A DNA stretch of 64,000 nucleotides, from assembly GCF_000374465.1 (NCBI RefSeq), contig NZ_KB894531.1, positions 186,001-250,000 on the forward strand. Direction: 5' to 3'. The position numbers were made by a program, and so were the translations under genes. This document shows positions 1 through 64,000 of the stretch, in pieces. The notes beneath the pieces are model-generated. The model ran no database searches. It worked only from the letters and a program-made list of their open reading frames with translations, and was not told where the DNA came from. The number at the start of each line of letters is the position of its first letter. Position 1 is the first letter of the stretch. Origin of the DNA: Ahrensia kielensis DSM 5890 (GTDB lineage Bacteria; Pseudomonadota; Alphaproteobacteria; Rhizobiales; Rhizobiaceae).

Positions 1-132
1 TGCACTAAGGCACCTTCGATACAAGTGCAGCATCAGGGTTGTTTTTCCAGAGCCCGCTTCGCCTTTAATCAAAACACCTTTTGCATCAATATCAATCAGA
101 TTGGCATGAATGTTGTTTGGTGAAGTAATCAA
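1..132 (-). CDS. hprK: HPr kinase/phosphorylase, 5' end only
   Basis: Only the first 44 codons are in the window; the gene runs off the left edge. HprK phosphorylates a serine of HPr in the phosphotransferase regulatory system of alphaproteobacteria. The visible protein contains a P-loop, GEAGSGKTT, at about residues 24-32, preceded by NIHANLIDIDAKGVLIKG, which matches the short rhizobial HprK form without the N-terminal domain of Gram-positive enzymes. The only usable start codon between the in-frame stop (shared with the chvG stop) and the conserved region is TTG at 132-130. It lies 9 nt after the chvG stop, so the gene is cotranscribed with chvG and probably translationally coupled. The chvI-chvG-hprK order is the usual one in Rhizobiales. 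Start assigned by exclusion; no good ribosome-binding site is visible. Confidence 0.8.
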   Translation of the reverse strand, partial: MITSPNNIHANLIDIDAKGVLIKGEAGSGKTTLMLHLYRRCLSA

Positions 133-141
133 CGGTACGGC

Positions 142-1917
142 CTATTCACACGGCAAGCAAAGGATGAAGCGAGCACCGCCGAATTCATCTATGTCGGTAT
201 TTGATTCAATATTTTCAGCAATTAATGTGCCGCCATGCGCTTCGACAATTTGGCGCGATATCGACAGCCCAAGGCCGGAATTTTTGCCAAACTCTTCAGC
301 GCCGGGGCGATCGGTATAAAACCGCTTGAAAATCGTTTCTATATTTTCAACCCTTATGCCCGGTCCATTGTCCTCAACGCGTACTTCGATGTGATCTTTC
401 TTATGCGCAAGGTAAACTTTGATTTCGCCACCCTTTTTAGGAATGAAGCTTCGCGCATTTTCGATTAAATTGGTAACGACCTGACCGAGGCGCGATTCAT
501 TACCGGGCACCGTGTAGCTGCTTGTGCCCGCTGGGAGTTTGGTAATATTTAGCTCGACATTTAATTCGCCCAGATGCCCCTGATTAAATATGGACACCAT
601 ATTTTTAAGCAGCGCTTCAAGATCAACGGGCTGTGCATCTTCGCGCACAAGTTCAGCATCAAGGCGCGATGCGTTCGAAATATCCGTAATCAATCGGTCA
701 AGGCGGCGCACATCATGTTCGATGACACCCAGCAGCCGGTCCCGCATTTCGTCTTTTTTCACCATCGGCAATGTTTCCACAGCACTACGCAATGATGTCA
801 GCGGGTTTTTAAGCTCGTGGCTCACATCTGCTGCAAAGCTCTCAATAGCATCAATTCGGCCATAAAGTGATTGCGTCATATCGCGCAACGCAACAGACAG
901 ATTGCCAATCTCATCTTGGCGATCAGAAAAGTCAGGAATTTCTTCGCGTGCTTTAATTGACTTTCGAACGCGTACGGCACCGGCAGACAAGCGGCGCAAA
1001 GGATTGGCAATTGTGCTGGCAAGCAGCATCGACAAAATAACGTTCACCATCACAGCTACAGCAAAAACACGGTACATGGCTTCGCGTTCCGCGGTAACAA
1101 TTTTATCAATGTCTCCGCCTTGCGTTGATAATTGCAAAACACCAAGAACAGCGCGAAAACGCTGCACTGGCACAGCAACCGAAACAATCATCTCACCTTG
1201 CTCAGAAACGCGGACGATTTGGCTACGGCCACCTGACAATGCGCCCATCACTTCTGGATAGAGTGCACCTGTGCCGCCCGGCTGTTCGCGGTAAACTGGT
1301 AAATCACGGCGGACAAAAAAGCCTCCGAAATAGTTTTTCACGCGGTCTAAAATTGACAATTCAGGCGCATCAATCGGATCAAGCTCATAGCGTAAAATCT
1401 GCCCACGGGAATAAAGGTGGCGCGAATCCAAAATCAAATTGGCATCGCGGTCATAAATACGGGCACGGGTACGGGTTGGAGAAATCAGACGACGTAAGAC
1501 GGGCGCAACACGTTCGGGGTTGATCGGAAAATCAAGATTCTCAAGACCATCGACCTTAGGGACGATGCTTTCACCTGCTTCAAGTTCCAATAGCATTTCA
1601 GGATCAATAAGAATTGCATTGGTTTCAACGCTTGCAGAAGCTGCAATTGCGCCGGAAATAATTTCGCCTTGCGTCATCAGGCTTTCAACACGCGCATCAA
1701 TGAGCCCGTCGCGAAACTGATTGAGATACAAAATGCCTGACATCAACAAAACCAGCGCGGCCAGATTTAAAATCAGAATACGCCGTGTGATGCTGGAAAA
1801 GAATAAATGACCAAACATGCGGCGCATTGGCCGCAATATTGGCGCAAAAAAGCTGCGCAGCGGACTAATGCCACTGCGCTTTTTCACTGTTGGATTATGA
1901 TCTGTATCAACAGACAT
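142..1917 (-). CDS. chvG: Sensor histidine kinase ChvG/BvrS/ExoS
   Basis: Membrane sensor kinase of the ChvG-ChvI system that controls envelope and acid-stress responses and, in pathogens and symbionts, host interaction. The 591-residue protein has a first membrane segment at about 46-66, a periplasmic sensing region of about 215 residues, a second membrane segment at about 283-303, a HAMP linker, the phospho-acceptor box FAADVSHELKNPLTSLRS with the histidine at 367, and a C-terminal ATPase with N and G boxes (DNGPGI, GLGLSISRQIVEAHGG). It follows chvI by 43 nt on the same strand and precedes hprK by 9 nt. Length and order match the rhizobial family. Nothing is missing. Confidence 0.93.
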   Translation of the reverse strand: MSVDTDHNPTVKKRSGISPLRSFFAPILRPMRRMFGHLFFSSITRRILILNLAALVLLMSGILYLNQFRDGLIDARVESLMTQGEIISGAIAASASVETNAILIDPEMLLELEAGESIVPKVDGLENLDFPINPERVAPVLRRLISPTRTRARIYDRDANLILDSRHLYSRGQILRYELDPIDAPELSILDRVKNYFGGFFVRRDLPVYREQPGGTGALYPEVMGALSGGRSQIVRVSEQGEMIVSVAVPVQRFRAVLGVLQLSTQGGDIDKIVTAEREAMYRVFAVAVMVNVILSMLLASTIANPLRRLSAGAVRVRKSIKAREEIPDFSDRQDEIGNLSVALRDMTQSLYGRIDAIESFAADVSHELKNPLTSLRSAVETLPMVKKDEMRDRLLGVIEHDVRRLDRLITDISNASRLDAELVREDAQPVDLEALLKNMVSIFNQGHLGELNVELNITKLPAGTSSYTVPGNESRLGQVVTNLIENARSFIPKKGGEIKVYLAHKKDHIEVRVEDNGPGIRVENIETIFKRFYTDRPGAEEFGKNSGLGLSISRQIVEAHGGTLIAENIESNTDIDEFGGARFILCLPCE

Positions 1918-1960
1918 CCATTCTCCAAGACCAATCTCTCATTGAAAGATGATCTACCGG

Positions 1961-2692
1961 TTAGGCAGCCGCCTCTCGAAAACGATAACCCACACCATAA
2001 AGTGTTTCTATCATTTCGAAATCATCATCTACCTGTTTGAATTTCTTACGCAGGCGCTTGATGTGGCTGTCGATCGTCCGGTCATCAACATAAACCTGAT
2101 CATCATAAGCTGCATCCATCAAGGCATCACGGCTTTTCACAACGCCTGGACGCTGGGCCAGCGCAAACAGAATAAGAAATTCTGTCACCGTTAATGTGAC
2201 CGGTTTTTCTTTCCACTCACATGTGTGGCGTTCCTGATCAAGAACCAGATGCCCACGCACCAAGCTTTGTGCGCCGCTTGTTTCGCCCGGCTTTAACTGA
2301 ACCTCGCGCGCAGCGGACCTGCGAAGGATCGCTTTGACGCGCTCAATGAGCAAACGCTGTGAGAACGGTTTTGTAATGAAATCATCCGCGCCCATCTTCA
2401 AGCCGAACAATTCATCAATCTCATCGTCTTTCGATGTCAGAAAAATGACGGGTATGTCAGACTTTTGACGCAAGCGTCGTAGCAATTCCATACCGTCCAT
2501 GCGCGGCATCTTTATATCAAAGATTGCCAAGTTCGGTGGTTTTGCCAACAAGCCTTCAAGCGCAGATGCGCCATCGGTATAAGTTTCCACGCGGTAGCTC
2601 TCGGCTTCCAACGCGATTGAAACCGAGGTTAAAATATTGCGGTCATCATCGACCAACGCAATCGTCTGCACTGGATAGTTCTCCCCAACCAT
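1961..2692 (-). CDS. chvI: Response regulator ChvI/BvrR, OmpR family
   Basis: DNA-binding partner of ChvG. The receiver domain occupies about residues 9-125 with the acidic pocket IALVDDDRN, the phospho-acceptor Asp59 in [13 protein letters not shown], and the switch lysine in [11 protein letters not shown] winged-helix effector domain follows (about 145-240), ending in [19 protein letters not shown] and YGVGYRF, typical of OmpR/PhoB regulators. First gene of the leftward chvI-chvG-hprK operon and divergent from pckA, an arrangement conserved in Rhizobiales. The start at [17 protein letters not shown] gives 243 residues, the usual length. Confidence 0.94.
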
Positions 2693-3057
2693 GGAGCGTT
2701 ATCCCTTCACTCAATGAATTAGTCACTGTGGGGGGTAAGACGCTCAAACTCCGTTCAAATTGTGGCACACATAAAAATCGATGTCATGCAATACAACCTT
2801 TCATTGCGCATCATTTTATAAAGCGCGTTATTTTCTGGGATAGTCGCAAATTTTTGCTTGCGTTAAAAAACATGCTTAACGTTACGGTAATTTCAACAAA
2901 TTTTAAACGATTGAAACGATTTTTAAATTTTTAAACCGATTAAACATTTGAGATAATTCGCTAATTCTGTTTGGAACGACAAATCGCTCGCAATGATGCG
3001 CAGCGCACTGCTTTTTTTAAAAAGCATATTTGAAATGAAAAATTGATCGGTGCGATT
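2693..3057. promoter_or_regulatory. Divergent chvI / pckA promoter region
   Basis: About 365 bases with no credible gene, between the divergent chvI and pckA. It is strongly AT-rich from about 2860. Visible structure: two direct copies of AAACGATT at 2905-2912 and 2914-2921, spaced 9 bases apart, with a related AAACCGATT at 2933-2941, all within T/A runs. A palindrome TGCTTTTTTTAAAAAGCA lies at 3009-3026, about 30 bases before the pckA start. I cannot assign promoter boxes with confidence. The repeats could be binding sites for ChvI or another regulator; that is inference. Confidence 0.45.
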
Positions 3058-4668
3058 ATGAAGACTCAAGGCATATTCAATAAAAGCCACAGCTTGGAAA
3101 AAAATGGGATAACAGGCGCTTCTGTATCTTATTACAACCTAACTGAAGCTGCGCTTTACGAATATGCTATCCGCCGCGGTGAAGCTGAAATCTCGGCACA
3201 TGGTGCTCTGGTTGCCAAAACGGGCGAACATACAGGTCGTTCTGCCAAGGATAAGTTCATTGTTAAAGACGGCATTGTTGATGATGCCATTTGGTGGGAC
3301 AATAACAAACCCATGACACCTGAAGCGTTTGAGACGCTTTACAAGGACATGATTGCGCATACGCAAAATGCAGAACTTTTTGTTCAAGATCTCATCGGCG
3401 GTGCCGATGATGAGCACAACATCAAAGCACGCGTCATTACAGAACATGCATGGCATTCTTTGTTTATCCGCAATTTGCTAATCCGTCCGGACCGCAAAAC
3501 ATTGCCTGACTTTGTGTCAGAAATGACAATTCTTGATCTGCCGTCATTCCGCGCAAATCCTGAAAAGCACGGATGCCGTTCTGAGACAGTTATCGCGATT
3601 GATTTCACACGCATGATCGTTTTGATCGGCGGCACATCTTATGCTGGCGAAATCAAGAAGTCTGTTTTCACCGCGCTCAACTATTTGCTGCCTGCAAAAG
3701 ACGTCATGCCGATGCATTGTTCGGCGAACGTTTCCAATGATGGCGATGCTGCTGTTTTCTTTGGCCTGTCCGGTACTGGCAAAACAACGCTTTCAGCTGA
3801 TCCAGCACGCACATTGATTGGCGATGATGAGCATGGTTGGGGGCCAAACGGTATTTTCAACTTTGAAGGTGGCTGTTACGCAAAAGCTATTCGCCTTTCA
3901 GAAGAGGCCGAGCCTGAAATTTTCTCGACAACACGTCGCTTCGGCACGGTCATGGAAAATGTTGTGCTTGACGAAAATCGTGTACCAGATTTTGACGATG
4001 GCTCTTTGGCTGAAAACTCACGCATTGCTTACCCGCTCGATTTCATTCCCAATGCAAGTGCAAGCGGCAAAGCGGGCAACCCGAAGAACATCATCATGCT
4101 GACCGCAGATGCTTTCGGCGTGATGCCGCCAATTGCAAAACTAACGCCAGCGCAAGCGATGTACCACTTCCTATCAGGCTACACAGCAAAAGTAGCTGGA
4201 ACAGAAAAAGGTGTGACAGAACCTGAAGCAACATTTTCAACCTGCTTTGGTGCGCCGTTTATGCCGCGTCACCCTTCAGCTTATGGTAATTTGCTGCGTC
4301 AATTAATTGCCGATAACGGCGTTAATTGCTGGTTGGTCAATACAGGCTGGACGGGCGGTGCTTATGGCGTTGGCAATCGCATGCCAATTAAAGCAACGCG
4401 TACTTTGCTCGCTGCTGCATTGGACGGTAATCTCGACGATGTTGAAATGCGGATTGATCAAAATTTCGGTTTTGCAGTTCCTGTCGCTGTTGAGGGCGTT
4501 GATAGCAAAATCCTCAATCCTCGTGAAACATGGGCAGACAAACCAGCCTATGACGAGCAGGCGGCTAAACTCGCAAATATGTTCCGCGATAATTTTGAAA
4601 AATTCGCTGACCATGTCGATATTGAAGTCAATGATGCTGCGCCTCGATTTCTCCAAGCTGCAGAATAA
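3058..4668 (+). CDS. pckA: Phosphoenolpyruvate carboxykinase (ATP)
   Basis: Converts oxaloacetate and ATP to phosphoenolpyruvate, CO2 and ADP, the first step of gluconeogenesis from dicarboxylates, in the cytoplasm. The kinase-1a P-loop [14 protein letters not shown] is at about residue 236, preceded by the catalytic-region MHCSANV and followed by GDDEHGW, with the substrate-binding RVGEHTGRS-type motif as [14 protein letters not shown] near the N-terminus. I chose the ATG at 3058 (536 residues) over an in-frame TTG 15 bases upstream because 536 is the usual rhizobial length. Divergent from chvI. A hairpin terminator follows at 4693. Confidence 0.95.
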
Positions 4669-4692
4669 TTAAACAATAAAATCACAAAGCCG

Positions 4693-4723
4693 AAGGCGGT
4701 GCAGCAATGCGCCGCCTTTCTTG
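4693..4723 (+). terminator. Intrinsic terminator after pckA
   Basis: Inverted repeat AAGGCGG (4693-4699) / CCGCCTT (4712-4718) with a 12-base loop, followed by TCTTGTATTTT. It sits 25 bases after the pckA stop and before the next gene start at 4755. Confidence 0.7.
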
Positions 4724-4754
4724 TATTTTGGAAAAGCTTGCGCAATATAGGCGT

Positions 4755-5444
4755 ATGTCCGACACATTACATTCCATTGATCTCAATTTTTCATCGCTTG
4801 ATGTTGATGAAATGCGCACGCGAAGCCAAGCTTTTGCGCAGGACCTTGCGCGTCGCAGAACAGTTCGCGATTATGCGCCAGAACCCGTCGAGCGCGACAT
4901 TATAGAAAATTGCATTCGTACAGCTGGCAGCGCACCATCGGGCGCAAATCAGCAGCCTTGGCACTTTGTTGCCATTAGCGATCCAGAGATCAAAAGCGCT
5001 ATTCGAGAAGCTGCCGAAGAAGAAGAACGCGCATTTTATGCAGGGCGCGCTGGCGAAGAGTGGCTGGGTGCCCTTGCTCATTTAGGCACCGATGACAACA
5101 AACCGTTTCTTGAAATTGCGCCTTGGTTGATCGCGATATTTGCTGAACGCTACTCCGTTGATGATGCGGGCAATCGCACAAAAAATTACTATGTGCCTGA
5201 ATCCGTTGGCATTGCGACTGGGTTTCTGATTGCTGCTCTTCATCAGGCAGGTCTGGCAACATTAACCCATACACCTGCGCCCATGAGCTTTTTGTCCAAG
5301 GTTTGCAAAAGGCCGGATAATGAAAAACCGGTTATATTGTTGGTTGTTGGCTATCCCGCTAAAAATGCGCGCGTGCCAGATATTCAGCGCAAGCCGCTTG
5401 AGCAAATCACAACATGGCTGGAAGCTGACGGCGAACAAAGATGA
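4755..5444 (+). CDS. Nitroreductase-family protein, iodotyrosine deiodinase-like
   Basis: FMN-dependent oxidoreductase of the nitroreductase fold. The sequence [20 protein letters not shown] and then [41 protein letters not shown] and [12 protein letters not shown] is the pattern of the bacterial branch related to iodotyrosine deiodinase (IYD/HUB), not of BluB. The physiological substrate in bacteria is not established; reductive dehalogenation of halotyrosines is known for some members. I start at ATG 4755 (229 residues) because the upstream in-frame ATG at 4707 lies inside the pckA terminator. The stop overlaps the arfB start (ATGA), so the two are translationally coupled. Confidence 0.8.
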
Positions 5445-5884
5445 GTGTCAGCGATCTTGAGGTAAAGCCAAACAAGACCCTTCCTGGTTGGTCTATGACG
5501 GAGAGCTTTGTTCTTGCGGGCGGACCAGGCGGGCAAAATGTCAATAAAGTCTCGACCGCCGTTCAATTGCGATTTAATGCCGTTGCGGTTCAAAATCTTT
5601 TTACCGATCGCCAATATCATCAACTGATAAAGCTGGCGGGCAGCAAAGCAACCAAGAGCGGTGAAATTCTTATCGAGGCTTCCAAATTTCGCTCGCAAGA
5701 TAGAAACCGCGAAGATGCACGTGAACGTCTTAAAGAACTTGTGCTCAAAGCGCTTGAGCCACCACCGCCGCCGCGCAAGAAAACACGGCCCACACGCGGC
5801 TCTGTCGAAAGACGTCTAAAATCAAAGGCGGGGCGCAGCCAGATCAAGAAAAACCGTGGTTCTGTTTCTTCTGATGATTCCTAG
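5441..5884 (+). CDS. arfB: Peptidyl-tRNA hydrolase ArfB, ribosome rescue
   Basis: Release-factor homologue that frees peptidyl-tRNA from ribosomes stalled on mRNA lacking a stop codon. The catalytic GGQ lies at residues 30-32 within [21 protein letters not shown]. The protein is only 147 residues, without codon-recognition domains, and ends in a basic tail from about residue 103 ([12 protein letters not shown], then [17 protein letters not shown]) that inserts into the mRNA entry channel in characterised ArfB. Start overlaps the preceding nitroreductase stop by 4 bases. Complete and typical. Confidence 0.92.
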
Positions 5885-5921
5885 CTGGAATTTTCTTACA
5901 GCCTAAGAAAGAGAAAGCCAG

Positions 5922-6530
5922 ATGCTTCCCGACGGTGTTCAACATATTGCCATGTGCCTCAATATTGATGAGCAGGTGGCTTTGCTTAAAGATATTCGCA
6001 CCATCGTTGCCAAGGCTCCGCTTTACATTCCGTGCATGCCAAAAACCGGAAAGCCGATGAGCGTGCGGATGACAAATTGTGGGCCGCTTGGCTGGGTAAC
6101 GGATAAGGAAAATGGATATCGCTATCAAGCAACGCATCCCGTCACGCGCAATCCGTGGCCTGCCATGCCTGCGAGCCTAATGGCCCTGTGGCATAAATAT
6201 GCCAATTATCCACATCCGCCCGAAGCTTGTCTCATCAATTTTTATGAGCAAGGCGCAAAGATGGGTCTACACCAAGACAAGGATGAGGCGAATTTCGATG
6301 CGCCTGTTTTGTCGATTTCACTGGGCGATGATTGTTTGTTTCGCGTTGGCGGACCTGAGCGCGGCAGTTCAACAAAATCAATCAGGCTTGCTTCCGGCGA
6401 TGTTATCGTTCTGGGCGGGAAAGGGCGCTTGAACTATCACGGTGTTGACCGAATTTATCCAAACACATCACCTTTGCTCAAGAACGGTGGGCGCATTAAC
6501 CTGACGCTGCGCCGTGTGACACCAGTTTGA
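5922..6530 (+). CDS. alkB: AlkB-type 2-oxoglutarate/Fe(II) dioxygenase, DNA repair
   Basis: Oxidative demethylase that removes alkyl groups such as 1-methyladenine and 3-methylcytosine from DNA or RNA. The iron ligands are visible: His117 and Asp119 in MGLHQDKDE, and His173 in NYHGVDRIYP. The 2-oxoglutarate-binding arginines are in GGRINLTLRRV (191-198). Length 202 is normal. It begins 37 bases after arfB on the same strand and ends 1 base before the convergent coaA stop, so read-through between the two strands is likely unless another terminator exists. Confidence 0.92.
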   Translation: MLPDGVQHIAMCLNIDEQVALLKDIRTIVAKAPLYIPCMPKTGKPMSVRMTNCGPLGWVTDKENGYRYQATHPVTRNPWPAMPASLMALWHKYANYPHPPEACLINFYEQGAKMGLHQDKDEANFDAPVLSISLGDDCLFRVGGPERGSSTKSIRLASGDVIVLGGKGRLNYHGVDRIYPNTSPLLKNGGRINLTLRRVTPV

Positions 6531-6531
6531 A

Positions 6532-7548
6532 TTAAAGCTTTCGTAAAAGCACTGACTCGATGAGATGATCCGAGCCTTTGCGCAAAATTAAATCAGCGCG
6601 TGGGCGCGTTGGTAGAATATTTTCGCGCAGATTTCGCAAGTTGATATTCTGCCAAAGGCCTTCTGCAATCGCGCGCGCACCATCAACTGACATTTTCGCA
6701 TAGCGGTGGAAAAATGATTCAGGGTCCTGAAAAGCTGTGTCGCGAAGCCGCATAAAGCGATCCACATACCAGCGATGGATCAATTCATCATCGGCATCAA
6801 TATAGATCGAGAAATCAAAGAAGTCAGAAACGAACGGCACCGCGCGTCCACCTGCTGGCAATGGGTTCACCTGCAAAACATTGATGCCTTCAAAAATCAA
6901 AATGTCAGGCTGGTTGATAACCTGTTTCTCGTCATCAATTACATCATAGACAAAGTGGGAATAAAGCGGCGCTTCCACATTGGGCGTGCCTGCTTTAATC
7001 GCCGAAAGAAACCGGAGCAGAGCGCCGACATCATAGCTTTCTGGAAAGCCTTTGCGTTCCATCAATCCACGTTCACGCAACATCGCATTCGACATCAAAA
7101 AACCATCGGTCGTAACAAGATCAACTTTTGGGCTGGTGGGCCAGCGGCTTAAAAGCTCTTGTAGAACACGCGCCGTTGTTGATTTTCCAACGGCTACAGA
7201 ACCCGCAATACCAATGATGAAGGGCGTTTTGGTAACGTTTGAAACATTCAAAAAGCGCTTTCGCTGCTCGAATATGGATTGCGAGGCTTCAACATGCGCA
7301 TAAAGCAACCGCGATAAAGACAAATAAATGCGGCGCACTTCTTCAAGATCGACTGGGTCATTGAGCGAGCGCAAGCGGCGAATTTCATCTTCGCTTAAAG
7401 TCAGCTTGGTATTTGCCCGCAGACCTGCCCATTGATCGGCTGAAAACAGCCTATAGGGCGACCATTCTTCACCAGTGAGCTGATCAATGACTTGTTCATC
7501 AAGTGCGCGCTGCGAAACGGCGCTAAATTTTCCGACCTTCTGGTCCAT
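6532..7548 (-). CDS. coaA: Pantothenate kinase, type I
   Basis: Phosphorylates pantothenate with ATP, the first and regulated step of coenzyme A synthesis. The P-loop [12 protein letters not shown] is at about residues 113-124, followed by [11 protein letters not shown] and [14 protein letters not shown], signatures of the bacterial type I enzyme. The protein is 338 residues, slightly longer than the E. coli enzyme, as usual in Rhizobiales. It follows hisE by 28 bases in the same direction, so it is probably the last gene of the his operon; the gap contains a small hairpin, ATGGCG/CGCCAT at 7563-7577. Confidence 0.95.
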
Positions 7549-7576
7549 TTTTTTACCAGTCTATGGCGAGGCGCCA

Positions 7577-7897
7577 TTATTGCGGTCGGGATGCCTTTTC
7601 CACGATTCCGCTTTGCTGCGTACGCCTTGCCAATTCATCAAGGACAGCATCGATTTTAACGCCGCGAACGTGAAGCACAACTAATAAATGATAAAGCAAA
7701 TCAGCACTTTCACCGATTAAATCAGTATCGGTCTCTTTCAAGGCCGCAATTACTGTCTCAAATGCTTCTTCGCCAAACTTCTTGGATGCTTTTTCAACAC
7801 CGCCCGAAACCAGTTTCGCAGTCCATGAAGAACCATCGGTTACATCGGCGCGTGACGCGATGATTTTTTCCAAATCTTGTAGTGAGAATTTGCTCAT
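7577..7897 (-). CDS. hisE: Phosphoribosyl-ATP pyrophosphatase
   Basis: Hydrolyses PR-ATP to PR-AMP in histidine synthesis. This is a stand-alone HisE of 106 residues, not fused to HisI. Typical motifs are [30 protein letters not shown] and [14 protein letters not shown], which carry the acidic metal-binding residues of the MazG-like fold. The ATG overlaps the hisF stop by 4 bases, indicating translational coupling. Confidence 0.95.
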
Positions 7898-8685
7898 TGT
7901 GACACCACCGGATCAAGCCTGACATTCACACCAGCATTAGCCATAAATTCTTTGGCCTCTTGAATAGTGTATGTTCCAAAATGGAAAATTGACGCGGCAA
8001 GAACGCCCGTTGCATGACCTTCACGCACACCATCGACCAAATGCTGCAATTCGCCAACTCCGCCCGATGCAATCACCGGCACACGAACAGCATCGGCAAC
8101 AGCGCGGGTTAATGGCAAATTATAGCCAATTTTTGTGCCGTCGCGGTCCATCGATGTTAGTAAAATTTCACCCGCACCCAAATCCGTAACCTTGCGCGCA
8201 AATTCAACCGCATCAATGCCCGTTGCGGTTCGTCCGCCATGGGTGAAAATTTCCCAGCGCGGCTCTTCGCCTTCGCCGTGAACAGCTTTGGCATCGATGG
8301 CGACAACGATGCACTGATTGCCAAACTTATCGGCAGCTTCAGCCACCAGTTCTGGCCTCATCACCGCAGCTGTGTTGATCGAAACTTTATCAGCGCCTGC
8401 CAAAAGCAGTTTGCGAACATCTTCAACCGCACGCACACCGCCGCCAACCGTCAGCGGCATAAAGCATTGCTCGGCTGTGCGTGAAATGACATCGTAAATT
8501 GTTTCGCGGTTGTCAGACGATGCCGTGATGTCGAGAAAACACAGCTCGTCCGCACCAGCAGCATCATAGGCTTTTGCCGCTTCTACTGGATCGCCTGCGT
8601 CAATCAAATCAACAAAGTTGACACCCTTAACGACACGCCCGTCTTTCACATCAAGACAGGGTATTATGCGAGATTTCAGGCTCAA
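7894..8685 (-). CDS. hisF: Imidazole glycerol phosphate synthase, cyclase subunit
   Basis: TIM-barrel subunit of the HisHF complex; uses ammonia from HisH to form imidazole glycerol phosphate and AICAR from PRFAR. It starts [24 protein letters not shown], with the catalytic aspartates in PCLDVKDG (about Asp11) and in [15 protein letters not shown] (about Asp133). Phosphate-binding GGGVR and SGGVG loops are present. 263 residues. Start overlaps the hisA stop by 4 bases. Confidence 0.97.
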
Positions 8686-9437
8686 AGTTCCGACCCCTTA
8701 CCTTCACCGCGCAAAACCTGAAGCGCTTCGGCCGGATCAATACGGCCATCATAAAGCGCGCGGCCAGAAATAGCTCCTTCCAGCTTAACCGCATCCGGCA
8801 TTGTCATACGCACAATATCAGCCATTGAGGCCAAACCGCCCGACGCAATCACAGGAATTGAAACATGATCGGCAAGGCCAATCGTTGATTCCCAATTTAT
8901 ACCCGTCAGCACACCATCGCGGTCGATATCCGTATAAATGATCGCAGCAACGCCGGCACCTTCAAAGCGTTCAGCCATTTCCATAATGCCAAGTTCAGAC
9001 GCTTCGGCCCAACCTTCGACAGCAACCTTGCCGCCTTTAGCATCAATACCGACCGCGACTTTGCCCGGAAATCTTCTGCAAGCTTCAATCACCAGATCAG
9101 GGTCGCGGACTGCAATTGTTCCCAAAATAACGCGTGAAAGGCCTTTTGACAGCCAGTTTTCAATATGATCGAGCGTTCTGATACCGCCGCCAAGCTGAAC
9201 TGGATTTTTTGTCGCCTTTAAAATTTCTTCAACCGCAGTGCCATTGACGCTTTGGCCTTCAAATGCACCGTTCAGATCAACGACATGGAGCCACTCAAAG
9301 CCTGCACTTTCAAATTCAGCTGCTTGCGCCGCAGGGCTGTCATTATAGATCGTTGCCTGATCCATATCACCGAGCTTCAAGCGCACGCATTGTCCGTCTT
9401 TTAAGTCAATCGCTGGAAAAAGTATCTTACGCGCCAT
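8682..9437 (-). CDS. hisA: ProFAR isomerase
   Basis: Isomerises ProFAR to PRFAR by an Amadori rearrangement, using the same half-barrel-duplicated TIM fold as HisF. Begins [21 protein letters not shown] with the catalytic base Asp in AIDLKDG and the acid Asp in [14 protein letters not shown]. Phosphate loops LGGGIRT and ASGGLAS are intact. 251 residues, slightly longer than average with a short tail. Three bases after hisH and overlapping hisF by 4. Confidence 0.97.
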
Positions 9438-9440
9438 AAA

Positions 9441-10091
9441 TCAAGGCTTCCATTTTAGAAAATTAGCGATCAAAGCCAGCCCCAAAAGTTGGCTTTTTTC
9501 AGGATGGAACTGCGTGCCAAACATATTGTCTCGCACGACTGCGGCTGTGATCGGTCCGCCATAATCAGCCGTTGCAATCACATCTTCTTTGTTAGCGGCA
9601 GCCAAATGATAGGAATGTACAAAATAAGCATGCAAACCATCGGTGCCAGTATGGATACCGTCAAACAGAGCATGTTCGCCTGTCAAATTGATCGTGTTCC
9701 AGCCAATCTGGGGAATGCGTAAATCTGCATCGTCAGGCGTCATTTCTTTCACATCGCCTTTGATCCAGTCAAAGCCATATGTGGTTGTTTTTTCCAACCC
9801 GCGTGTGGCCATTAATTGCATGCCAACACAGATGCCAAAAAACGGACGCGCTTTGTGAATGACGGCTGTATCTATTGCATCGCGCATGCCGGGCACTGCG
9901 GCAAGGCCTGCTGCGCAATCGGCATAAGCGCCAACACCTGGCAGCACAACGCGGTCTGCGGTGGCCACAATATCGGCATCATTGGTTAGAATAATATCCG
10001 CGTCGATTTGTGCTTCACGCGCAGCGCGTTCAAAACTTTTGGTCGCGGAACGTAAATTGCCGGACCCATAATCGATGATCGCAACTTGCAT
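9441..10091 (-). CDS. hisH: Imidazole glycerol phosphate synthase, glutaminase subunit
   Basis: Class I glutamine amidotransferase that feeds ammonia to HisF. Catalytic nucleophile Cys88 lies in [12 protein letters not shown]; the His-Glu pair is in TQFHPEKSQ near the C-terminus. N-terminal [12 protein letters not shown] is characteristic. 216 residues, complete. The ATG shares one base with the stop of the upstream DUF2628 gene. Confidence 0.97.
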
Positions 10092-10564
10092 TATTTATTC
10101 CCGTTAAATCCAAAGATGAGATCATCCGCGCCATGCGCATTTCTTGATGTCTCATAAGCTTGCGCATTTTTATAGACAAGTGACGTTTCGCCATTTGTGG
10201 CATGTACCGAAGTAAATTTTAGCTCAGCCTCTTCAAGATTTTGAGCATCTATCACTGCAACCTGCCGATAACCATGGCGCTTAAAAGAAGCAATGCGCCA
10301 AGCAGAACCTTCCAAAGCTACAAAAAGCCCAATTAGAAAATTCAGCGGGCCCACTGCCAAGATGAAACGATGATCGCCTGCAACAAAGACCAAGATTGTC
10401 ATCACACCGATGAAAATGACCGTGGCGAACCAAAGCCTGTGCCAAAGCAACCAGAAAAGCGGAAAGGCCAGTGCGACAATGGAAAAATGATCGCGCACAA
10501 ACTCCGTCCGCTCCGAAAAACGTAAAGGTGCGCCATCATTATGCAGAACAACGAAACTCGTCAT
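10091..10564 (-). CDS. DUF2628 membrane protein in the his operon
   Basis: A 157-residue protein of the DUF2628 family, a small integral membrane protein found in the histidine cluster of many Rhizobiales; no biochemical function is known. Three to four hydrophobic segments are visible between about residues 30 and 105, including [20 protein letters not shown] and [18 protein letters not shown], followed by a soluble, acidic C-terminal part. It overlaps hisH by 1 base and lies 18 bases after hisB, so it is cotranscribed. The link to histidine synthesis may be only positional. Confidence 0.8.
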
Positions 10565-10582
10565 TTCATGTCCATTTCTAAT

Positions 10583-11182
10583 TTAACCGTTCAATGTGCC
10601 TTTAGTGGACGGAATGGCATCGGCTTGGCGTGGATCAATTTCCAACGCCGTGCGCAATACGCGGGCAACCGCCTTGAAACAAGTTTCGGCAATATGGTGG
10701 CTGTTTGCCGCATAATGATTTCTCACATGAAGCGTGATGCCAGCATGCTGTGAAAAGGCTTGGAAGAATTCGCGCACCAATTCAGTATCGAATGTACCAA
10801 TCTTCGCGGCGGTAAATTCGACATTCCACACCAGAAAAGGCCTGCCCGACACATCAATTGCTGCAGACGTTAGCGCCTCATCCATCGCCAAATCCAATGA
10901 AGCATAGCGTGTCACGCCGCGGCGCTCACCCAGTGCCTTATTGACCGCTTGACCAAGCGCAATGCCGCAATCTTCAACCGTATGGTGATCGTCAATGTGA
11001 AGATCGCCTTTGGCGCTGACATTCATATCAATCAAAGAATGGCGGGATAATTGCTCAAGCATATGATCAAAGAAACCAACACCGGTTTCGATCGTATTTT
11101 TTCCAGTGCCATCAAGGTCAACGGAAACTGAAATATCGGTTTCGTTTGTTTTGCGGCTGATTTTTGCTGTACGCGCACTCAT
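10583..11182 (-). CDS. hisB: Imidazoleglycerol-phosphate dehydratase
   Basis: Manganese enzyme that removes water from imidazole glycerol phosphate. Metal-binding histidine motifs are present: [25 protein letters not shown]-type [14 protein letters not shown], and [15 protein letters not shown]. Monofunctional, without the HisN phosphatase domain of the E. coli protein. I start at ATG 11182 (199 residues), which has AGGA 8 bases upstream, and not at the in-frame TTG 24 bases further out. First gene of the leftward his-coaA operon, divergent from hslV. Confidence 0.95.
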
Positions 11183-11249
11183 AATAGCAGTCCTAATCTC
11201 TCTCAAAACGCTCTTACCAAGGCTTTACAGCAAATACTAGCGCTCTGAT

Positions 11250-11278
11250 TTGCAATCAATTTTACAGTCATTACATAT
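11250..11278 (+). promoter_or_regulatory. Candidate hslV promoter
   Basis: TTGCAA (11250-11255), a 17-base spacer and ACATAT (11273-11278) resemble -35 and -10 boxes, 32 bases before the hslV ATG. I do not see a convincing heat-shock sigma (RpoH) promoter. Assigned by eye only. Confidence 0.35.
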
Positions 11279-11310
11279 CGACTAACAGAATTTCGATTGA
11301 GGAACATATA

Positions 11311-11841
11311 ATGACAACAATCGTAGCAGTACGAAAAGAAGGTAAAGTCGTCGTTGCCGGTGATGGTCAGGTCAGTTTGGGCCAGACCGTTATGAAGGGT
11401 AATGCCCGCAAAGTAAGGCGTATTGGTAAGGATGGCAGCGTTATTGCTGGATTTGCTGGTGCCACCGCCGATGCTTTTACATTGCTTGAACGGTTAGAGC
11501 GAAAACTAGAGCAATATCCTGACCAGCTCATGCGTGCGGCTGTTGAGCTTGCCAAAGATTGGCGCACGGACAAATATTTGCGCAATCTTGAAGCCATGAT
11601 GATTGTTGCAGACAAATCCGTTACACTATGCGTGACCGGTAATGGCGATGTTCTTGAACCTGAACACGGCGTTATGGCTATCGGTTCAGGGGGTAATTTT
11701 GCTTTGGCCGCCGCCCGTGCGCTACACGATACCGATTATGATGCCGAGGAAATCGCAAAACGGGCAATGAAGATTGCTGCTGAAATTTGCGTCTATACAA
11801 ATGATGGCCTCGTTCTAGAAAGCCTTGACGCAGAAAGCTGA
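11311..11841 (+). CDS. hslV: ATP-dependent protease HslV, peptidase subunit
   Basis: Proteasome-like threonine peptidase that forms a double hexamer and works with the HslU ATPase on misfolded proteins. After loss of the initiator Met the protein begins TTIVAVRK, so the catalytic Thr is exposed directly, without the longer propeptide seen in several rhizobial HslV proteins. [39 protein letters not shown] and the C-terminal YTNDGLVLE are family signatures. 176 residues. hslU is not directly adjacent: a membrane-protein gene lies between them. Confidence 0.95.
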
Positions 11842-11935
11842 TAGGCTTTGAAGCAAACGCGCTAATTTCATCATGCATTTGCTTCGCGTTTACTTCATAA
11901 GTGTCCGCAAGGGTTCAGATCACAAAGGTATTTAG

Positions 11936-13105
11936 ATGCTCAAGCAGGCACATCTTGAAGAGGCGGTTAGGCGCGGCGTCATTAACGCCCGCCAACAGGC
12001 AGATATTTTAGTCATTGCCCGTGAAGGTGATGACAGTAGCGCTGCAAAACTGCAAGAGATTCAAAATATTGATAATGATGAAGATCTAAGACTAGTCGGC
12101 GGCGGCAATGATTTGTTTGTCACCGTCGGTATTTTGATGTTGTTTTCAGGTGTCGGCTTTGTCTTGCAGACATGGCTTGGCGACAATCAAATTATCCGCG
12201 CGGCTCTCATGGCTGTTTTGATGTGGCTTGTTGCAGAGTTCGTCACACGCCAATTCCGCATGAAACTTTCATCCACCGTGCTTGGTCTTGGATTTTTAGG
12301 TTACACCGCCGCCATACTTGGCATTTATATTTGGGAAACATTGGACTTGGCAAAAATTGCCGACAACCCACAATTGGCATTTGGCCTGCGCCCGACAATT
12401 GGCTCTTATGGCAGCGCCTTCTTTGGCGGTATTGCGCTGATTTCAATCCTATATTTCTGGCGCTTTCGTGTGCCCATCATGTCAGCTGCCATTGCTATTA
12501 GCTTAACAGGCTTCGCATTTCTTTGGACATTTTTGTATTTCTACGATGGTGTCACAGATGGCCGTGTTCAATTGCCAACCGTTGAACAAATACCTTTGAT
12601 CTTGGAACGCGCACTCATGATGCCGCTCATCTGTGGTATTGTTGTGTTTTGCACCGCTGTCTATTTCGATTTACGAGACCGCGAACGCTCCACTGTCTGG
12701 TCTGATTGTGCGTTTTGGCTGCATGTGATTTCCGCGCCATTGCTCGTCCATCCATTGTTTATTCTTGCAACAGGCCAAGATGTTGTTCTCGGCAAAATTG
12801 AGCCGGGCATGACCGCATCCATCATGTTGGGCCTGTTAATCAGTGCTTTTGTTTATGTCGCCCTAGCCATTGATCGGCGCTCATTGCTCATTCCAACGCT
12901 GGCTTATTTCGGATCGCTTGGCGTTTATTACATGATTGAGAGCACCGCGAACTCAACGGGCCTACCACCGCTTGCGCTGATTTTGTTGGTCATTGGTTTG
13001 CTTGTCATCATGTTCGGTGCGGGCTGGCAACGCATTCGCGCCTTGATTGTGCGACCAACTCTCCCCACATCGTTAATCAACAAACTGCCACCTATCAGAG
13101 TGTAA
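11936..13105 (+). CDS. Multi-pass membrane protein between hslV and hslU (DUF2157-like)
   Basis: A 389-residue integral membrane protein of unknown function. A soluble N-terminal part of about 60 residues ([19 protein letters not shown], then an acidic stretch) resembles the start of DUF2157 proteins. About nine to ten hydrophobic segments follow from residue 63 to about 365, and the tail is short and basic. No catalytic motif is recognisable. It starts 94 bases after hslV and ends 5 bases before hslU, so it shares a transcript with hslU at least. A role in membrane protein quality control would fit the position but is inference. The DUF2157 assignment is tentative. Confidence 0.65.
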
Positions 13106-13110
13106 TTTTT

Positions 13111-14415
13111 ATGAGTGTATATTCTCCACGCGAGACGGTTTCAGAGCTTGATCGTCATATCATTGGTCAAAAAGACGCTAAACGTGCGGTAGCTATCGCG
13201 CTGCGTAACCGTTGGCGCCGATTGCAGCTAGACGGCGATTTGCGCGAAGAGGTGATGCCTAAAAACATCCTTATGATTGGACCAACCGGCGTTGGTAAAA
13301 CAGAAATTTCACGCCGCCTTGCTAAGCTTGTCGGTGCGCCATTTGTCAAAATCGAAGCCACTAAATTTACTGAAGTTGGTTATGTGGGCCGCGATGTTGA
13401 GCAGATTATTCGTGATCTCGTTGAAATTGGCATCGGCCTTGTGCGCGAGAAAAAGCGCGCTGAAGTCAACGCTAAAGCACATTTGAATGCTGAAGAGCGT
13501 GTGCTTGATGCGCTAGTTGGCGCAACTTCAAGCCCAGCAACGCGCGATAGTTTTCGAAAGAAGTTGCGTGACGGTTCGCTTGATGAAAAAGAGATTGAAG
13601 TCGAAATCGCTGACACCGCATCACAGGGCGGCTTTGAGATTCCAGGCATGCCTGGTGCCAATGTTGGTATGATCAATATTGGCGACCTGATGGGCAAAGC
13701 CTTTGGCGGACGCACCAAGAAAATTAAAACAAGCGTGCGCGATAGCTATAAGCATCTCGTCAATGATGAGTCGGATAAACTCCTTGATGAGGAAAAACTC
13801 GTCGAAGAAGCAATCAAGTCTGTCGAGAATGACGGCATCGTCTTTCTCGATGAGATTGACAAAATTGCATCTGGCAATGAGCGATCTGGCGCAGGCGTAA
13901 GCCGAGAAGGTGTTCAGCGCGATTTACTGCCACTTGTTGAAGGCACGACTGTTGCGACAAAACATGGTCCGGTGAAAACAGATCATATTCTATTTATTGC
14001 ATCTGGCGCGTTTCATGTGGCCAAACCTTCTGATCTTCTACCAGAATTGCAGGGCCGCCTGCCGATCCGTGTTGAATTGCGCGCTCTGACAAAAGAAGAT
14101 TTTAAGCGCATTCTTACTGAAACCGATGCAAGCTTGATTAAGCAATATATCGCGTTGATGGCTACTGAGAATGTGACATTGGAATTCACCGATGATGCAA
14201 TAGACGCCTTGGCTGATATTGCCGTTGATTTGAATTCCACGGTCGAAAACATTGGTGCACGCCGTTTGCAAACGGTCATGGAACGGGTGCTTGATGAAAT
14301 CTCCTTTGAAGCGCCGGATAAATCTGGTTCCAGCTATACGATTGATGCGGACTATGTGCGTAAAAGCGTTGGCGAGCTCGCCAAGGACGCTGATCTATCG
14401 CGTTTCATTCTGTGA
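13111..14415 (+). CDS. hslU: HslU, ATPase/unfoldase subunit of HslUV protease
   Basis: AAA+ unfoldase that feeds substrates to HslV. N-terminal [20 protein letters not shown]; Walker [10 protein letters not shown] at residues 57-65; Walker [12 protein letters not shown]; the pore loop region [19 protein letters not shown]; the variable I-domain at about 105-230; and the C-terminal LSRFIL that docks into HslV. 434 residues, normal length. Starts 5 bases after the upstream membrane protein gene. A terminator-like hairpin lies 28 bases after the stop. Confidence 0.96.
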
Positions 14416-14442
14416 CCGATTTCACACGCTGAAACTTAAAGG

Positions 14443-14475
14443 AAGAGGGGCACTCGACATAGGGGCGCCCTTTTT
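14443..14475 (+). terminator. Terminator-like hairpin after hslU
   Basis: AAGAGGGGC (14443-14451) can pair with GCCCTTTTT (14467-14475), nine pairs including two G-T, ending in a T tract. It lies between the hslU stop and the next gene. Confidence 0.55.
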
Positions 14476-14512
14476 CTATTTAACCTTACGAAAGTTAAAT
14501 CAAGGCGGCGTG

Positions 14513-15493
14513 ATGGGACTTCATAAGAAAAAATACTCAACTGCGATGATTAGCGCTCTATGCGCTGTATCGCTGCTTATGCCCTCCACTGCTTATGCAC
14601 TGACAAAAATGTCCGGTGATAATGTGAACGTGGAACAGCCTGCTATTCCTGGTTCGTCTAAAAATCGGACACAAGCTCTGAAGAAGACCTTTGATGGAAA
14701 ATATCAAAAAGTCCTTCAACTTCTCAAAAATGATCGCGGTTTAATTTCCGATATAAAGTCCATATCCAAAAAATTCGGCATCGACCCCATCCATATGGTC
14801 GGCGCGATTGTTGGCGAACATACTTATAATGTCGATGCAATGGACCGTGCTCAAAGCTATTATATTAAAGCAATTTCCTATCTGAAATCAGATATTGATT
14901 TTGAATATGATGGTGAAAGTATCACTGCCTTTGTTGAGCGTCCACAGTTTGAAAAGTGCAAGAGCTTAAAAGAAAGCCTTGAGCTTTGGACATGCCGCGA
15001 AAATGTTTGGATCTCAAAATTCAGCGGCAAAACAGTTGATGGTAAAAAATTCCCGCGTAACCGTTTTAGTGCTGTGTTTTTTCAGCCCTTTTATGCCGGA
15101 CAGACCTTCGGCATAGGCCAGCTTAATCCATTGACTGCGCTGATGATGACAGATGCCGTATCAAAAGTGACAGGCGCCCGCAAAATTGACGCCTCTAGAG
15201 GCAAGGATGTCTATGCAACGATCATGGACCCGAGAAAAACACTGCCTTATATCGCTGCAACATTAAAATCATCGATTGAAACTTATAAACGTTATGCAGA
15301 CTTCGACATCTCTGCAAATCCTGGTATCACAGCAACACTGTATAATACAGGCAATCCGAAAGCACGGGCGCTGGCTCTGGCTCGCAAAAATAAGGCATTA
15401 AAAGCTGCGGGTAAACCTATCGAAACGCCGCAAGAAAACTATTATGGCTGGCTGATTAATGATCGCATTGATGAGCTGCGTTCACTTTTATAA
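14513..15493 (+). CDS. Secreted DUF1402 protein
   Basis: A 326-residue protein of the DUF1402 family, found mainly in Rhizobiales and of unknown function. The N-terminus is a clear Sec signal (KKK, hydrophobic core to about residue 28, probable cleavage after AYA at 29), so it is periplasmic. The body contains ISKKFGIDPIHMVGAIVGEHTYN and FGIGQLNPLTALMM, which faintly recall lytic transglycosylase folds (glutamate in VGEHTYN); this is inference. Start chosen at ATG 14513, with AAGG seven bases upstream; a much longer open frame upstream overlaps hslU and is not supported. Confidence 0.75.
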   Translation: MGLHKKKYSTAMISALCAVSLLMPSTAYALTKMSGDNVNVEQPAIPGSSKNRTQALKKTFDGKYQKVLQLLKNDRGLISDIKSISKKFGIDPIHMVGAIVGEHTYNVDAMDRAQSYYIKAISYLKSDIDFEYDGESITAFVERPQFEKCKSLKESLELWTCRENVWISKFSGKTVDGKKFPRNRFSAVFFQPFYAGQTFGIGQLNPLTALMMTDAVSKVTGARKIDASRGKDVYATIMDPRKTLPYIAATLKSSIETYKRYADFDISANPGITATLYNTGNPKARALALARKNKALKAAGKPIETPQENYYGWLINDRIDELRSLL

Positions 15494-15498
15494 TCACA

Positions 15499-15894
15499 TC
15501 ATTCTCGCGGCAGATATTTTGGGATTTTCGCACTGTTTCGAATGGCAGCATCAAGTCTGATTCGAAGATCTTCTATCGCCGTGTCCGACAAGACATCGAT
15601 GCCTGATGCTAAAAGATTAGCAAGCTCTGTGGCACGCGGCGAAAGCTGTGTCGTATCAATCGTTACACGCGGTGCAGAGCGCAGTGCCAAGGTTTGCAAT
15701 TCATCGGCATCATCCCAAATGATATTGAGGCAAGCAATAATCTGCTGAACCAAAATCCATCGCGGCGTGCCACGTTTGCCATGTTCCAGTGCAGACAAAT
15801 AAGCAGCTGATACATTGAGTTGTTTTGCCATTTCCTTCTGGGTCATACCGCGCTCATTGCGCAACTCGCGAACGCGTTCTCCAAATGGTGTCAT
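15499..15894 (-). CDS. XRE-family transcriptional regulator
   Basis: A 131-residue cytoplasmic DNA-binding protein. A Cro/CI helix-turn-helix occupies residues 5-60: FGERVRELRNERGMTQKEMA then LNVSAAYLSALEHGKRG, the recognition helix being SAAYLSALE. The C-terminal half has no known ligand-binding domain. It lies 10 bases after the Smr-domain gene, reading the same way, so it is probably the last gene of the Tim44-mltA-Smr-XRE operon. Target genes are unknown. Confidence 0.85.
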   Translation of the reverse strand: MTPFGERVRELRNERGMTQKEMAKQLNVSAAYLSALEHGKRGTPRWILVQQIIACLNIIWDDADELQTLALRSAPRVTIDTTQLSPRATELANLLASGIDVLSDTAIEDLRIRLDAAIRNSAKIPKYLPRE

Positions 15895-15904
15895 ATTGTT
15901 ATCC

Positions 15905-16513
15905 TTATCGCAGACGCCTCAAGCGAACATAAAACGCACCATCACCACCATGACTTCGGCTGGCAGCTTGGTAGCCGTTTACGATTGAAGAAAAAGCCGG
16001 CATATTGAGCCAAATTGGCAGCATACGGCGAAGCACGCCTTCACTTGTTGGCGAACCACCCTTACCAGTAATCACCAATACATGCCTTTGTCCCAAATTA
16101 CGGGCCTGTGTTAAAAATGCCTGCAAGCGATGAATTGCCTGATCTTGTGTTAAATCATGCAAATCAACTTGGCTATCGATGGGCAACCGCCCTTTGGCGA
16201 TTTTTCGATATACAGGCTTATCAATATGCGCAGCTATGGGTGCGGGGCTAGGCGTGGTTTTAGGCTTTTGTTCCGGTGTTATCGGTTTTATCTGGCTTGC
16301 TGCTTTCGCACGGCGCAATTCAGCATCTTTGATCGGTGTCGATCTTTTTGGCGCTGGCATGAATTGATCCATATGCTCGCTAAAGCTTTCAGCTTCACCC
16401 AGCTCTGGTTTTGCTGATTTGCGCATCGGAACCACAGTGCGCGTAACGAGATTCCAAAGAACCTTCTCGTCAGGTTTGAGTTCTCTTGTCCCAACATTTT
16501 TTTTAAGTGTCAT
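15905..16513 (-). CDS. Smr-domain protein
   Basis: A 202-residue protein with a C-terminal Smr (small MutS-related) domain, a nuclease-like fold: VDLHDLTQDQAIHRLQAFL, VLVITGKGG, GGDGAFYVRLRRLR. The usual LDLHG motif reads VDLHD here, so the conserved glycine is replaced by aspartate. The N-terminal half is low in complexity and basic, rich in Lys, Pro and Ala. Its start overlaps the mltA stop by 4 bases. In Rhizobiales this family is regularly linked to mltA; the biological role is not established. Confidence 0.85.
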   Translation of the reverse strand: MTLKKNVGTRELKPDEKVLWNLVTRTVVPMRKSAKPELGEAESFSEHMDQFMPAPKRSTPIKDAELRRAKAASQIKPITPEQKPKTTPSPAPIAAHIDKPVYRKIAKGRLPIDSQVDLHDLTQDQAIHRLQAFLTQARNLGQRHVLVITGKGGSPTSEGVLRRMLPIWLNMPAFSSIVNGYQAASRSHGGDGAFYVRLRRLR

Positions 16514-17607
16514 GGCAATTGAATCCCAGCTTCATCAAAGCCAATGCCACGCGGTACAAGAATTGTAAAATCGCAAAGCGAATTAACCGCACCAGCTTTT
16601 TCTCCCGCAAGATCGCCGCTTCCGAAAAATATATCCCCGCGCGACGGTCCAACGATTGCAGTGCCTGTCTCTTGCGCAATCATCAAATGCTGAAATGGTG
16701 CATTATTTACTGTATCAGCCTGAACAAAAATCGGTGTTCCAAACGTATGTATCAGGCGATCAACAGCCAGAGAGCGTTCAGTGGTTAATGGCACTTTTGC
16801 GGCTGCAATTGGTCCCAAATTTTCATTTATAGAAGGGGCTTCTTTGAAGAAAATATAAGATCTGTTTTCTTCCATAAGCGCAGTTGCTTTATCTGGATTT
16901 TTTGACAGCCATGCGCGAATGGATTGCATCGAAATTTGATCTTTTGCTATTTCACCGCGCTCAATGAGGTTCTTGCCTATTGCCGTAAATGGATGACCGG
17001 ATTTTCCGTCATAAGTAATGCGGACGGTTTCACCATTTCCCATATTTAAGCGGGCCGCACCCTGCACATGAATAAAAAACGCATCTACGGGATCTTTTAT
17101 CCATGCAATCGCAAGATCATCGACATCGATTGCGCCGCGGTTGATGGCTGCACGATCATAATATTCAACGATGTTTCCATTGCCATCTCGTCTGCCAAAG
17201 CGATAATCCTCGCTTAAGGTCGAGGGTCTATTGCTTTCATTTAAAACAATCAGATCATCAGGGCGGCGCAGCAAGGGCGTTGCAAATTGTGCATCACTAC
17301 CGCGTTGCGCATCAACTTCCGGCTCATAAAAACCTGTCACTTGGCCGCGCTTTTCATCATGGCAGACAAGTTTATACGCTGAAAAATTATCTTCGAAGAA
17401 ATGCCGAGGGTTTTTGATCGCTTCTGGTCTCTGCGATAATGCAATCAATGGATCGAAAGCAGCGGGTGTAATCCCGATGCTACCGGTTTTATAGCGCTCA
17501 TCTATGGGTTTGAGCGCTTGGCGCTGAAACGCTGCCAAAGCAGCGCCGTGGTCATCGTCCTTCCAACCGGATAGCGCGCTATAGGATATCGGACGAAGTG
17601 ACCACAT
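16510..17607 (-). CDS. mltA: Membrane-bound lytic murein transglycosylase A
   Basis: Cleaves peptidoglycan glycan strands to 1,6-anhydro-muropeptides. Family signatures: TGFYEPEVDAQRGSD, FFIHVQGAARLNM with YDGKSGHPFTAIGKNL, and the C-terminal 3D domain SLAVDRLIHTFGTP, GTAIVGPSRGDIFFGSG. The catalytic aspartate of the 3D domain is in that region. 365 residues. Odd: the reading frame begins MWSLRPISYSALSG with no signal peptide or lipobox, and an in-frame stop lies 24 bases upstream with no alternative start between, so a secretion signal is not encoded here. It follows the Tim44-like gene by 14 bases. Confidence 0.88.
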   Translation of the reverse strand: MWSLRPISYSALSGWKDDDHGAALAAFQRQALKPIDERYKTGSIGITPAAFDPLIALSQRPEAIKNPRHFFEDNFSAYKLVCHDEKRGQVTGFYEPEVDAQRGSDAQFATPLLRRPDDLIVLNESNRPSTLSEDYRFGRRDGNGNIVEYYDRAAINRGAIDVDDLAIAWIKDPVDAFFIHVQGAARLNMGNGETVRITYDGKSGHPFTAIGKNLIERGEIAKDQISMQSIRAWLSKNPDKATALMEENRSYIFFKEAPSINENLGPIAAAKVPLTTERSLAVDRLIHTFGTPIFVQADTVNNAPFQHLMIAQETGTAIVGPSRGDIFFGSGDLAGEKAGAVNSLCDFTILVPRGIGFDEAGIQLP

Positions 17608-17621
17608 AAATATTGCTGAAG

Positions 17622-18311
17622 TTAGTCTTCAGCTTCTGTCGCAACAAGTTTCCAGTTTGGATCTCTCTGGCGCGTATCGCGTGCGAAAGTCCAAATATCT
17701 TTTACTTCAACAACCGCTTCAGGATCACCATCAATAATTTCGCCAGCCTTATCGCGGGTTGAAGAAATCATCTGGCTAACAACGGATACGGTTAGATGTG
17801 CATCATGACCGCGAAGTTCCGCATCGCTAAATTCAATTTTTTCAATACCAACAAAATTAGACTGAACCGTTTCGCCAGCTTTTGCACGATCGTCCAATGC
17901 AGCAGCAAAACCATCATAAACTTCTTTGGAAAGTAAATTTTTCAATGTCTTTTTATCACCGTCGGCAAAAGACATGACAATCATCTCATAGGCCATGCCT
18001 GCGCCTTTTAGGAATTCTTTTGGCTCAAAAGCAGGTGCAGCATCTTTGATTTTGCGTAAATTTTTATTCAAAGCGCTGGAAGTTTCAGCGATTTCATCAA
18101 TTTGCTTATAAGGATCGCTCGCACCCTCTTTGCGATTAGGCAATGTAATAACATTATCGCCGTCATTTTCCGGCGCTTCCTGTTGTTTGCGGCTAGGATC
18201 AAATGGTGGGCGTTCATGACCCGTGCGTTTTCCTAAAACGCTGCGCAGTTGCATAAACACAAAAACTGCAGCAACGACAAAAATGAGGGTTACTAAGTTT
18301 GAACTTTCCAT
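17622..18311 (-). CDS. Tim44-like domain protein
   Basis: A 229-residue inner-membrane protein with one N-terminal transmembrane segment (about residues 5-25), a disordered charged linker, and a C-terminal Tim44-like domain from about residue 85 (FLKGAGMAYEMIVMSFADGDKKTLKNLLSKEVYDGFAAAL). Alphaproteobacterial homologues (TimA) are relatives of the mitochondrial import motor subunit Tim44; their bacterial role is unclear. Divergent from fxsA, opposite secB two genes on, which is the conserved order around the origin in this group. First gene of the leftward mltA operon. Confidence 0.85.
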   Translation of the reverse strand: MESSNLVTLIFVVAAVFVFMQLRSVLGKRTGHERPPFDPSRKQQEAPENDGDNVITLPNRKEGASDPYKQIDEIAETSSALNKNLRKIKDAAPAFEPKEFLKGAGMAYEMIVMSFADGDKKTLKNLLSKEVYDGFAAALDDRAKAGETVQSNFVGIEKIEFSDAELRGHDAHLTVSVVSQMISSTRDKAGEIIDGDPEAVVEVKDIWTFARDTRQRDPNWKLVATEAED

Positions 18312-18441
18312 AAAACACCTTGTTTAGCGAGATTCGTCATCAGCACATATAGTCTGATATAGAGGTCAGCTAGTCATCATTCAAATTTATGACTTAAATA
18401 CCTATATAAAAGCTAGTCTTAGCACTCATTTGGAGAAAATT

Positions 18442-18927
18442 GTGCCTTTTTCGCTTATACCCTTTATGCTTTTGATCATTCCGATGCTTGAAATTGCCAC
18501 GTTTGTGGTTGTCGGTGGCCAAATTGGCGTTTTCCCAACCCTTGCTATGATCGTTGTCACGGCCATCATTGGATCAATTTTGCTGCGCGTGCAGGGTTTT
18601 GGACTGATTGCAAAAATACAAAGCGATATAAGCCGCGGAAAAATGCCTGCGCGTGAACTGGTTCACGGCGTCATGATCGCTATTGCGGGTATTTTGCTGC
18701 TAACGCCGGGCTTTGTAACAGATACCTGCGGTTTTTTGTTATTTGTGCCTCCTATTCGCGATGCTGTTTGGCACTTTGCTAAAAGCCGGATCAATATTGT
18801 CAATCTGCGTGGTGGTCCAGATCAGAGCCCTACGAAAGGCGATGCTTCCAGCGGCCCGACAATTGATCTTGATGAAGACGATTTTAAAAGAGAGCCTGAC
18901 GCAAACAGCCCTTGGTCTGATAAATGA
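18442..18927 (+). CDS. fxsA: FxsA family membrane protein
   Basis: Small inner-membrane protein of the FxsA (suppressor of F exclusion of phage T7) family. Three to four hydrophobic segments: PFSLIPFMLLIIPMLEIATF, a second at about 30-50, and IAIAGILLLTPGFVTDTCGFLL, the family signature, ending at about residue 105; the tail is acidic. I start at GTG 18442 (161 residues) because GGAG lies six bases before it; an in-frame TTG 12 bases upstream has no such site. Molecular function unknown. Confidence 0.85.
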   Translation: MPFSLIPFMLLIIPMLEIATFVVVGGQIGVFPTLAMIVVTAIIGSILLRVQGFGLIAKIQSDISRGKMPARELVHGVMIAIAGILLLTPGFVTDTCGFLLFVPPIRDAVWHFAKSRINIVNLRGGPDQSPTKGDASSGPTIDLDEDDFKREPDANSPWSDK

Positions 18928-18939
18928 TTTCGGCTACTT

Positions 18940-18959
18940 AAAACGCGTGCTTGCGTTTT
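18940..18959 (+). terminator. Intrinsic terminator after fxsA
   Basis: AAAACGC (18940-18946) / GCGTTTT (18953-18959) with a six-base loop, 12 bases after the fxsA stop. Short, but the T-rich descending arm is typical. Confidence 0.6.
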
Positions 18960-19031
18960 GCTTGTCAGCAACTTTCGAGCGTGTTACTTCGAGCCAACTT
19001 TAACAATTTAAACTCAACAGGTTCTGACTTA

Positions 19032-19532
19032 ATGGCTAAAGATCCAAAATCTACAGGTACTGAAGGCGCAGCCGCCAGCAATGGCGAAGCACCACAACTC
19101 AGCGTTTTGACGCAATATGTAAAAGATTTGTCATTCGAAAGCCCTGGTGCACCGCTTTCATTGCGTCCACGCGAAAAAGCACCTGCGATCAATATCAATG
19201 TTAACGTCAACGCTAATCCGCTTTCTGAAACTGATTATGACGTAAACCTTACTTTGACAGCGATTGCCAAAGATGGCGATGACGTGTTGTTCAATGTTGA
19301 ATTGGTTTATGGCGGCGTGTTTAGAATTGCAGGCTTCCCGCAAGAGCATGTTATGCCTTTGCTCTTTGTTGAATGTCCGCGTTTAATTTTCCCATTCGCA
19401 CGTCAGATCGTTGCAGAATGTACGCGTAATGGTGGTTTCCCACCATTGATGATTGACCCAATTGATTTTGCTAAAATGTTCCAGCAACGAATTGCTGAAG
19501 AAACAGCAAAATCTCAGATTAAACCAAACTAA
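19032..19532 (+). CDS. secB: Protein-export chaperone SecB
   Basis: Cytosolic tetrameric chaperone that holds preproteins unfolded and passes them to SecA. Conserved elements: [32 protein letters not shown] and [34 protein letters not shown]. The N-terminus has the Ala/Ser/Gly-rich extension usual in alphaproteobacteria. Start at ATG 19032 gives 166 residues; the longer open frame upstream would add 27 unconserved residues. Followed by a strong terminator and convergent with dnaQ. Confidence 0.95.
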
Positions 19533-19551
19533 ACCTATCTATATTAACGAC

Positions 19552-19577
19552 AAAGCCCGCTTTACGCGGGCTTTTTT
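19552..19577 (+). terminator. Strong intrinsic terminator between secB and dnaQ
   Basis: AAAGCCCGC (19552-19560) / GCGGGCTTT (19566-19574) with a five-base loop and a TTTTTT run. Terminates secB; the A tract at the left end gives a shorter U tract for dnaQ transcripts, so it may work both ways. Confidence 0.85.
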
Positions 19578-19618
19578 GTGCAAACATAAATGATTTGCCG
19601 GATTCACAAGTCTGCTAC

Positions 19619-20317
19619 TTATTTGGCTAACCAAATTGCTTTATCACCGATAACATCCACCATTGCTTGATGTGCTTTGATATCATCGCTGGTAAGGCGC
19701 GGTGCCAACGGACGTGGACGCGCACTAATTTCGATTTCCGGCAAATCAGCATCATCGCCTTGCTTTTGCACTGAATTATCATCGGATTCGAGTGTTAAAG
19801 CTGCCTGCTTTCCGCCGACCAACTCAATATAAACTTCTGCGAGCAGTTCACTATCCAGCAATGCGCCGTGTTTTTCACGCTTGGAATTATCGATGCCGTA
19901 ACGCTTACACAAAGCATCCAGTGAATTTGGCCCCATCGGATGGCGGCGGCGCGCTAAAACCAAACTGTCGATGACGCGATCTGGATCAATTTCAGGAAAC
20001 CCAACCCTTGCGAACTCAGCATTGAAAAAGCCGACATCGAATTTCGCATTATGGGCGATTAGTTTTGCGCCGCGCGTAAAATCCAACCAGTCATCAATAA
20101 TTTTTGCAAAGTCAGGCTTATCGAGCAGAAACTCATTGGTAATGCCGTGCACTTTCAATGCATCGGGATGAACTTGCTTGCCTTGCGGATTAACAAAAAC
20201 ATGGAAGCTACGCCCCGTGATAAACCGGTTTTCCAGTTCAACGGCACCGATTTCGATGATCCTGTCATCACGGTTATCCAAACCGGTTGTTTCTGTATCG
20301 AATATGATTTCGCGCAT
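19619..20317 (-). CDS. dnaQ: DNA polymerase III epsilon subunit (proofreading exonuclease)
   Basis: 3'-5' exonuclease of the replicative polymerase core. DEDDh motifs: Exo I FDTETTGLD with Asp7 and Glu9, Exo II LIAHNAKFDVGFF, Exo III KHGALLDSELLAEVY. HGITNEFL is also conserved. The C-terminal tail (about 180-232) probably carries the segment that binds the alpha subunit. 232 residues. Leftward, 70 bases after coaE. Confidence 0.95.
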   Translation of the reverse strand: MREIIFDTETTGLDNRDDRIIEIGAVELENRFITGRSFHVFVNPQGKQVHPDALKVHGITNEFLLDKPDFAKIIDDWLDFTRGAKLIAHNAKFDVGFFNAEFARVGFPEIDPDRVIDSLVLARRRHPMGPNSLDALCKRYGIDNSKREKHGALLDSELLAEVYIELVGGKQAALTLESDDNSVQKQGDDADLPEIEISARPRPLAPRLTSDDIKAHQAMVDVIGDKAIWLAK

Positions 20318-20387
20318 GGAATTTCCTTTTGTCCAGTTTGAATCCCAGAAGCTATGATAGCAAGCGTGCTATAAATCTATGCAGAAC

Positions 20388-20975
20388 TTAACCCTCTAAT
20401 AGCTGGCTAATGATGTTCTTGACCTGCGTTTTGGCAGCATCCATGCCAAGCGATGTATCAATGAGAAAATCTGCACGCGCGCGTTTCTCCGCATCGGGTA
20501 TTTGTCTGTCTAGGATCTGCTGGAATTTTTCTTCAGTCATCGAGGCACGTGATAAAACACGCTTTCTTTGAACCTCATAAGGCGCAGTGACGACGACGAT
20601 TTTATCAACACGCTCATCGCCGCCAGTTTCAAACAGCAGCGGTATATCCAGAACAACAACTTTTGCGTTCTTTTCGCGATTGTGTTTGATGAATTTTTCT
20701 TCTGCCAGCCTGACATGCGGATGAACAAGCGCTTCGAGTTTTTTCATCGCAGCTTTGTCATTTAAGACATATTGCCCAAGCTTTTTGCGATCCACACCAG
20801 AAGGTGTTTTTGTGCCCGAGAAATGATTTTCGATTTCATCCACCAATGCGCCATGACGATAAAGATCATGCACCACTGCATCGGCATCATGAACTGCGAT
20901 ATTTTCTTCCTTGAACATAGCCGCAGTCGTTGATTTACCCATTCCGATGGAACCTGTTAAGCCGATAATAATCAT
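20388..20975 (-). CDS. coaE: Dephospho-CoA kinase
   Basis: Last step of coenzyme A synthesis: phosphorylates the 3'-hydroxyl of dephospho-CoA. P-loop GLTGSIGMGKSTTAAMF at residues 5-21, AVHDADAVVHDLY with the catalytic aspartate, VLDIPLLFETGGD and RQIPDAEKRARADFLIDTS. 195 residues. Start overlaps the aroE stop by 4 bases, so dnaQ, coaE, aroE and maf form one leftward operon, as in other Rhizobiales. Confidence 0.95.
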   Translation of the reverse strand: MIIIGLTGSIGMGKSTTAAMFKEENIAVHDADAVVHDLYRHGALVDEIENHFSGTKTPSGVDRKKLGQYVLNDKAAMKKLEALVHPHVRLAEEKFIKHNREKNAKVVVLDIPLLFETGGDERVDKIVVVTAPYEVQRKRVLSRASMTEEKFQQILDRQIPDAEKRARADFLIDTSLGMDAAKTQVKNIISQLLEG

Positions 20976-21808
20976 AGCCGGATTCCTAAATCGTCGACAA
21001 TAAGTTTCCGTAATGCATCATCTACCTCTGGTTTCTGGCCAAACCATTTTTCAAAACCTGGTGTTGCTTGATGCAGCAACATGCCCAACCCATCCGATGT
21101 TTGAAGACCGCGCTTTTTTGCCATTAATAAAAAAGGCGTTTCAAGCGGCACATAAACAATGTCGGACGCAATTGCATCGCCGCGCGCACCCGCCAAATCA
21201 AGCGGAAAGTCTGGTTGCCCATCCATACCAAGCGATGTTGTGTTAATTAATAGATCGGCGTCTTGAAGCTTGGACGTAATATCTTGCCAGGTCATAGCAG
21301 TTACAGTTTTTCCAAAACTTTGCGCCATATCTTCCGCACGCTCAATCGTGCGATTAACGACGATGATTTTCGCAACGCCCGCTTTTAAAAGTGCGAAAAT
21401 AACAGCGCGCGCGGCACCGCCCGCCCCAAAAACAATGGCTGTTTCAGCATCACGCCACATTGGCACTTGCACATCTAAATTAGCCGCGAAACCATAGGCA
21501 TCTGTGTTGCCGCCATATAGTTTGCCGGATTCGTTCCACACCGTATTCACCGCACCAATTGCGCGTGCAGCATCATCGAGGTCTTCAAGTTGATCAAAAA
21601 CCGATTGTTTATGCGGGATTGTGAAGTTTCCACCCGCCCAGCCATTTTCATGAAGATTTTTGATAAAGATTGGCAGGTTTTCAGCTGAAACCTGCACTGC
21701 CTCATAGGAACCGTTGATTTTATAGCGGTTAAGCCAATATCCATGAATAAGAGGAGACCGAGAGTGTTTAATCGGATCACCGCAAACAAAAGCCCTTATA
21801 TCAGCCAT
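20972..21808 (-). CDS. aroE: Shikimate dehydrogenase
   Basis: NADPH-dependent reduction of 3-dehydroshikimate in aromatic amino acid synthesis. Shikimate-binding [13 protein letters not shown] and [13 protein letters not shown] (catalytic Lys), NADP loop [22 protein letters not shown], and [11 protein letters not shown] start at ATG 21808 (278 residues), which has GGAG six bases upstream; the in-frame GTG 18 bases earlier would place that site inside the gene. Overlaps the maf stop by 8 bases. Confidence 0.94.
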
Positions 21809-22394
21809 CAATTTCTCCAAGCTCACGCAATTTTGCCAGTAATGGGATCATCGGTACGCCGACAATTGTAAAATAGTCGCCGTCTACTTTTTCAAAGAGC
21901 TGAATACCTGGCCCCTCGATCTGATAAGAACCAACACTTTTTAATGCAATATCGCCAACGGCCGCCAGATGTCTGCCAATAAAGCCGGGGTCTAATACAC
22001 GCATATGCATATGTGCGACCGATACATGGCGCCATATAATTTCATCACCGCGCACAATCACAATTGCACTGTTAAGTTGATGAACCTTTCCGCTCATTGC
22101 TAAAAGGTGCTGGCGTGCTTCTTCCATGTCTTTGGGTTTGTGAAACTGCCTGCCTTCAAGCGACAGGGTTTGATCACCGCCAATAACCAATTTAGCCGGA
22201 TTCCGTTCAGCAATATTTCTAGCCTTTGATTCGGCTAATATCTCAGCAATATCAGATGCTGTTGCACCGCTGCCTTCTAGTGTTTCTTCGATCGCGCGTT
22301 CATCCACGTCAGGCGCAGCGGTTTCAAATGTCAGTCCAGCATTTTCAAAAAGCATTTTTCGAAAGGGGCTGGTTGAAGCCAAGATAAGGGACAT
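21801..22394 (-). CDS. maf: Maf-like nucleotide pyrophosphatase
   Basis: Hydrolyses modified or canonical nucleoside triphosphates to monophosphates; Maf proteins are linked to house-cleaning and to cell division. Motifs: [47 protein letters not shown] and [26 protein letters not shown]. The best-conserved start is ATG 22394 (197 residues). In-frame ATGs at 22409 and 22445 would add 5 or 17 unconserved residues; the outer one has AGGA too close to be used. Reads away from the candidate origin. Confidence 0.88.
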
Positions 22395-22445
22395 GTCGTG
22401 CGCTTTCATAAATCTTAGAACCACAACATCTAGTGTTGCTGTCAT

Positions 22446-22889
22446 TTCCTAACAACGATCAGTTTCGTCTCTACGAGCGATTTTGCCTTGTGGATAAAGA
22501 TGTGCGTAAAAAATAGCGAATCATAGGCTGGCCTTCGAGCCTGTGAACTAAATGGTTTTTATCCCAGTTCACACTTATCTTTACGTTTTTATGTAGCTGT
22601 TTAAAACACACAGCATATACATTTAATTCCACAGCTTATGCACAGAGTTATACAATGTGCGCTTTACTTGATTTATCTTTGAATAGTTTGAAAACAATGC
22701 GATTTTCGAGCTGCGTCAATTTTGACCGACAAAAATGTTGTTGAATGTGTATATTATTTTAAACAGGGGGATAAATGGCCTTCTGTCTGTGAATAATTCT
22801 GTTTCCCCACAAATCACAGACTCTAAATAAGAATAGATTCAAAAAAATGATTTCTTCTTTAAAGAGGGATCGATGAAAGTGAGTAAATC
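22446..22889. other. oriC: Candidate chromosomal origin of replication (oriC)
   Basis: Gap of about 440 bases between maf and hemE, AT-rich, with no gene. Its position next to hemE is where alphaproteobacterial origins have been mapped (Caulobacter, Sinorhizobium). On the sequence: an exact DnaA box TGTGGATAA at 22489-22497, and single-mismatch copies TTATGCACA at 22636-22644 and TGTGAATAA at 22788-22796; weaker ones at 22501-22509 and 22559-22567. Three GANTC sites (22518, 22819, 22836) could be methylated by CcrM. The stretch 22741-22870 is the most AT-rich and could be the unwinding element. Genes on both sides read away from it. I saw no TTAA-N7-TTAA CtrA site. Confidence 0.75.
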
Positions 22890-23915
22890 ATGTCGAACCG
22901 AAAAATCATCGATGTGATAGGTGGAGCACATATAGCGCCTCCTCCAATCTGGGTTATGCGACAAGCAGGACGATATTTGCCAGAATATCGTGAGCTTAGA
23001 AAATCAGCGAAAAGCTTTCTTCATTTTTGCTACACGCCAGACATGGCTGTTGAAGCAACACATCAACCGATCAGACGCTATGGTTTTGATGCTGCTATTT
23101 TGTTTAGCGATATTTTGGTGATGCCAGATGCGCTGGGCCGTGATGTTCATTTTGTAACGGGCGAAGGTCCACGCATGACGCCTTTGGCTGACGGCGATGT
23201 TGATAATTTAACGCCTGATAATGTTCTATCGCATTTAGCGCCGGTTTTTGAAGCTGTGAAAAGGCTGAGAACAGAACTGCCTGATGAAACCGCATTGTTT
23301 GGTTTTTGTGGTGCCCCTTGGACTGTTGCAACCTATATGATTGCAGGCCGAGGAACGAGCGATCAAGCACCGTCGCGATTGTTCATGTATCAAAAGCCTG
23401 ATGAACTAGCTAAGCTTCTGGATATCTTGGCTGATGCCTCTGCTGAATATTTGATCGGTCAATTGGATGCCGGAGCTGATGCGGTTAAGATTTTTGATAG
23501 CTGGTCTGGGGTTTTGGACGAATTTGCGTTTGAGGCAAATTGTGTGCGTCCTGTTAAACGCATCGTCGATAAAGTGCGTGCTCAGCGCCCTGATGCTAAA
23601 ATTATAGCGTTTCCTAAAGGGGCTGGACATTTTTATCGTGGTTACCGCGAAAAAACCGGCGTTGACATGGTTGCACTTGATTGGAGTGTTCCGCTCGAAT
23701 TTGCCGCTGAACTTCAAAAAGAGGGTCCTGTGCAAGGCAATCTTGACCCACAGAGGGTTGTTGCTGGGCAAGCGGCGATCAGGGAAGGTGTGGACCGGAT
23801 TATGGACGTTCTGGGTCAGGGGCCGTTGGTATTCAATCTAGGGCACGGTATTACACCTAATGCAAAGCCTGAGGATATGGATTTCCTTGTGCGTTATGTG
23901 CGCGGAGAAGCTTAA
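22890..23915 (+). CDS. hemE: Uroporphyrinogen decarboxylase
   Basis: Decarboxylates the four acetate side chains of uroporphyrinogen III to give coproporphyrinogen III in haem synthesis. [20 protein letters not shown] near residue 20 is the family signature; the catalytic aspartate is in [30 protein letters not shown] and [16 protein letters not shown] are also conserved. 341 residues. It is the first gene right of the candidate origin, two bases before hemJ, so the two haem genes are cotranscribed. Confidence 0.96.
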
Positions 23916-23917
23916 TT

Positions 23918-24460
23918 ATGTCTGAAATTGATTCGACTTCGAAACAATCTGGAAAAAAGGCAGGGATTAGAGCTGCCATCGCAATTTCTATATTCGTAGT
24001 GATTGGTTTTTTATTGTGGCTTGCTGGTCCTGCTGATCGATATCTCTGGCTTAAAGCTTTGCATGTGATCGCAATTATTTCGTGGATGGCAGGCCTTGTC
24101 TATTTGCCGCGTCTATTTGTTTATCATAGTGATGCTGAAAAAGGCTCAGTTCAATCTGAAACCTTTAAAGTTATGGAAAGGCGCCTCATGAAAATAATCA
24201 TGACGCCGGCTATGATTATCGCATGGGTTCTGGGTCTATGGCTTGCTTATGCAGCTGGTTATTTTACGGCTCCTTGGTTTCACATGAAGCTTCTAGCTGT
24301 TGTTTTATTATCTGGTGTTCATTCTTTTTATGCAGGTGCGGTGAAGAAATTTGCTGCTGATTTGAACGATAAAACTGCGCGCCAATGGCGTATGTACAAT
24401 GAAATTCCTACAGTTTTGATGATTTTCATCGTTATTATGGTCATTGTAAAACCATTTTGA
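23918..24460 (+). CDS. hemJ: Protoporphyrinogen oxidase HemJ
   Basis: Membrane-bound protoporphyrinogen IX oxidase of the HemJ (UPF0093) type, the penultimate step of haem synthesis. About four to five hydrophobic segments; the conserved histidine-containing first motif is LKALHVIAIISWMAGLVYLPRLFVYH, with RRLMKIIMTPAMI and FHMKLLAVVLLSGVHSFY following. Lysine-rich cytoplasmic N-terminus of about 18 residues. 180 residues. Directly after hemE, supporting the assignment; a terminator follows. Confidence 0.92.
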   Translation: MSEIDSTSKQSGKKAGIRAAIAISIFVVIGFLLWLAGPADRYLWLKALHVIAIISWMAGLVYLPRLFVYHSDAEKGSVQSETFKVMERRLMKIIMTPAMIIAWVLGLWLAYAAGYFTAPWFHMKLLAVVLLSGVHSFYAGAVKKFAADLNDKTARQWRMYNEIPTVLMIFIVIMVIVKPF

Positions 24461-24466
24461 TTAAGC

Positions 24467-24496
24467 AAAAATCGCGTCTCTAAGGGCGTGATTTTT
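24467..24496 (+). terminator. Intrinsic terminator after hemJ
   Basis: AAAAATCGCG (24467-24476) pairs with CGTGATTTTT (24487-24496), one G-T pair, ten-base loop, T tract at the 3' side. Separates the haem genes from rho. Confidence 0.7.
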
Positions 24497-24600
24497 AATC
24501 AGACTTGAAATTTTCACAATTCGCCTGTATCTGATGTGAAAATTCGGAACCCAGTCCCTCCTTTTCCGTCTATTCTTCTATTTTAACTATATGGTGTCCC

Positions 24601-25866
24601 ATGGACCAAATGTCTTTGCGCGAACTTCAGCAAAAATCAGCTCCTGAACTTGTTGCGTTTGCTGAATCCCTCGAAGTTGAATATGCGAGTGCTCTTCGTA
24701 AGCAAGAGCTTATGTTTGCTATTTTGAAGCAACTTTCATTAGATGATGTTGAAATTATCGGTGAAGGCGTTGTCGAAATTTTGCAAGATGGTTTTGGTTT
24801 CTTGCGCTCTGCTAGCGCGAATTATCTTCCAGGCCCTGATGATATCTACATTTCACCTTCGCAAATTCGAAAGTTTTCCCTGAAAACAGGTGATACGGTT
24901 CAAGGCTTTATTCGCGGCCCTCGCGATGGTGAGCGCTATTTTGCGCTTCTCAAAGTCAATACGATTAATTTTGATGACCCTGAGAAAATTCGTCATAAAA
25001 GCCATTTTGACAATTTAACACCGCTTTACCCTGATGAGCGCTTCAAAATGGAAGTTGAGAATAGCGAATCGAAAGATTTGTCTTCTCGGATTATCGATTT
25101 GGTTGCACCGCTTGGTAAGGGTCAACGTGGTTTGATTGTTGCACCGCCGCGCACTGGTAAAACAGTTCTCTTACAGAATATTGCCCATGCAATTACAGCG
25201 AACCACCCTGAGTGTTATTTGATCGTTCTATTGATCGATGAGCGCCCTGAGGAAGTCACGGACATGCAGCGCTCTGTGAAAGGTGAAGTTGTTTCTTCTA
25301 CCTTCGATGAGCCAGCCTCTCGTCACGTTCAGGTTGCTGAAATGGTGATTGAGAAAGCCAAGCGTCTTGTTGAGCACGGCCGCGATGTGGTTATCCTACT
25401 TGATTCGATCACGCGCCTTGGCCGTGCTTACAATACGACTGTGCCGTCATCTGGTAAGGTTTTAACTGGCGGTGTTGATGCCAACGCTTTGCAACGTCCG
25501 AAACGCTTCTTCGGTGCTGCTCGTAATATTGAAGAGGGCGGCTCGCTGACGATTATTGCGACAGCCTTGATCGATACCGGTAGCCGCATGGACGAAGTTA
25601 TCTTTGAGGAATTCAAAGGTACAGGTAACTCTGAGATCGTTCTTGATCGCAAGGTCGCTGATAAACGTACATATCCTGCAATGGACATTTTGAAATCCGG
25701 TACGCGTAAGGAAGACCTGCTTATTGAGCGTAAGGATCTTCAGAAGATCTTTGTACTGCGCCGTATTCTTGCACCGATGGGTACTACGGATGCTGTTGAG
25801 TTCTTGATCGACAAATTGAAGCAGACAAAGAACAATGCAGAGTTCTTTGACTCAATGAACGCATAG
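24601..25866 (+). CDS. rho: Transcription termination factor Rho
   Basis: Hexameric RNA helicase that ends untranslated transcripts. N-terminal helix bundle [22 protein letters not shown]-binding OSB domain ([27 protein letters not shown]) at about 60-115, Walker [19 protein letters not shown] near residue 180, Walker [17 protein letters not shown], the Q-loop and R-loop [23 protein letters not shown]. 421 residues, complete. Rho in this position between hemJ and mnmE is the conserved alphaproteobacterial origin order. Confidence 0.97.
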
Positions 25867-25950
25867 TTTGATTCGGATTAGAAACGAATCTTACGTAAGT
25901 ATTATTTGAGTCAATTGATTCGACTCCGAAACTAATGAAAGGCGCAACAA
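25867..25950. promoter_or_regulatory. rho-mnmE gap with five GANTC sites
   Basis: The 84-base gap holds GANTC at 25870 (GATTC), 25886 (GAATC), 25908 (GAGTC), 25917 (GATTC) and 25922 (GACTC). The first two form an inverted repeat GATTCG / CGAATC. GANTC is the target of the cell-cycle methylase CcrM; one site per 256 bases is expected at random. The gap probably carries the mnmE promoter, but I cannot place -35 and -10 boxes. Confidence 0.5.
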
Positions 25951-27255
25951 ATGGATACTATAGTTGCCCTTTCATCTGGCAGTTTGCCTTCAGGCGTTGC
26001 GATTATTCGTATATCAGGACCCAAAGCTGCAACAGTGATTAGTGCTTTGGGCGCACGCATTACACAGCCCCGCCAAACCTCCCTACAAATCTTTCGTGAC
26101 AATGATGGTTCAGTGATCGATGAGGGCTTAGTCCTTTGGTTTCCTGCACCGCATAGTTTTACTGGTGAAGACGTTGTAGAACTTCAAACGCATGGTAGCC
26201 GTGCCGTTGTTGCAGGTATTCTTGATGTTTTGCTCAGCATTGATGGGGTTCGTCATGCGGAAGCTGGTGAATTTGCTCGCCGCGCATTTGCCAATGGTAA
26301 GATTGATCTGACTGAGGCTGAAGGGCTTGCTGATCTGATTGATGCGGAAACGACAGCCCAGCGCAAAGTTGCTCAATATCTAGCAAGCGGCGGTTTAAAA
26401 GACCTTTATAATGATTGGCAGGACCAGCTCTTAAATGCGCGTGCAATGATCGAAGCAGATATCGATTTTGCTGATGAAGATGATGTTCCAGGTTCCGTTG
26501 CAGACCAAGTCTGGAATGATATGGCAAAATTATATCACTCTATTTCTGCGCATCTTGAGGGCTATGATCGTTCAGAGCGTATCCGCGATGGTTTTAAAAT
26601 TAGCCTCATTGGAAAACCCAATGTTGGTAAATCAAGTTTATTGAATGCTCTGGCTGGCAGTGACCGTGCCATTGTTTCTAGCGAAGCGGGTACTACGCGG
26701 GACATTGTTGAAGTTCGGTTGGATATTGCGGGCTACCTTGTTTTGCTTAGTGATACGGCAGGGATCAGAGAACAAGCAGGCAGCGTAGAAGCTGAAGGTA
26801 TTCGTCGTTCTATCGCGTCGGCTCAAGAGGCAGACCTTATTTTGTTCTTAAGCGATGAGGATGAATGGCATCATGATTTCATCAACGCGAATTCTAAAGT
26901 TCTCAATATTCGATCTAAGGCTGATCTAAGTTCGAATATCAAACCCGATGAAGATACAATCTTTGTAAGCGTTAATGACGCTGCTTCCGTTACTTCGCTA
27001 TTAGAGAAACTGTCCGCTATTATTAGTATTGAGCTTGATCAGTCTCGTATAGGCTCTGCTATTAAGTCCCGATACATCGATCATCTATCTCAGTGTTTAA
27101 AAGATTTGAATAAATCGATTGAGAGCGTTGACGCTCTTGAACTGCGCGCTGAGCATTTACGGTCGGCTGCCTATAGCCTTGGACGTATTACCGGACAATT
27201 TGATACAGAAGATGTGCTAGGGCGCATATTCTCGTCATTTTGTATAGGTAAGTGA
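25951..27255 (+). CDS. mnmE: tRNA uridine modification GTPase MnmE
   Basis: With MnmG makes the 5-carboxymethylaminomethyl group on U34 of several tRNAs. N-terminal tetrahydrofolate-binding domain (VALSSGSLPSGVAIIRISGP, TGEDVVELQTHGS), then the GTPase: G1 GKPNVGKSSLLNALAG near residue 218, G2 TTRD, G3 DTAGIRE, G4 as RSKAD instead of the usual NKxD, and the C-terminal CIGK with the essential cysteine. 434 residues. The stop codon lies inside the first parS-like site. Confidence 0.95.
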   Translation: MDTIVALSSGSLPSGVAIIRISGPKAATVISALGARITQPRQTSLQIFRDNDGSVIDEGLVLWFPAPHSFTGEDVVELQTHGSRAVVAGILDVLLSIDGVRHAEAGEFARRAFANGKIDLTEAEGLADLIDAETTAQRKVAQYLASGGLKDLYNDWQDQLLNARAMIEADIDFADEDDVPGSVADQVWNDMAKLYHSISAHLEGYDRSERIRDGFKISLIGKPNVGKSSLLNALAGSDRAIVSSEAGTTRDIVEVRLDIAGYLVLLSDTAGIREQAGSVEAEGIRRSIASAQEADLILFLSDEDEWHHDFINANSKVLNIRSKADLSSNIKPDEDTIFVSVNDAASVTSLLEKLSAIISIELDQSRIGSAIKSRYIDHLSQCLKDLNKSIESVDALELRAEHLRSAAYSLGRITGQFDTEDVLGRIFSSFCIGK

Positions 27256-27268
27256 TTCACGTGAAACA
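27253..27268. other. parS: parS-like site 1 (one mismatch, carries GATTC)
   Basis: TGATTCACGTGAAACA differs from the parS consensus TGTTTCACGTGAAACA only at the third base. The change creates a GATTC (GANTC) methylation site at 27254-27258. It overlaps the mnmE stop codon. Confidence 0.8.
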
Positions 27269-27284
27269 TTACGGCGAGTTTTCG

Positions 27285-27300
27285 TGACTCACGTGAAACA
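27285..27300. other. parS: parS-like site 2 (two mismatches, carries GACTC)
   Basis: TGACTCACGTGAAACA matches the consensus in 14 of 16 bases, with an intact right half. It has the same third-base T to A change as site 1 and so also carries a GANTC site, GACTC at 27286-27290. Centre to centre it is exactly 32 bases from site 1. Confidence 0.7.
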
Positions 27301-27323
27301 TTTTCCATAATAAATTCTCTAAT

Positions 27324-27339
27324 TGTTTCACGTGAAACA
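27324..27339. other. parS: parS site 3 (exact consensus)
   Basis: TGTTTCACGTGAAACA is an exact 16-base palindrome identical to the bacterial parS consensus bound by ParB. It lies in the mnmE-mnmG gap, 39 bases from site 2 and about 3.4 kb from parB. Confidence 0.95.
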
Positions 27340-27404
27340 TAAGAGCCTTGACCTGTGTGTCGATAAGAGTCATTCAACACCTATTCCTAACTTGCGGTAT
27401 TTTT

Positions 27405-29264
27405 ATGCATTACGATGTTATTGTTATTGGCGGCGGTCACGCTGGCTGTGAGGCGGCTCGTGCTAGTGCTGCGCTCGGGGCTAAGACGGCGCTCGCCACC
27501 CATTCCTTCGATACGGTTGGTGTGATGTCTTGTAATCCTGCCATTGGCGGGCTGGGCAAGGGGCACCTTGTACGTGAGATTGACGCTCTCGATGGCTTGA
27601 TGGCGCGTGTTGCTGATAGATCAGGTATTCAGTTTAGAATGCTTAATCGCAAAAAAGGTCCAGCGGTGCGTGGTCCACGTACTCAGTCTGATCGCAAGCT
27701 TTATAGAGAGGCGATGCAAGCGGAGATTCGCGCTGTTGAGGGTCTTTCTATTTTAGAGGGTGAAGTCATTGATCTGTCGCAGGATAGTTCGGGCGCGATT
27801 AATGGTATTAAATTGGCAGATGGTACGCATGTATCTTGCGGCGCTGTTGTTTTAACGACAGGAACATTTCTGCGCGGTCTTATTCATATCGGGGATAAAA
27901 GATTTCCGGCCGGAAGGATGGGAGAAAAGGCGAGTACTTTACTCGCTTATCGTCTGACTAAACTGAACGTGCCCCTTGGCCGTTTGAAAACAGGAACGCC
28001 GCCCCGTCTTGATGGACGTACAATCGATTGGAAAATTCTTGATCTGCAAAGCGCTGATGAAGAGCTTGTTCCATTTTCATCGATGACTGATGAAATTCGT
28101 GTTCCGCAGATTGATTGCGGCATCACACGCACGACCCAGAAAACGCACGATCTCATTCGTGAGAATCTAAATCGCTCGGCGATGTACTCTGGTAATATTA
28201 GCGGCACAGGTCCGCGTTATTGTCCATCGGTAGAAGATAAGATTGTCAAATTTGGCGACCGTGATGGGCACCAAATTTTTCTTGAGCCGGAAGGTTTGGA
28301 TGATCACACCGTATATCCAAATGGCATTTCTACGTCTTTGCCTGAAGATGTGCAGTGGGCAATGATGAAAACTATCCCTGGGCTAGAGAATGCGCAAATT
28401 TTACAGCCAGGCTACGCCATCGAGTATGACCACGTTGATCCTAAAGCTCTCGACCAATCTCTAAACTTGGTCGGTACGCTGGGCCTTTATTTGGCTGGAC
28501 AAATCAATGGCACAACAGGTTATGAAGAAGCTGGCGCACAAGGTTTGGTTGCTGGCATTAACGCTGCACACTTTGTTGGCCAAAAAGCGCCTGTGCATTT
28601 TAGCCGTACATCATCCTATATCGGCGTAATGATTGACGATCTAACATCGCGCGGTGTGAGCGAGCCTTACCGTATGTTTACGTCTCGGGCTGAATATCGG
28701 CTTTCATTGCGCGTTGATAATGCGGATATGCGCTTGTCGCCACTTGCTGTGGAAATTGGTTTGGCATCTTCCGAACGTGCTGCTCATTTTGAGGATGTTA
28801 AGACGCGCTTAGATGATGCGCGTGTAGCTTTGAAGAGCAAAACGCTGACGCCTCAAGAAGCGGGCAAACACGATATTGCTTTGAATATGGATGGCGTCAG
28901 ACGTAGCGGTTATGATCTTCTTTCTTATGCTACGATTGAGCTGCCCGATTTATTGCGTGTTTGGCCTGAGCTTGAACAGTTTGATGGCGATACTTTAGAT
29001 CGTCTTGCTATTGAAGCGCATTATGCGGTTTATATGGATAGGCAAAAGGCTGATATTGAATCTGTGCGGCGTGATGAAAATCTTCTCATTCCAGCGGGTA
29101 TAGAGTTTAACACTATCGCCGGTCTTTCTAATGAGCTCCGCAATAAGCTGAATGATAGACAACCAAAGAGCATTGCCGAGGCGCAACGTATCGAAGGCAT
29201 GACTCCTGCTGGCATTGCATTGATTATCGCGCAAATTCGCAAACAACAGAAATCAGCTGCTTGA
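27405..29264 (+). CDS. mnmG: tRNA uridine modification enzyme MnmG (GidA)
   Basis: FAD-dependent partner of MnmE. It begins [20 protein letters not shown] with the FAD-binding loop at residues 8-13; [26 protein letters not shown] and GRMGE are family signatures, and the C-terminal helical domain that meets MnmE is present. I start at ATG 27405 (619 residues) because the flavin-binding strand begins there; the open frame extends 19 codons upstream to an ATG at 27348 without conservation. Two bases separate its stop region from rsmG, so both are cotranscribed. Confidence 0.95.
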
Positions 29265-29265
29265 T

Positions 29266-29886
29266 ATGGACCGTAAATTATTAAATGGCGCGCTGAATGT
29301 TTCACGTGAAACTATGCAGCGCTTAATCGCATTTGAGACCTTGTTTGAACAATGGTCGAAGCGGATCAACCTCATTGCAGATTCAACAAAGGGTGAAATC
29401 TGGCAGCGTCATATAGAAGACAGTGCGCAGTTATTACTCATAAAGCCAGATATGCGACATTTGGTTGATATTGGTTCTGGTGGTGGATTTCCCGGTATCG
29501 TTCTAGCGGCCATGCTCGAAGATGTTGATGGCTCGCGCGTGGATCTGGTTGAGAGCAATCGGAAAAAAACAGCATTTTTGATGGCAGCGAAGGCGCAATG
29601 CGCGCGCAGTGTAAATATACACTCAAAACGTATTGAAGATGCGCTGCCTGCTATTCAAACACCAGATTATGTCACAGCGCGCGCACTTGCAGCGCTTCCA
29701 AAATTGTTTGAGCTAACACAATGCCATTTATCAAATGGCGCTGTGGGACTTTTTCACAAAGGACGTGGATACCGTGAAGAGTTGGAAGAAAGCCATGCCA
29801 ATTGGGACTTTGATCTGGTAATACATAAAAGTAGAATAGGCACGGAATCGGTCATTCTCGAGATTGCAAATCTAAAGCGCAAATAG
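29266..29886 (+). CDS. rsmG: 16S rRNA m7G527 methyltransferase RsmG (GidB)
   Basis: S-adenosylmethionine-dependent methylation of 16S rRNA G527; loss gives low-level streptomycin resistance. The SAM site LVDIGSGGGFPGIVLA and LVESNRKKTAFL are typical, with KRINLIADSTKGEIWQRHIEDSAQL before it. 206 residues. It starts one base after the mnmG stop, and a parS-like site lies inside its first codons, where it encodes NVSRET. Confidence 0.95.
   Translation: MDRKLLNGALNVSRETMQRLIAFETLFEQWSKRINLIADSTKGEIWQRHIEDSAQLLLIKPDMRHLVDIGSGGGFPGIVLAAMLEDVDGSRVDLVESNRKKTAFLMAAKAQCARSVNIHSKRIEDALPAIQTPDYVTARALAALPKLFELTQCHLSNGAVGLFHKGRGYREELEESHANWDFDLVIHKSRIGTESVILEIANLKRK
29298..29313. other. parS: parS-like site 4, inside rsmG
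   Basis: TGTTTCACGTGAAACT matches the consensus in 15 of 16 bases (last base only). It lies in the coding sequence of rsmG, codons 11-16, about 600 bases before parA. Confidence 0.85.
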
Positions 29887-29909
29887 CGTTTATAGGCGGA
29901 GTTCAAATC

Positions 29910-30698
29910 ATGGGTCAATCCACACGGATTATAACCATTGCCAACCAAAAGGGCGGCGTAGGAAAAACGACGACTGCGATTAATTTGGCAACGGCTTTGG
30001 CTGCCATTGGCGAAAGCGTTTTGATCGTTGATGTCGACCCGCAAGGCAATGCCAGCACGGGCCTTGGCATTGAACGTGATGACCGCGAAGTGTCTTCTTA
30101 TGAGATATTGCTCGGTGAAGCTTCGATTTCAGAAGCCACCATTCAGACGGCGGTTCCGAATTTATCTATTGTGCCTTCAACGATGGATTTGCTTGGCGTA
30201 GAAATGGAAATCGCATCAGCAGCTGACCGTGTTTTTCGTTTGAAAAATGCTCTGCGTGCGCAAGATGGTCAATTTGGCTATGTTATCATTGATTGTCCAC
30301 CATCTCTTAATTTGCTGACGCTTAACGCTATGGCCGCAGCTGATTCGCTATTAGTGCCATTACAGTGTGAGTTCTTTGCGCTTGAAGGTTTGAGCCAGCT
30401 TCTCAAAACCGTTGAACAGGTGCGCGGTTCGGTGAATAAAAATTTGGGCATTCAGGGCATTGTTATGACGATGTATGATGGCCGTAATAATTTAGCCAAC
30501 CAGGTTGTTGATGATGTGCGGGCGCATATGGGCGCTAAGGTTTACAAAACTGTGATACCGCGCAACGTGCGGCTTTCTGAAGCGCCGTCTTATGGCAAGC
30601 CAGCAATTTTGTATGATCTTGCTTGCAGCGGCAGCCAAGCCTATCTCAATTTGGCTTCTGAAGTGATTCAAAGAGAGCGTCAGAGCAAAGCTGCATAA
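29910..30698 (+). CDS. parA: Chromosome partitioning ATPase ParA
   Basis: Walker-type ATPase that moves ParB-bound origins. Deviant Walker A NQKGGVGKTTTAINLATAL near residue 13 with both lysines, Walker A' VDVDPQGNASTGLG, Walker B VIIDCPPSLNLLTLNAM, and RNVRLSEAPSYGKP. 262 residues, chromosomal type without the N-terminal DNA-binding domain of plasmid ParA. Followed by parB after 62 bases. Confidence 0.97.
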   Translation: MGQSTRIITIANQKGGVGKTTTAINLATALAAIGESVLIVDVDPQGNASTGLGIERDDREVSSYEILLGEASISEATIQTAVPNLSIVPSTMDLLGVEMEIASAADRVFRLKNALRAQDGQFGYVIIDCPPSLNLLTLNAMAAADSLLVPLQCEFFALEGLSQLLKTVEQVRGSVNKNLGIQGIVMTMYDGRNNLANQVVDDVRAHMGAKVYKTVIPRNVRLSEAPSYGKPAILYDLACSGSQAYLNLASEVIQRERQSKAA

Positions 30699-30760
30699 AC
30701 GATTCTTAGCCGAAACAAAATAACAATAGCCTCGACTCATTAAGATAGTGGAACAACAAT

Positions 30761-31651
30761 ATGGCAGACGATAATTCTCGTAAGAGACTGGGCCGCGGTT
30801 TAGCTGCATTGATTGGCGAAATGGATCAGCCTGCAGAATCAAATCAGGCGAAACCTGTTGCCTCTGATCGTATGATACCTATTGAGTTGGTTGTTCAGAG
30901 TAAAAACAACCCACGGCGTTTCTTTGCCGATAGCGAAATTGATGAACTTGCGCATTCGATCAAAGAGCATGGCATTATTCAGCCGATTGTTGTGCGTCCA
31001 GTGGCCAATGATAATGCTGGCCGCCATGAAATTATTGCCGGTGAACGTCGCTGGCGCGCTTCTCAGCGTGCAGGCCTGACAGAAGTTCCTATCATTATCC
31101 GTGATGTGGATGACAAAGCAGCGCTTGAACTTGCTATTATCGAGAACGTACAGCGTTCGGACCTCAATGCGATTGAAGAAGCGTTGGGTTATCAACAATT
31201 GATGGATGAGCATGGCTACACACAGGCTGATCTTGGTGACGTGATCGGCAAGAGCCGCAGCCATGTTGCAAATACGCTTCGCTTATTGAAATTGCCGCAA
31301 GGCGTTCAATCTCTGGTGAGCGAAGGCACGTTATCTGCTGGCCATGCACGTACCGTCGTTACGGCTTCCGATCCCGATTCGCTTGCGAAACGAATCGTAA
31401 ATGAAGGGCTTTCTGTGCGCCAAGCCGAAGCTCTTGCGAATGATTCAGGCAATGCGTCGAGAAAACCAAAGCCGAGTTCAAGTGAACAAGGAAAAGATGC
31501 TGACACATTGGCGCTTGAAAAGATGCTGAGTGATACAACTGGTTACCGTGTTGAGATTACACATGGTGCGAAGGGCGGCCAGGTTAAGATCGCTTATAAA
31601 GATCTTGAGCAATTGGATGCTTTGTGTCGTTTGCTTCAGCGGCAGTCATAA
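30761..31651 (+). CDS. parB: Chromosome partitioning protein ParB
   Basis: CTP-dependent DNA clamp that loads at parS and spreads. N-terminal KRLGRGLAALIGEM (ParA-interacting), CTPase motif GERRWRASQRAGL, helix-turn-helix TQADLGDVIGKSRSHVANTLRLLKLP at about 155-180, and the C-terminal dimer domain. 296 residues. The four parS-like sites 1.4-3.5 kb upstream are its expected targets. Confidence 0.97.
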   Translation: MADDNSRKRLGRGLAALIGEMDQPAESNQAKPVASDRMIPIELVVQSKNNPRRFFADSEIDELAHSIKEHGIIQPIVVRPVANDNAGRHEIIAGERRWRASQRAGLTEVPIIIRDVDDKAALELAIIENVQRSDLNAIEEALGYQQLMDEHGYTQADLGDVIGKSRSHVANTLRLLKLPQGVQSLVSEGTLSAGHARTVVTASDPDSLAKRIVNEGLSVRQAEALANDSGNASRKPKPSSSEQGKDADTLALEKMLSDTTGYRVEITHGAKGGQVKIAYKDLEQLDALCRLLQRQS

Positions 31652-31666
31652 ATTTTATAAAACTGC

Positions 31667-31698
31667 GCGCTGTGTTTTTCAGGTGAAGAACACAGCGC
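31667..31698 (-). terminator. Hairpin between parB and holA
   Basis: Perfect ten-base stem GCGCTGTGTT (31667-31676) / AACACAGCGC (31689-31698). Read on the minus strand it is followed by GCAGTTTTAT, so it best terminates holA; on the plus strand there is no T tract but it could still stall parB transcripts. Confidence 0.7.
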
Positions 31699-31706
31699 TA
31701 TCAATA

Positions 31707-32744
31707 TTAGCGCCGACGCGCGGACTGCACAGTTAAACCTAACAGAGCAATATGAGCGATGTTAACATCGATCTGACTGTTTTTCCGCGATTCAAGTAGG
31801 GCTGTTTGCAAACGATCATGGGCCGCACGAATTGCTTTGCTAGACCATTTATTAAGAGCGGATTCGACGGCTGCTTTTCGCGAAAAAAACACAGGCGGCC
31901 GTGCACTGGCAACAACAGCACTGGCGGATTTTCCCGATGCATCCATTTCACCGCGCATTCTATCAAGTGATTGAAACTGACGCATCATGGCTGCAAAGAG
32001 CTGAAAGTTTGAACCACCGGATGTTGAAAATTTTGTAATCGCAATATCAAACTGCTTGAGATTACCAGACAACACCGCATCCGTAACAGCATCAAAGCTG
32101 GTGGCAGAAGCATCGCCTAGAATGGCTTGGATATCTTCAAGCTGGATTTCAGATTTCCCATAATTATAAAGGCAAAGCTTATCGAGCTCTGCTCTAGAAG
32201 CCATGCGGTCTGCACCAAGCTGCGATAATAAAAATTGCCGCGCCTCTAGGCCAATTGTTTGATTGTTGGCTTGCAGTACTTCATCGACGAGCGAAGCAAT
32301 ATTCCTGCTGGTGTCGCTATAGGATGGAATGGCTTGGCCAGATTTTCCGCGCTCGACCAGATCACGCACCTTGCTGCCTTTTTTAAGGTCGCCTGCTTCT
32401 AATATACAGAAGCATGATTGCGGGGGATCATTAAGCAGCCGTTCTAATTGTTTCACGAAAAACGCATCATTGGCGACCCCGCGTAACCAAATCAAGCGAG
32501 ATCCACCAAACATGGAAATCGTATATGCCTCATTCATAAGCTTGTCTGGATCAGCGCTAAGCGAGTCCATATCAAGCTTAATCATTGAAAAGGGGTCGTT
32601 AAGATCAACGCCGGATTTTTCAGCCAGCTTTTTTACCCGCTCGGCAACCAAACCACGGTCAGGGCCATATACGAGATGAACTGCTTTGCTAAAATCTGGC
32701 TTTTGCAGATATCGATCAATGTCACCGGCTTTGAGTTGTGCCAT
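31707..32744 (-). CDS. holA: DNA polymerase III delta subunit
   Basis: Clamp-loader subunit that opens the beta sliding clamp. It starts MAQLKAGDIDRYLQKPDFSKAVHLVYGPDRGLVAERV; the AAA+-like fold has no functional ATP site, as normal for delta. The C-terminal helical collar is visible around GGSNFQLFAAMMRQFQSLDRM. 345 residues. It starts 1 base after lptE; leuS-lptE-holA is a conserved alphaproteobacterial operon. Confidence 0.93.
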   Translation of the reverse strand: MAQLKAGDIDRYLQKPDFSKAVHLVYGPDRGLVAERVKKLAEKSGVDLNDPFSMIKLDMDSLSADPDKLMNEAYTISMFGGSRLIWLRGVANDAFFVKQLERLLNDPPQSCFCILEAGDLKKGSKVRDLVERGKSGQAIPSYSDTSRNIASLVDEVLQANNQTIGLEARQFLLSQLGADRMASRAELDKLCLYNYGKSEIQLEDIQAILGDASATSFDAVTDAVLSGNLKQFDIAITKFSTSGGSNFQLFAAMMRQFQSLDRMRGEMDASGKSASAVVASARPPVFFSRKAAVESALNKWSSKAIRAAHDRLQTALLESRKNSQIDVNIAHIALLGLTVQSARRR

Positions 32745-32745
32745 A

Positions 32746-33252
32746 TTATTGGCCTGCGGGAATCTTCGAAATTAAGATAGCGCGGAATGTTTCGGCAAGT
32801 TCGACAGCAGCACGATCTTGAGCATCAATTTGAGCGCGCGTATTGGCAAATTGCTGCGTGCTTGTATCAAGCAACGCTATTGCCGTGCGCTTATAATTAC
32901 CGACAATTTCACCGTCAGAGGTAGATAGCTGTAAGGTGCCTGTAAGCGTAACGCGGCTGGCTGAATTGTCAGAATCATCACTTGTATTGCGGGCGGTCAA
33001 AATTCCCGCTGTAGAAGAGCTGACTGTTAAACGCGCAATATATTCTGGACTAGCAGGCTGGCTTTCACCGCCATTGACTAAAAAGATCAATCGATTGCGA
33101 ACTTGCTGCGCTACGCGCGAATTAACGCTTTCGATGGAAACACTTTTGGTTAGTCCGAGGCCAGTATTTGAGTGCAACGGTTTAACCGTACAGCCAGAAG
33201 CCATGATTAAAAGCGTTGCAGTCAGACCTAATATGACGCGGCGGGTTTTCAT
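32746..33252 (-). CDS. lptE: LPS-assembly lipoprotein LptE
   Basis: Outer-membrane lipoprotein that plugs the LptD barrel during lipopolysaccharide export. N-terminal signal MKTRRVILGLTATLLIMASGC with a lipobox ending at Cys21, followed by TVKPLHS, the usual start of the mature LptE domain. I start at ATG 33252 (168 residues), which has GAGGA seven bases upstream; the open frame extends 61 codons further but that part overlaps leuS and is not conserved. Sits between leuS and holA. Confidence 0.9.
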   Translation of the reverse strand: MKTRRVILGLTATLLIMASGCTVKPLHSNTGLGLTKSVSIESVNSRVAQQVRNRLIFLVNGGESQPASPEYIARLTVSSSTAGILTARNTSDDSDNSASRVTLTGTLQLSTSDGEIVGNYKRTAIALLDTSTQQFANTRAQIDAQDRAAVELAETFRAILISKIPAGQ

Positions 33253-33274
33253 AAAGTGTTTCCTCAAGTCGAGC

Positions 33275-35878
33275 TTATAGGACGATGTTAACAATTCGAT
33301 TCGGAACCACAATGACTTTCTTAGGTTCATTGCCGTCCAATTGGCTTTGTACGAAATCCAATGCGAGCACAAGCTTTTCAATTTCTTCTTTGCTTGCCGT
33401 TTTGGCAACTGTGATTTCACCACGCTTTTTACCATTCATTTGAACGGGAAGCATAATCTCATCATCAACAACCAAAGAAGGTTCAAAATCTGGCCATGGC
33501 ATATCGGCAATGAGTGTTTCATTGCCAAGATTTGCCCAAATCTCTTCTGCTAAATGCGGCATCATCGGCGCGATCATCGATAGATAGATTTGTACTGCAT
33601 CTTTTACCGCTGAAACAAGCGCTGGATCTGCCTTGCCTTTGGCGATCTCGGTTAATGGGTTGGCTAGTTGGTTTGTTAGCTCATAAAGTCTGGCAACGGC
33701 TTTGTTGAACGCTAATTTTTCAATATCAGCGCCAACAGCTTCCAGTGTTTTATGTGTTGCTTTTGAAACCGCTAGAGCAGCACCATCTGTGCCAATGCGA
33801 GGTTCAGCATCTTTCAATACATCAGAAGCATCGACGATTAGGCGCCACACGCGTTGCAAAAGACGATGCGCGCCTTCAACACCGGATTCTGTCCAGATAA
33901 CATCGCGCTCTGGTGGTGAATCTGACAACATGAACCAGCGGGCAGTGTCCGCGCCGTAAGAAGCGATGATATCGTCTGGGTCGACAACGTTTTTCTTGGA
34001 CTTCGACATTTTTTCGATCGAGCCAATTTCAACTTGTTTGCCGGATTCCAAATGCACTGCAGTGCGTATGCCATCATTATCGTCGATACGAATTTCAGCG
34101 GGTGTTACCCAGCCTTTGTCATCTCTGTATGTTTCATGAACCACCATGCCTTGAGTGAACAAACCTTTAAATGGCTCGTCTATATTCAAGTGTCCGACTT
34201 TCTTCATCGCACGGGTGAAGAAACGCGAATAAAGAAGATGCAAAATGGCATGCTCAATGCCACCAATATATTGGTCGACAGGCAACCACTTATCGGCGAT
34301 TTCCGGTATTGTTGGGCTGTCGGCATGCGGCGCAGTAAAGCGAGCAAAATACCAAGACGAATCAACAAATGTGTCCATCGTATCGGTTTCACGTTTTGCA
34401 GGTTTGCCACATGACGGGCAGGCTACATTGAGAAAACCTTCATGCCGCGTAAGCGGGTTACCAGGCTTATCAAAATTGATGTCATCAGGAAGCTTAACCG
34501 GCAAATCTTTTGTTGGTACCGGAACGGCACCGCAATCATCACAATGGATGATTGGAATAGGACAGCCCCAGTAACGTTGGCGGGAAATACCCCAATCACG
34601 CAAGCGGAATTGTTCGCGGCCTTCGCCGATATTTTTCTCTTCCGCCCATTTTATTGTCGCAGCAACGGCCTCATCACCGGTGGCGATATCAAGTCCGGTT
34701 GGTTGATTAACCCAGCGCACTTTCTCGCTTTTCATCGGTGTAAAAGCCTCATCGGCGACCGGTGTGTCGTTATCGAGCGCAAAGAAGCTGTCGGTAACTG
34801 TGAGATCATATTTGCGCGCAAAATCTAAGTCGCGCTGATCATGCGCAGGGCAGCCAAATACTGCGCCCGTACCATAGTCAGTAACAATAAAGTTGGCGAC
34901 CCAAACCGGCAAAGTCTGATCTTCATAAAGCGGGTGCTTAACGGTAAGACCTGTATTAAAGCCACGCTTTTCAGCTTTTTCTAAGGCTTCTTCGGATGTA
35001 CCAGCGCGGCGAACATCGACGTTGAACTCAGCTAGAGCTGGATTGTTCTTAGCGAGTTTCTTTGCAATTTCATGTTCAGGCGCAATGGCAATAAAGCTGG
35101 CACCAGCCAAAGTGTCCGGCCGTGTTGTGTAAACTTCAATTTGTTCGATATTGTCGAGGGCATCTGTCAAATCAAAGCGGAGTTGTAAGCCGTGTGATTT
35201 GCCAATCCAGTTGCGCTGCATTGTGCGCACTTTTTCGGGCCATTGATCAAGATCGTCTAGCGCGCTTAAAAGCTCTTCGCTGTAATCGGTAATCTTGAAT
35301 ACCCATTGGGCCAATTCACGCTGTTCAACCAACGCACCAGAACGCCAGCCGCGGCCATCGATGACCTGTTCATTGGCAAGCACGGTATTATCAACCGGGT
35401 CCCAATTTACTTTAGATGTTTTTCGGCCAATGAGACCTTCTTTTAGAAAGTCTTGGAACAAGATTTGCTGGCGGTGGTAGTAATCGACATCACATGTTGC
35501 AAATTCACGAGACCAATCAAGCGATAGGCCCATTGTTTTAAGCTGGCCGCGCATGGTGGCAATGTTTTCATATGTCCATTCTTTTGGATGAACATTATTT
35601 TGCATAGCCGCATTTTCTGCAGGCATACCAAATGCATCCCATCCCATCGGATGCAAAACGTTAAAACCTTTGGCACGCTTATAACGCGCAACAACATCGC
35701 CCATCGTATAGTTGCGAACATGGCCCATATGAATGCGCCCTGAAGGATAGGGAAACATTTCGAGCACATAATAAGTTTCGCCATCAGGGTTGTCGGCTGT
35801 TTCAAACAGCTTCGCATCATTCCATGCCTTTTGCCATTTTGCTTCAGATGCACGGGGATTATATCGTTCGGTCGCCAT
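33275..35878 (-). CDS. leuS: Leucyl-tRNA synthetase
   Basis: Class I synthetase that charges tRNA-Leu, with an editing domain. HIGH motif as [20 protein letters not shown] near residue 42, a CP1 editing domain ([22 protein letters not shown] region and [15 protein letters not shown]), and KMSKS in [16 protein letters not shown]. The C-terminal anticodon region ends in [13 protein letters not shown] start at ATG 35878 (867 residues, [12 protein letters not shown]); an in-frame TTG 21 bases upstream is less likely. First gene of the leftward leuS-lptE-holA operon. Confidence 0.97.
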
Positions 35879-36084
35879 TGTTCTCGTCTCTTTGCACAAA
35901 TGCTAACATTTGGCTTAAATGAAAAGGTTTTTGCTCTCTTGCCGCCAAATCGTATAAGGGTCAACAGGTGTGGCTAAGCTAGAGCATTTTCGCATTTTTT
36001 ACATTGCGTAAATAATCTAAATTTGTTTGGCGCGTTTTGGGACGAAAGGCCAGTATCCACTTCGTCTTGAAACGCTTTAATTGA

Positions 36085-36771
36085 ATGGGAAAACCTGACG
36101 TGACGAAGGCGAATACAGTTTCAAGATATAATGATGTTTGTGCGCAGATCGAGGCTGCCGTTCAGGCGACTGGGCGCGAAAGCGGGTCCGCGCAGCTGGT
36201 CGCGGTATCAAAAACATATTTTGAAGATGATATTGAACCGGTGATTGAAGCTGGGCACCGTGTGTTTGGTGAAAACCGCATTCAGGAAAGCCAACAAAAG
36301 TGGCCAGCGCTAAAAGACAAATATAGTGACATTGAGTTGCACCTCATCGGCCCATTGCAGAGTAACAAAGCGGGTGAAGCTGTTGCGCTGTTTGATGTTA
36401 TTGAAACTGTCGACCGCGAAAAAATTGCCAATGCTTTGGCTGGTGAAATGCGCAAACAAGATCGGTATTTGGATGTTTATGTTCAGGTCAATACCGGCAT
36501 GGAAGAACAAAAAGCTGGCATAGCACCGCAGCAGACAAGTTCATTTGTCTCGTTTTGCCGTGACGATTTAAAGCTCAATGTGATTGGTTTGATGTGCATT
36601 CCGCCAGCTGATGAAAATCCTGGACCGCATTTTGCACTGTTACGTAAATTAGCACGGGAGAATAATCTCGATAAGCTATCAATGGGCATGTCTGGTGATT
36701 TTGAAACAGCAATTGAGTTTGGCGCTACTTCCGTTAGGGTAGGCTCTGCTATATTTGGCTCAAGGGCATAA
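36085..36771 (+). CDS. Pyridoxal phosphate homeostasis protein, YggS/PROSC family
   Basis: Binds pyridoxal phosphate on a lysine and balances B6 vitamers; it is not an active racemase. The PLP lysine is in LVAVSKTYFEDD (about residue 43), with FGENRIQES, LHLIGPLQSNKA, VDVYVQVNTG-type LDVYVQVNTG, and MGMSGDFETAIEFGATSVRVGSAIFG. 228 residues. A GTG 15 bases downstream is an alternative start and would give a length nearer the family average. Monocistronic by appearance. Confidence 0.9.
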   Translation: MGKPDVTKANTVSRYNDVCAQIEAAVQATGRESGSAQLVAVSKTYFEDDIEPVIEAGHRVFGENRIQESQQKWPALKDKYSDIELHLIGPLQSNKAGEAVALFDVIETVDREKIANALAGEMRKQDRYLDVYVQVNTGMEEQKAGIAPQQTSSFVSFCRDDLKLNVIGLMCIPPADENPGPHFALLRKLARENNLDKLSMGMSGDFETAIEFGATSVRVGSAIFGSRA

Positions 36772-36887
36772 AGTTGGAAAATCAGGCTAATTTTGACGTT
36801 AGCTGACAATTAACCATAATTGCGGCATATTGGGCGGGAGTAAACCGCGACATGCGCGTTACAAAATTGCAAAATTTGGAGATTTGA

Positions 36888-37733
36888 ATGTCTATGAATA
36901 AGGTTCGCGCGCTTGCGTGCACAATGGCAACAACGGCAATGCTTGCAGTACCGATTGCCACAGTTGCCCCTATTGTCGTAACAACGCCGGCGATGGCTGC
37001 AAAATGCGGTAATAACGCTTCTGGTTTTAATGCTTGGAAGCAATCATTTGCAAAAGAAGCGGCTGGCAAAGGCATTAAAAAACGCGGTCTTCAAGCACTT
37101 GCGGGCGCTCAATATGCAACCAAGACAATTGCTGCTGACCGAAACCAAAAATCATTCAAATATTCTTTGCAAAAATTTATGCAGGTGCGCGGCGCCAATA
37201 CGATTGTTTCACAAGGCAAAAGTAAGAAAAAATCTGATGCGCGTTTCTTTGCAAATATGGAAGCAAAATACGGCGTTCCAGCTGGCCCACTCCTTGCTAT
37301 TCATGGCATGGAAACAGGTTTCGGTCGCTTTACAGGCAACACAAACATGGTGTCTGCTGCTGCTACGCTTGCTTATGACTGCCGTCGTTCAGATTTCTTC
37401 ACGGGTCATTTGCTTGCTGCGTTGAAGCTTGTTGATCGCGGCGTTATCAATTCTAACACTCGCGGTGCTGCGCATGCCGAACTTGGCCATACACAGTTCT
37501 TGGCGGGCAACGTTCTTAAATATGGCGTTGATGGTGACGGCAATGGCCGCCTTGACCTGAACAACAAATATGATGCGCTTGCTTCAACGGCAAACTTTTT
37601 GCGTGCACATGGTTGGCGCAAAGGTGGCGGCTATCAAAAAGGCGAGACAAACTACCGTGCAATTCAAGGCTGGAATGCTGCCGGTGTTTACCAGCAAGCT
37701 ATCGCAATCATGGCAAAACAGATCGACGGCTAG
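36888..37733 (+). CDS. Secreted lytic murein transglycosylase, MltB type
   Basis: Periplasmic peptidoglycan lyase of the SLT_2 / GH103 family. The signal peptide runs to about residue 38, with cleavage near PAMAAKC. The catalytic glutamate is Glu142 in IHGMETGFGRFTGN; LGHTQFLAGNVLKYGVDGDGNGRLDL follows, as in MltB. 281 residues. No lipobox, so probably soluble. Two terminator hairpins follow it. Confidence 0.85.
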   Translation: MSMNKVRALACTMATTAMLAVPIATVAPIVVTTPAMAAKCGNNASGFNAWKQSFAKEAAGKGIKKRGLQALAGAQYATKTIAADRNQKSFKYSLQKFMQVRGANTIVSQGKSKKKSDARFFANMEAKYGVPAGPLLAIHGMETGFGRFTGNTNMVSAAATLAYDCRRSDFFTGHLLAALKLVDRGVINSNTRGAAHAELGHTQFLAGNVLKYGVDGDGNGRLDLNNKYDALASTANFLRAHGWRKGGGYQKGETNYRAIQGWNAAGVYQQAIAIMAKQIDG

Positions 37734-37754
37734 TTTAGCCACCAATCATAAGAG

Positions 37755-37776
37755 CTGGCCGTAAGCGGCCAGTTTC
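37755..37776 (+). terminator. Intrinsic terminator after the MltB-type gene
   Basis: CTGGCCG (37755-37761) / CGGCCAG (37766-37772), TAAG loop, then TTTCTTT. About 20 bases after the stop. Confidence 0.8.
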
Positions 37777-37800
37777 TTTGATGCTAATTTAAAGAACGAC

Positions 37801-37837
37801 AAAAAACCCGCCGCAGTGATGCAGGCGGGTTTTTTTA
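37801..37837. terminator. Bidirectional terminator between the MltB-type gene and rpmF
   Basis: AAAAAACCCGCC (37801-37812) / GGCGGGTTTTTT (from 37824), twelve pairs, with T tracts on both strands. On the minus strand it closes rpmF, which stops at 37859. Confidence 0.9.
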
Positions 37838-37858
37838 ATGCTTACGCATAGTTCGTTA

Positions 37859-38041
37859 TTAAGATTCTTTAACTTCAAGAACCTGACGACCACGGTACAT
37901 GCCTGTTTTCAGGTCAATGTGGTGCGGACGACGAAGTTCGCCAGAAGTCTTATCTTCAACATAAGTTGGGTTTTTAAGCGCGTCTGTTGAACGGCGCATA
38001 CCACGCTTAGAGCGTGAGATCTTGCTCTTAGGAACAGCCAT
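37859..38041 (-). CDS. rpmF: 50S ribosomal protein L32
   Basis: Small basic ribosomal protein of 60 residues, [21 protein letters not shown] then [20 protein letters not shown]. The zinc-binding cysteines present in some L32 proteins are absent, as in other alphaproteobacteria (C-minus form). ATG 38041 has GGAG eight bases upstream; a longer frame adds four residues only. Followed by a strong terminator. Confidence 0.96.
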
Positions 38042-38183
38042 TTTATACTCCAAAGTCGATGCGCAGTAACGTCGCCGGTGATTGGTCCGGGCCGTAATAA
38101 CCGTTCCGCGCTAGAATTGATTGGCGCGCTATACACCCTGCAAGCCTGTTTGAGAAGCCATCCACTGAAATTTTATGCAGATT

Positions 38184-38981
38184 CTATTGCAGACACTTAA
38201 TATAAGCACCAGAATTCTGCGCACGCTTGATATTTACAGAGGCTAAACGGCGCAGACCCTTGGTTGGGTTGCTTGGTTCACGCAAGATTGGGTTGGGCAA
38301 TGTCACGGCCATATAGGCTGCCTGTTTACGGGTCAGATTTGCGGCAGAAACACCAAAATGGCTTTGGCTACCGGCTTCAATGCCAAAAACGCCATTGTCA
38401 TCCCATTCAGCAATATTGAGATATATTTCCATTATGCGTTTTTTGGACAGAACGAGCTCAATCCAAAGGGCCAGAGGAATTTCTAAAGCTTTGCGTACAT
38501 AGGAGCGGCCACCCCATAAAAAGAGATTTTTTGCGGTCTGCATGGTGATGGTTGATGCGCCGCGCGTTTTTTCGCCGTCTATTGCATCGGAGATGACGAG
38601 GTTTAAGGCGTTCCAGTCAATGCCGCTATGGGCACAGAACTGTCCGTCCTCTGACATCATCACCGCTTGATAGGCGGCAGGGGCCATATCGTCCAATTCA
38701 ATCCACCGCCGGTCTACGGGCTTAAAGGCAATGTGGCGCGAGACCATGAGTGTTGATGTTGGATGAATAGCTTCCCAGCGATAGAGCACGGTTAATGCAA
38801 AGGGCAGCACTATAATTGTGATCAATGCGAGAATTGTCCACTTGAACAAACTTGCCATGCGCTGGCGCAATGTTGGCCTCAGAATCATGGGTTTTTTAGC
38901 CCGCACGGTCTTCTTGCCTGATTTTTTCTTAGGTGCATTGGCCAAAATATTGCGACGTTCCTGAAAGTACTTAACGCTCAT
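38184..38981 (-). CDS. mtgA: Monofunctional peptidoglycan glycosyltransferase
   Basis: Polymerises lipid II into glycan strands without transpeptidase activity. A lysine-rich cytoplasmic N-terminus (14-33), one membrane anchor at about 47-67, then the GT51 domain: MMSEDGQFCAHSGID with the catalytic Glu111, RGASTITMQTAKNLFLW, RKALEIPLALWIELVLSKKRIMEIYLN and AAYMAVTLPNP. 265 residues, slightly long because of the basic N-terminus. Divergent from ispA. Confidence 0.93.
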   Translation of the reverse strand: MSVKYFQERRNILANAPKKKSGKKTVRAKKPMILRPTLRQRMASLFKWTILALITIIVLPFALTVLYRWEAIHPTSTLMVSRHIAFKPVDRRWIELDDMAPAAYQAVMMSEDGQFCAHSGIDWNALNLVISDAIDGEKTRGASTITMQTAKNLFLWGGRSYVRKALEIPLALWIELVLSKKRIMEIYLNIAEWDDNGVFGIEAGSQSHFGVSAANLTRKQAAYMAVTLPNPILREPSNPTKGLRRLASVNIKRAQNSGAYIKCLQ

Positions 38982-39080
38982 TGCGTGAAATATGGTTGAA
39001 CTTTTCTCAATCCGTAGGCAATTGAATAATCACATATGAAATGGCCGATCAAGCACGCGGCTAAATAGTGGGGCAAATTT

Positions 39081-39998
39081 GTGGCTCAATACAATCAAAC
39101 TCAATTTTTAGAGATTCTCAAATCGCGCGCCACGCAAGTTGATAATTTTCTAACGGGATATCTCAATGCAGCGGCTCAAAATGGCGAAATTGCTCGTCCT
39201 GAAAGGCTTGTGAGTGCAATGCGCCACGGTGTGCTTAACGGCGGCAAGCGCATTCGGCCCTTTTTTGTAATGGAAATTGCTCAAATGCTTGGCGCTGAGG
39301 AAGGTTTGGCGCTTTATCCCGCGGCGGGGCTGGAATGTTTACATTCTTATTCTCTTGTGCACGATGATTTGCCGGCAATGGATGATGATGAGCTTAGGCG
39401 CGGCAAGCCAACAGTTCATATTGCCTATGATGAAGCGACTGCGATTTTGGCAGGTGATGCCTTGCTTACATTGGCATTTGATTTGACCGTTCACGAAAAA
39501 AGCGGGCTTCTACCTAAAACGCAGGTTGAGTTGGTGCGTGCGCTAGCGCGTGATTCGGGTGCTGGCGGCATGGTTGGCGGCCAGCAGCTTGATCTTGATA
39601 ACGAGAATAAAGACGCAGGCGAAGATATGATTAGCCGGATTCACGCGATGAAAACCGGTGCGCTTATCCGATATTCATGTGAGGCGGGGGCTATTATCGC
39701 CGGTAGTGACCAAGAGGAGCGCCAAAATATACGGCGCTACGGTGAATTGGTTGGCCTTGCGTTTCAATTGGCGGATGATTTGTTGGATGTAACATCGGAC
39801 GTAGCATCAATGGGAAAAGCGACAGGCAAAGATGCTGACGCTGGTAAAAGCACATTGATTGCGATTCACGGTGTTGAATGGGCACGCAAGCGCTTGGACC
39901 AACTGGTTGAGGAAGCCGAGAGGCTTTTAGTTCCTTATGGAGAAAAAGCAGATATTATCCGCGCTGCTACGCAATTTGTTGCCAAGCGGCAGTCTTAG
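39081..39998 (+). CDS. ispA: Geranyl/farnesyl diphosphate synthase
   Basis: Trans-prenyl transferase that joins isopentenyl diphosphate to allylic diphosphates. First aspartate-rich motif VHDDLPAMDDDELRRGKPT near residue 98, second motif FQLADDLLDVTSD, and GGKRIRPFFVMEIAQMLG for diphosphate binding. GTG start at 39081, 305 residues. Its stop overlaps the convergent lytic transglycosylase stop by 4 bases. ispG of the same pathway lies 0.8 kb away on the other strand. Confidence 0.92.
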   Translation: MAQYNQTQFLEILKSRATQVDNFLTGYLNAAAQNGEIARPERLVSAMRHGVLNGGKRIRPFFVMEIAQMLGAEEGLALYPAAGLECLHSYSLVHDDLPAMDDDELRRGKPTVHIAYDEATAILAGDALLTLAFDLTVHEKSGLLPKTQVELVRALARDSGAGGMVGGQQLDLDNENKDAGEDMISRIHAMKTGALIRYSCEAGAIIAGSDQEERQNIRRYGELVGLAFQLADDLLDVTSDVASMGKATGKDADAGKSTLIAIHGVEWARKRLDQLVEEAERLLVPYGEKADIIRAATQFVAKRQS

Positions 39999-40846
39999 TT
40001 TTTTTGAACAATGCAAGGTGTTCCATTGCTGCGCAAACGGCCGCAAATAGCGTTGGCTTTTTGCCGCGATGGTGCGCCCAAGCGAACGGTATAGATGCCG
40101 CGTCGTCCAAGTGCTGACCGTGATCGGCTTATCGACAGGGGCATGCCCATTAATATGGCACCATTGCGTGCTTTGATTCGGCTCCAGCTACGCTGAGCCA
40201 CTTCGCGTTTGAAGTTACCAGCGACCTGTATCGCCCAAGGCATGGTCAATTTTGCGGCCATTGATCCTGCACGGGTTTCTATAATGGGTAAGCGCAGGCA
40301 TGCTTCAAAAAATCCGATTTCTTCTTCAAGCGGATGATCTTTGATTTGGCGGCGGCGGTCAAAAAAAGTATCGACAGGCTCTCCGGTGATATCAAGCACA
40401 TAGTTCTCTGTTTCAATGGGCAAACTGCCGCCGCGTTCTAACCAGTTTGCAACGCGTGTTTCGCCTGAATTATAGGCGGCAGATGCAAGACCAAGATTGC
40501 CGAATTGCACGCGCAGCTTTGCAAGATAGAGAGCCGAAGCGGGGATCGCCTTTTCTGGATCGAAAGGATCGTCCAGATTTCGAAGCTTTGCGGTTCCGGG
40601 CATAAATTGCGCGATGCCTTGTGCGCCAACCGGAGATACCGCTTTGGCATCAAAACGGCTTTCCTTCCAGATTAGTCTTGCGAAAAAAGCTAAGGGCATA
40701 CCGTTGCTAGATGCTTCGCGCGCAATAAGCTGACAAATGCGCTCAACGGGAAATTCAGCCTCTATGTCTTTGGCCGCTGTTTGCCCTAACGCAGGTGTTA
40801 TTGTCAGCCATGCGGCGAGTAAAAGAGGTACACGCTTAAGCAGCAC
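39995..40846 (-). CDS. Lytic transglycosylase with SPOR-like C-terminus
   Basis: Periplasmic protein with an SLT (GH23) domain at about residues 35-145: [32 protein letters not shown] contains the catalytic glutamate, and [15 protein letters not shown] follows. The last 80 residues ([33 protein letters not shown]) resemble a SPOR peptidoglycan-binding domain. I start at GTG 40846, giving 283 residues and a signal peptide ending near PALG; AAGGTG lies 9 bases upstream. The longer open frame would overlap ispG by 119 bases. Cotranscribed with ispG. Confidence 0.8.
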
Positions 40847-42104
40847 CGCGTGTATCACCTTTTTCGCCAAAGCGCGCTTCAATATAATCTGCAACCATAT
40901 TTTCGAAATCTCCGGCAATATTATCGCCGCGCAAGGTCGCTGTTTTTTTGCCATCTACGAATACCGGCGCTGCAGGGCTTTCATCGGTGCCCGGCAAGGA
41001 AATGCCAATATCGGCATGTTTGGATTCGCCAGGCCCATTAACGATGCAGCCCATGACGGCAACCTTTAAGGCTTCAACACCTGGATATTTCGTGCGCCAT
41101 ATCGGCATGTTTTTGCGCAAGTCGCCTTCGATTTTCTTAGCGAGTTCTTGAAATCCGGTTGAAGTCGTGCGCCCACAGCCAGGGCACGCTGCGACAACAG
41201 GTACGAATTGGCGGAAGCCCATTGTTTGCAACAGTTCTTGCGCGACTTGAACTTCGCGCGTGCGGTCGCCGTTTGGCTCTGGTGTCAAGGAAATGCGAAT
41301 TGTGTCGCCAATACCCTGCTGCAACAAGATGCCAAGCGCTGCTGATGATGCAACGATGCCTTTTGAGCCCATGCCAGCTTCGGTCAACCCCAAATGGAGT
41401 GCATGATTAGAGCGTTTTGCAAGATCGGTATAAACCGCGATCAGATCCTGAACCTGACTTACTTTTGCAGATAAAATGATGCGTTCGCGCGGCATGCCGA
41501 TCTGTTCAGCCAGTTCAGCGGAAATCAATGCGGATTGCACAATCGCCTCACGCATCACCTGCTGGGCAGTCAAAGGAAATCCGTCTTCTTGGTTTTTATC
41601 CATCAAACGAGTGAGTAATTCCTGATCAAGAGAACCCCAATTAACGCCGATACGCACCGGCTTTTCATAGCGGTTTGCCATTTCGATAATATCAGTAAAT
41701 TGCCTGTCGCGCTTTTCGCGAAAGCCGACATTGCCCGGATTAATGCGGTATTTTGCCAGTGCTTCGGCACATGCTGGATGGTCGGCAAGAAGCTTATGAC
41801 CAATGTAATGAAAATCACCGACCAATGGAATATCGAGGCCAAGGCGCTCAAGCCGTTCGCGAATTTTTGGAACAGCGGCTGCAGCTTCATCCTTATCGAC
41901 GGTGATGCGAACGATTTCAGAACCAGCTTTATGAAGCGCTGCAACTTGCGCAACTGTTGCATCAATATCTGCCGTATCCGTGTTGGTCATGGACTGCACG
42001 ACGACGTCACCGCCGCCGCCCACAAGGACACCGCCGACATCAACGCCGACAGTTTGGTGACGTGCGAATGGTTCACTGATGTAATTCGGGCTATTCTTGG
42101 TCAT
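40836..42104 (-). CDS. ispG: 4-hydroxy-3-methylbut-2-en-1-yl diphosphate synthase
   Basis: Iron-sulphur enzyme of the MEP isoprenoid pathway; converts MEcPP to HMBPP. The N-terminal TIM barrel carries [29 protein letters not shown] and [10 protein letters not shown]; the cluster cysteines are in [12 protein letters not shown] and [13 protein letters not shown]. 422 residues, complete. Stop lies about 10 bases inside the downstream transglycosylase start. Confidence 0.96.
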
Positions 42105-42146
42105 GCATCTATCTCATTTATGACAGGTGAGGTGTCAATTTATGTC

Positions 42147-42500
42147 TTAGGCAAATGCCTGTTGCCATGCAGCTTCATCAAAGCCTGTTAATGCGGTTTT
42201 TCCGTCTGTTCCAACCGGACGTTTGATAAAGCGCGGCTCGCTTGCCATTGCTTTGATCATGCTGTTCTCACTTTGGGTGATTGCATCACGCTCGGCGTCA
42301 TCCAGTTTTTTGAATGTCTGTGCTTTATGGTTGAATACGGCATCAATGCCCGCAAGCGAGACCCATTGGCGCAATGAGTTTTCCAAATCATCGACTTTGA
42401 TGAAATGCTTATATTCAAATGGCAGCTTTTCAGCTTCAGCCCACTGAACGGCTTTTTTCACAGTTGAGCAGCCCGCATAACCAAATATGTGCAACGTCAT
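42147..42500 (-). CDS. ArsC/Spx-family thioredoxin-fold protein
   Basis: A 117-residue member of the ArsC/Spx/YffB family, MTLHIFGYAGCSTVKKAVQW, with a single cysteine (Cys11) in a C-S-T-V motif, not CxxC. It has the usual RPVGTDG near the C-terminus (KRPVGTDGKTALTGFD). True arsenate reductases need further cysteines or glutaredoxin, so the substrate is unknown. I start at ATG 42500, with GAGAGG six bases upstream; 21 further upstream codons are not conserved. Precedes ispG by 42 bases. Confidence 0.82.
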   Translation of the reverse strand: MTLHIFGYAGCSTVKKAVQWAEAEKLPFEYKHFIKVDDLENSLRQWVSLAGIDAVFNHKAQTFKKLDDAERDAITQSENSMIKAMASEPRFIKRPVGTDGKTALTGFDEAAWQQAFA

Positions 42501-42550
42501 GTTTTGCCTCTCTGGAACATTTTTGTCTGTCTTACCATTGAACACAGAAT

Positions 42551-42569
42551 TGTCACCTGACATGTGACA
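42551..42569. promoter_or_regulatory. 19-base dyad between the ArsC-like gene and bdhA
   Basis: TGTCAC (42551-42556), seven bases, GTGACA (42564-42569): a perfect inverted repeat in the divergent promoter region, 54 bases before bdhA. It looks like an operator for a dimeric regulator. No regulator gene is adjacent. Confidence 0.45.
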
Positions 42570-42622
42570 TAATTAAGCTTATGTTGCGGTGCAATAACGC
42601 AGTGTTTATTAAAAAGGAAACT

Positions 42623-43414
42623 ATGATGGCCGATGTTAAAACAGCAATAGTCACAGGGTCCAATTCCGGCATAGGCCTTGGAATAGCACGGTCGCTGGCA
42701 ATGGAAGGGCACAATGTGGTGCTCAATTCTTATACGGATAATAAGGATGACCATGCGCTTGCTGAATCAATTTCAAAGGCAGCTGGTAATAAGACAATTT
42801 ATATCTCTGCTGATCTTTCAAAAGGTAATCAGGCACGTTCATTGGTAGAAAAAGCTGCCGAGGCTTTTGGCACTGTCGATATTCTGGTCAATAATGCGGG
42901 TATTCAGCACGTTGCCCCGATTGAGGATTTTCCTGCCGATAAATGGGATGCGATTATCGCGATCAATCTTTCATCTGCTTTTCACACCACTGCGGTTGCA
43001 TTGCCGATGATGAAAAAATCTGGCTGGGGCCGGATTATCAATATTGCATCGGCCCATGGTTTGACGGCGTCGCCGTATAAATCTGCTTATATTGCTGCGA
43101 AACACGGCATTGTCGGTTTTTCAAAGACGACAGCGCTGGAAATGGCTGAAGCAAAAATGAACGCGACCTGTAACGCGATTTGTCCGGGCTATGTTCTCAC
43201 ACCGCTCGTGGAAGGTCAGATTGCTGACCAGATGAAGACGCATAAAATGAGCCGTGAAGAGGTGCTTGATAAAGTTATGCTCACACGCCAACCAACACGG
43301 GAATTTGCAACTGTTGAGCAGCTTGGCGGTACGGCGGTTTTCCTTTGTTCTGACAGCGCTTCGCAAATCACGGGCACGACCATTTCTATTGATGGTGGCT
43401 GGACGGCGCTTTGA
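42623..43414 (+). CDS. bdhA: D-3-hydroxybutyrate dehydrogenase
   Basis: Short-chain dehydrogenase that oxidises 3-hydroxybutyrate to acetoacetate with NAD, in polyhydroxybutyrate use. NAD loop TGSNSGIGLGIA, NNAGIQHVAPIEDFP, the catalytic tetrad in NIASAHGLTASPYKSAYIAAK (Ser, Tyr, Lys), and QITGTTISIDGGWTAL at the end. ATG 42623 or 42626, with AAGGA upstream; about 263 residues. The stop overlaps the next gene's TTG start by 4 bases. Confidence 0.92.
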   Translation: MMADVKTAIVTGSNSGIGLGIARSLAMEGHNVVLNSYTDNKDDHALAESISKAAGNKTIYISADLSKGNQARSLVEKAAEAFGTVDILVNNAGIQHVAPIEDFPADKWDAIIAINLSSAFHTTAVALPMMKKSGWGRIINIASAHGLTASPYKSAYIAAKHGIVGFSKTTALEMAEAKMNATCNAICPGYVLTPLVEGQIADQMKTHKMSREEVLDKVMLTRQPTREFATVEQLGGTAVFLCSDSASQITGTTISIDGGWTAL

Positions 43415-44517
43415 ATAAGAGCGTTCCAACAAAGAAAATTAATCTTGCACTTCAGGGCGGCGGGTCTCACGGCGCGTTTACCTGGGGTGTGCTTGATGCT
43501 TTGCTCGAAGATGGGCGGCTGGAATTTGACGGCGTTTCTGGCACCAGCGCTGGCGCGATGAATGCGGTTGCTATGGCGGCCGGCATGGCGCAGGGCGGAC
43601 GTGAAGGCGCGCGCAAAAAACTGCGAGAATTTTGGAAGGCCGTTGGTGCAAAAGGGCGCTTTTCACCAATTCAACGTAACCCGATGGATGTTCTTTTAGG
43701 TAATTACAGTTTTCAATATTCGCCTTCTTATTTGGCTGCAGATTTGTTTAGCCGTGTGTTCTCGCCCTATGATACTAATCCGCTCAATATCAATCCATTG
43801 CGAGATGTTGTTGCAAAGGTCGTCAACTTTGATGATGTTGCAAGATGCGATAGTTTTAAAACCTTTGTGAGCGCGACCAATGTTTGGACTGGTAAGGCGC
43901 AGGTTTTTTCTGGCGAGAATTTAACAGTCGATGCCGTTATGGCCTCGGCATGTTTGCCAACAATGTATAAAGCCGTTGAAATTGACGGTGTGCCTTATTG
44001 GGATGGCGGATTTGGCGGTAATCCAGCTTTGTACCCATTTTTCTATGCAACAGACACCGAAGATACATTGCTCATCCAGATCAACCCTGTTGAACGGCGC
44101 GAAACGCCTAAATCCGCAATGGAAATTCAAGACCGGATGAATGAAATTACCTTCAATGCAGGTCTGTTGCGCGAGTTCAGGGCGATTGAATTTGTGCGCC
44201 GCTTGAAAAAAGAAGGCCGCCTTGATGGCACGACTTATTCAAACATCCGTATGCACCGTGTCGGTGCGGATGAGGCGTTGGCTGATTTATCCGCAGCAAC
44301 AAAAATGAATGCTGAATGGCGGTTTTTACAAAATTTGCATGATTTGGGTTTTGCGGCAGGGCAAGATTTTCTTGAAGAGCATTTCGATGCAATAGGCATT
44401 GAGGCAACGTTGGATCTATCTGAAGAAATAGAGCAGCGAATATTTCCGAAGGATAAGAAAACTATCGGGCGTCATTTGGGTGAAGAGCTTGCCAAGAAAA
44501 AACCAAAACTGGATTAG
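43411..44517 (+). CDS. Patatin-like phospholipase
   Basis: Serine acyl hydrolase of the patatin family. Oxyanion loop ALQGGGSHGAFTWG near residue 13, nucleophile Ser46 in GVSGTSAGAMNA, and the catalytic Asp in YWDGGFGGNPALYPF. 368 residues, no signal peptide. Translation starts at TTG 43411 inside the bdhA stop (TTGA), so it depends on bdhA translation. The coupling suggests a role with hydroxybutyrate or polyhydroxybutyrate metabolism, but the substrate is not known. Its stop overlaps the convergent TetR stop. Confidence 0.85.
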   Translation: MNKSVPTKKINLALQGGGSHGAFTWGVLDALLEDGRLEFDGVSGTSAGAMNAVAMAAGMAQGGREGARKKLREFWKAVGAKGRFSPIQRNPMDVLLGNYSFQYSPSYLAADLFSRVFSPYDTNPLNINPLRDVVAKVVNFDDVARCDSFKTFVSATNVWTGKAQVFSGENLTVDAVMASACLPTMYKAVEIDGVPYWDGGFGGNPALYPFFYATDTEDTLLIQINPVERRETPKSAMEIQDRMNEITFNAGLLREFRAIEFVRRLKKEGRLDGTTYSNIRMHRVGADEALADLSAATKMNAEWRFLQNLHDLGFAAGQDFLEEHFDAIGIEATLDLSEEIEQRIFPKDKKTIGRHLGEELAKKKPKLD

Positions 44518-45131
44518 TTTTGGTTTTGTGCCTGATTGTCGGTACTTATGGCCTGCGCTATAAAATCCATGAGTGTTTCGACATATTGATCGATTGGATC
44601 ACCGCATAGATAAGTGTGCCGCATACCTTCAATACTATGCATTATAATCTGCGCTATAGAGTGTGCATTAATTTGCGGATTGGTAAACCTGCTTAAGTCT
44701 GCATTGCCTTGTTTGATAGCACGCTCAATGCCCTCGGTGATAATGACCAGCATATCTGCTTTCCACTTAACTTCGATGTCTTGAGCAAGCTCCTGATTGA
44801 TGCCGGTTAGTTCAACGCCATGCGGGGTTTCATCGACATAGCGGTGCATTTTGAGAATCGCATTATCAATGCAGGCGAATAATTGGTCACGCAATGTGTC
44901 GTGCTTATTAAAAGCGTCTTTGGCTGAAAGAGCAGAGTTCTCCATCAGTTGATGGCTTATCGCCCTAAAGATGTCGGATTTGTTTTTGAAAATTTGATAC
45001 AATGCAGGGCGCGATATTTTTGCTTCACGCGCAATATCGTCCATCGAGGTTTTCTTAAACCCGTAAGTAAGGAAAACGGTCAGCGCTGATTGTAGAATCA
45101 GGCCGCGCTTATTGTCGCAGAAATCTAGCAT
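44514..45131 (-). CDS. TetR-family transcriptional regulator
   Basis: A 205-residue repressor. The N-terminal helix-turn-helix is GFKKTSMDDIAREAKISRPALYQIFKNKSDIF (about 24-55). The C-terminal ligand-binding domain is variable. It is divergent from a two-gene RND efflux operon, so it most likely represses that operon and itself through sites in the 211-base gap. Confidence 0.88.
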   Translation of the reverse strand: MLDFCDNKRGLILQSALTVFLTYGFKKTSMDDIAREAKISRPALYQIFKNKSDIFRAISHQLMENSALSAKDAFNKHDTLRDQLFACIDNAILKMHRYVDETPHGVELTGINQELAQDIEVKWKADMLVIITEGIERAIKQGNADLSRFTNPQINAHSIAQIIMHSIEGMRHTYLCGDPIDQYVETLMDFIAQAISTDNQAQNQN

Positions 45132-45342
45132 GATGTTGACACTATGACATTCTTTGGTATTTTGTCAAACGTGATGTTCCTGACATTTGGATTAAGGTTA
45201 TGAAATCAGTACCTTACGTTGAGTTATCTTGTACGCTTAAAATATTGGTTAACTCAAATGATTGGCCAGCCATTGATAATTAAAAAAAACTAGGGTTTAG
45301 GAACATAAATAATACCTTACGTGGAAAGTTACGGATAAAACG
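45132..45342. promoter_or_regulatory. TetR / RND divergent promoter region
   Basis: Direct repeat TACCTTACGT at 45210-45219 and 45313-45322, each followed within a few bases by G(A)GTTA or AGTTA; the second copy is 21 bases before the efflux start codon. Near the tetR start, TTGACA (45136-45141) and its inverse TGTCAA (45163-45168) could serve as -35 boxes or operator halves. Confidence 0.45.
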
Positions 45343-46494
45343 ATGAAACTTCATCAATTTGCAGCAATGGTTGTTTTGCTGTTGGCAGCCGCGTGGGTGT
45401 TAACGGGCGACTTTTCTTTCGTTGGTAGTGCTTCTACTGAAGATGGCAAGCCAAATACTGTTGTCGAGAGACAAGAAGAACAAGCCAAAACTGAAGATCG
45501 AGCATTGCAAGCGGTTGGCGTGGCAAAAGTGCCATCAATTCAGCATGCTCGTTCAGTTCGCATTTCTGGCATTACCCAAGCAGATAAGAGTTCTGAAATT
45601 TCAGCCCGCACGTCGGCTGCCATTGATGAGCTGAAAGTTTCGCAGGGCGATGTTGTTGTAAAAGACCAAGTCATTTTGAAATTGGCCTCTGAGGGCCGTG
45701 TAGAAGCATTGGCAAGCGCGCAGCAAAGTCTTGAACAAGCTCAGATTGATGCAGAGGCTAAGCGTAAACTTGTTGAACGTGGAACGCTTCCTAAAGTTCA
45801 GCTCGATCAAGCAATGTCGGCACTGCGCTCAGCAGAGAGCGGGCTTGAAAAAGCCAAAGTTGAAATGAGCCTTCTCGAGGTTAAAGCACCGTTTGCCGGT
45901 GTGGTTGATAATTTGAAAGTAGAGGCTGGCACATCTGTTCAAGCTGGAACGCCTGTTGCTACGCTTGTTGCTTTGGACCCAATTATCGGCATTGGCGAAG
46001 TTAATGAAAGCGACCTACCAATTGTTAAGGTTGGCAATGAAGCCTCGCTGCGGTTGGTCACAGGAGAAGTTGTTTCCGGTAAAATTCGTTATATCAGCCG
46101 TGTCGCACAGGCAACAACACGTACCTATACGGTAGAAGTTGAAGCGCCAAATGCTGACATGAACATTCCAGTTGGTATGACATCGGAAGTTATTTTAAAG
46201 GGCGAACCTGTTTCTGCAAAACCAGTTCCACGCTCTGTTGTTACGCTTAATGTTGATGGTGAGCTCGGTGTCAGAGCCGTTGATGAGAACGATGTCGTTT
46301 TGTTTTATCCGATTGATATTGTCGATGACTCGACCGGCGGGTTAATCCTTGGCGGCATACCGGAAGATGCGCGTATCATTGTTCAAGGACAAAATCTTGT
46401 ATCGGAAGGCCAAAAAGTTCAGGCCGTTGAAGCAGATCAAGAACAAATCGATAAGTTAATTGAAGAGACACGCAGCCAGATTGAGGGTCAGTAA
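45343..46494 (+). CDS. RND efflux periplasmic adaptor
   Basis: Membrane fusion protein of the HlyD/AcrA type, 383 residues. N-terminal hydrophobic signal or anchor (about 8-22, no lipobox), then barrel-sandwich and coiled-coil hairpin (ASAQQSLEQAQIDAEAKRKL, LEKAKVEMSLLEVKAPFAGVVDNL), a beta-barrel (SGKIRYISRVAQATTRTYTVE) and a C-terminal region. Its last base overlaps the permease start, so both are coupled. No outer-membrane channel gene is next to it. Confidence 0.88.
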   Translation: MKLHQFAAMVVLLLAAAWVLTGDFSFVGSASTEDGKPNTVVERQEEQAKTEDRALQAVGVAKVPSIQHARSVRISGITQADKSSEISARTSAAIDELKVSQGDVVVKDQVILKLASEGRVEALASAQQSLEQAQIDAEAKRKLVERGTLPKVQLDQAMSALRSAESGLEKAKVEMSLLEVKAPFAGVVDNLKVEAGTSVQAGTPVATLVALDPIIGIGEVNESDLPIVKVGNEASLRLVTGEVVSGKIRYISRVAQATTRTYTVEVEAPNADMNIPVGMTSEVILKGEPVSAKPVPRSVVTLNVDGELGVRAVDENDVVLFYPIDIVDDSTGGLILGGIPEDARIIVQGQNLVSEGQKVQAVEADQEQIDKLIEETRSQIEGQ

Positions 46495-49400
46495 TGGGTT
46501 TTCTCGATATTGCAGTTAAAAATGCGCGCCTCACAATTATGGCGCTTTTGTTCTTTTTGGTCGCTGGTGCACTTTCTTATATTAGCATTCCAAAAGAAGC
46601 CGAACCTGACGTTCAAATTCCGGTCATTTATGTAGGCCTTAGCCTGCAGGGTGTTTCGCCAGAAGATGCGGAACGTTTGTTGGTTCGGCCATTAGAAACA
46701 CAACTTAAGAACATTAAGGGCATCGATAAGATGTCCGCGTCTGCTTATCAGGGCGGCGGCAATGTTGTTGTTGAGTTCGATCCAAGTGCAGATCTGTCGA
46801 CTGCGCTTGATGATGTACGCACGAAAACCGATCAGGCCAAACGCGATTTTCCTTCGGGCACAGACGAGCCAACGGTGTCAGAAGTTAACATTTCGGAATT
46901 CCCCGTTCTTGTTGTGACATTATCGGGCGATGTGCCTGAACGTGTTTTGACACGTAGCGCAAAGGCGCTGCAGGAACGCATTGAAGAAGTGCAAGGTGTT
47001 CTGGAAGCCAAATTGCAGGGATCACGCGATGAGCTTGTCGAAGTCATCATGGATCCGGTTAAGCTGAGTTCATATAATCTTCAGCTGGACAATCTGATTG
47101 CCGGTGTTCGCGGCAATAACCAATTGGTTGCTGCAGGAACATTGGAAGGCGATCAGGGCAAATATGCGGTCAAGGTTCCTGCGCTGCTCGAAACCGTTGA
47201 AGATATTGCGAACCTGCCTATTGCTGTTAACGGCAATGCAGTTGTGCGCGCACGTGATCTTGCGACGATTCGCTCAACCTTCGAAGATGCACAAACGGTT
47301 GCGCGCCTTAATGGCAAACCAGCGATCGCAATCGAAGTTTCTAAACGTGCCGGTTCCAACCTTATTCAAACCGTCGATTTGGTTAAGGTTGCATCAGAAG
47401 CATTTAAAGCGGAATTGCCGACCGGTATTGATGTGTCATTCAGTCAGGACAAATCAACTGATATCCGCACAATGCTCGAAGACTTGCAAAACTCGGTGCT
47501 GACTGCGGTCATACTGGTTTTCATTGTTATTCTTTTCTATCTGGGTTTCCGGTCGTCATTGCTCATTGGTCTGGCTATTCCAACCTCGTTCCTGATGGGT
47601 ATTATGTTCCTGTCTTTGGCAGGACTTACCGTTAATATCGTTGTTTTGTTCAGCCTTATTTTGGCTGTGGGCATGTTGGTTGATGATGCCATTATTGTGA
47701 CTGAGTATGCCGAGCGGCGTATGGCTGAAGGCATGCCGGCAGGACCAGCCTTTGCTGAAGGTGCGCGCCGTATGTTCGGCCCAGTGGTTATTTCTACACT
47801 GACCCGTATTGCCGCTTTCTCGCCATTGCTGTTCTGGCCTGGCATTGTTGGCGAGTTCATGAGCTATATGCCGATCACATTGATCGCAACGCTCTCTGCC
47901 TCAACGATCTATGCATTGTTGTTTGCGCCAACACTTGGTTCGATTTTTGGTAAGGCGCGTGTTGAGCCTAAAAAACCAGATGGTCTTTATATGGCGGTCA
48001 TCAAAAAGACCGTGCGCTATCCTATCGCCGTTCTTTTGCTTGTTTGTGCATTGATGGTTGGCATTGTCACCAGCTTTACACAAAACAATAATGGCGTGGA
48101 GTTCTTCCCGAGCGTCGAGCCTGAATATGGACTTCTTTATGTTAAGTCGCAGGGTAATCTTTCGCTTGAAGAAAAAGATCATGCTGTTCGGGTTGCTGAA
48201 CAGCGTCTTTTAAACTGGCCAGGTATTGATACTGTCTACACGCGTGTTGGCAGTGCAGGCGGCGGTGCTTCACTTGGCGGCGGCGGTGGCGGCGAAGACA
48301 CAATCGGTACGATTCAATATGAGTTTGTAGATTGGCGTGAACGCAAGCCTGCATCAGATATTTTGGCAGATTTGCGTAGTTCGCTTTCTGGTTTTGCTGG
48401 CGTTGAGATTGAAATTTCTGTCCCAAATGCTGGTCCGCCTCAAGGTAAGGCAATTCAGGTCCAGCTTTCAGCCGATGATCCAGTTGGTATGGATGTGATG
48501 GCCAAGAAAATTGGCGAATATCTCAACACTATTCCTGAAGTGCGTGACCTCTCAACCGGCTTGCCACCTTTAAGCGTCGATTGGGAACTTAAAGTGGATC
48601 GCACGGAAGCGGCTAAATTTGGCGTTGGTCCTAATTCAATTGGTACTGTCGTTCAGTTGGTGACAACCGGACTTGTGCTTTCTGATTACCGGCCTGCTGG
48701 CGCTGATGATGCAGTTGATATTCGTCTGCGTTTGCCAGAAGATCGCCGGACGCTTTCGATGCTTGATCAGCTGCGTATTCAAACACCATCTGGTGCGGTG
48801 CCGATCTCTAATTTTGTGAAACGTGAGCCTGCTCGCTCGCTCGGTACTTTGAGCCGCATTGATGGTTCGCGCACAATCACAATATCGGCTAACCTTGCAG
48901 AAGGTGCGCAGGATGCGGTGTTTCAGGCGAAAGTTGCTGAACATTTGAAGACACTTGATTTTCCTGCCAATATTGAGTGGGAAATGGTTGGCTCAGATCA
49001 GGAAAGTGCGGAAGCATCTGCCTTTCTTGGTAAGGCTTTCGGTGTTGCGATTTTCTTGATTTTTGCACTGCTTCTGGCTCAGTTTAACCGCTTTACATAT
49101 GTCGCCTTGGTTTTATCTGCGGTGGTTATGTCCACGGTTGGTGTGCTTCTGGGCTTGCTTATCATGGGTATGCCATTCTCGATCATAATGACGGCGGTCG
49201 GCACGATTGCGCTTGCAGGTGTTGTGGTGAACAACAATATCGTTTTGATCGACACATATGCCTACCTTCGTAACCAAGGTATGGATAAAACGGAAGCCGT
49301 GTTGGAGACGTGCCGCGAGCGTGTTCGTCCGGTGATGCTGACAGCTGTGACGGCGATTTTGGGTGTTCTGCCGATTGCCTTTGGTGCGAATTTGGCGCTC

Positions 49401-49739
49401 CTTAGCCAAGAAGTGACATATGGTGCACCTTCAACACAATGGTGGATTTCATTGTCGAGTGCGATTGTATTCGGCTTGGCATTTTCAACGATCCTCACAT
49501 TGGTTGTCACGCCAGCATCCTTGATGCTGTTTACGCGTGACAATGCGTCAATTGAATCGGGCAGTCTTATGGGTAATTTCTGGCGCCGTTTGCGCGGTAA
49601 AATGAAGCGCTCGGAACTATCAGATGCTATGAACGACGAACCGATTGCACAGGTCGATCCTAACCAGCCTAAAGCTGATGAAGGCGATCTTGAAGAAATG
49701 CCATCAACGGTTACGCCCTACCCTAAAGCGGCAGAGTAA
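46494..49739 (+). CDS. RND-family efflux permease
   Basis: Inner-membrane proton-driven pump of 1081 residues with twelve predicted membrane segments and two large periplasmic loops. Features: an N-terminal helix then IPKEAEPDVQIPVIYVGLSLQGVSPEDAERLLVRPLE, the proton-relay aspartates in AVGMLVDDAIIVTEYAERRM, and the C-terminal repeat GVVVNNNIVLIDTY. A glycine-rich loop (GGGASLGGGGGG, around 590) and a charged C-terminal tail are unusual details. Substrate unknown; sequence type resembles AcrB/MexF relatives of the HAE1 branch, but could be a related family. Confidence 0.88.
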   Translation: MGFLDIAVKNARLTIMALLFFLVAGALSYISIPKEAEPDVQIPVIYVGLSLQGVSPEDAERLLVRPLETQLKNIKGIDKMSASAYQGGGNVVVEFDPSADLSTALDDVRTKTDQAKRDFPSGTDEPTVSEVNISEFPVLVVTLSGDVPERVLTRSAKALQERIEEVQGVLEAKLQGSRDELVEVIMDPVKLSSYNLQLDNLIAGVRGNNQLVAAGTLEGDQGKYAVKVPALLETVEDIANLPIAVNGNAVVRARDLATIRSTFEDAQTVARLNGKPAIAIEVSKRAGSNLIQTVDLVKVASEAFKAELPTGIDVSFSQDKSTDIRTMLEDLQNSVLTAVILVFIVILFYLGFRSSLLIGLAIPTSFLMGIMFLSLAGLTVNIVVLFSLILAVGMLVDDAIIVTEYAERRMAEGMPAGPAFAEGARRMFGPVVISTLTRIAAFSPLLFWPGIVGEFMSYMPITLIATLSASTIYALLFAPTLGSIFGKARVEPKKPDGLYMAVIKKTVRYPIAVLLLVCALMVGIVTSFTQNNNGVEFFPSVEPEYGLLYVKSQGNLSLEEKDHAVRVAEQRLLNWPGIDTVYTRVGSAGGGASLGGGGGGEDTIGTIQYEFVDWRERKPASDILADLRSSLSGFAGVEIEISVPNAGPPQGKAIQVQLSADDPVGMDVMAKKIGEYLNTIPEVRDLSTGLPPLSVDWELKVDRTEAAKFGVGPNSIGTVVQLVTTGLVLSDYRPAGADDAVDIRLRLPEDRRTLSMLDQLRIQTPSGAVPISNFVKREPARSLGTLSRIDGSRTITISANLAEGAQDAVFQAKVAEHLKTLDFPANIEWEMVGSDQESAEASAFLGKAFGVAIFLIFALLLAQFNRFTYVALVLSAVVMSTVGVLLGLLIMGMPFSIIMTAVGTIALAGVVVNNNIVLIDTYAYLRNQGMDKTEAVLETCRERVRPVMLTAVTAILGVLPIAFGANLALLSQEVTYGAPSTQWWISLSSAIVFGLAFSTILTLVVTPASLMLFTRDNASIESGSLMGNFWRRLRGKMKRSELSDAMNDEPIAQVDPNQPKADEGDLEEMPSTVTPYPKAAE

Positions 49740-49740
49740 T

Positions 49741-49772
49741 AAAAAAGGCCGGTGCTAAACACCGGCCTTTTT
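49741..49772. terminator. Bidirectional terminator between the RND permease and asd
   Basis: AAAAAAGGCCGGTG (49741-49754) / CACCGGCCTTTTT, five-base loop. Starts directly after the permease stop; asd stops at 49792 from the other side. Confidence 0.9.
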
Positions 49773-49791
49773 ATTTGATCTGATAATACTA

Positions 49792-50832
49792 TCAGGCTGC
49801 AGCTTGCGCCTTTGGTGTTATCAGTTTGCGATTAACCAAAACCTCTGCAATCTGAACAGTGTTGAGTGCAGCGCCTTTACGCAAATTGTCAGAGACAACC
49901 CACATATTCAAACCGTTATCCAATGTTGAATCTTCGCGGATGCGGCTAATGAATGTTGCGTCTTCACCGGCAGCTTCAATCGGTGTGACATAACTGTTTT
50001 CAGCAGGATTATCGACAACAAGACAACCTGGTGCCTCGCGCAAGATTTCCCGTGCTTGATCCGCTGTGATCTCGTTTTCAAACTCGATGTTCACAGCTTC
50101 TGCGTGGCTGATGAAAACCGGTACGCGTACAGCTGTACATGTCACTTTGATTTTCGGATCGAGCATTTTCTTTGTTTCGGCAGAAACCTTCCACTCTTCT
50201 TTTGTGGAGCCATCTTCCATAAACTCATCAATATGCGGGATCACGTTAAACGCGATACGCTTGGTGAATTTTTTGCTCTCGTCGAATGTGTCGCCAACGT
50301 AAACCGAACGTGTTTGCGCGAACAATTCGTCCATCGCATCTTTGCCAGCGCCGGAAACGGACTGGTATGTAGACACGACAATACGTTTGATTATAGCAAA
50401 ATCATGAAGTGGCTTAAGCGCGACAACGAGCTGTGCTGTCGAACAGTTTGGGTTGGCAATGATGTTCTTTTTTGTGAAACCAACAATTGCATCGGCATTC
50501 ACTTCTGGAACGATCAAAGGCACATCTGAATCATAACGGAAAGCGGAAGAGTTATCGATGACAACACAACCCTTTTTGCCGATTTTTGGTGACCATTCTT
50601 TTGAAACTGAACCACCAGCAGACATAAGGCAGATGTCTGTGTCGGAAAAATCATAATTTTCCAACGCCTGAACCTTTAGCGTTTTGTCGCCGTAGGAGAC
50701 TTCTTGGCCTAATGAACGGCGCGATGCCAAAGGCACAATAGTTGATGCTGGAAATCCGCGTTCGTGAAGGATTTCTATCATTTCGCGACCAACATTTCCA
50801 GTTGCGCCAACGATAGCGATTTTGAAACTCAT
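49792..50832 (-). CDS. asd: Aspartate-semialdehyde dehydrogenase
   Basis: Reduces aspartyl phosphate to aspartate semialdehyde, the branch point to lysine/diaminopimelate, threonine and methionine. NADP loop AIVGATGNVGREMIEIL, the catalytic cysteine in NIIANPNCSTAQLVVALKPLHDF, and AVRVPVFISHAEAVNIEF. 346 residues. Preceded by a structured leader at 50833-50900. Confidence 0.96.
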   Translation of the reverse strand: MSFKIAIVGATGNVGREMIEILHERGFPASTIVPLASRRSLGQEVSYGDKTLKVQALENYDFSDTDICLMSAGGSVSKEWSPKIGKKGCVVIDNSSAFRYDSDVPLIVPEVNADAIVGFTKKNIIANPNCSTAQLVVALKPLHDFAIIKRIVVSTYQSVSGAGKDAMDELFAQTRSVYVGDTFDESKKFTKRIAFNVIPHIDEFMEDGSTKEEWKVSAETKKMLDPKIKVTCTAVRVPVFISHAEAVNIEFENEITADQAREILREAPGCLVVDNPAENSYVTPIEAAGEDATFISRIREDSTLDNGLNMWVVSDNLRKGAALNTVQIAEVLVNRKLITPKAQAAA

Positions 50833-51011
50833 TGCTCTTTTCCTGTCTCTCCCCGGTTGCGGTCAAAGCGCCACTCTTCCCGCCCACGGGGAGAGTGTGG
50901 GGCGGAGCGAGTTAAACGGTCTTCGTTTTCGTAGGGATCGTTTTAAGCATGATGGCGATCTTTTGATGCACTGCGGCGCAAATGTCAATTGTTTGCGCTT
51001 TTCAAATGGTA
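50833..51011 (-). promoter_or_regulatory. asd upstream region with competing hairpins
   Basis: Gene-free, about 180 bases. CGGGGAGAG (50887-50895 on the plus strand) can pair with CTCTCCCCG (50847-50855, nine pairs) or, in register, GGGGAGAGTG (50888-50897) with CACTCTTCCC (50872-50881, ten pairs). The two structures exclude each other, and one ends just upstream of the asd ribosome-binding site AGGA. Another hairpin, GCGCAAA/TTTGCGC, lies at 50976-50998, beside a TTGACA on the minus strand. Confidence 0.4.
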
Positions 51012-51033
51012 CTGACGCGGCATACCGCGTCAG
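51012..51033 (-). terminator. Hairpin after leuB
   Basis: Perfect nine-base stem CTGACGCGG (51012-51020) / CCGCGTCAG (51025-51033), CATA loop, 24 bases beyond the leuB stop. The T tract in the leuB direction is weak, so termination is probable but not certain. Confidence 0.5.
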
Positions 51034-51056
51034 TTTGTTGTAATTATAGCGGTTTA

Positions 51057-52160
51057 TTAAGCGCTGTAAGCTTTGCGGATGGCTTCACCCATCTGTGTGG
51101 TTGTGATCTGCGTACAGCCATCGCTCATGATATCGCCGGTGCGAACACCGCTATCAAGAACGGTTGCAATTGCTTTTTCCAAGCGCTCAGATTCTGCAAT
51201 CATATTGAACGAGTAGCGCAAGCACATCGCAAAGGACGCAAACATAGCAATCGGGTTGGCAATGCCTTTGCCTGCGATATCGGGCGCTGAACCATGAACG
51301 GGCTCATAGAGTGCTTTGCGTGCGCCAGTTTTTTCATCTGGGGCACCAAGTGATGCAGATGGCAACATGCCAAGGGAACCCGTTAGCATCGCTGCAACAT
51401 CAGACAGCATATCGCCGAACAGATTGTCGGTCACAATAACATCAAACTGTTTTGGCCAGCGCACCAATTGCATGCCGCCTGCATCAGCAAGCATATGCGA
51501 CAATTCCACATCATCATATTTGGCTTTGTGTGTTGCTGTCACAACATCATTCCAAAGCACGCCAGATTTCATGACGTTGCGTTTTTCCATTGAACAAACT
51601 TTATTGCCGCGCGCACGTGCCATTTCAAAGGCAACGCCCGCAATACGTTCAATTTCATATGTTTCGTAAACTTGTGTGTCGATGGCGCGTTTTTGGCCAT
51701 TGCCAAGATCGGTGATTGTTTTTGGTTCACCAAAATATACGCCGCCAGTCAGCTCGCGAACGATCAGGATATCAAGACCTTCGACGACTTCTGGGCGAAG
51801 GGATGAAGAGTTCGACAATGCTGGATAACAAATAGCAGGACGCAAATTTGCAAATAGGGCCATGTCTTTGCGAAGACGCAATAAGCCTGCTTCGGGACGC
51901 ACGTCATAAGGAACATCATCCCATTTTGGTCCGCCTACGGCACCAAATAGAACGGCATCAGCAGCAAGCGCCTTTTCCATGTCGCCATCGGAAATAGCTT
52001 GACCATGAGCATCATATGCCGAGCCACCAACTAAACCTTCGTCGGTTTTAAAGTTTGCGCCATCTTTTTCATTCATGTGTGAGATCAGCGCTTTGACCTC
52101 AGACATAATTTCAGGGCCAATACCATCGCCAGGCAAAAGGAATATAGAGCGTTCAGTCAT
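51057..52160 (-). CDS. leuB: 3-isopropylmalate dehydrogenase
   Basis: NAD-dependent oxidative decarboxylation of 3-isopropylmalate in leucine synthesis. [52 protein letters not shown], and [15 protein letters not shown] with the metal-binding aspartates, then [19 protein letters not shown] start at ATG 52160 (367 residues); an in-frame ATG nine bases upstream is possible. leuD is near but leuC is not in the window. Confidence 0.95.
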
Positions 52161-52230
52161 CAAGTACATCCGTCTTTAGAGGTTATGTTTACATATTGTT
52201 ACAAAGTATAGAAACTGAGTTCAATTGTTT

Positions 52231-52614
52231 TTACTCGCTGCGAAGCGCTGTTGCTTCGATTTCAATTTTCATTTCAGGCTTAATAAGGCCAGCAACGACC
52301 ATGGTTGCGGCAGGGCGAATTGTTTTGAACCAGCGGCCAAGAACGGGAAACGCAATATCTGCATAGGCAGCGTCGGTGACCGTATATTGCATTCGAACGA
52401 CATCGCTTAATGTGAAGCCTGCCTGTTCAAGCGCCTTTTCGATTGTAGTCAGTGCATTATGGGTTTGCTCTTCCACACTGTCGGGCATCACCATCGTTTG
52501 ATAATCATAGCCCGTTGTGCCTGAAACAAAGCACCAATCGCCTTGAACCAACGCGCGTGAATAACCCGCAATCTCTTCAAAAGGTGAGCCTGATGAAATG
52601 AGTTTGCGGGTCAT
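52231..52614 (-). CDS. Rid (YjgF/YER057c/UK114) family protein
   Basis: A 127-residue trimeric-fold protein, VQGDWCFVSGTTGYDYQTM and AGLIKPEMKIEIEATAL. RidA itself hydrolyses reactive enamines from PLP enzymes with an arginine in a PARS-type motif; here the corresponding segment reads RPAATMVVAG, with alanine in place of that arginine, so it probably belongs to a Rid subgroup without this activity. It lies 6 bases after leuD and 70 bases before leuB. Confidence 0.85.
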   Translation of the reverse strand: MTRKLISSGSPFEEIAGYSRALVQGDWCFVSGTTGYDYQTMVMPDSVEEQTHNALTTIEKALEQAGFTLSDVVRMQYTVTDAAYADIAFPVLGRWFKTIRPAATMVVAGLIKPEMKIEIEATALRSE

Positions 52615-52620
52615 AATGTG

Positions 52621-53226
52621 TTACGCCCAAGGACGGTTTGTTGCGGCTTTGCTCTCATAGGCATCGATTGAAGATGCTTTTTCGAGTGTTAGGCCAATAT
52701 CATCCAAGCCATTGAGCATGCAGTGTTTGCGATGTGGGTCGATATCAAAGCCGATAGTGCCGCCGTCTGGTCCTTTAATTTCCTGTGCTTCCAAATCAAT
52801 AGAAACAACAGCGTTTGAACCACGCGATGCATCATCCATGAGCTTTTCAAGATTTTCAGGGCTGACAACAATCGGCAAAATGCCGTTCTTGAAGCAGTTA
52901 TTATAGAAAATATCAGCAAAGCTAGTCGAGATGACACAGCGAATACCATAATCGACAAGTGCCCAAGGGGCGTGTTCACGCGATGAGCCGCAGCCAAAAT
53001 TTTCGCCAGCGATCAAAATTTTAACATCCTTGTAAGCAGGTTTGTTTAGAACAAAATCCTGTTTAGGAGAACCATCTTCATTGAAACGCATTTCTGCAAA
53101 GAGACCTTCGCCAAGACCTGTGCGCTTGATTGTTTTGAGGTAATCCTTCGGGATGATCATATCTGTATCGATATTGATGATCGGCAAAGGTGCGGCAACG
53201 CCTGAGAGCTTATTGAACTTATCCAT
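52621..53226 (-). CDS. leuD: 3-isopropylmalate dehydratase small subunit
   Basis: Swivelling-domain subunit that pairs with LeuC to isomerise 2- to 3-isopropylmalate. [59 protein letters not shown], and [11 protein letters not shown]-type [14 protein letters not shown]. Start ATG 53226 (201 residues) agrees with the family; the frame extends 16 codons upstream. The partner leuC is elsewhere. Confidence 0.95.
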
Positions 53227-53362
53227 GACGTTCTTTCCAGTTTGTAAGAGTTGAAAGCGGTTTATCAAACTCATTCACGGAAATGAAGCCTTCTGACGGC
53301 TCAATCGACCAAAACCTTGAATGATTGAGAAAAAAGCTATTTGTAGAGCTAAGGAGCTTTCT

Positions 53363-54262
53363 ATGCGAAATACATCAAGACCCGTTAAACTGCGCCGTTC
53401 AGTGCTTTATGTGCCAGCGGACAATGAACGGGCACTGGCCAAATCCCATAATTTGGATGCCGATTGTCTGATTTATGATCTTGAGGATGCTGTTGCGCCT
53501 GAGGCCAAAGCGCAGGCACGAGAGAATTTGCGAAAACACTTTGCGGATCACCCGCATGCGCGTGCTGAACGCGCGATTCGCATTAATGCGCTATCGACAG
53601 AGTTTGGTACCGAGGATCTCATGTGCGCGCGTGCATGCCAGCCTGATGCAATTGTCTTGCCGAAAGTGAATATGTCGCGGGACATACTTGAGCTTAGCGA
53701 TGCACTTGATGAGATGGACACGCCTGAAGATTTGCAAATATTTGCGATGATAGAAACAGCCAAAGGCATATTGAACATTGGCGATATAGCTGATGTGTCT
53801 GATGCTTCTGGCGGACGTTTGAGCTGTTTTATTGTTGGTCTGAACGATCTAATTACAGAAACGCAGATCAATGCAGAACATGCGCGCCAGCATGCACATT
53901 CTTGGTTGATGCAAATTTTGCTTGCTGCACGGGCAGGCACAATTGATGTCATCGACAGCGTTTATAATGATTATCGCGATACGGATGGTTTCAATAGCGA
54001 ATGTTTTTCTGCTGTTGAGATGGGGTTTGATGGCAAATCGCTCATCCATCCATCACAAATTCAGGCCACTAACCTTGCATTCATGCCCAACGAATCCGAA
54101 CTGATAGAAGCTGATGCAATTGTGAGTGCATTTCGTTTGCCAGAAAACCAAACTAAAGGTGTCATATCTTTGAATGGAAAAATGGTAGAGCGGCTGCATT
54201 TGGTACAGGCAGAAGCGCTTTTGGCGAAAGCTGCGATTGCGCGGGCTTCGCTTGGCCATTAA
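53363..54262 (+). CDS. CitE/HpcH-type CoA-ester lyase
   Basis: A 299-residue enzyme of the citrate lyase beta / malyl-CoA lyase family. LRRSVLYVPADNERALAKS, LIYDLEDAVAPEAK, IMLPKV-type AIVLPKVN, MIETAKGILN, and MGFDGKSLIHPSQI carry the Mg- and CoA-binding residues. Likely substrates are malyl-, citramalyl- or mesaconyl-CoA; the exact one cannot be told. ATG 53363 has GGAG six bases upstream; 14 codons before it are not conserved. Confidence 0.82.
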   Translation: MRNTSRPVKLRRSVLYVPADNERALAKSHNLDADCLIYDLEDAVAPEAKAQARENLRKHFADHPHARAERAIRINALSTEFGTEDLMCARACQPDAIVLPKVNMSRDILELSDALDEMDTPEDLQIFAMIETAKGILNIGDIADVSDASGGRLSCFIVGLNDLITETQINAEHARQHAHSWLMQILLAARAGTIDVIDSVYNDYRDTDGFNSECFSAVEMGFDGKSLIHPSQIQATNLAFMPNESELIEADAIVSAFRLPENQTKGVISLNGKMVERLHLVQAEALLAKAAIARASLGH

Positions 54263-54292
54263 TCGCGAAGATTTTTACAACAGGATAATAAA

Positions 54293-54499
54293 ATGATTGC
54301 TTACCGCCTGATTACCAATGACGACACTTCTGAATTTTGCCACAGAATTACAGAGGCTCTTTCAAAGGGCTGGACGCTTTATGGTAGCCCGTCTTATGGC
54401 TTTGATGCCACAAAAGGCGTTATGCGCTGCGCACAGGCGGTGACTAAAGATGTGCCAGATCAAGAATATAGTTCTGATCTAAAATTAGGCGCTCTTTGA
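54293..54499 (+). CDS. DUF1737 small protein
   Basis: A 68-residue protein of the DUF1737 family, MIAYRLITNDDTSEFCHRIT then GWTLYGSPSYGFDA. Function unknown. AGGATAA lies eight bases before the ATG. It follows the CitE-like gene by 30 bases and is probably cotranscribed with it. Confidence 0.82.
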   Translation: MIAYRLITNDDTSEFCHRITEALSKGWTLYGSPSYGFDATKGVMRCAQAVTKDVPDQEYSSDLKLGAL

Positions 54500-54524
54500 T
54501 CTTCTCTTAGTTCTATCATTTGTG

Positions 54525-54541
54525 GCGGCCGATTTGGCCGC
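54525..54541. terminator. Hairpin between DUF1737 gene and zincin-like gene
   Basis: GCGGCC (54525-54530) / GGCCGC (54536-54541), five-base loop, between convergent genes. No T tract on either side, so a weak or processing hairpin is equally possible. Confidence 0.35.
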
Positions 54542-54984
54542 TACTCTATGTCGCTTGCTCGTTCGTCGAGGGAATTTTCTATATCGGCAATCTGGAACTC
54601 ATTTAAGCCAAAATGAATGCCAAGTTCGTTGATAAGAATATGTGTGATGATGTCGTGCAGCGTTTCATCATTTTCGCACCAATAATCTAAAATCGCGCGG
54701 CGATAGAGCGTGATTTTGTTGCCGGAGCCCTTTTGGCCCGGTGTCCACTTGCCGCTTACACCGTCCCCTTCAAACAATCCTAAAATATCAAACGGTGATT
54801 CCAGACCAAGATCGTCTGTAATATCTTCGCTTGGAAAATCGGTGATGTGTATCGGTACATTCGCGGTTAGCGTGCGAAATTCTTGCGGCAGCGCTGCGTA
54901 AGCAAGATATGCAATACCTTCTAGCGCCGCTATGTCTGGTGCGAAACGGTCCGCCCAGTCTTTTGTTGTGTCTTTGATTGCCAT
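54541..54984 (-). CDS. Zincin-like metallopeptidase-family protein with altered HExxH
   Basis: A 147-residue member of the small metallopeptidase family (PF06262). The usual zinc motif HEIGHHFGLSD appears here as NELGIHFGLNE: both histidines of HExxH are replaced (Asn and Ile) while the Glu and the following His remain. DLGLESPFDILGLFEG and the KITLYRRAILDYW segment are typical of the family. If the reading is right, the protein is unlikely to bind zinc in the standard way, so it may be a non-catalytic homologue. Confidence 0.75.
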   Translation of the reverse strand: MAIKDTTKDWADRFAPDIAALEGIAYLAYAALPQEFRTLTANVPIHITDFPSEDITDDLGLESPFDILGLFEGDGVSGKWTPGQKGSGNKITLYRRAILDYWCENDETLHDIITHILINELGIHFGLNEFQIADIENSLDERASDIE

Positions 54985-55057
54985 AATAATCCGACTTTTA
55001 ACGCTTTACTTTAGCGCGGCAAGCATCTCTTGGCGATAGCGATCAAGCAATCAATAA

Positions 55058-55088
55058 AAAGCCGCCATTGCGGTGCAGCGGCGGCTTT
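55058..55088 (-). terminator. Intrinsic terminator after preA
   Basis: AAAGCCGCC (55058-55066) / GGCGGCTTT (55080-55088). In the minus direction it is followed by TTTTTATTG, 19 bases after the preA stop. Confidence 0.8.
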
Positions 55089-55106
55089 AAATCTTTGGCG
55101 TTTTGC

Positions 55107-56420
55107 TTACTCAGCAGGCTCTATCGCCGCCATTGGGTTATTTGGATGTGTTGTCCAGTTTGCATAATCACGATCGATTGGTTTTTGTGTGCGCGGGTCG
55201 CTGCCCGTCGTCATTTCTTCCATCGTGATACAATTATCAATTGGGCAGACATTCACACAAAGATTACAACCAACGCATTCTTCGTCGATCACTTCAAACT
55301 TACGCGCACCATCCACCATGTTCGTAATTGCTTGGTGTGATGTGTCTTCACACGCGATATGGCAACGACCGCATGAGATACATAGATCCTGATCGATTTT
55401 GGCTTTTGTTATATAATTGAGGTTCAAATATTGCCAATCTGTGACATTCGGCACGGCCATGCCGCGGAAGTCCTCAATGGTTTTATAGCCCTTTTCATCC
55501 ATATAATTAGACAGACCTTCGATCATTTCTTCAACGATCTTGAAGCCGTAAGTCATTGCCGCTGTACAAACCTGCACATTGCCGCAACCAAGCGCGATAT
55601 ATTCGGCCGCATCGCGCCAGGTTGTAATGCCGCCAATGCCTGAAATTGGCAGACCAGCGGTTAGTGGATCACGGGCGATCTCGCCCACCATGTTAAGCGC
55701 AATTGGTTTGACCGCTGGGCCGCAATAACCACCATGCGTACCTTTGCCATCGATGGTTGGCGTTGGTGCCATCAAATCTAGGTCAATAGAGACAATAGAG
55801 TTGATCGTGTTGATGAGTGATACGGCGTCTGTACCACCATTTTTAGCAGCGCGTGCCGGATGGCGTACATCGGTAATGTTCGGGGTCAGCTTGGTAATCA
55901 CTGGAAGGTTTGAATGTTGTTTGCACCATTCAACAACCATCTGAATATATTCGGGCACCTGACCAACCGCTGCGCCCATGCCGCGTTCGCTCATGCCGTG
56001 CGGACAGCCAAAGTTCAGCTCAACGCCGTCACAGCCCGTTTCAAGCACGCGGTCGAGAATACGTTTCCAAGGCTCTTCCTCACATGGCACCATAAGCGAT
56101 GCAACGAGTGCGCGATCAGGCCAGTTCTGTTTTACTTCCTTCATCTCGCGAAGGTTTATTTCCAGATCACGGTCGGTGATAAGCTCGATATTATTGAGGC
56201 CTGCGAGGCGTCGATCAGCGCCCCAAATCGCGCCGTAGCGCGGTCCGTTCACATTGACAACGGGCGGTCCAGCTTCGCCAAGCGTCTTCCAAACAACACC
56301 GCCCCAGCCTGCTTCGAAAGCACGCTCAACATTATATTTTTTATCGGTTGGCGGTGCCGAAGCTAACCAAAACGGGTTCGGTGATTTAATGCCAACAAAA
56401 TTGCTTGTCAGGTCTGCCAT
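55107..56420 (-). CDS. preA: NAD-dependent dihydropyrimidine dehydrogenase, subunit PreA
   Basis: Reduces uracil and thymine to dihydropyrimidines. The FMN-binding TIM barrel occupies about residues 1-320 (FWLASAPPTDKKYNVERAF, ELNFGCPHGMSERGMG with the catalytic cysteine region, GIGGITTWRDAAEYIALG). Two 4Fe-4S motifs follow at the C-terminus: CISCGRCHIAC and CVGCNLCVNVCP. 437 residues, longer than the E. coli protein by a short tail. Fourteen bases after preT on the same strand. Confidence 0.95.
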   Translation of the reverse strand: MADLTSNFVGIKSPNPFWLASAPPTDKKYNVERAFEAGWGGVVWKTLGEAGPPVVNVNGPRYGAIWGADRRLAGLNNIELITDRDLEINLREMKEVKQNWPDRALVASLMVPCEEEPWKRILDRVLETGCDGVELNFGCPHGMSERGMGAAVGQVPEYIQMVVEWCKQHSNLPVITKLTPNITDVRHPARAAKNGGTDAVSLINTINSIVSIDLDLMAPTPTIDGKGTHGGYCGPAVKPIALNMVGEIARDPLTAGLPISGIGGITTWRDAAEYIALGCGNVQVCTAAMTYGFKIVEEMIEGLSNYMDEKGYKTIEDFRGMAVPNVTDWQYLNLNYITKAKIDQDLCISCGRCHIACEDTSHQAITNMVDGARKFEVIDEECVGCNLCVNVCPIDNCITMEEMTTGSDPRTQKPIDRDYANWTTHPNNPMAAIEPAE

Positions 56421-56434
56421 AGACGTAATCTCCC

Positions 56435-57784
56435 TTAACCCATCAATGTTTTGTGAATGTTTTCAGCGGCAACTTTGCCGTCTTCAACAGATGCAACGGT
56501 CAAATCTTCACCGCCAGCGACACAGTCGCCGCCTGCCCAGATTTTTGCGTGGCTGGTTTTTCTGTTTTCATCAACGCCGATGCGGCCTTTGACGAGCTCA
56601 ATGCCGGTTTTGGTAAACGGCGTATCATCAGGCGATTGGCCAATGGCTTTGAACACCTGATCCGCATTGAGGGTGACTGTTTCGCCTGTGCCGCTCAATG
56701 AACCATTTGCGCCAGACGTATATTCTAGTTCGATGGCGCTTACCATATTGCCATTCATGTGAAGGGCTTTTGGTTGCAACCAATGGCGGATTGTAACGCC
56801 GTTGGTTTGCGCAACTTCTTGCTCATAAGCACTCGCGCCCATCGCATCAGCTCCGCGGCGATAGCAAATGGTTACATTTTCTGCGCCCAGAAGTTTGATC
56901 TGCGTTGCGATATCAATCGCGGTCATGCCGCCGCCGATGACGACAACATTGCGGCCAACGGGCAGTTTTGACAGATCGTCGGTCTGGCGCAATTCTGCAA
57001 TATATTTGACCGCATCAATGCAGTTTTCTGCATCATCGCCTGCAAGCGACAAATCATTTACATGAGGCAGGCCAGCGCCGATAAAGACTGCATCAAATGT
57101 ACCGACTAAATCGTCGAGCATGACGTCTTTGCCAAGGGCTGCGCCATATTTGATATCAATGCCGCCGATGGATGTGATGAAATCAACTTCGTTTGATGCA
57201 AAATCATCGGTTGATTTGTAAGCGGCAATACCGAATTCATTGAGGCCGCCAGCTTTTTGCCGTGCTTCGAAAATGGTAACATCATGGCCATGCATCGCTG
57301 AGCGGTGCGCGCAGGATAGGCCCGCTGGTCCCGCGCCAATGATAGCGATTTTTTTGCCAGTGCTTGCAGCGCGCTCAAACGGCTGAGAGCCAATATCGGC
57401 CATGTAGTGATCTGTTGCGTAACGCTGTAGCAAGCCGATTTTGACAGGTTTGCCTTCTGCCGTTTCGCGCACGCAGACTTCTTCGCACAATGTTTCTGTT
57501 GGGCAAACACGTGCGCACATACCGCCCATGATGTTCTGCTCAAAAATTGTCTTGGCGGAACCGTTTGGATTGCCAGTTGCGATTTCGCGAATAAAAAGCG
57601 GAATGTCGATGCTTGTCGGACATGCTGTCATGCATGGCGCGTCATAACAAAAATAACAGCGGTCTGCTTCAACAACAGCTTCGTGTTTTGTCAGAGGTGC
57701 GTGTATGTCCTCGAAATTTTTCGAATATTGATCCGGCGATAACCGTCCGGACTGAATGTCTGTTGAGGCGTTTGAAGAGGCCAT
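56435..57784 (-). CDS. preT: Dihydropyrimidine dehydrogenase, NADH-oxidising subunit PreT
   Basis: Flavoprotein that takes electrons from NAD(P)H and passes them through iron-sulphur clusters to PreA. N-terminal cysteine-rich ferredoxin-like domain (RCYFCYDAPCMTACPTSIDI, MCARVCPTETLCEEVCVR), FAD loop AIIGAGPAGLSCAH, NAD loop VVIGGGMTAIDIATQI, and WAGGDCVAGGEDLTVASVEDGK. Start at ATG 57784 (449 residues): GGAG lies seven bases upstream; two in-frame ATGs just before it are too close to or upstream of that site. Confidence 0.93.
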   Translation of the reverse strand: MASSNASTDIQSGRLSPDQYSKNFEDIHAPLTKHEAVVEADRCYFCYDAPCMTACPTSIDIPLFIREIATGNPNGSAKTIFEQNIMGGMCARVCPTETLCEEVCVRETAEGKPVKIGLLQRYATDHYMADIGSQPFERAASTGKKIAIIGAGPAGLSCAHRSAMHGHDVTIFEARQKAGGLNEFGIAAYKSTDDFASNEVDFITSIGGIDIKYGAALGKDVMLDDLVGTFDAVFIGAGLPHVNDLSLAGDDAENCIDAVKYIAELRQTDDLSKLPVGRNVVVIGGGMTAIDIATQIKLLGAENVTICYRRGADAMGASAYEQEVAQTNGVTIRHWLQPKALHMNGNMVSAIELEYTSGANGSLSGTGETVTLNADQVFKAIGQSPDDTPFTKTGIELVKGRIGVDENRKTSHAKIWAGGDCVAGGEDLTVASVEDGKVAAENIHKTLMG

Positions 57785-57816
57785 ATGCATGCTCCGACTT
57801 GGATTCAAGTTTGCGC

Positions 57817-57845
57817 GATATGTGAAGCGTACAAAATTTTATCAA
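57817..57845 (-). promoter_or_regulatory. Candidate preT promoter
   Basis: On the minus strand TTGATA (57845-57840) and CATATC (57822-57817), 17 bases apart, lie before preT and after the terminator of the ABC operon, so preTA could be expressed independently. By eye only. Confidence 0.35.
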
Positions 57846-57877
57846 AAGGTCAAATTTTTTCTTGAAAACTTGGAACA

Positions 57878-57904
57878 TAAAAAAAGGCCGCATCGCTGCG
57901 GCCT
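57878..57904 (-). terminator. Intrinsic terminator after the ABC operon
   Basis: Perfect eight-base stem AGGCCGCA (57885-57892) / TGCGGCCT (57897-57904), four-base loop. Minus-strand reading ends in a run of seven T. It closes the substrate-binding protein gene, 24 bases away. Confidence 0.9.
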
Positions 57905-57928
57905 ATCTAAGTTGTTATATTTTATATG

Positions 57929-58927
57929 TTATTTAGACATAGACATCGCTTTTTTAGTAACGACATCAGACCATGCACCTTCTGGTTTTTTGGTGATTAC
58001 GGGTGCATCGCCGCCAGTCAACAATGACTCGACGGTCGTTTCAGCAGCTGCAACATCTAAAGATCCGTCTGTGCCTTCAGTCAATTTATTGACTTCTTCC
58101 ATCATGCGGCGCTGGTGTTTTTCTGTTTGCGCACCAGATGCATCATTTTCCAAAACGATGTCTGCTGCTTCTTCAGGATTTTCGCGTGCATATTCCCAGC
58201 CCTTCATAGAGGCTGCAACGAAGCGTGCGAGTTTGTCGACCATTTCAGGATCGGCAAGATTGTCTTCCAATGTGTAAAGACCGTCTTCTAGTGTCGCAAC
58301 GCCTTGGTCTGTGTAGTTGAACACCACCAAATCGTCCGGCGTAAAGCCAGCGTCGATGACCTGCCAATATTCGTTATACGTCATTGTTGAAACGCAATCG
58401 GCCTGTTTTTGGATAAGTGGATCAACGTTAAAGCCTTGCTTTAGAACAGTTACGCCATCATCGCCGCCTTCTGTCGACATGCCAAGTTTGCTCATCCATG
58501 ACAGGAATGGAAACTCATTGCCTGAAAACCATACGCCAAGGGTTTTGCCTTTGAAGTCTTCAGGCGATGCAATGCCTGTATCTTTGCGGCATGTCAGCAT
58601 CATGCCAGAGCGTTTGAACGGCTGAGCGATGTTGACCAGTGCTACGCCTTTTTCACGTGCAGCAAGGGCTGCTGGCATCCATTCAACAACAACGTCAGCA
58701 CCGCCGCCTGCGATCACCTGTGGTGGTGCAATGTCTGGACCGCCTGGTTTAATTTCAACATCAAGATCAGCTTCTTCGTAAAAGCCCTTATCTTTGGCGA
58801 CATAGTAACCGCCAAATTGTGCCTGTGTGACCCATTTTAGCTGAAGTGTCAGCTTGTCGGCGGCCAATGCCGTTGTCGCAGAAAGCGCGAATGCAGCGCC
58901 TGCTGTTAATGCGATAATTTTCTTCAT
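57929..58927 (-). CDS. ABC transporter substrate-binding protein, NMT1/SsuA type
   Basis: Periplasmic binding protein of 332 residues. A signal peptide to about residue 22 (ATTALAADK) precedes KLTLQLKWVTQAQFGGYYVAKDKGFYEE, the pattern of NMT1/THI5-like proteins that bind thiamine precursors, pyrimidines, taurine and similar. GGGADVVVEWMPAALAAREKG follows. It is the last gene of an operon with two permeases, an ATPase and dihydropyrimidinase, so uracil, thymine, a hydropyrimidine or a pyrimidine moiety is the likely ligand (inference from context). Confidence 0.85.
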   Translation of the reverse strand: MKKIIALTAGAAFALSATTALAADKLTLQLKWVTQAQFGGYYVAKDKGFYEEADLDVEIKPGGPDIAPPQVIAGGGADVVVEWMPAALAAREKGVALVNIAQPFKRSGMMLTCRKDTGIASPEDFKGKTLGVWFSGNEFPFLSWMSKLGMSTEGGDDGVTVLKQGFNVDPLIQKQADCVSTMTYNEYWQVIDAGFTPDDLVVFNYTDQGVATLEDGLYTLEDNLADPEMVDKLARFVAASMKGWEYARENPEEAADIVLENDASGAQTEKHQRRMMEEVNKLTEGTDGSLDVAAAETTVESLLTGGDAPVITKKPEGAWSDVVTKKAMSMSK

Positions 58928-58993
58928 TTTCGTCTCCTCGGTTGCACTTGATCGTTAAACGGAGCTTAGGCTCTCTTAGTCTTTCCCGTGTTC

Positions 58994-59860
58994 TTAGCGT
59001 CCCCGATTAGAGGGATGCCAAAATGTAATGGAGCGTTCTAGCAGCGCGATAAGTCCATAAGAAATGGATCCTGCGAGTGCTGCTACAAAAATTGTGGCCC
59101 AAACCATATCAACATTCAATCGGCCAATTTCTGCTGAAATTCTAAAGCCCATGCCGACGACGGGTGTGCCGAAAAATTCAGCGACAATCGCACCGATGAG
59201 CGCCAATGTTGAATTGATTTTAAGCGCATTAAAAATAAACGGCATGGCGGCTGGCAAGCGCAACTTGAACAGCATCTGCCATTTGGATGAGGCATAGGTG
59301 TGCATCAGGTCGCGTTCCATGTGTCCGGCCACATTTAAGCCCGCCACTGTGTTCACCAGCATTGGGAAGAATGTCATGACAACGACGACAGCTGCTTTTG
59401 ATTGCCAGTCAAAGCCGAACCACATCACCATGATTGGCGCGATGCCGATGATTGGCAGCGCGGATACAAGATTGCCGACAGGCATAATGCCTGCTTTCCA
59501 AAACGGTGAGCGATCAACCAAAATAGCGACCAGAAATCCTAGGCCGCAGCCCATGGCATATCCTGCAATCACTGCTTTCAAATAGGTTTGCCTGAAATCA
59601 GCCCAGAGGATCGAACCGGAATTTGTAATGCGCTCCCAGATCATAGAAGGCGGTGGCAGCAAAACGGTTGGTACACCAAAACCGCGTGTAATGCCTTCCC
59701 AAAGCGCCAATAGTGCTGCGCCAAAAAGAACTGGAATTGTAAGATTGATAAGCGTGGCAAGCGTCGTGCTTTTCGGCGACATTTTGGCAAGGCGTGTATT
59801 GGTAAACCATGCGGCAAGCCAAAAGATAATACAGATTATGAGAAGCGTTGGGTTTTCCAT
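58994..59860 (-). CDS. ABC transporter permease (first of two)
   Basis: Inner-membrane component of the SsuC/TauC-like family, 288 residues, with six or seven membrane segments. The coupling EAA loop reads MHTYASSKWQMLFKLRLPAA. The start is 1 base from the second permease stop. Together the two permeases form a heterodimer. Confidence 0.9.
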   Translation of the reverse strand: MENPTLLIICIIFWLAAWFTNTRLAKMSPKSTTLATLINLTIPVLFGAALLALWEGITRGFGVPTVLLPPPSMIWERITNSGSILWADFRQTYLKAVIAGYAMGCGLGFLVAILVDRSPFWKAGIMPVGNLVSALPIIGIAPIMVMWFGFDWQSKAAVVVVMTFFPMLVNTVAGLNVAGHMERDLMHTYASSKWQMLFKLRLPAAMPFIFNALKINSTLALIGAIVAEFFGTPVVGMGFRISAEIGRLNVDMVWATIFVAALAGSISYGLIALLERSITFWHPSNRGR

Positions 59861-60739
59861 TTATGCTTCCCTCATACCCATGCGGCGGTTAAGCCATGCG
59901 CCAACCAAGCCAACAATGGCAACCAGCGATCCAGCTAGAATTGCCGCCACGATCAGCGCCGACCAGATTTGCACCGTTTGGCCATAATAAGAACCGGCTA
60001 GTAATCTTGCGCCAAGTCCTGCAACGGCCCCCGTTGGCAATTCACCAACAATGGCGCCAACAAGCGATGCAGCGATTGCGATTTTCATTGATGTGAAAAG
60101 ATAAGGCACAGCGGTTGGCCAACGCAGTTTCCAAAACACTTGTGCGCGGCTGGCATTAAATGTGCGCATCAAATCCATGTTGATTGCATCGGGAGAGCCC
60201 AGTCCTTTGACCATGCCAACGGCAACGGGGAAAAACGACAGATAAGTCGAGATTGTCGCTTTGGGCACCAATCCGGTGATGCCGATGGAATTAAGCACCA
60301 CGATAATCATCGGAGCGATGGCAAGAATGGGAATGGTTTGCGAGGTGATAATCCAAGGCATTAAGGATTTATCCAAAACGCGCGAATGGATGATGCCGAC
60401 CGCCAAAATAATTCCGAGTACCGTACCGAACACAAAGCCCAGCATTGTTGCGGATAAGGTAATCCAGGCGTGATAAACAAGGCTGCGTTTAGAGGTGATG
60501 CTTTTTTCGGCGGTCGTCTGCCAAATTTCGACGGCGACTTGATGCGGCGCTGGTAACACGGGGCGCTCTTGCGCCATTGTTTTTGGCAATGCTTCGCTAA
60601 GAGAAACTTGCTTGCCAATGCGTTCAGCCTGATCATATTCAAATTGGAGATTTAAAAGAGCGGCACCAGCATACCAAATCGCGATAATCAGCGCGACGAC
60701 AGTTAAAACGGGAAGTGCGCGGTCTTTAATCATAGGCAT
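59861..60739 (-). CDS. ABC transporter permease (second of two)
   Basis: 292-residue permease homologous to its neighbour; EAA loop LMRTFNASRAQVFWKLRWPTA. A longer periplasmic segment follows its first membrane helix (LPKTMAQERPVLPAPHQVAVEI). Overlaps the ATPase gene by 14 bases, so expression is coupled. Confidence 0.9.
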   Translation of the reverse strand: MPMIKDRALPVLTVVALIIAIWYAGAALLNLQFEYDQAERIGKQVSLSEALPKTMAQERPVLPAPHQVAVEIWQTTAEKSITSKRSLVYHAWITLSATMLGFVFGTVLGIILAVGIIHSRVLDKSLMPWIITSQTIPILAIAPMIIVVLNSIGITGLVPKATISTYLSFFPVAVGMVKGLGSPDAINMDLMRTFNASRAQVFWKLRWPTAVPYLFTSMKIAIAASLVGAIVGELPTGAVAGLGARLLAGSYYGQTVQIWSALIVAAILAGSLVAIVGLVGAWLNRRMGMREA

Positions 60740-61505
60740 GGCCTGCTTTTAGACCTTCACGCACACGGTGCGCGATTTTCAAGAATTTTGCACTTTCACG
60801 TATTTCGAGCGGGCGTTCATCGCCAAGATCACAATCTATAATATCGTATATTTTGCCCGGGCGTGGGCTCATCACGACAATCTTGGTCGATAGATAAACC
60901 GCTTCGGGAATGGAGTGGGTCACAAACACCACTGTTTTCTGTGTGCGATGCCAGAGCTTATTGAGTTGCTCGTTCAAATGATCGCGAACAATCTCATCGA
61001 GCGCTCCAAAGGGTTCGTCCATCAGCAGCATATCGGGCTCTACCGCCAACGCACGTGCAATTGAGGCACGCTGCTGCATCCCGCCGGATAATTGCCATGG
61101 GTGTTTTTTCTCAAAGCCTGTCAGATCAACCAGCGCCAGATTTTGCTCAATACGCTTTTTTTGTTCGGCTTTGGATATGCCCATCACTTCAAGTGGCAGG
61201 GCGATGTTTTGCTCAATCGTGCGCCATGGATAAAGCGCTGCGGCCTGAAACACATAACCATAGGCACGCGCCAAGCGCGCTTGCTCTGGTGTCATGCCAT
61301 TGACGGAAATTTCGCCGCCCGTTGGCTGCTCCAAATCAGCAATCACGCGCAGAAGCGTGGTCTTGCCGCAACCCGACGGGCCGATGAGCGAAACAAATTC
61401 GCCTTTTTCAATATCAAGATTGATGTCCGATAGGGCGTGTACCGGACTGTCGGCGGTCTGAAACGTAAGGTCCAGATTTTTTGTGGAGATAACCGTATTA
61501 GACAC
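60726..61505 (-). CDS. ABC transporter ATP-binding protein
   Basis: 259-residue nucleotide-binding subunit of the SsuB/TauB type: Walker A LIGPSGCGKTTLLRVIA, signature WQLSGGMQQRASIARALAVE, Walker B MLLMDEPFGALDEIVRD, switch histidine in VVFVTHSIPEAVYLS. Its ATG is directly adjacent to the dihydropyrimidinase stop (no gap), so it follows hydA in one transcript. Confidence 0.93.
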   Translation of the reverse strand: MSNTVISTKNLDLTFQTADSPVHALSDINLDIEKGEFVSLIGPSGCGKTTLLRVIADLEQPTGGEISVNGMTPEQARLARAYGYVFQAAALYPWRTIEQNIALPLEVMGISKAEQKKRIEQNLALVDLTGFEKKHPWQLSGGMQQRASIARALAVEPDMLLMDEPFGALDEIVRDHLNEQLNKLWHRTQKTVVFVTHSIPEAVYLSTKIVVMSPRPGKIYDIIDCDLGDERPLEIRESAKFLKIAHRVREGLKAGHAYD

Positions 61506-62960
61506 TTAAACCCCTGTCGCTGGAATGCCGGTGCGTTTGACCGGTGTTGGTGCGCTGAGTTCTTTCCATTTGGAAAGCGCGGCATTAACCGGCGCATTGG
61601 GCTCGCGCTTGACGAACTGGCCGTGGCCTTCTTGCGTTTTCACTTCACCATCGGCAATCGCGACCATGCCGCGTGTCATTGTAAAGCGCGGCAGGCCTTT
61701 GACCTTCTTGCCTTCAAACACATTGTAATCAATCGCAGATTGCTGGCCATTTGCAGAAATGGTTTTTTCCTTATTTGGGTCCCAGACCACAAGGTCGGCA
61801 TCCGCGCCGATAAGCACTGCACCCTTTTTAGGGTACATATTCATGATTTTTGCGATGTTAGTCGATGTGACGGCCACGAACTCATTCATCGTCAGGCGGC
61901 CCGTTGAAACGCCATAGGTCCATAGCATCGGCATACGGTCTTCAAGACCGCCAGTGCCGTTCGGGATTTTGGTAAAATCGCCAACGCCTGTGCGTTTTTG
62001 CTCGGTTGTGAACGCGCAGTGGTCGGTGGCAACAACAGAGAGCGAGCCTGCTTGCAGACCAGCCCAAAGCGAATCTTGGTGCTGTTTATTGCGGAAAGGT
62101 GGGCTCATCACGCGGCGTGCGGCATGGTCCCAATCATCGTTGAAATATTCGGTTTCATCCAGTGTTAGGTGCTGGATCAGCGGCTCGCCCCAAACGCGTT
62201 TACCGTTCTGGCGGGCACGGCGAATTGCCTCGTGGCTTTCCTCGCACGATGTGTGAACCACATAGAGCGGTGCGCCTGCCATATCGGCAATCATGATGGC
62301 GCGGTTGGTGGCTTCGCCTTCCACTTGGCTTGGGCGCGAATAGGCGTGCGCCTCTGGGCCATTATTGCCTTGTGCTAAAAGCTGAGCGGAAAGTTCAGCG
62401 ATCACATCGCCGTTTTCTGCATGAACCATCGGTGTTGCCCCAAGCGCTGCGCAGCGCTTAAAGGATGCATAAAGTTCATCATCATTGACCATCAACGCGC
62501 CCTTATAGGCGAGGAAATGTTTGAAGCTGTTGATGCCTTTTTCTTTAACGACAGTTTCCATCTCGTTGAAAACCTGTTCACCCCACCATGTGATTGCCAT
62601 GTGGAAAGAATAGTCACAGTTCGCGCGGGTCGATTTGTTGTCCCACATCTGAATGGCTTCAAGCAGCGATTGGCCCGGTGACGGCAGGCAGAAATCGATC
62701 ACCATGGTTGTGCCGCCTGCGAGGCCAGCGCGTGTACCGCTTTCAAAATCATCGGTTGAATAGGTGCCCATGAACGGCATTTCTAGGTGCACATGTGGGT
62801 CAATGCCGCCTGGCATGACGTAGCAACCTGTTGCATCTAACTCATCACCGCCGGAAAGGTTTGGCCCGATTTCTGTGATCACACCGCCTTCGACTTTTAC
62901 ATCCGCCTTATAGGTCAGATCTGCGGTGACGATGGTTCCGTTTTTGATGATGGTGGTCAT
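61506..62960 (-). CDS. Dihydropyrimidinase
   Basis: Zinc amidohydrolase that opens dihydrouracil/dihydrothymine (or hydantoins) to N-carbamoyl beta-amino acids, the second step of the reductive pathway. YVMPGGIDPHVHLEMPFMGT for two zinc-binding histidines, the carboxylated lysine in HFLAYKGALMV, PMVHAENGD, VVHTSCEESHEAI, and VATDHCAFT with the catalytic Asp. 484 residues, the usual size. First gene of the transporter operon; a 16-base palindrome lies 22 bases before its start. Confidence 0.93.
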   Translation of the reverse strand: MTTIIKNGTIVTADLTYKADVKVEGGVITEIGPNLSGGDELDATGCYVMPGGIDPHVHLEMPFMGTYSTDDFESGTRAGLAGGTTMVIDFCLPSPGQSLLEAIQMWDNKSTRANCDYSFHMAITWWGEQVFNEMETVVKEKGINSFKHFLAYKGALMVNDDELYASFKRCAALGATPMVHAENGDVIAELSAQLLAQGNNGPEAHAYSRPSQVEGEATNRAIMIADMAGAPLYVVHTSCEESHEAIRRARQNGKRVWGEPLIQHLTLDETEYFNDDWDHAARRVMSPPFRNKQHQDSLWAGLQAGSLSVVATDHCAFTTEQKRTGVGDFTKIPNGTGGLEDRMPMLWTYGVSTGRLTMNEFVAVTSTNIAKIMNMYPKKGAVLIGADADLVVWDPNKEKTISANGQQSAIDYNVFEGKKVKGLPRFTMTRGMVAIADGEVKTQEGHGQFVKREPNAPVNAALSKWKELSAPTPVKRTGIPATGV

Positions 62961-62982
62961 GATGTTTCTCCAGCTTGTTCAG

Positions 62983-62998
62983 AGATCGTGAACGATCT
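62983..62998. promoter_or_regulatory. 16-base palindrome upstream of dihydropyrimidinase
   Basis: AGATCGTGAACGATCT, arms of seven bases around GA, 22 bases upstream of the start codon at 62960. It looks like an operator. A partial copy, GATCGTTAAACG, occurs at 58950-58961 before the binding-protein gene. Confidence 0.45.
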
Positions 62999-63132
62999 TA
63001 ATTCCGCGGTATTAAATTGGCGAGCCTAATTGCATTCGGATTCCCCAGTCTGATTTGATTATGAGAAAACGGCTATATCTTCGCTCTGACTTGCCTCAAT
63101 CTCTAAGCCATGTTTATCGCTCGCTACTTTCC

Positions 63133-64000
63133 TCACCCCACTATCTCCGCTGTTTCGACAACCGCATGGAACAGCACTTCAGCGCCTGCGGTTGACCATT
63201 CCTTGGAAATCTCTTCAGCTTCATTGTGCGAAAGGCCATCAACACAAGGGCACATCACCATGGCGGTGGGTGCCATGCGGTTAACCCAGCATGCATCATG
63301 GCCAGCGCCTGAAATGATATTCATGTGCGAATAGCCAAGACGTTCGGCCGCATTGCGAATGGAAGTAACGAGTGTTTCGTCAAAAGTTACAGGGTCAAAA
63401 CCGCCGACCTTTTCAAATTCCACTTGCAAGCCCATTTCGTCGCAGATTTCCTTTGCCCCTTTTTCAAGGCGCGCTTCCATATCCTGAATAACGTCGAGAT
63501 TTGGCGAGCGGAAATCGACGGTGAAAACAACTTTGCCCGGAATCACATTGCGTGAGTTTGGATAAACATCAATGTGGCCTGCCGCGCCGACAGCGCTTGG
63601 TTTATGTGACCATGCGATTTCATCAACAAGTTGAAGCACGCGCGCCATGCCAAGACCTGCATTTTTGCGCATTGGCATTGGGGTTGAGCCGGTGTGGCTA
63701 TCCTTGCCGGTAATCGTTACTTGTGTCCAAGATAGGCCTTGGCCATGGGTGACGACACCAATGTCCTTGTCTTCAGCTTCAAGAATTGGGCCCTGTTCGA
63801 TATGGAGTTCGAGAAAAGCATGCATTTTACGGGCGCCTACTTTTTCGTCGCCTTTCCAGCCGATGCGTTCTAATTCCTCACCAAAGGTTTTGCCTTCAGC
63901 ATCGGTTTTTGCGTAGGCCCATTCTTTTGTAAATTGCTTTGCAAACACACCAGAGGCCATCATAGCAGGGGCAAAGCGTGTACCTTCTTCATTGGTCCAG
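63133..64000 (-). CDS. Beta-ureidopropionase / N-carbamoyl amino acid amidohydrolase, C-terminal part
   Basis: Zinc-dependent hydrolase of the M20-like allantoate amidohydrolase / carbamoylase family; the N-terminal end lies beyond the right edge. Reading starts in frame at 63999: WTNEEGTRFAPAMMASGVF is the typical metal-site segment, followed by FLELHIEQGPILE, DSHTGSTPMPMRKNAGLGMARVL, DFRSPN, SGAGHDACWVNRMAPTAMVMCPCVDGLSHNEAE. It would complete the reductive pathway by hydrolysing N-carbamoyl-beta-alanine. It lies 172 bases before dihydropyrimidinase on the same strand. Confidence 0.88.
   Translation of the reverse strand, partial: WTNEEGTRFAPAMMASGVFAKQFTKEWAYAKTDAEGKTFGEELERIGWKGDEKVGARKMHAFLELHIEQGPILEAEDKDIGVVTHGQGLSWTQVTITGKDSHTGSTPMPMRKNAGLGMARVLQLVDEIAWSHKPSAVGAAGHIDVYPNSRNVIPGKVVFTVDFRSPNLDVIQDMEARLEKGAKEICDEMGLQVEFEKVGGFDPVTFDETLVTSIRNAAERLGYSHMNIISGAGHDACWVNRMAPTAMVMCPCVDGLSHNEAEEISKEWSTAGAEVLFHAVVETAEIVG

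Follow-up and report, generated by a model that had tools for sequence, protein, structure and literature searches.

Four parS-like palindromes in the genome of Ahrensia kielensis DSM 5890 very probably serve as parS sites of a chromosomal ParABS partition system, with one of them, parS4, coding within rsmG; this assignment is based on sequence comparison. The sites lie in a window of 64,000 nucleotides (contig NZ_KB894531.1, positions 186,001 to 250,000), which was analyzed together with the whole genome and with related loci. Such a cluster is a normal chromosomal parS set, an expected part of a chromosome.

The parS cluster and its genomic context

All four sites are located on the forward strand, at the coordinates and with the match counts reported in the initial annotation. 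Relative to the palindromic consensus TGTTTCACGTGAAACA, there are one exact copy, two copies with one mismatch and one with two: parS1 (27253..27268, TGATTCACGTGAAACA, 15/16), which takes in the mnmE stop codon; parS2 (27285..27300, TGACTCACGTGAAACA, 14/16), the weakest, with both mismatches in its left half; the exact parS3 (27324..27339), within the mnmE-mnmG gap; and parS4 (29298..29313, TGTTTCACGTGAAACT, 15/16), within rsmG, with an exact 14-bp core and coding for V12-S13-R14-E15-T16. The first three occupy 87 bases (27253-27339), again as reported. The location of parS1 over a stop codon and of parS4 inside a gene had passed unremarked in that first reading. At up to three mismatches, the window contains six matches to the motif versus 0.33 expected from shuffles, a number equalled by none of 100 shuffled sequences.

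A motif count over the genome (3,364,770 bases in 13 contigs) revealed three matches at up to one mismatch, all in this cluster, and five at up to two, comprising the four sites of the cluster and C2:148350; the many equal sites elsewhere that would have refuted the original claim were not found. With equal base frequencies, about 0.04 and 0.9 such sites, respectively, are expected by chance per genome. The sites are not chance matches and are concentrated rather than scattered, with all three at up to one mismatch and four of the five at up to two lying near the candidate origin of this 3.36 Mb genome. At up to three mismatches the genome-wide count consists largely of noise, with 29 matches per strand against 20 in a reversed control. 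C2:148350 (TTTTTCACGCGAAACA, two mismatches) was treated as a chance match, about 0.9 such sites being expected per genome; judged by eye, none of the four open reading frames listed in the surrounding 3,016 bases looks like a partition gene.

The cluster is embedded in the gene order DnaA boxes, hemE, rho, mnmE, mnmG, rsmG, parA, parB, in a region close to that of Ahrensia marina (MnmG 90% identical). On the forward strand are encoded the tRNA modification GTPase MnmE (25951..27255; NF003661, 545.7 bits, cut-off 380), ending with FCIGK and a TGA codon (27253-27255) that is part of parS1, MnmG or GidA (27405..29264; TIGR00136, 779.6 bits, cut-off 524.85), and the 16S rRNA m7G527 methyltransferase RsmG or GidB (29266..29886; TIGR00138, 126.2 bits, cut-off 99.5). 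Further downstream on the same strand, parA (29910..30698), directly upstream of parB, codes for a ParA/MinD-type ATPase by sequence, none of the 25 families listed in its search reaching the curated cut-off, and parB (30761..31651) is recognized by TIGR00180 (191.9 bits, cut-off 58.45). The adjacency of parA and parB is that of a chromosomal ParABS system.

A candidate origin of replication is the 444-bp gap (22446..22889, 65% A+T) between maf (reverse strand) and hemE (forward strand), where the GC skew changes sign. It contains a perfect DnaA box, TTATCCACA (22489, reverse strand), and two boxes with one mismatch, TTATGCACA (22636, forward strand) and TTATTCACA (22788, reverse strand). DnaA-like matches show no excess over the whole window (6 versus 8.56 expected), and no CtrA-type TTAA-N7-TTAA boxes were found in the gap. 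The distance of 4.4 kb between cluster and origin given in the initial annotation fits this candidate.

ParB and the identity of the partition system

The window ParB is closely related to Caulobacter ParB (6t1f, E 1.2e-72). The motifs GERRWRA and ENVQRSDL, which we take to be CTP-binding motifs, are visible in it and align with those of the Caulobacter protein. In Caulobacter numbering it carries Q162, G170, K171, S172, R173, N178, T179, K184, G201, and R204; of two variable positions, T179 is as in Caulobacter, while K184 replaces Ala. These include every DNA-contact residue listed in the available part of PMC7383237, according to which residue 201 reads parS position 6, and R173 and G201 are absolutely conserved in extant ParB.

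Models of RepB and Noc, both of the ParB superfamily, also match this protein, which could point to a plasmid-type repABC or a Noc/NBS system. Such an origin of the cluster has a practically negligible probability: the scores (65 bits for RepB, cut-off 201.5; 220.4 for Noc, cut-off 315) stay below the cut-offs, the protein has R173/G201 rather than the Q173/R201 of Noc, and the window sites carry A, not the Noc-type C, at position 6.

Similar systems have been described previously. Caulobacter crescentus, in which parS sites cluster some 8 kb away from the origin, shares with Ahrensia the clustered origin-proximal sites, the constant GTGAAA half and the closely related ParB; five strong sites are spread over 5 kb there, compared with four sites in 2.1 kb in Ahrensia (PMC5815017, partial text). 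The Caulobacter sites are also found within genes, essential or costly to lose, although the accessible portion of that paper neither names the site-bearing genes nor discusses codons. In Agrobacterium tumefaciens, also an alphaproteobacterium, ParB1 was enriched by ChIP-seq at parS1 sites, whose consensus matches that of Bacillus subtilis; this organism differs in having a multipartite genome with additional RepB/parS2 systems, and the genes around parS1 are not described (PMC9239152, partial text).

We infer ParB binding and loading, the relative strengths of the sites and their function in segregation as follows. ParB dimers would load with CTP on the 16-bp palindromes and slide into the few kb around them. 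CTP-dependent loading and sliding of ParB have been described (PMC7053999 and PMC8367383, both in part). ParA would then move the ParB-parS complex, and hence the origin, to a daughter pole. Strong binding would be expected at parS3 and parS4, whose 14-bp core is intact, and weaker binding at parS1 and parS2, in which only the right half (GTGAAACA) is perfect. Two of the sites overlap genes: parS1 contributes the mnmE stop codon, and parS4 is translated as Val-Ser-Arg-Glu-Thr in RsmG.

Conservation of the sites at the mnmE stop and within rsmG

The deviating left half-sites of parS1 and parS2 could mean that only parS3 and parS4 act, the other two having degenerated and persisting by chance or, in the case of parS1, in part because of the mnmE stop. 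In Caulobacter, two of the seven putative sites were bound only weakly, but there, too, it is the second half, GTGAAA, that stays constant (PMC5815017, partial text). In one set of 80 related loci (genome_contigs), 75 of them with mnmE, 71 of the 75 have a site no more than 15 bp from the mnmE stop, and in 49 its TGA is the stop itself. The sequence TGATTCACGTGAAACA is kept in 68 of the 75: the TGA is the stop in 46 loci, the site follows the stop directly, in tandem and in frame, in 11, and in the 11 others the stop is 4 or 14 bp farther upstream and no longer requires the A. This pattern argues against decay, which is unlikely but deserves serious attention. The parS2 sequence is identical in Ahrensia marina (L011) and in a Hoeflea metagenome-assembled genome (L081); with its two mismatches, parS2 may be non-functional.

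The presence of three sites in 87 bp might point to a cooperative, geometrically phased ParB array. In the 71 loci where a site at the mnmE stop is accompanied by the canonical intergenic one, the two are 36-86 bp apart in 62, but the spacing varies within this range and reaches 119-836 bp in the other nine. Close packing is thus common and without fixed geometry, which makes such an array very improbable. Of the cooperative ParB nucleation centre near parAB proposed in the initial annotation, the predicted nucleation centre close to parAB and to a plausible oriC is well supported by the rarity of the motif, the gene context, the ParB contact residues and conservation, while cooperativity is not supported, since the spacing is not fixed.

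The in-frame rsmG site is present in 76 of the 80 genome_contigs loci and absent in four. A class-wide set comprised 80 loci drawn from 177 genomes with an RsmG hit, mostly the better-scoring hits, which could favour VSRET. At up to two mismatches, an in-frame site in the N-terminal region of rsmG was found in 74 of these loci, at the same residue in 70 of the 74, and not in the other six; 59 of the 80 carry a site either at the mnmE stop or ahead of mnmG. The rsmG site is not indispensable, as evidenced by its absence in some loci and its apparent relocation in one (L249).

The rsmG match might merely reflect conservation of a peptide in RsmG: VSRET is encoded in rsmG in 69 of the 80 class-wide loci, in 78 occurrences, and the E. 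coli and B. subtilis RsmG structures (1jsx and 1xdz) still align at the VSRET region. The codons argue against this. The exact parS codons GTT-TCA-CGT-GAA are used in 75 of the 78 occurrences, versus 0.54 expected from local codon use; this count covers every VSRET in rsmG, with no selection by DNA, and replaces as main evidence a first count (65/68 versus 0.43) in which sites were picked by parS likeness. The aligned V, S, R, and E residues use one codon in 93-100%, compared with 32-69% in the catalytic DxGSGxGFPG block, so that catalytic residues show no such lock. Where the DNA palindrome differs, the peptide departs from VSRET (VSHET, VSCET, VPRGT, VPRET, or VSQET), and it is absent at this position in all 13 loci from other classes of the phylum. 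A mere by-product is barely credible, and the class-wide comparison indicates that the VSRET residues of RsmG are determined by the DNA site rather than by the protein.

In a mycobacterium, M. smegmatis, a parS motif has been reported before at the 5' end of gidB (rsmG), and M. bovis BCG has one parS upstream of gidB and one inside parA; these belong to another phylum and are likened here by description (PMC2346475, partial text). In BCG a putative parS overlaps the -10 box of a gidB promoter, and transcriptional regulation was proposed (PMC2346475, partial text). Some of the Ahrensia sites might likewise serve mainly to regulate transcription of mnmG, rsmG, or parAB via ParB rather than segregation. 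This is improbable, leaving the origin-proximal cluster unexplained, and it would not exclude segregation. The available text of PMC2346475 neither analyses reading frames or codons nor describes sites changing jointly with ParB, and that of PMC2099444 does not discuss the frame and codons of rsmG/gidB parS or Ala201. The main text of the review PMC7022226 does not mention gidB, gidA, or rsmG. A literature search of titles and beginnings of abstracts found nothing on the reading frame or codons of an rsmG/gidB parS or on Ala201, and the Livny 2007 survey may report more.

Joint variation of parS copies and ParB

In 54 of the 80 class-wide loci both the rsmG and the intergenic copies are present at up to two mismatches. 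Where the rsmG core is canonical, both copies are canonical in 46 of 48 genomes (L104 and L159 have an altered intergenic site); where it is a variant, the change recurs in the intergenic copy, as such or as its reverse complement, in four of six (L161 and L168 retain a canonical intergenic site). The RsmG peptide follows the varied site, giving VSHET and VPRGT. Two loci outside this count would support joint change: L145 has CATGTG in both copies, the second too far upstream, and L135 has the core GTTCCACGTGAAAC in both, its rsmG copy being at three mismatches.

The 20 genomes of the G109 order include one genus whose ParB has Ala201. Position 6 is not A in any of the nine Ala201 genomes with readable sites, while A is kept in all six Gly201 genomes with a readable site; the contig of a further Ala201 genome (G206) is too short for site reading, and G193 (no ParB match) and G195, G197, and G198 (no readable site) were left out. 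Ala201 is probably one event, being limited to one genus. Position 6 of its sites is G, T, or C, which places this genus outside the rule given in the available part of PMC7383237. R204K is not claimed as the partner of the variant GTTCCACGTGGAAC: G101 fits, and two Acidocella loci with R204K have a related palindrome, but G010 has GTTCCACGTGGAAC deep in rsmG and yet R204, and in G196 it occurs together with R204 and Val171.

On balance, we favour a class-wide centromere site in the rsmG frame, in which the DNA preference of ParB rather than RsmG function would fix RsmG residues 12-16, both parS copies and the RsmG peptide would follow changes in ParB specificity, and the ParB of one genus would have been re-specified by Gly201 to Ala (position 6 of parS being G, T, or C). 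If true, all four bases would be in natural use at the position read by residue 201, counting also the A of canonical parS and the C of the Noc site. It would be a class-wide case of one stretch of DNA being both centromere and coding sequence. The natural series of ParB/parS pairs would allow testing of the joint specificity change of a DNA-binding protein and several targets, including one that lies in the gene of an rRNA methyltransferase.

Chromosomal setting of the parS cluster

The ORF list and NCBIfam assignments give the gene order maf (reverse strand), a gap at 22446–22889, hemE, an ORF at 23918–24460, rho, mnmE, mnmG, rsmG, parA and parB; the search identified Ahrensia marina LZD062 as the nearest named relative, with 90% MnmG identity. 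A motif scan of the window confirmed four forward-strand parS-like sites with the mismatch numbers claimed in the initial annotation: parS1 (27253–27268), parS2 (27285–27300), parS3 (27324–27339) and parS4 (29298–29313). At up to three mismatches the window contains six matches, compared with 0.33 from shuffles, none of 100 shuffles giving six. A check for equal sites elsewhere in the organism's own genome (3,364,770 bases, 13 contigs, the window being C4:186001-250000) placed in the cluster all three matches that depart from the motif at no more than one base, and four of the five that depart at no more than two; the chance expectations, calculated with equal base frequencies, are about 0.04 and 0.9 sites, respectively. 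The fifth match (two mismatches, G000:C2:148350, locus L004), in or near a small ORF containing FSRET, is probably due to chance.

All four sites share the second half, GTGAAA, the only part of Caulobacter parS sites described as constant in the excerpts of PMC5815017 used here. The sole mismatch of parS4 is its last base. The left half matches perfectly in parS3 and parS4, and both parS1 and parS2 carry changes there. The sites at 27324 and 29298 are predicted to be strong, those at 27253 and 27285 weaker.

The gap at 22446–22889 contains three DnaA boxes, one perfect and the others each with one mismatch, and GC skew becomes positive there; this makes the proposed origin, 4.4 kb away from the first site, plausible, although DnaA-like matches show no excess across the whole window. 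The window ParB matches Caulobacter ParB (6t1f, Protein Data Bank; E 1.2e-72). At contact and specificity positions taken from excerpts of PMC7383237 (Caulobacter numbering), it carries Q162, G170, K171, S172, R173, N178, T179, K184, G201 and R204, differing from Caulobacter ParB among these listed positions only at 184, which is Ala in Caulobacter.

Sites upstream of mnmG

The first bases of parS1 are the TGA ending mnmE. Among the 75 related loci with mnmE, a site lies within 15 bp of the mnmE stop in 71, its TGA is the stop itself in 49, and exact TGATTCACGTGAAACA is preserved in 68; in 11 of the 68 it immediately follows another in-frame stop, and in 11 of the 68 the mnmE stop is 4 or 14 bp upstream. 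The distance from this site to the canonical intergenic site is 36–86 bp in 62 of the 71 related loci having both and 119–836 bp in the other nine. Since it varies in this way, the suggested cooperative nucleation centre is unsupported as a fixed geometry.

A further site, TGTTTCACGTGAATCC, is conserved 3.8–5.9 kb upstream of mnmG in 30 of the 80 related loci (within L013–L088), mostly from Brucella/Ochrobactrum and Phyllobacterium. Its other strand has A at position 3, as in parS1. It was not found in the window at up to two mismatches.

Codon use of the parS embedded in rsmG

parS4 lies within rsmG and is read as V12-S13-R14-E15-T16. Of the 80 related loci, 76 have an in-frame rsmG site and four (L054, L085, L086 and L089) do not. 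A class-wide search of 192 genomes gave an RsmG match in 177, of which 80, mostly the better-scoring, were sampled. At up to two mismatches, 74 of these 80 class loci have an in-frame N-terminal rsmG site, in 70 at the same residue; L125, L135, L141, L143, L150 and L165 lack it, L135 having a site at three mismatches.

To avoid selection by DNA, every VSRET in rsmG frames was counted (78 occurrences in 69 of the 80 class loci). The codons GTT-TCA-CGT-GAA are used in 75 of the 78, against 0.54 expected from the codon use of mnmG and rsmG in the same loci. Sites chosen by likeness to parS have these codons in 65 of 68 cases (0.43 expected), and in 35 of 36 where GC3 exceeds 0.7 (0.009 expected). 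In the 80-locus alignment, single-codon use reaches 93–100% at V, S, R and E versus 32–69% in the equally conserved catalytic block DxGSGxGFPG.

None of 13 loci from other classes of the phylum has VSRET or parS at the same rsmG position; three have a parS-like site near the rsmG–parA junction, and one has two sites inside mnmG. L249, from the window's order, encodes VSDDC at the usual place and carries an exact in-frame parS core 96 bp past the RsmG match start; parS seems to have moved within rsmG. For L082, from a Pelagibacteraceae MAG, a plus-strand scan of 13.8 kb at up to two mismatches found a single parS, the one embedded in rsmG.

Joint change of sites and a proposed ParB specificity switch

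Both copies were scorable in 54 of the 80 class loci. A canonical rsmG core is accompanied by a canonical intergenic copy in 46 of 48; of the six variant cores, four have the identical variant upstream of mnmG (one as reverse complement) and in two it is absent. RsmG reads VSHET, VSCET, VPRGT or VPRET at variant loci, and variant GTTTCGCGCGAAAC keeps VSRET.

Genome G109 has GTTTCGCGCGAAAC in both copies, accompanied by ParB Ala201. PMC7383237 describes residue 201 as reading position 6 of parS, and Gly201 as absolutely conserved among ParB proteins. Among 20 genomes of its order, ten have Ala201, nine with readable sites. Position 6 is G in both copies in G109, G207 and G208, and T in both in G202, G203 and G204, the rsmG copy of G202 being altered at its centre too. 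In G200 and G205 the two halves differ, one with T and the other with C; genome G201 combines an intergenic copy whose halves carry G and C with T in the rsmG copy. RsmG reads VSQET in genomes G201 and G202. None of the nine has A at position 6, which all six Gly201 genomes with readable sites have (G192, G194, G196, G199, G209 and G210). We infer from this covariation a ParB specificity switch with Ala201; the Ala201 genomes are one genus and probably reflect one event.

In G196 (L226/L279), conserved contact residue 171 of ParB is Val, and rsmG carries the site GTTCCACGTGGAAC, encoding VPRGT. The Acidocella loci L085 and L086 lack parS at up to two mismatches, carry the palindrome GCTCCACGTGGAGC upstream of mnmG and just 3' of parB, and have ParB R204K and an rsmG start without VSRET.

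According to excerpts of the cited papers, Caulobacter parS sites sit in genes essential or costly to lose (PMC5815017), and parS motifs occur at the gidB (rsmG) 5' end in M. smegmatis and inside parA in M. bovis BCG (PMC2346475). A search of open-licence papers found nothing on the rsmG reading frame of parS, its codons or Ala201; because it was confined to such papers, priority is uncertain. In the current model, as excerpted, ParB loads at parS in a CTP-dependent manner and then slides (PMC7053999, PMC8367383), and Caulobacter ParB is described as covering about 10 kb around clustered origin-near sites (PMC5815017). The window carries an ordinary chromosomal ParABS cluster: by this model its sites would load ParB, and the loaded region would then be moved by ParA.
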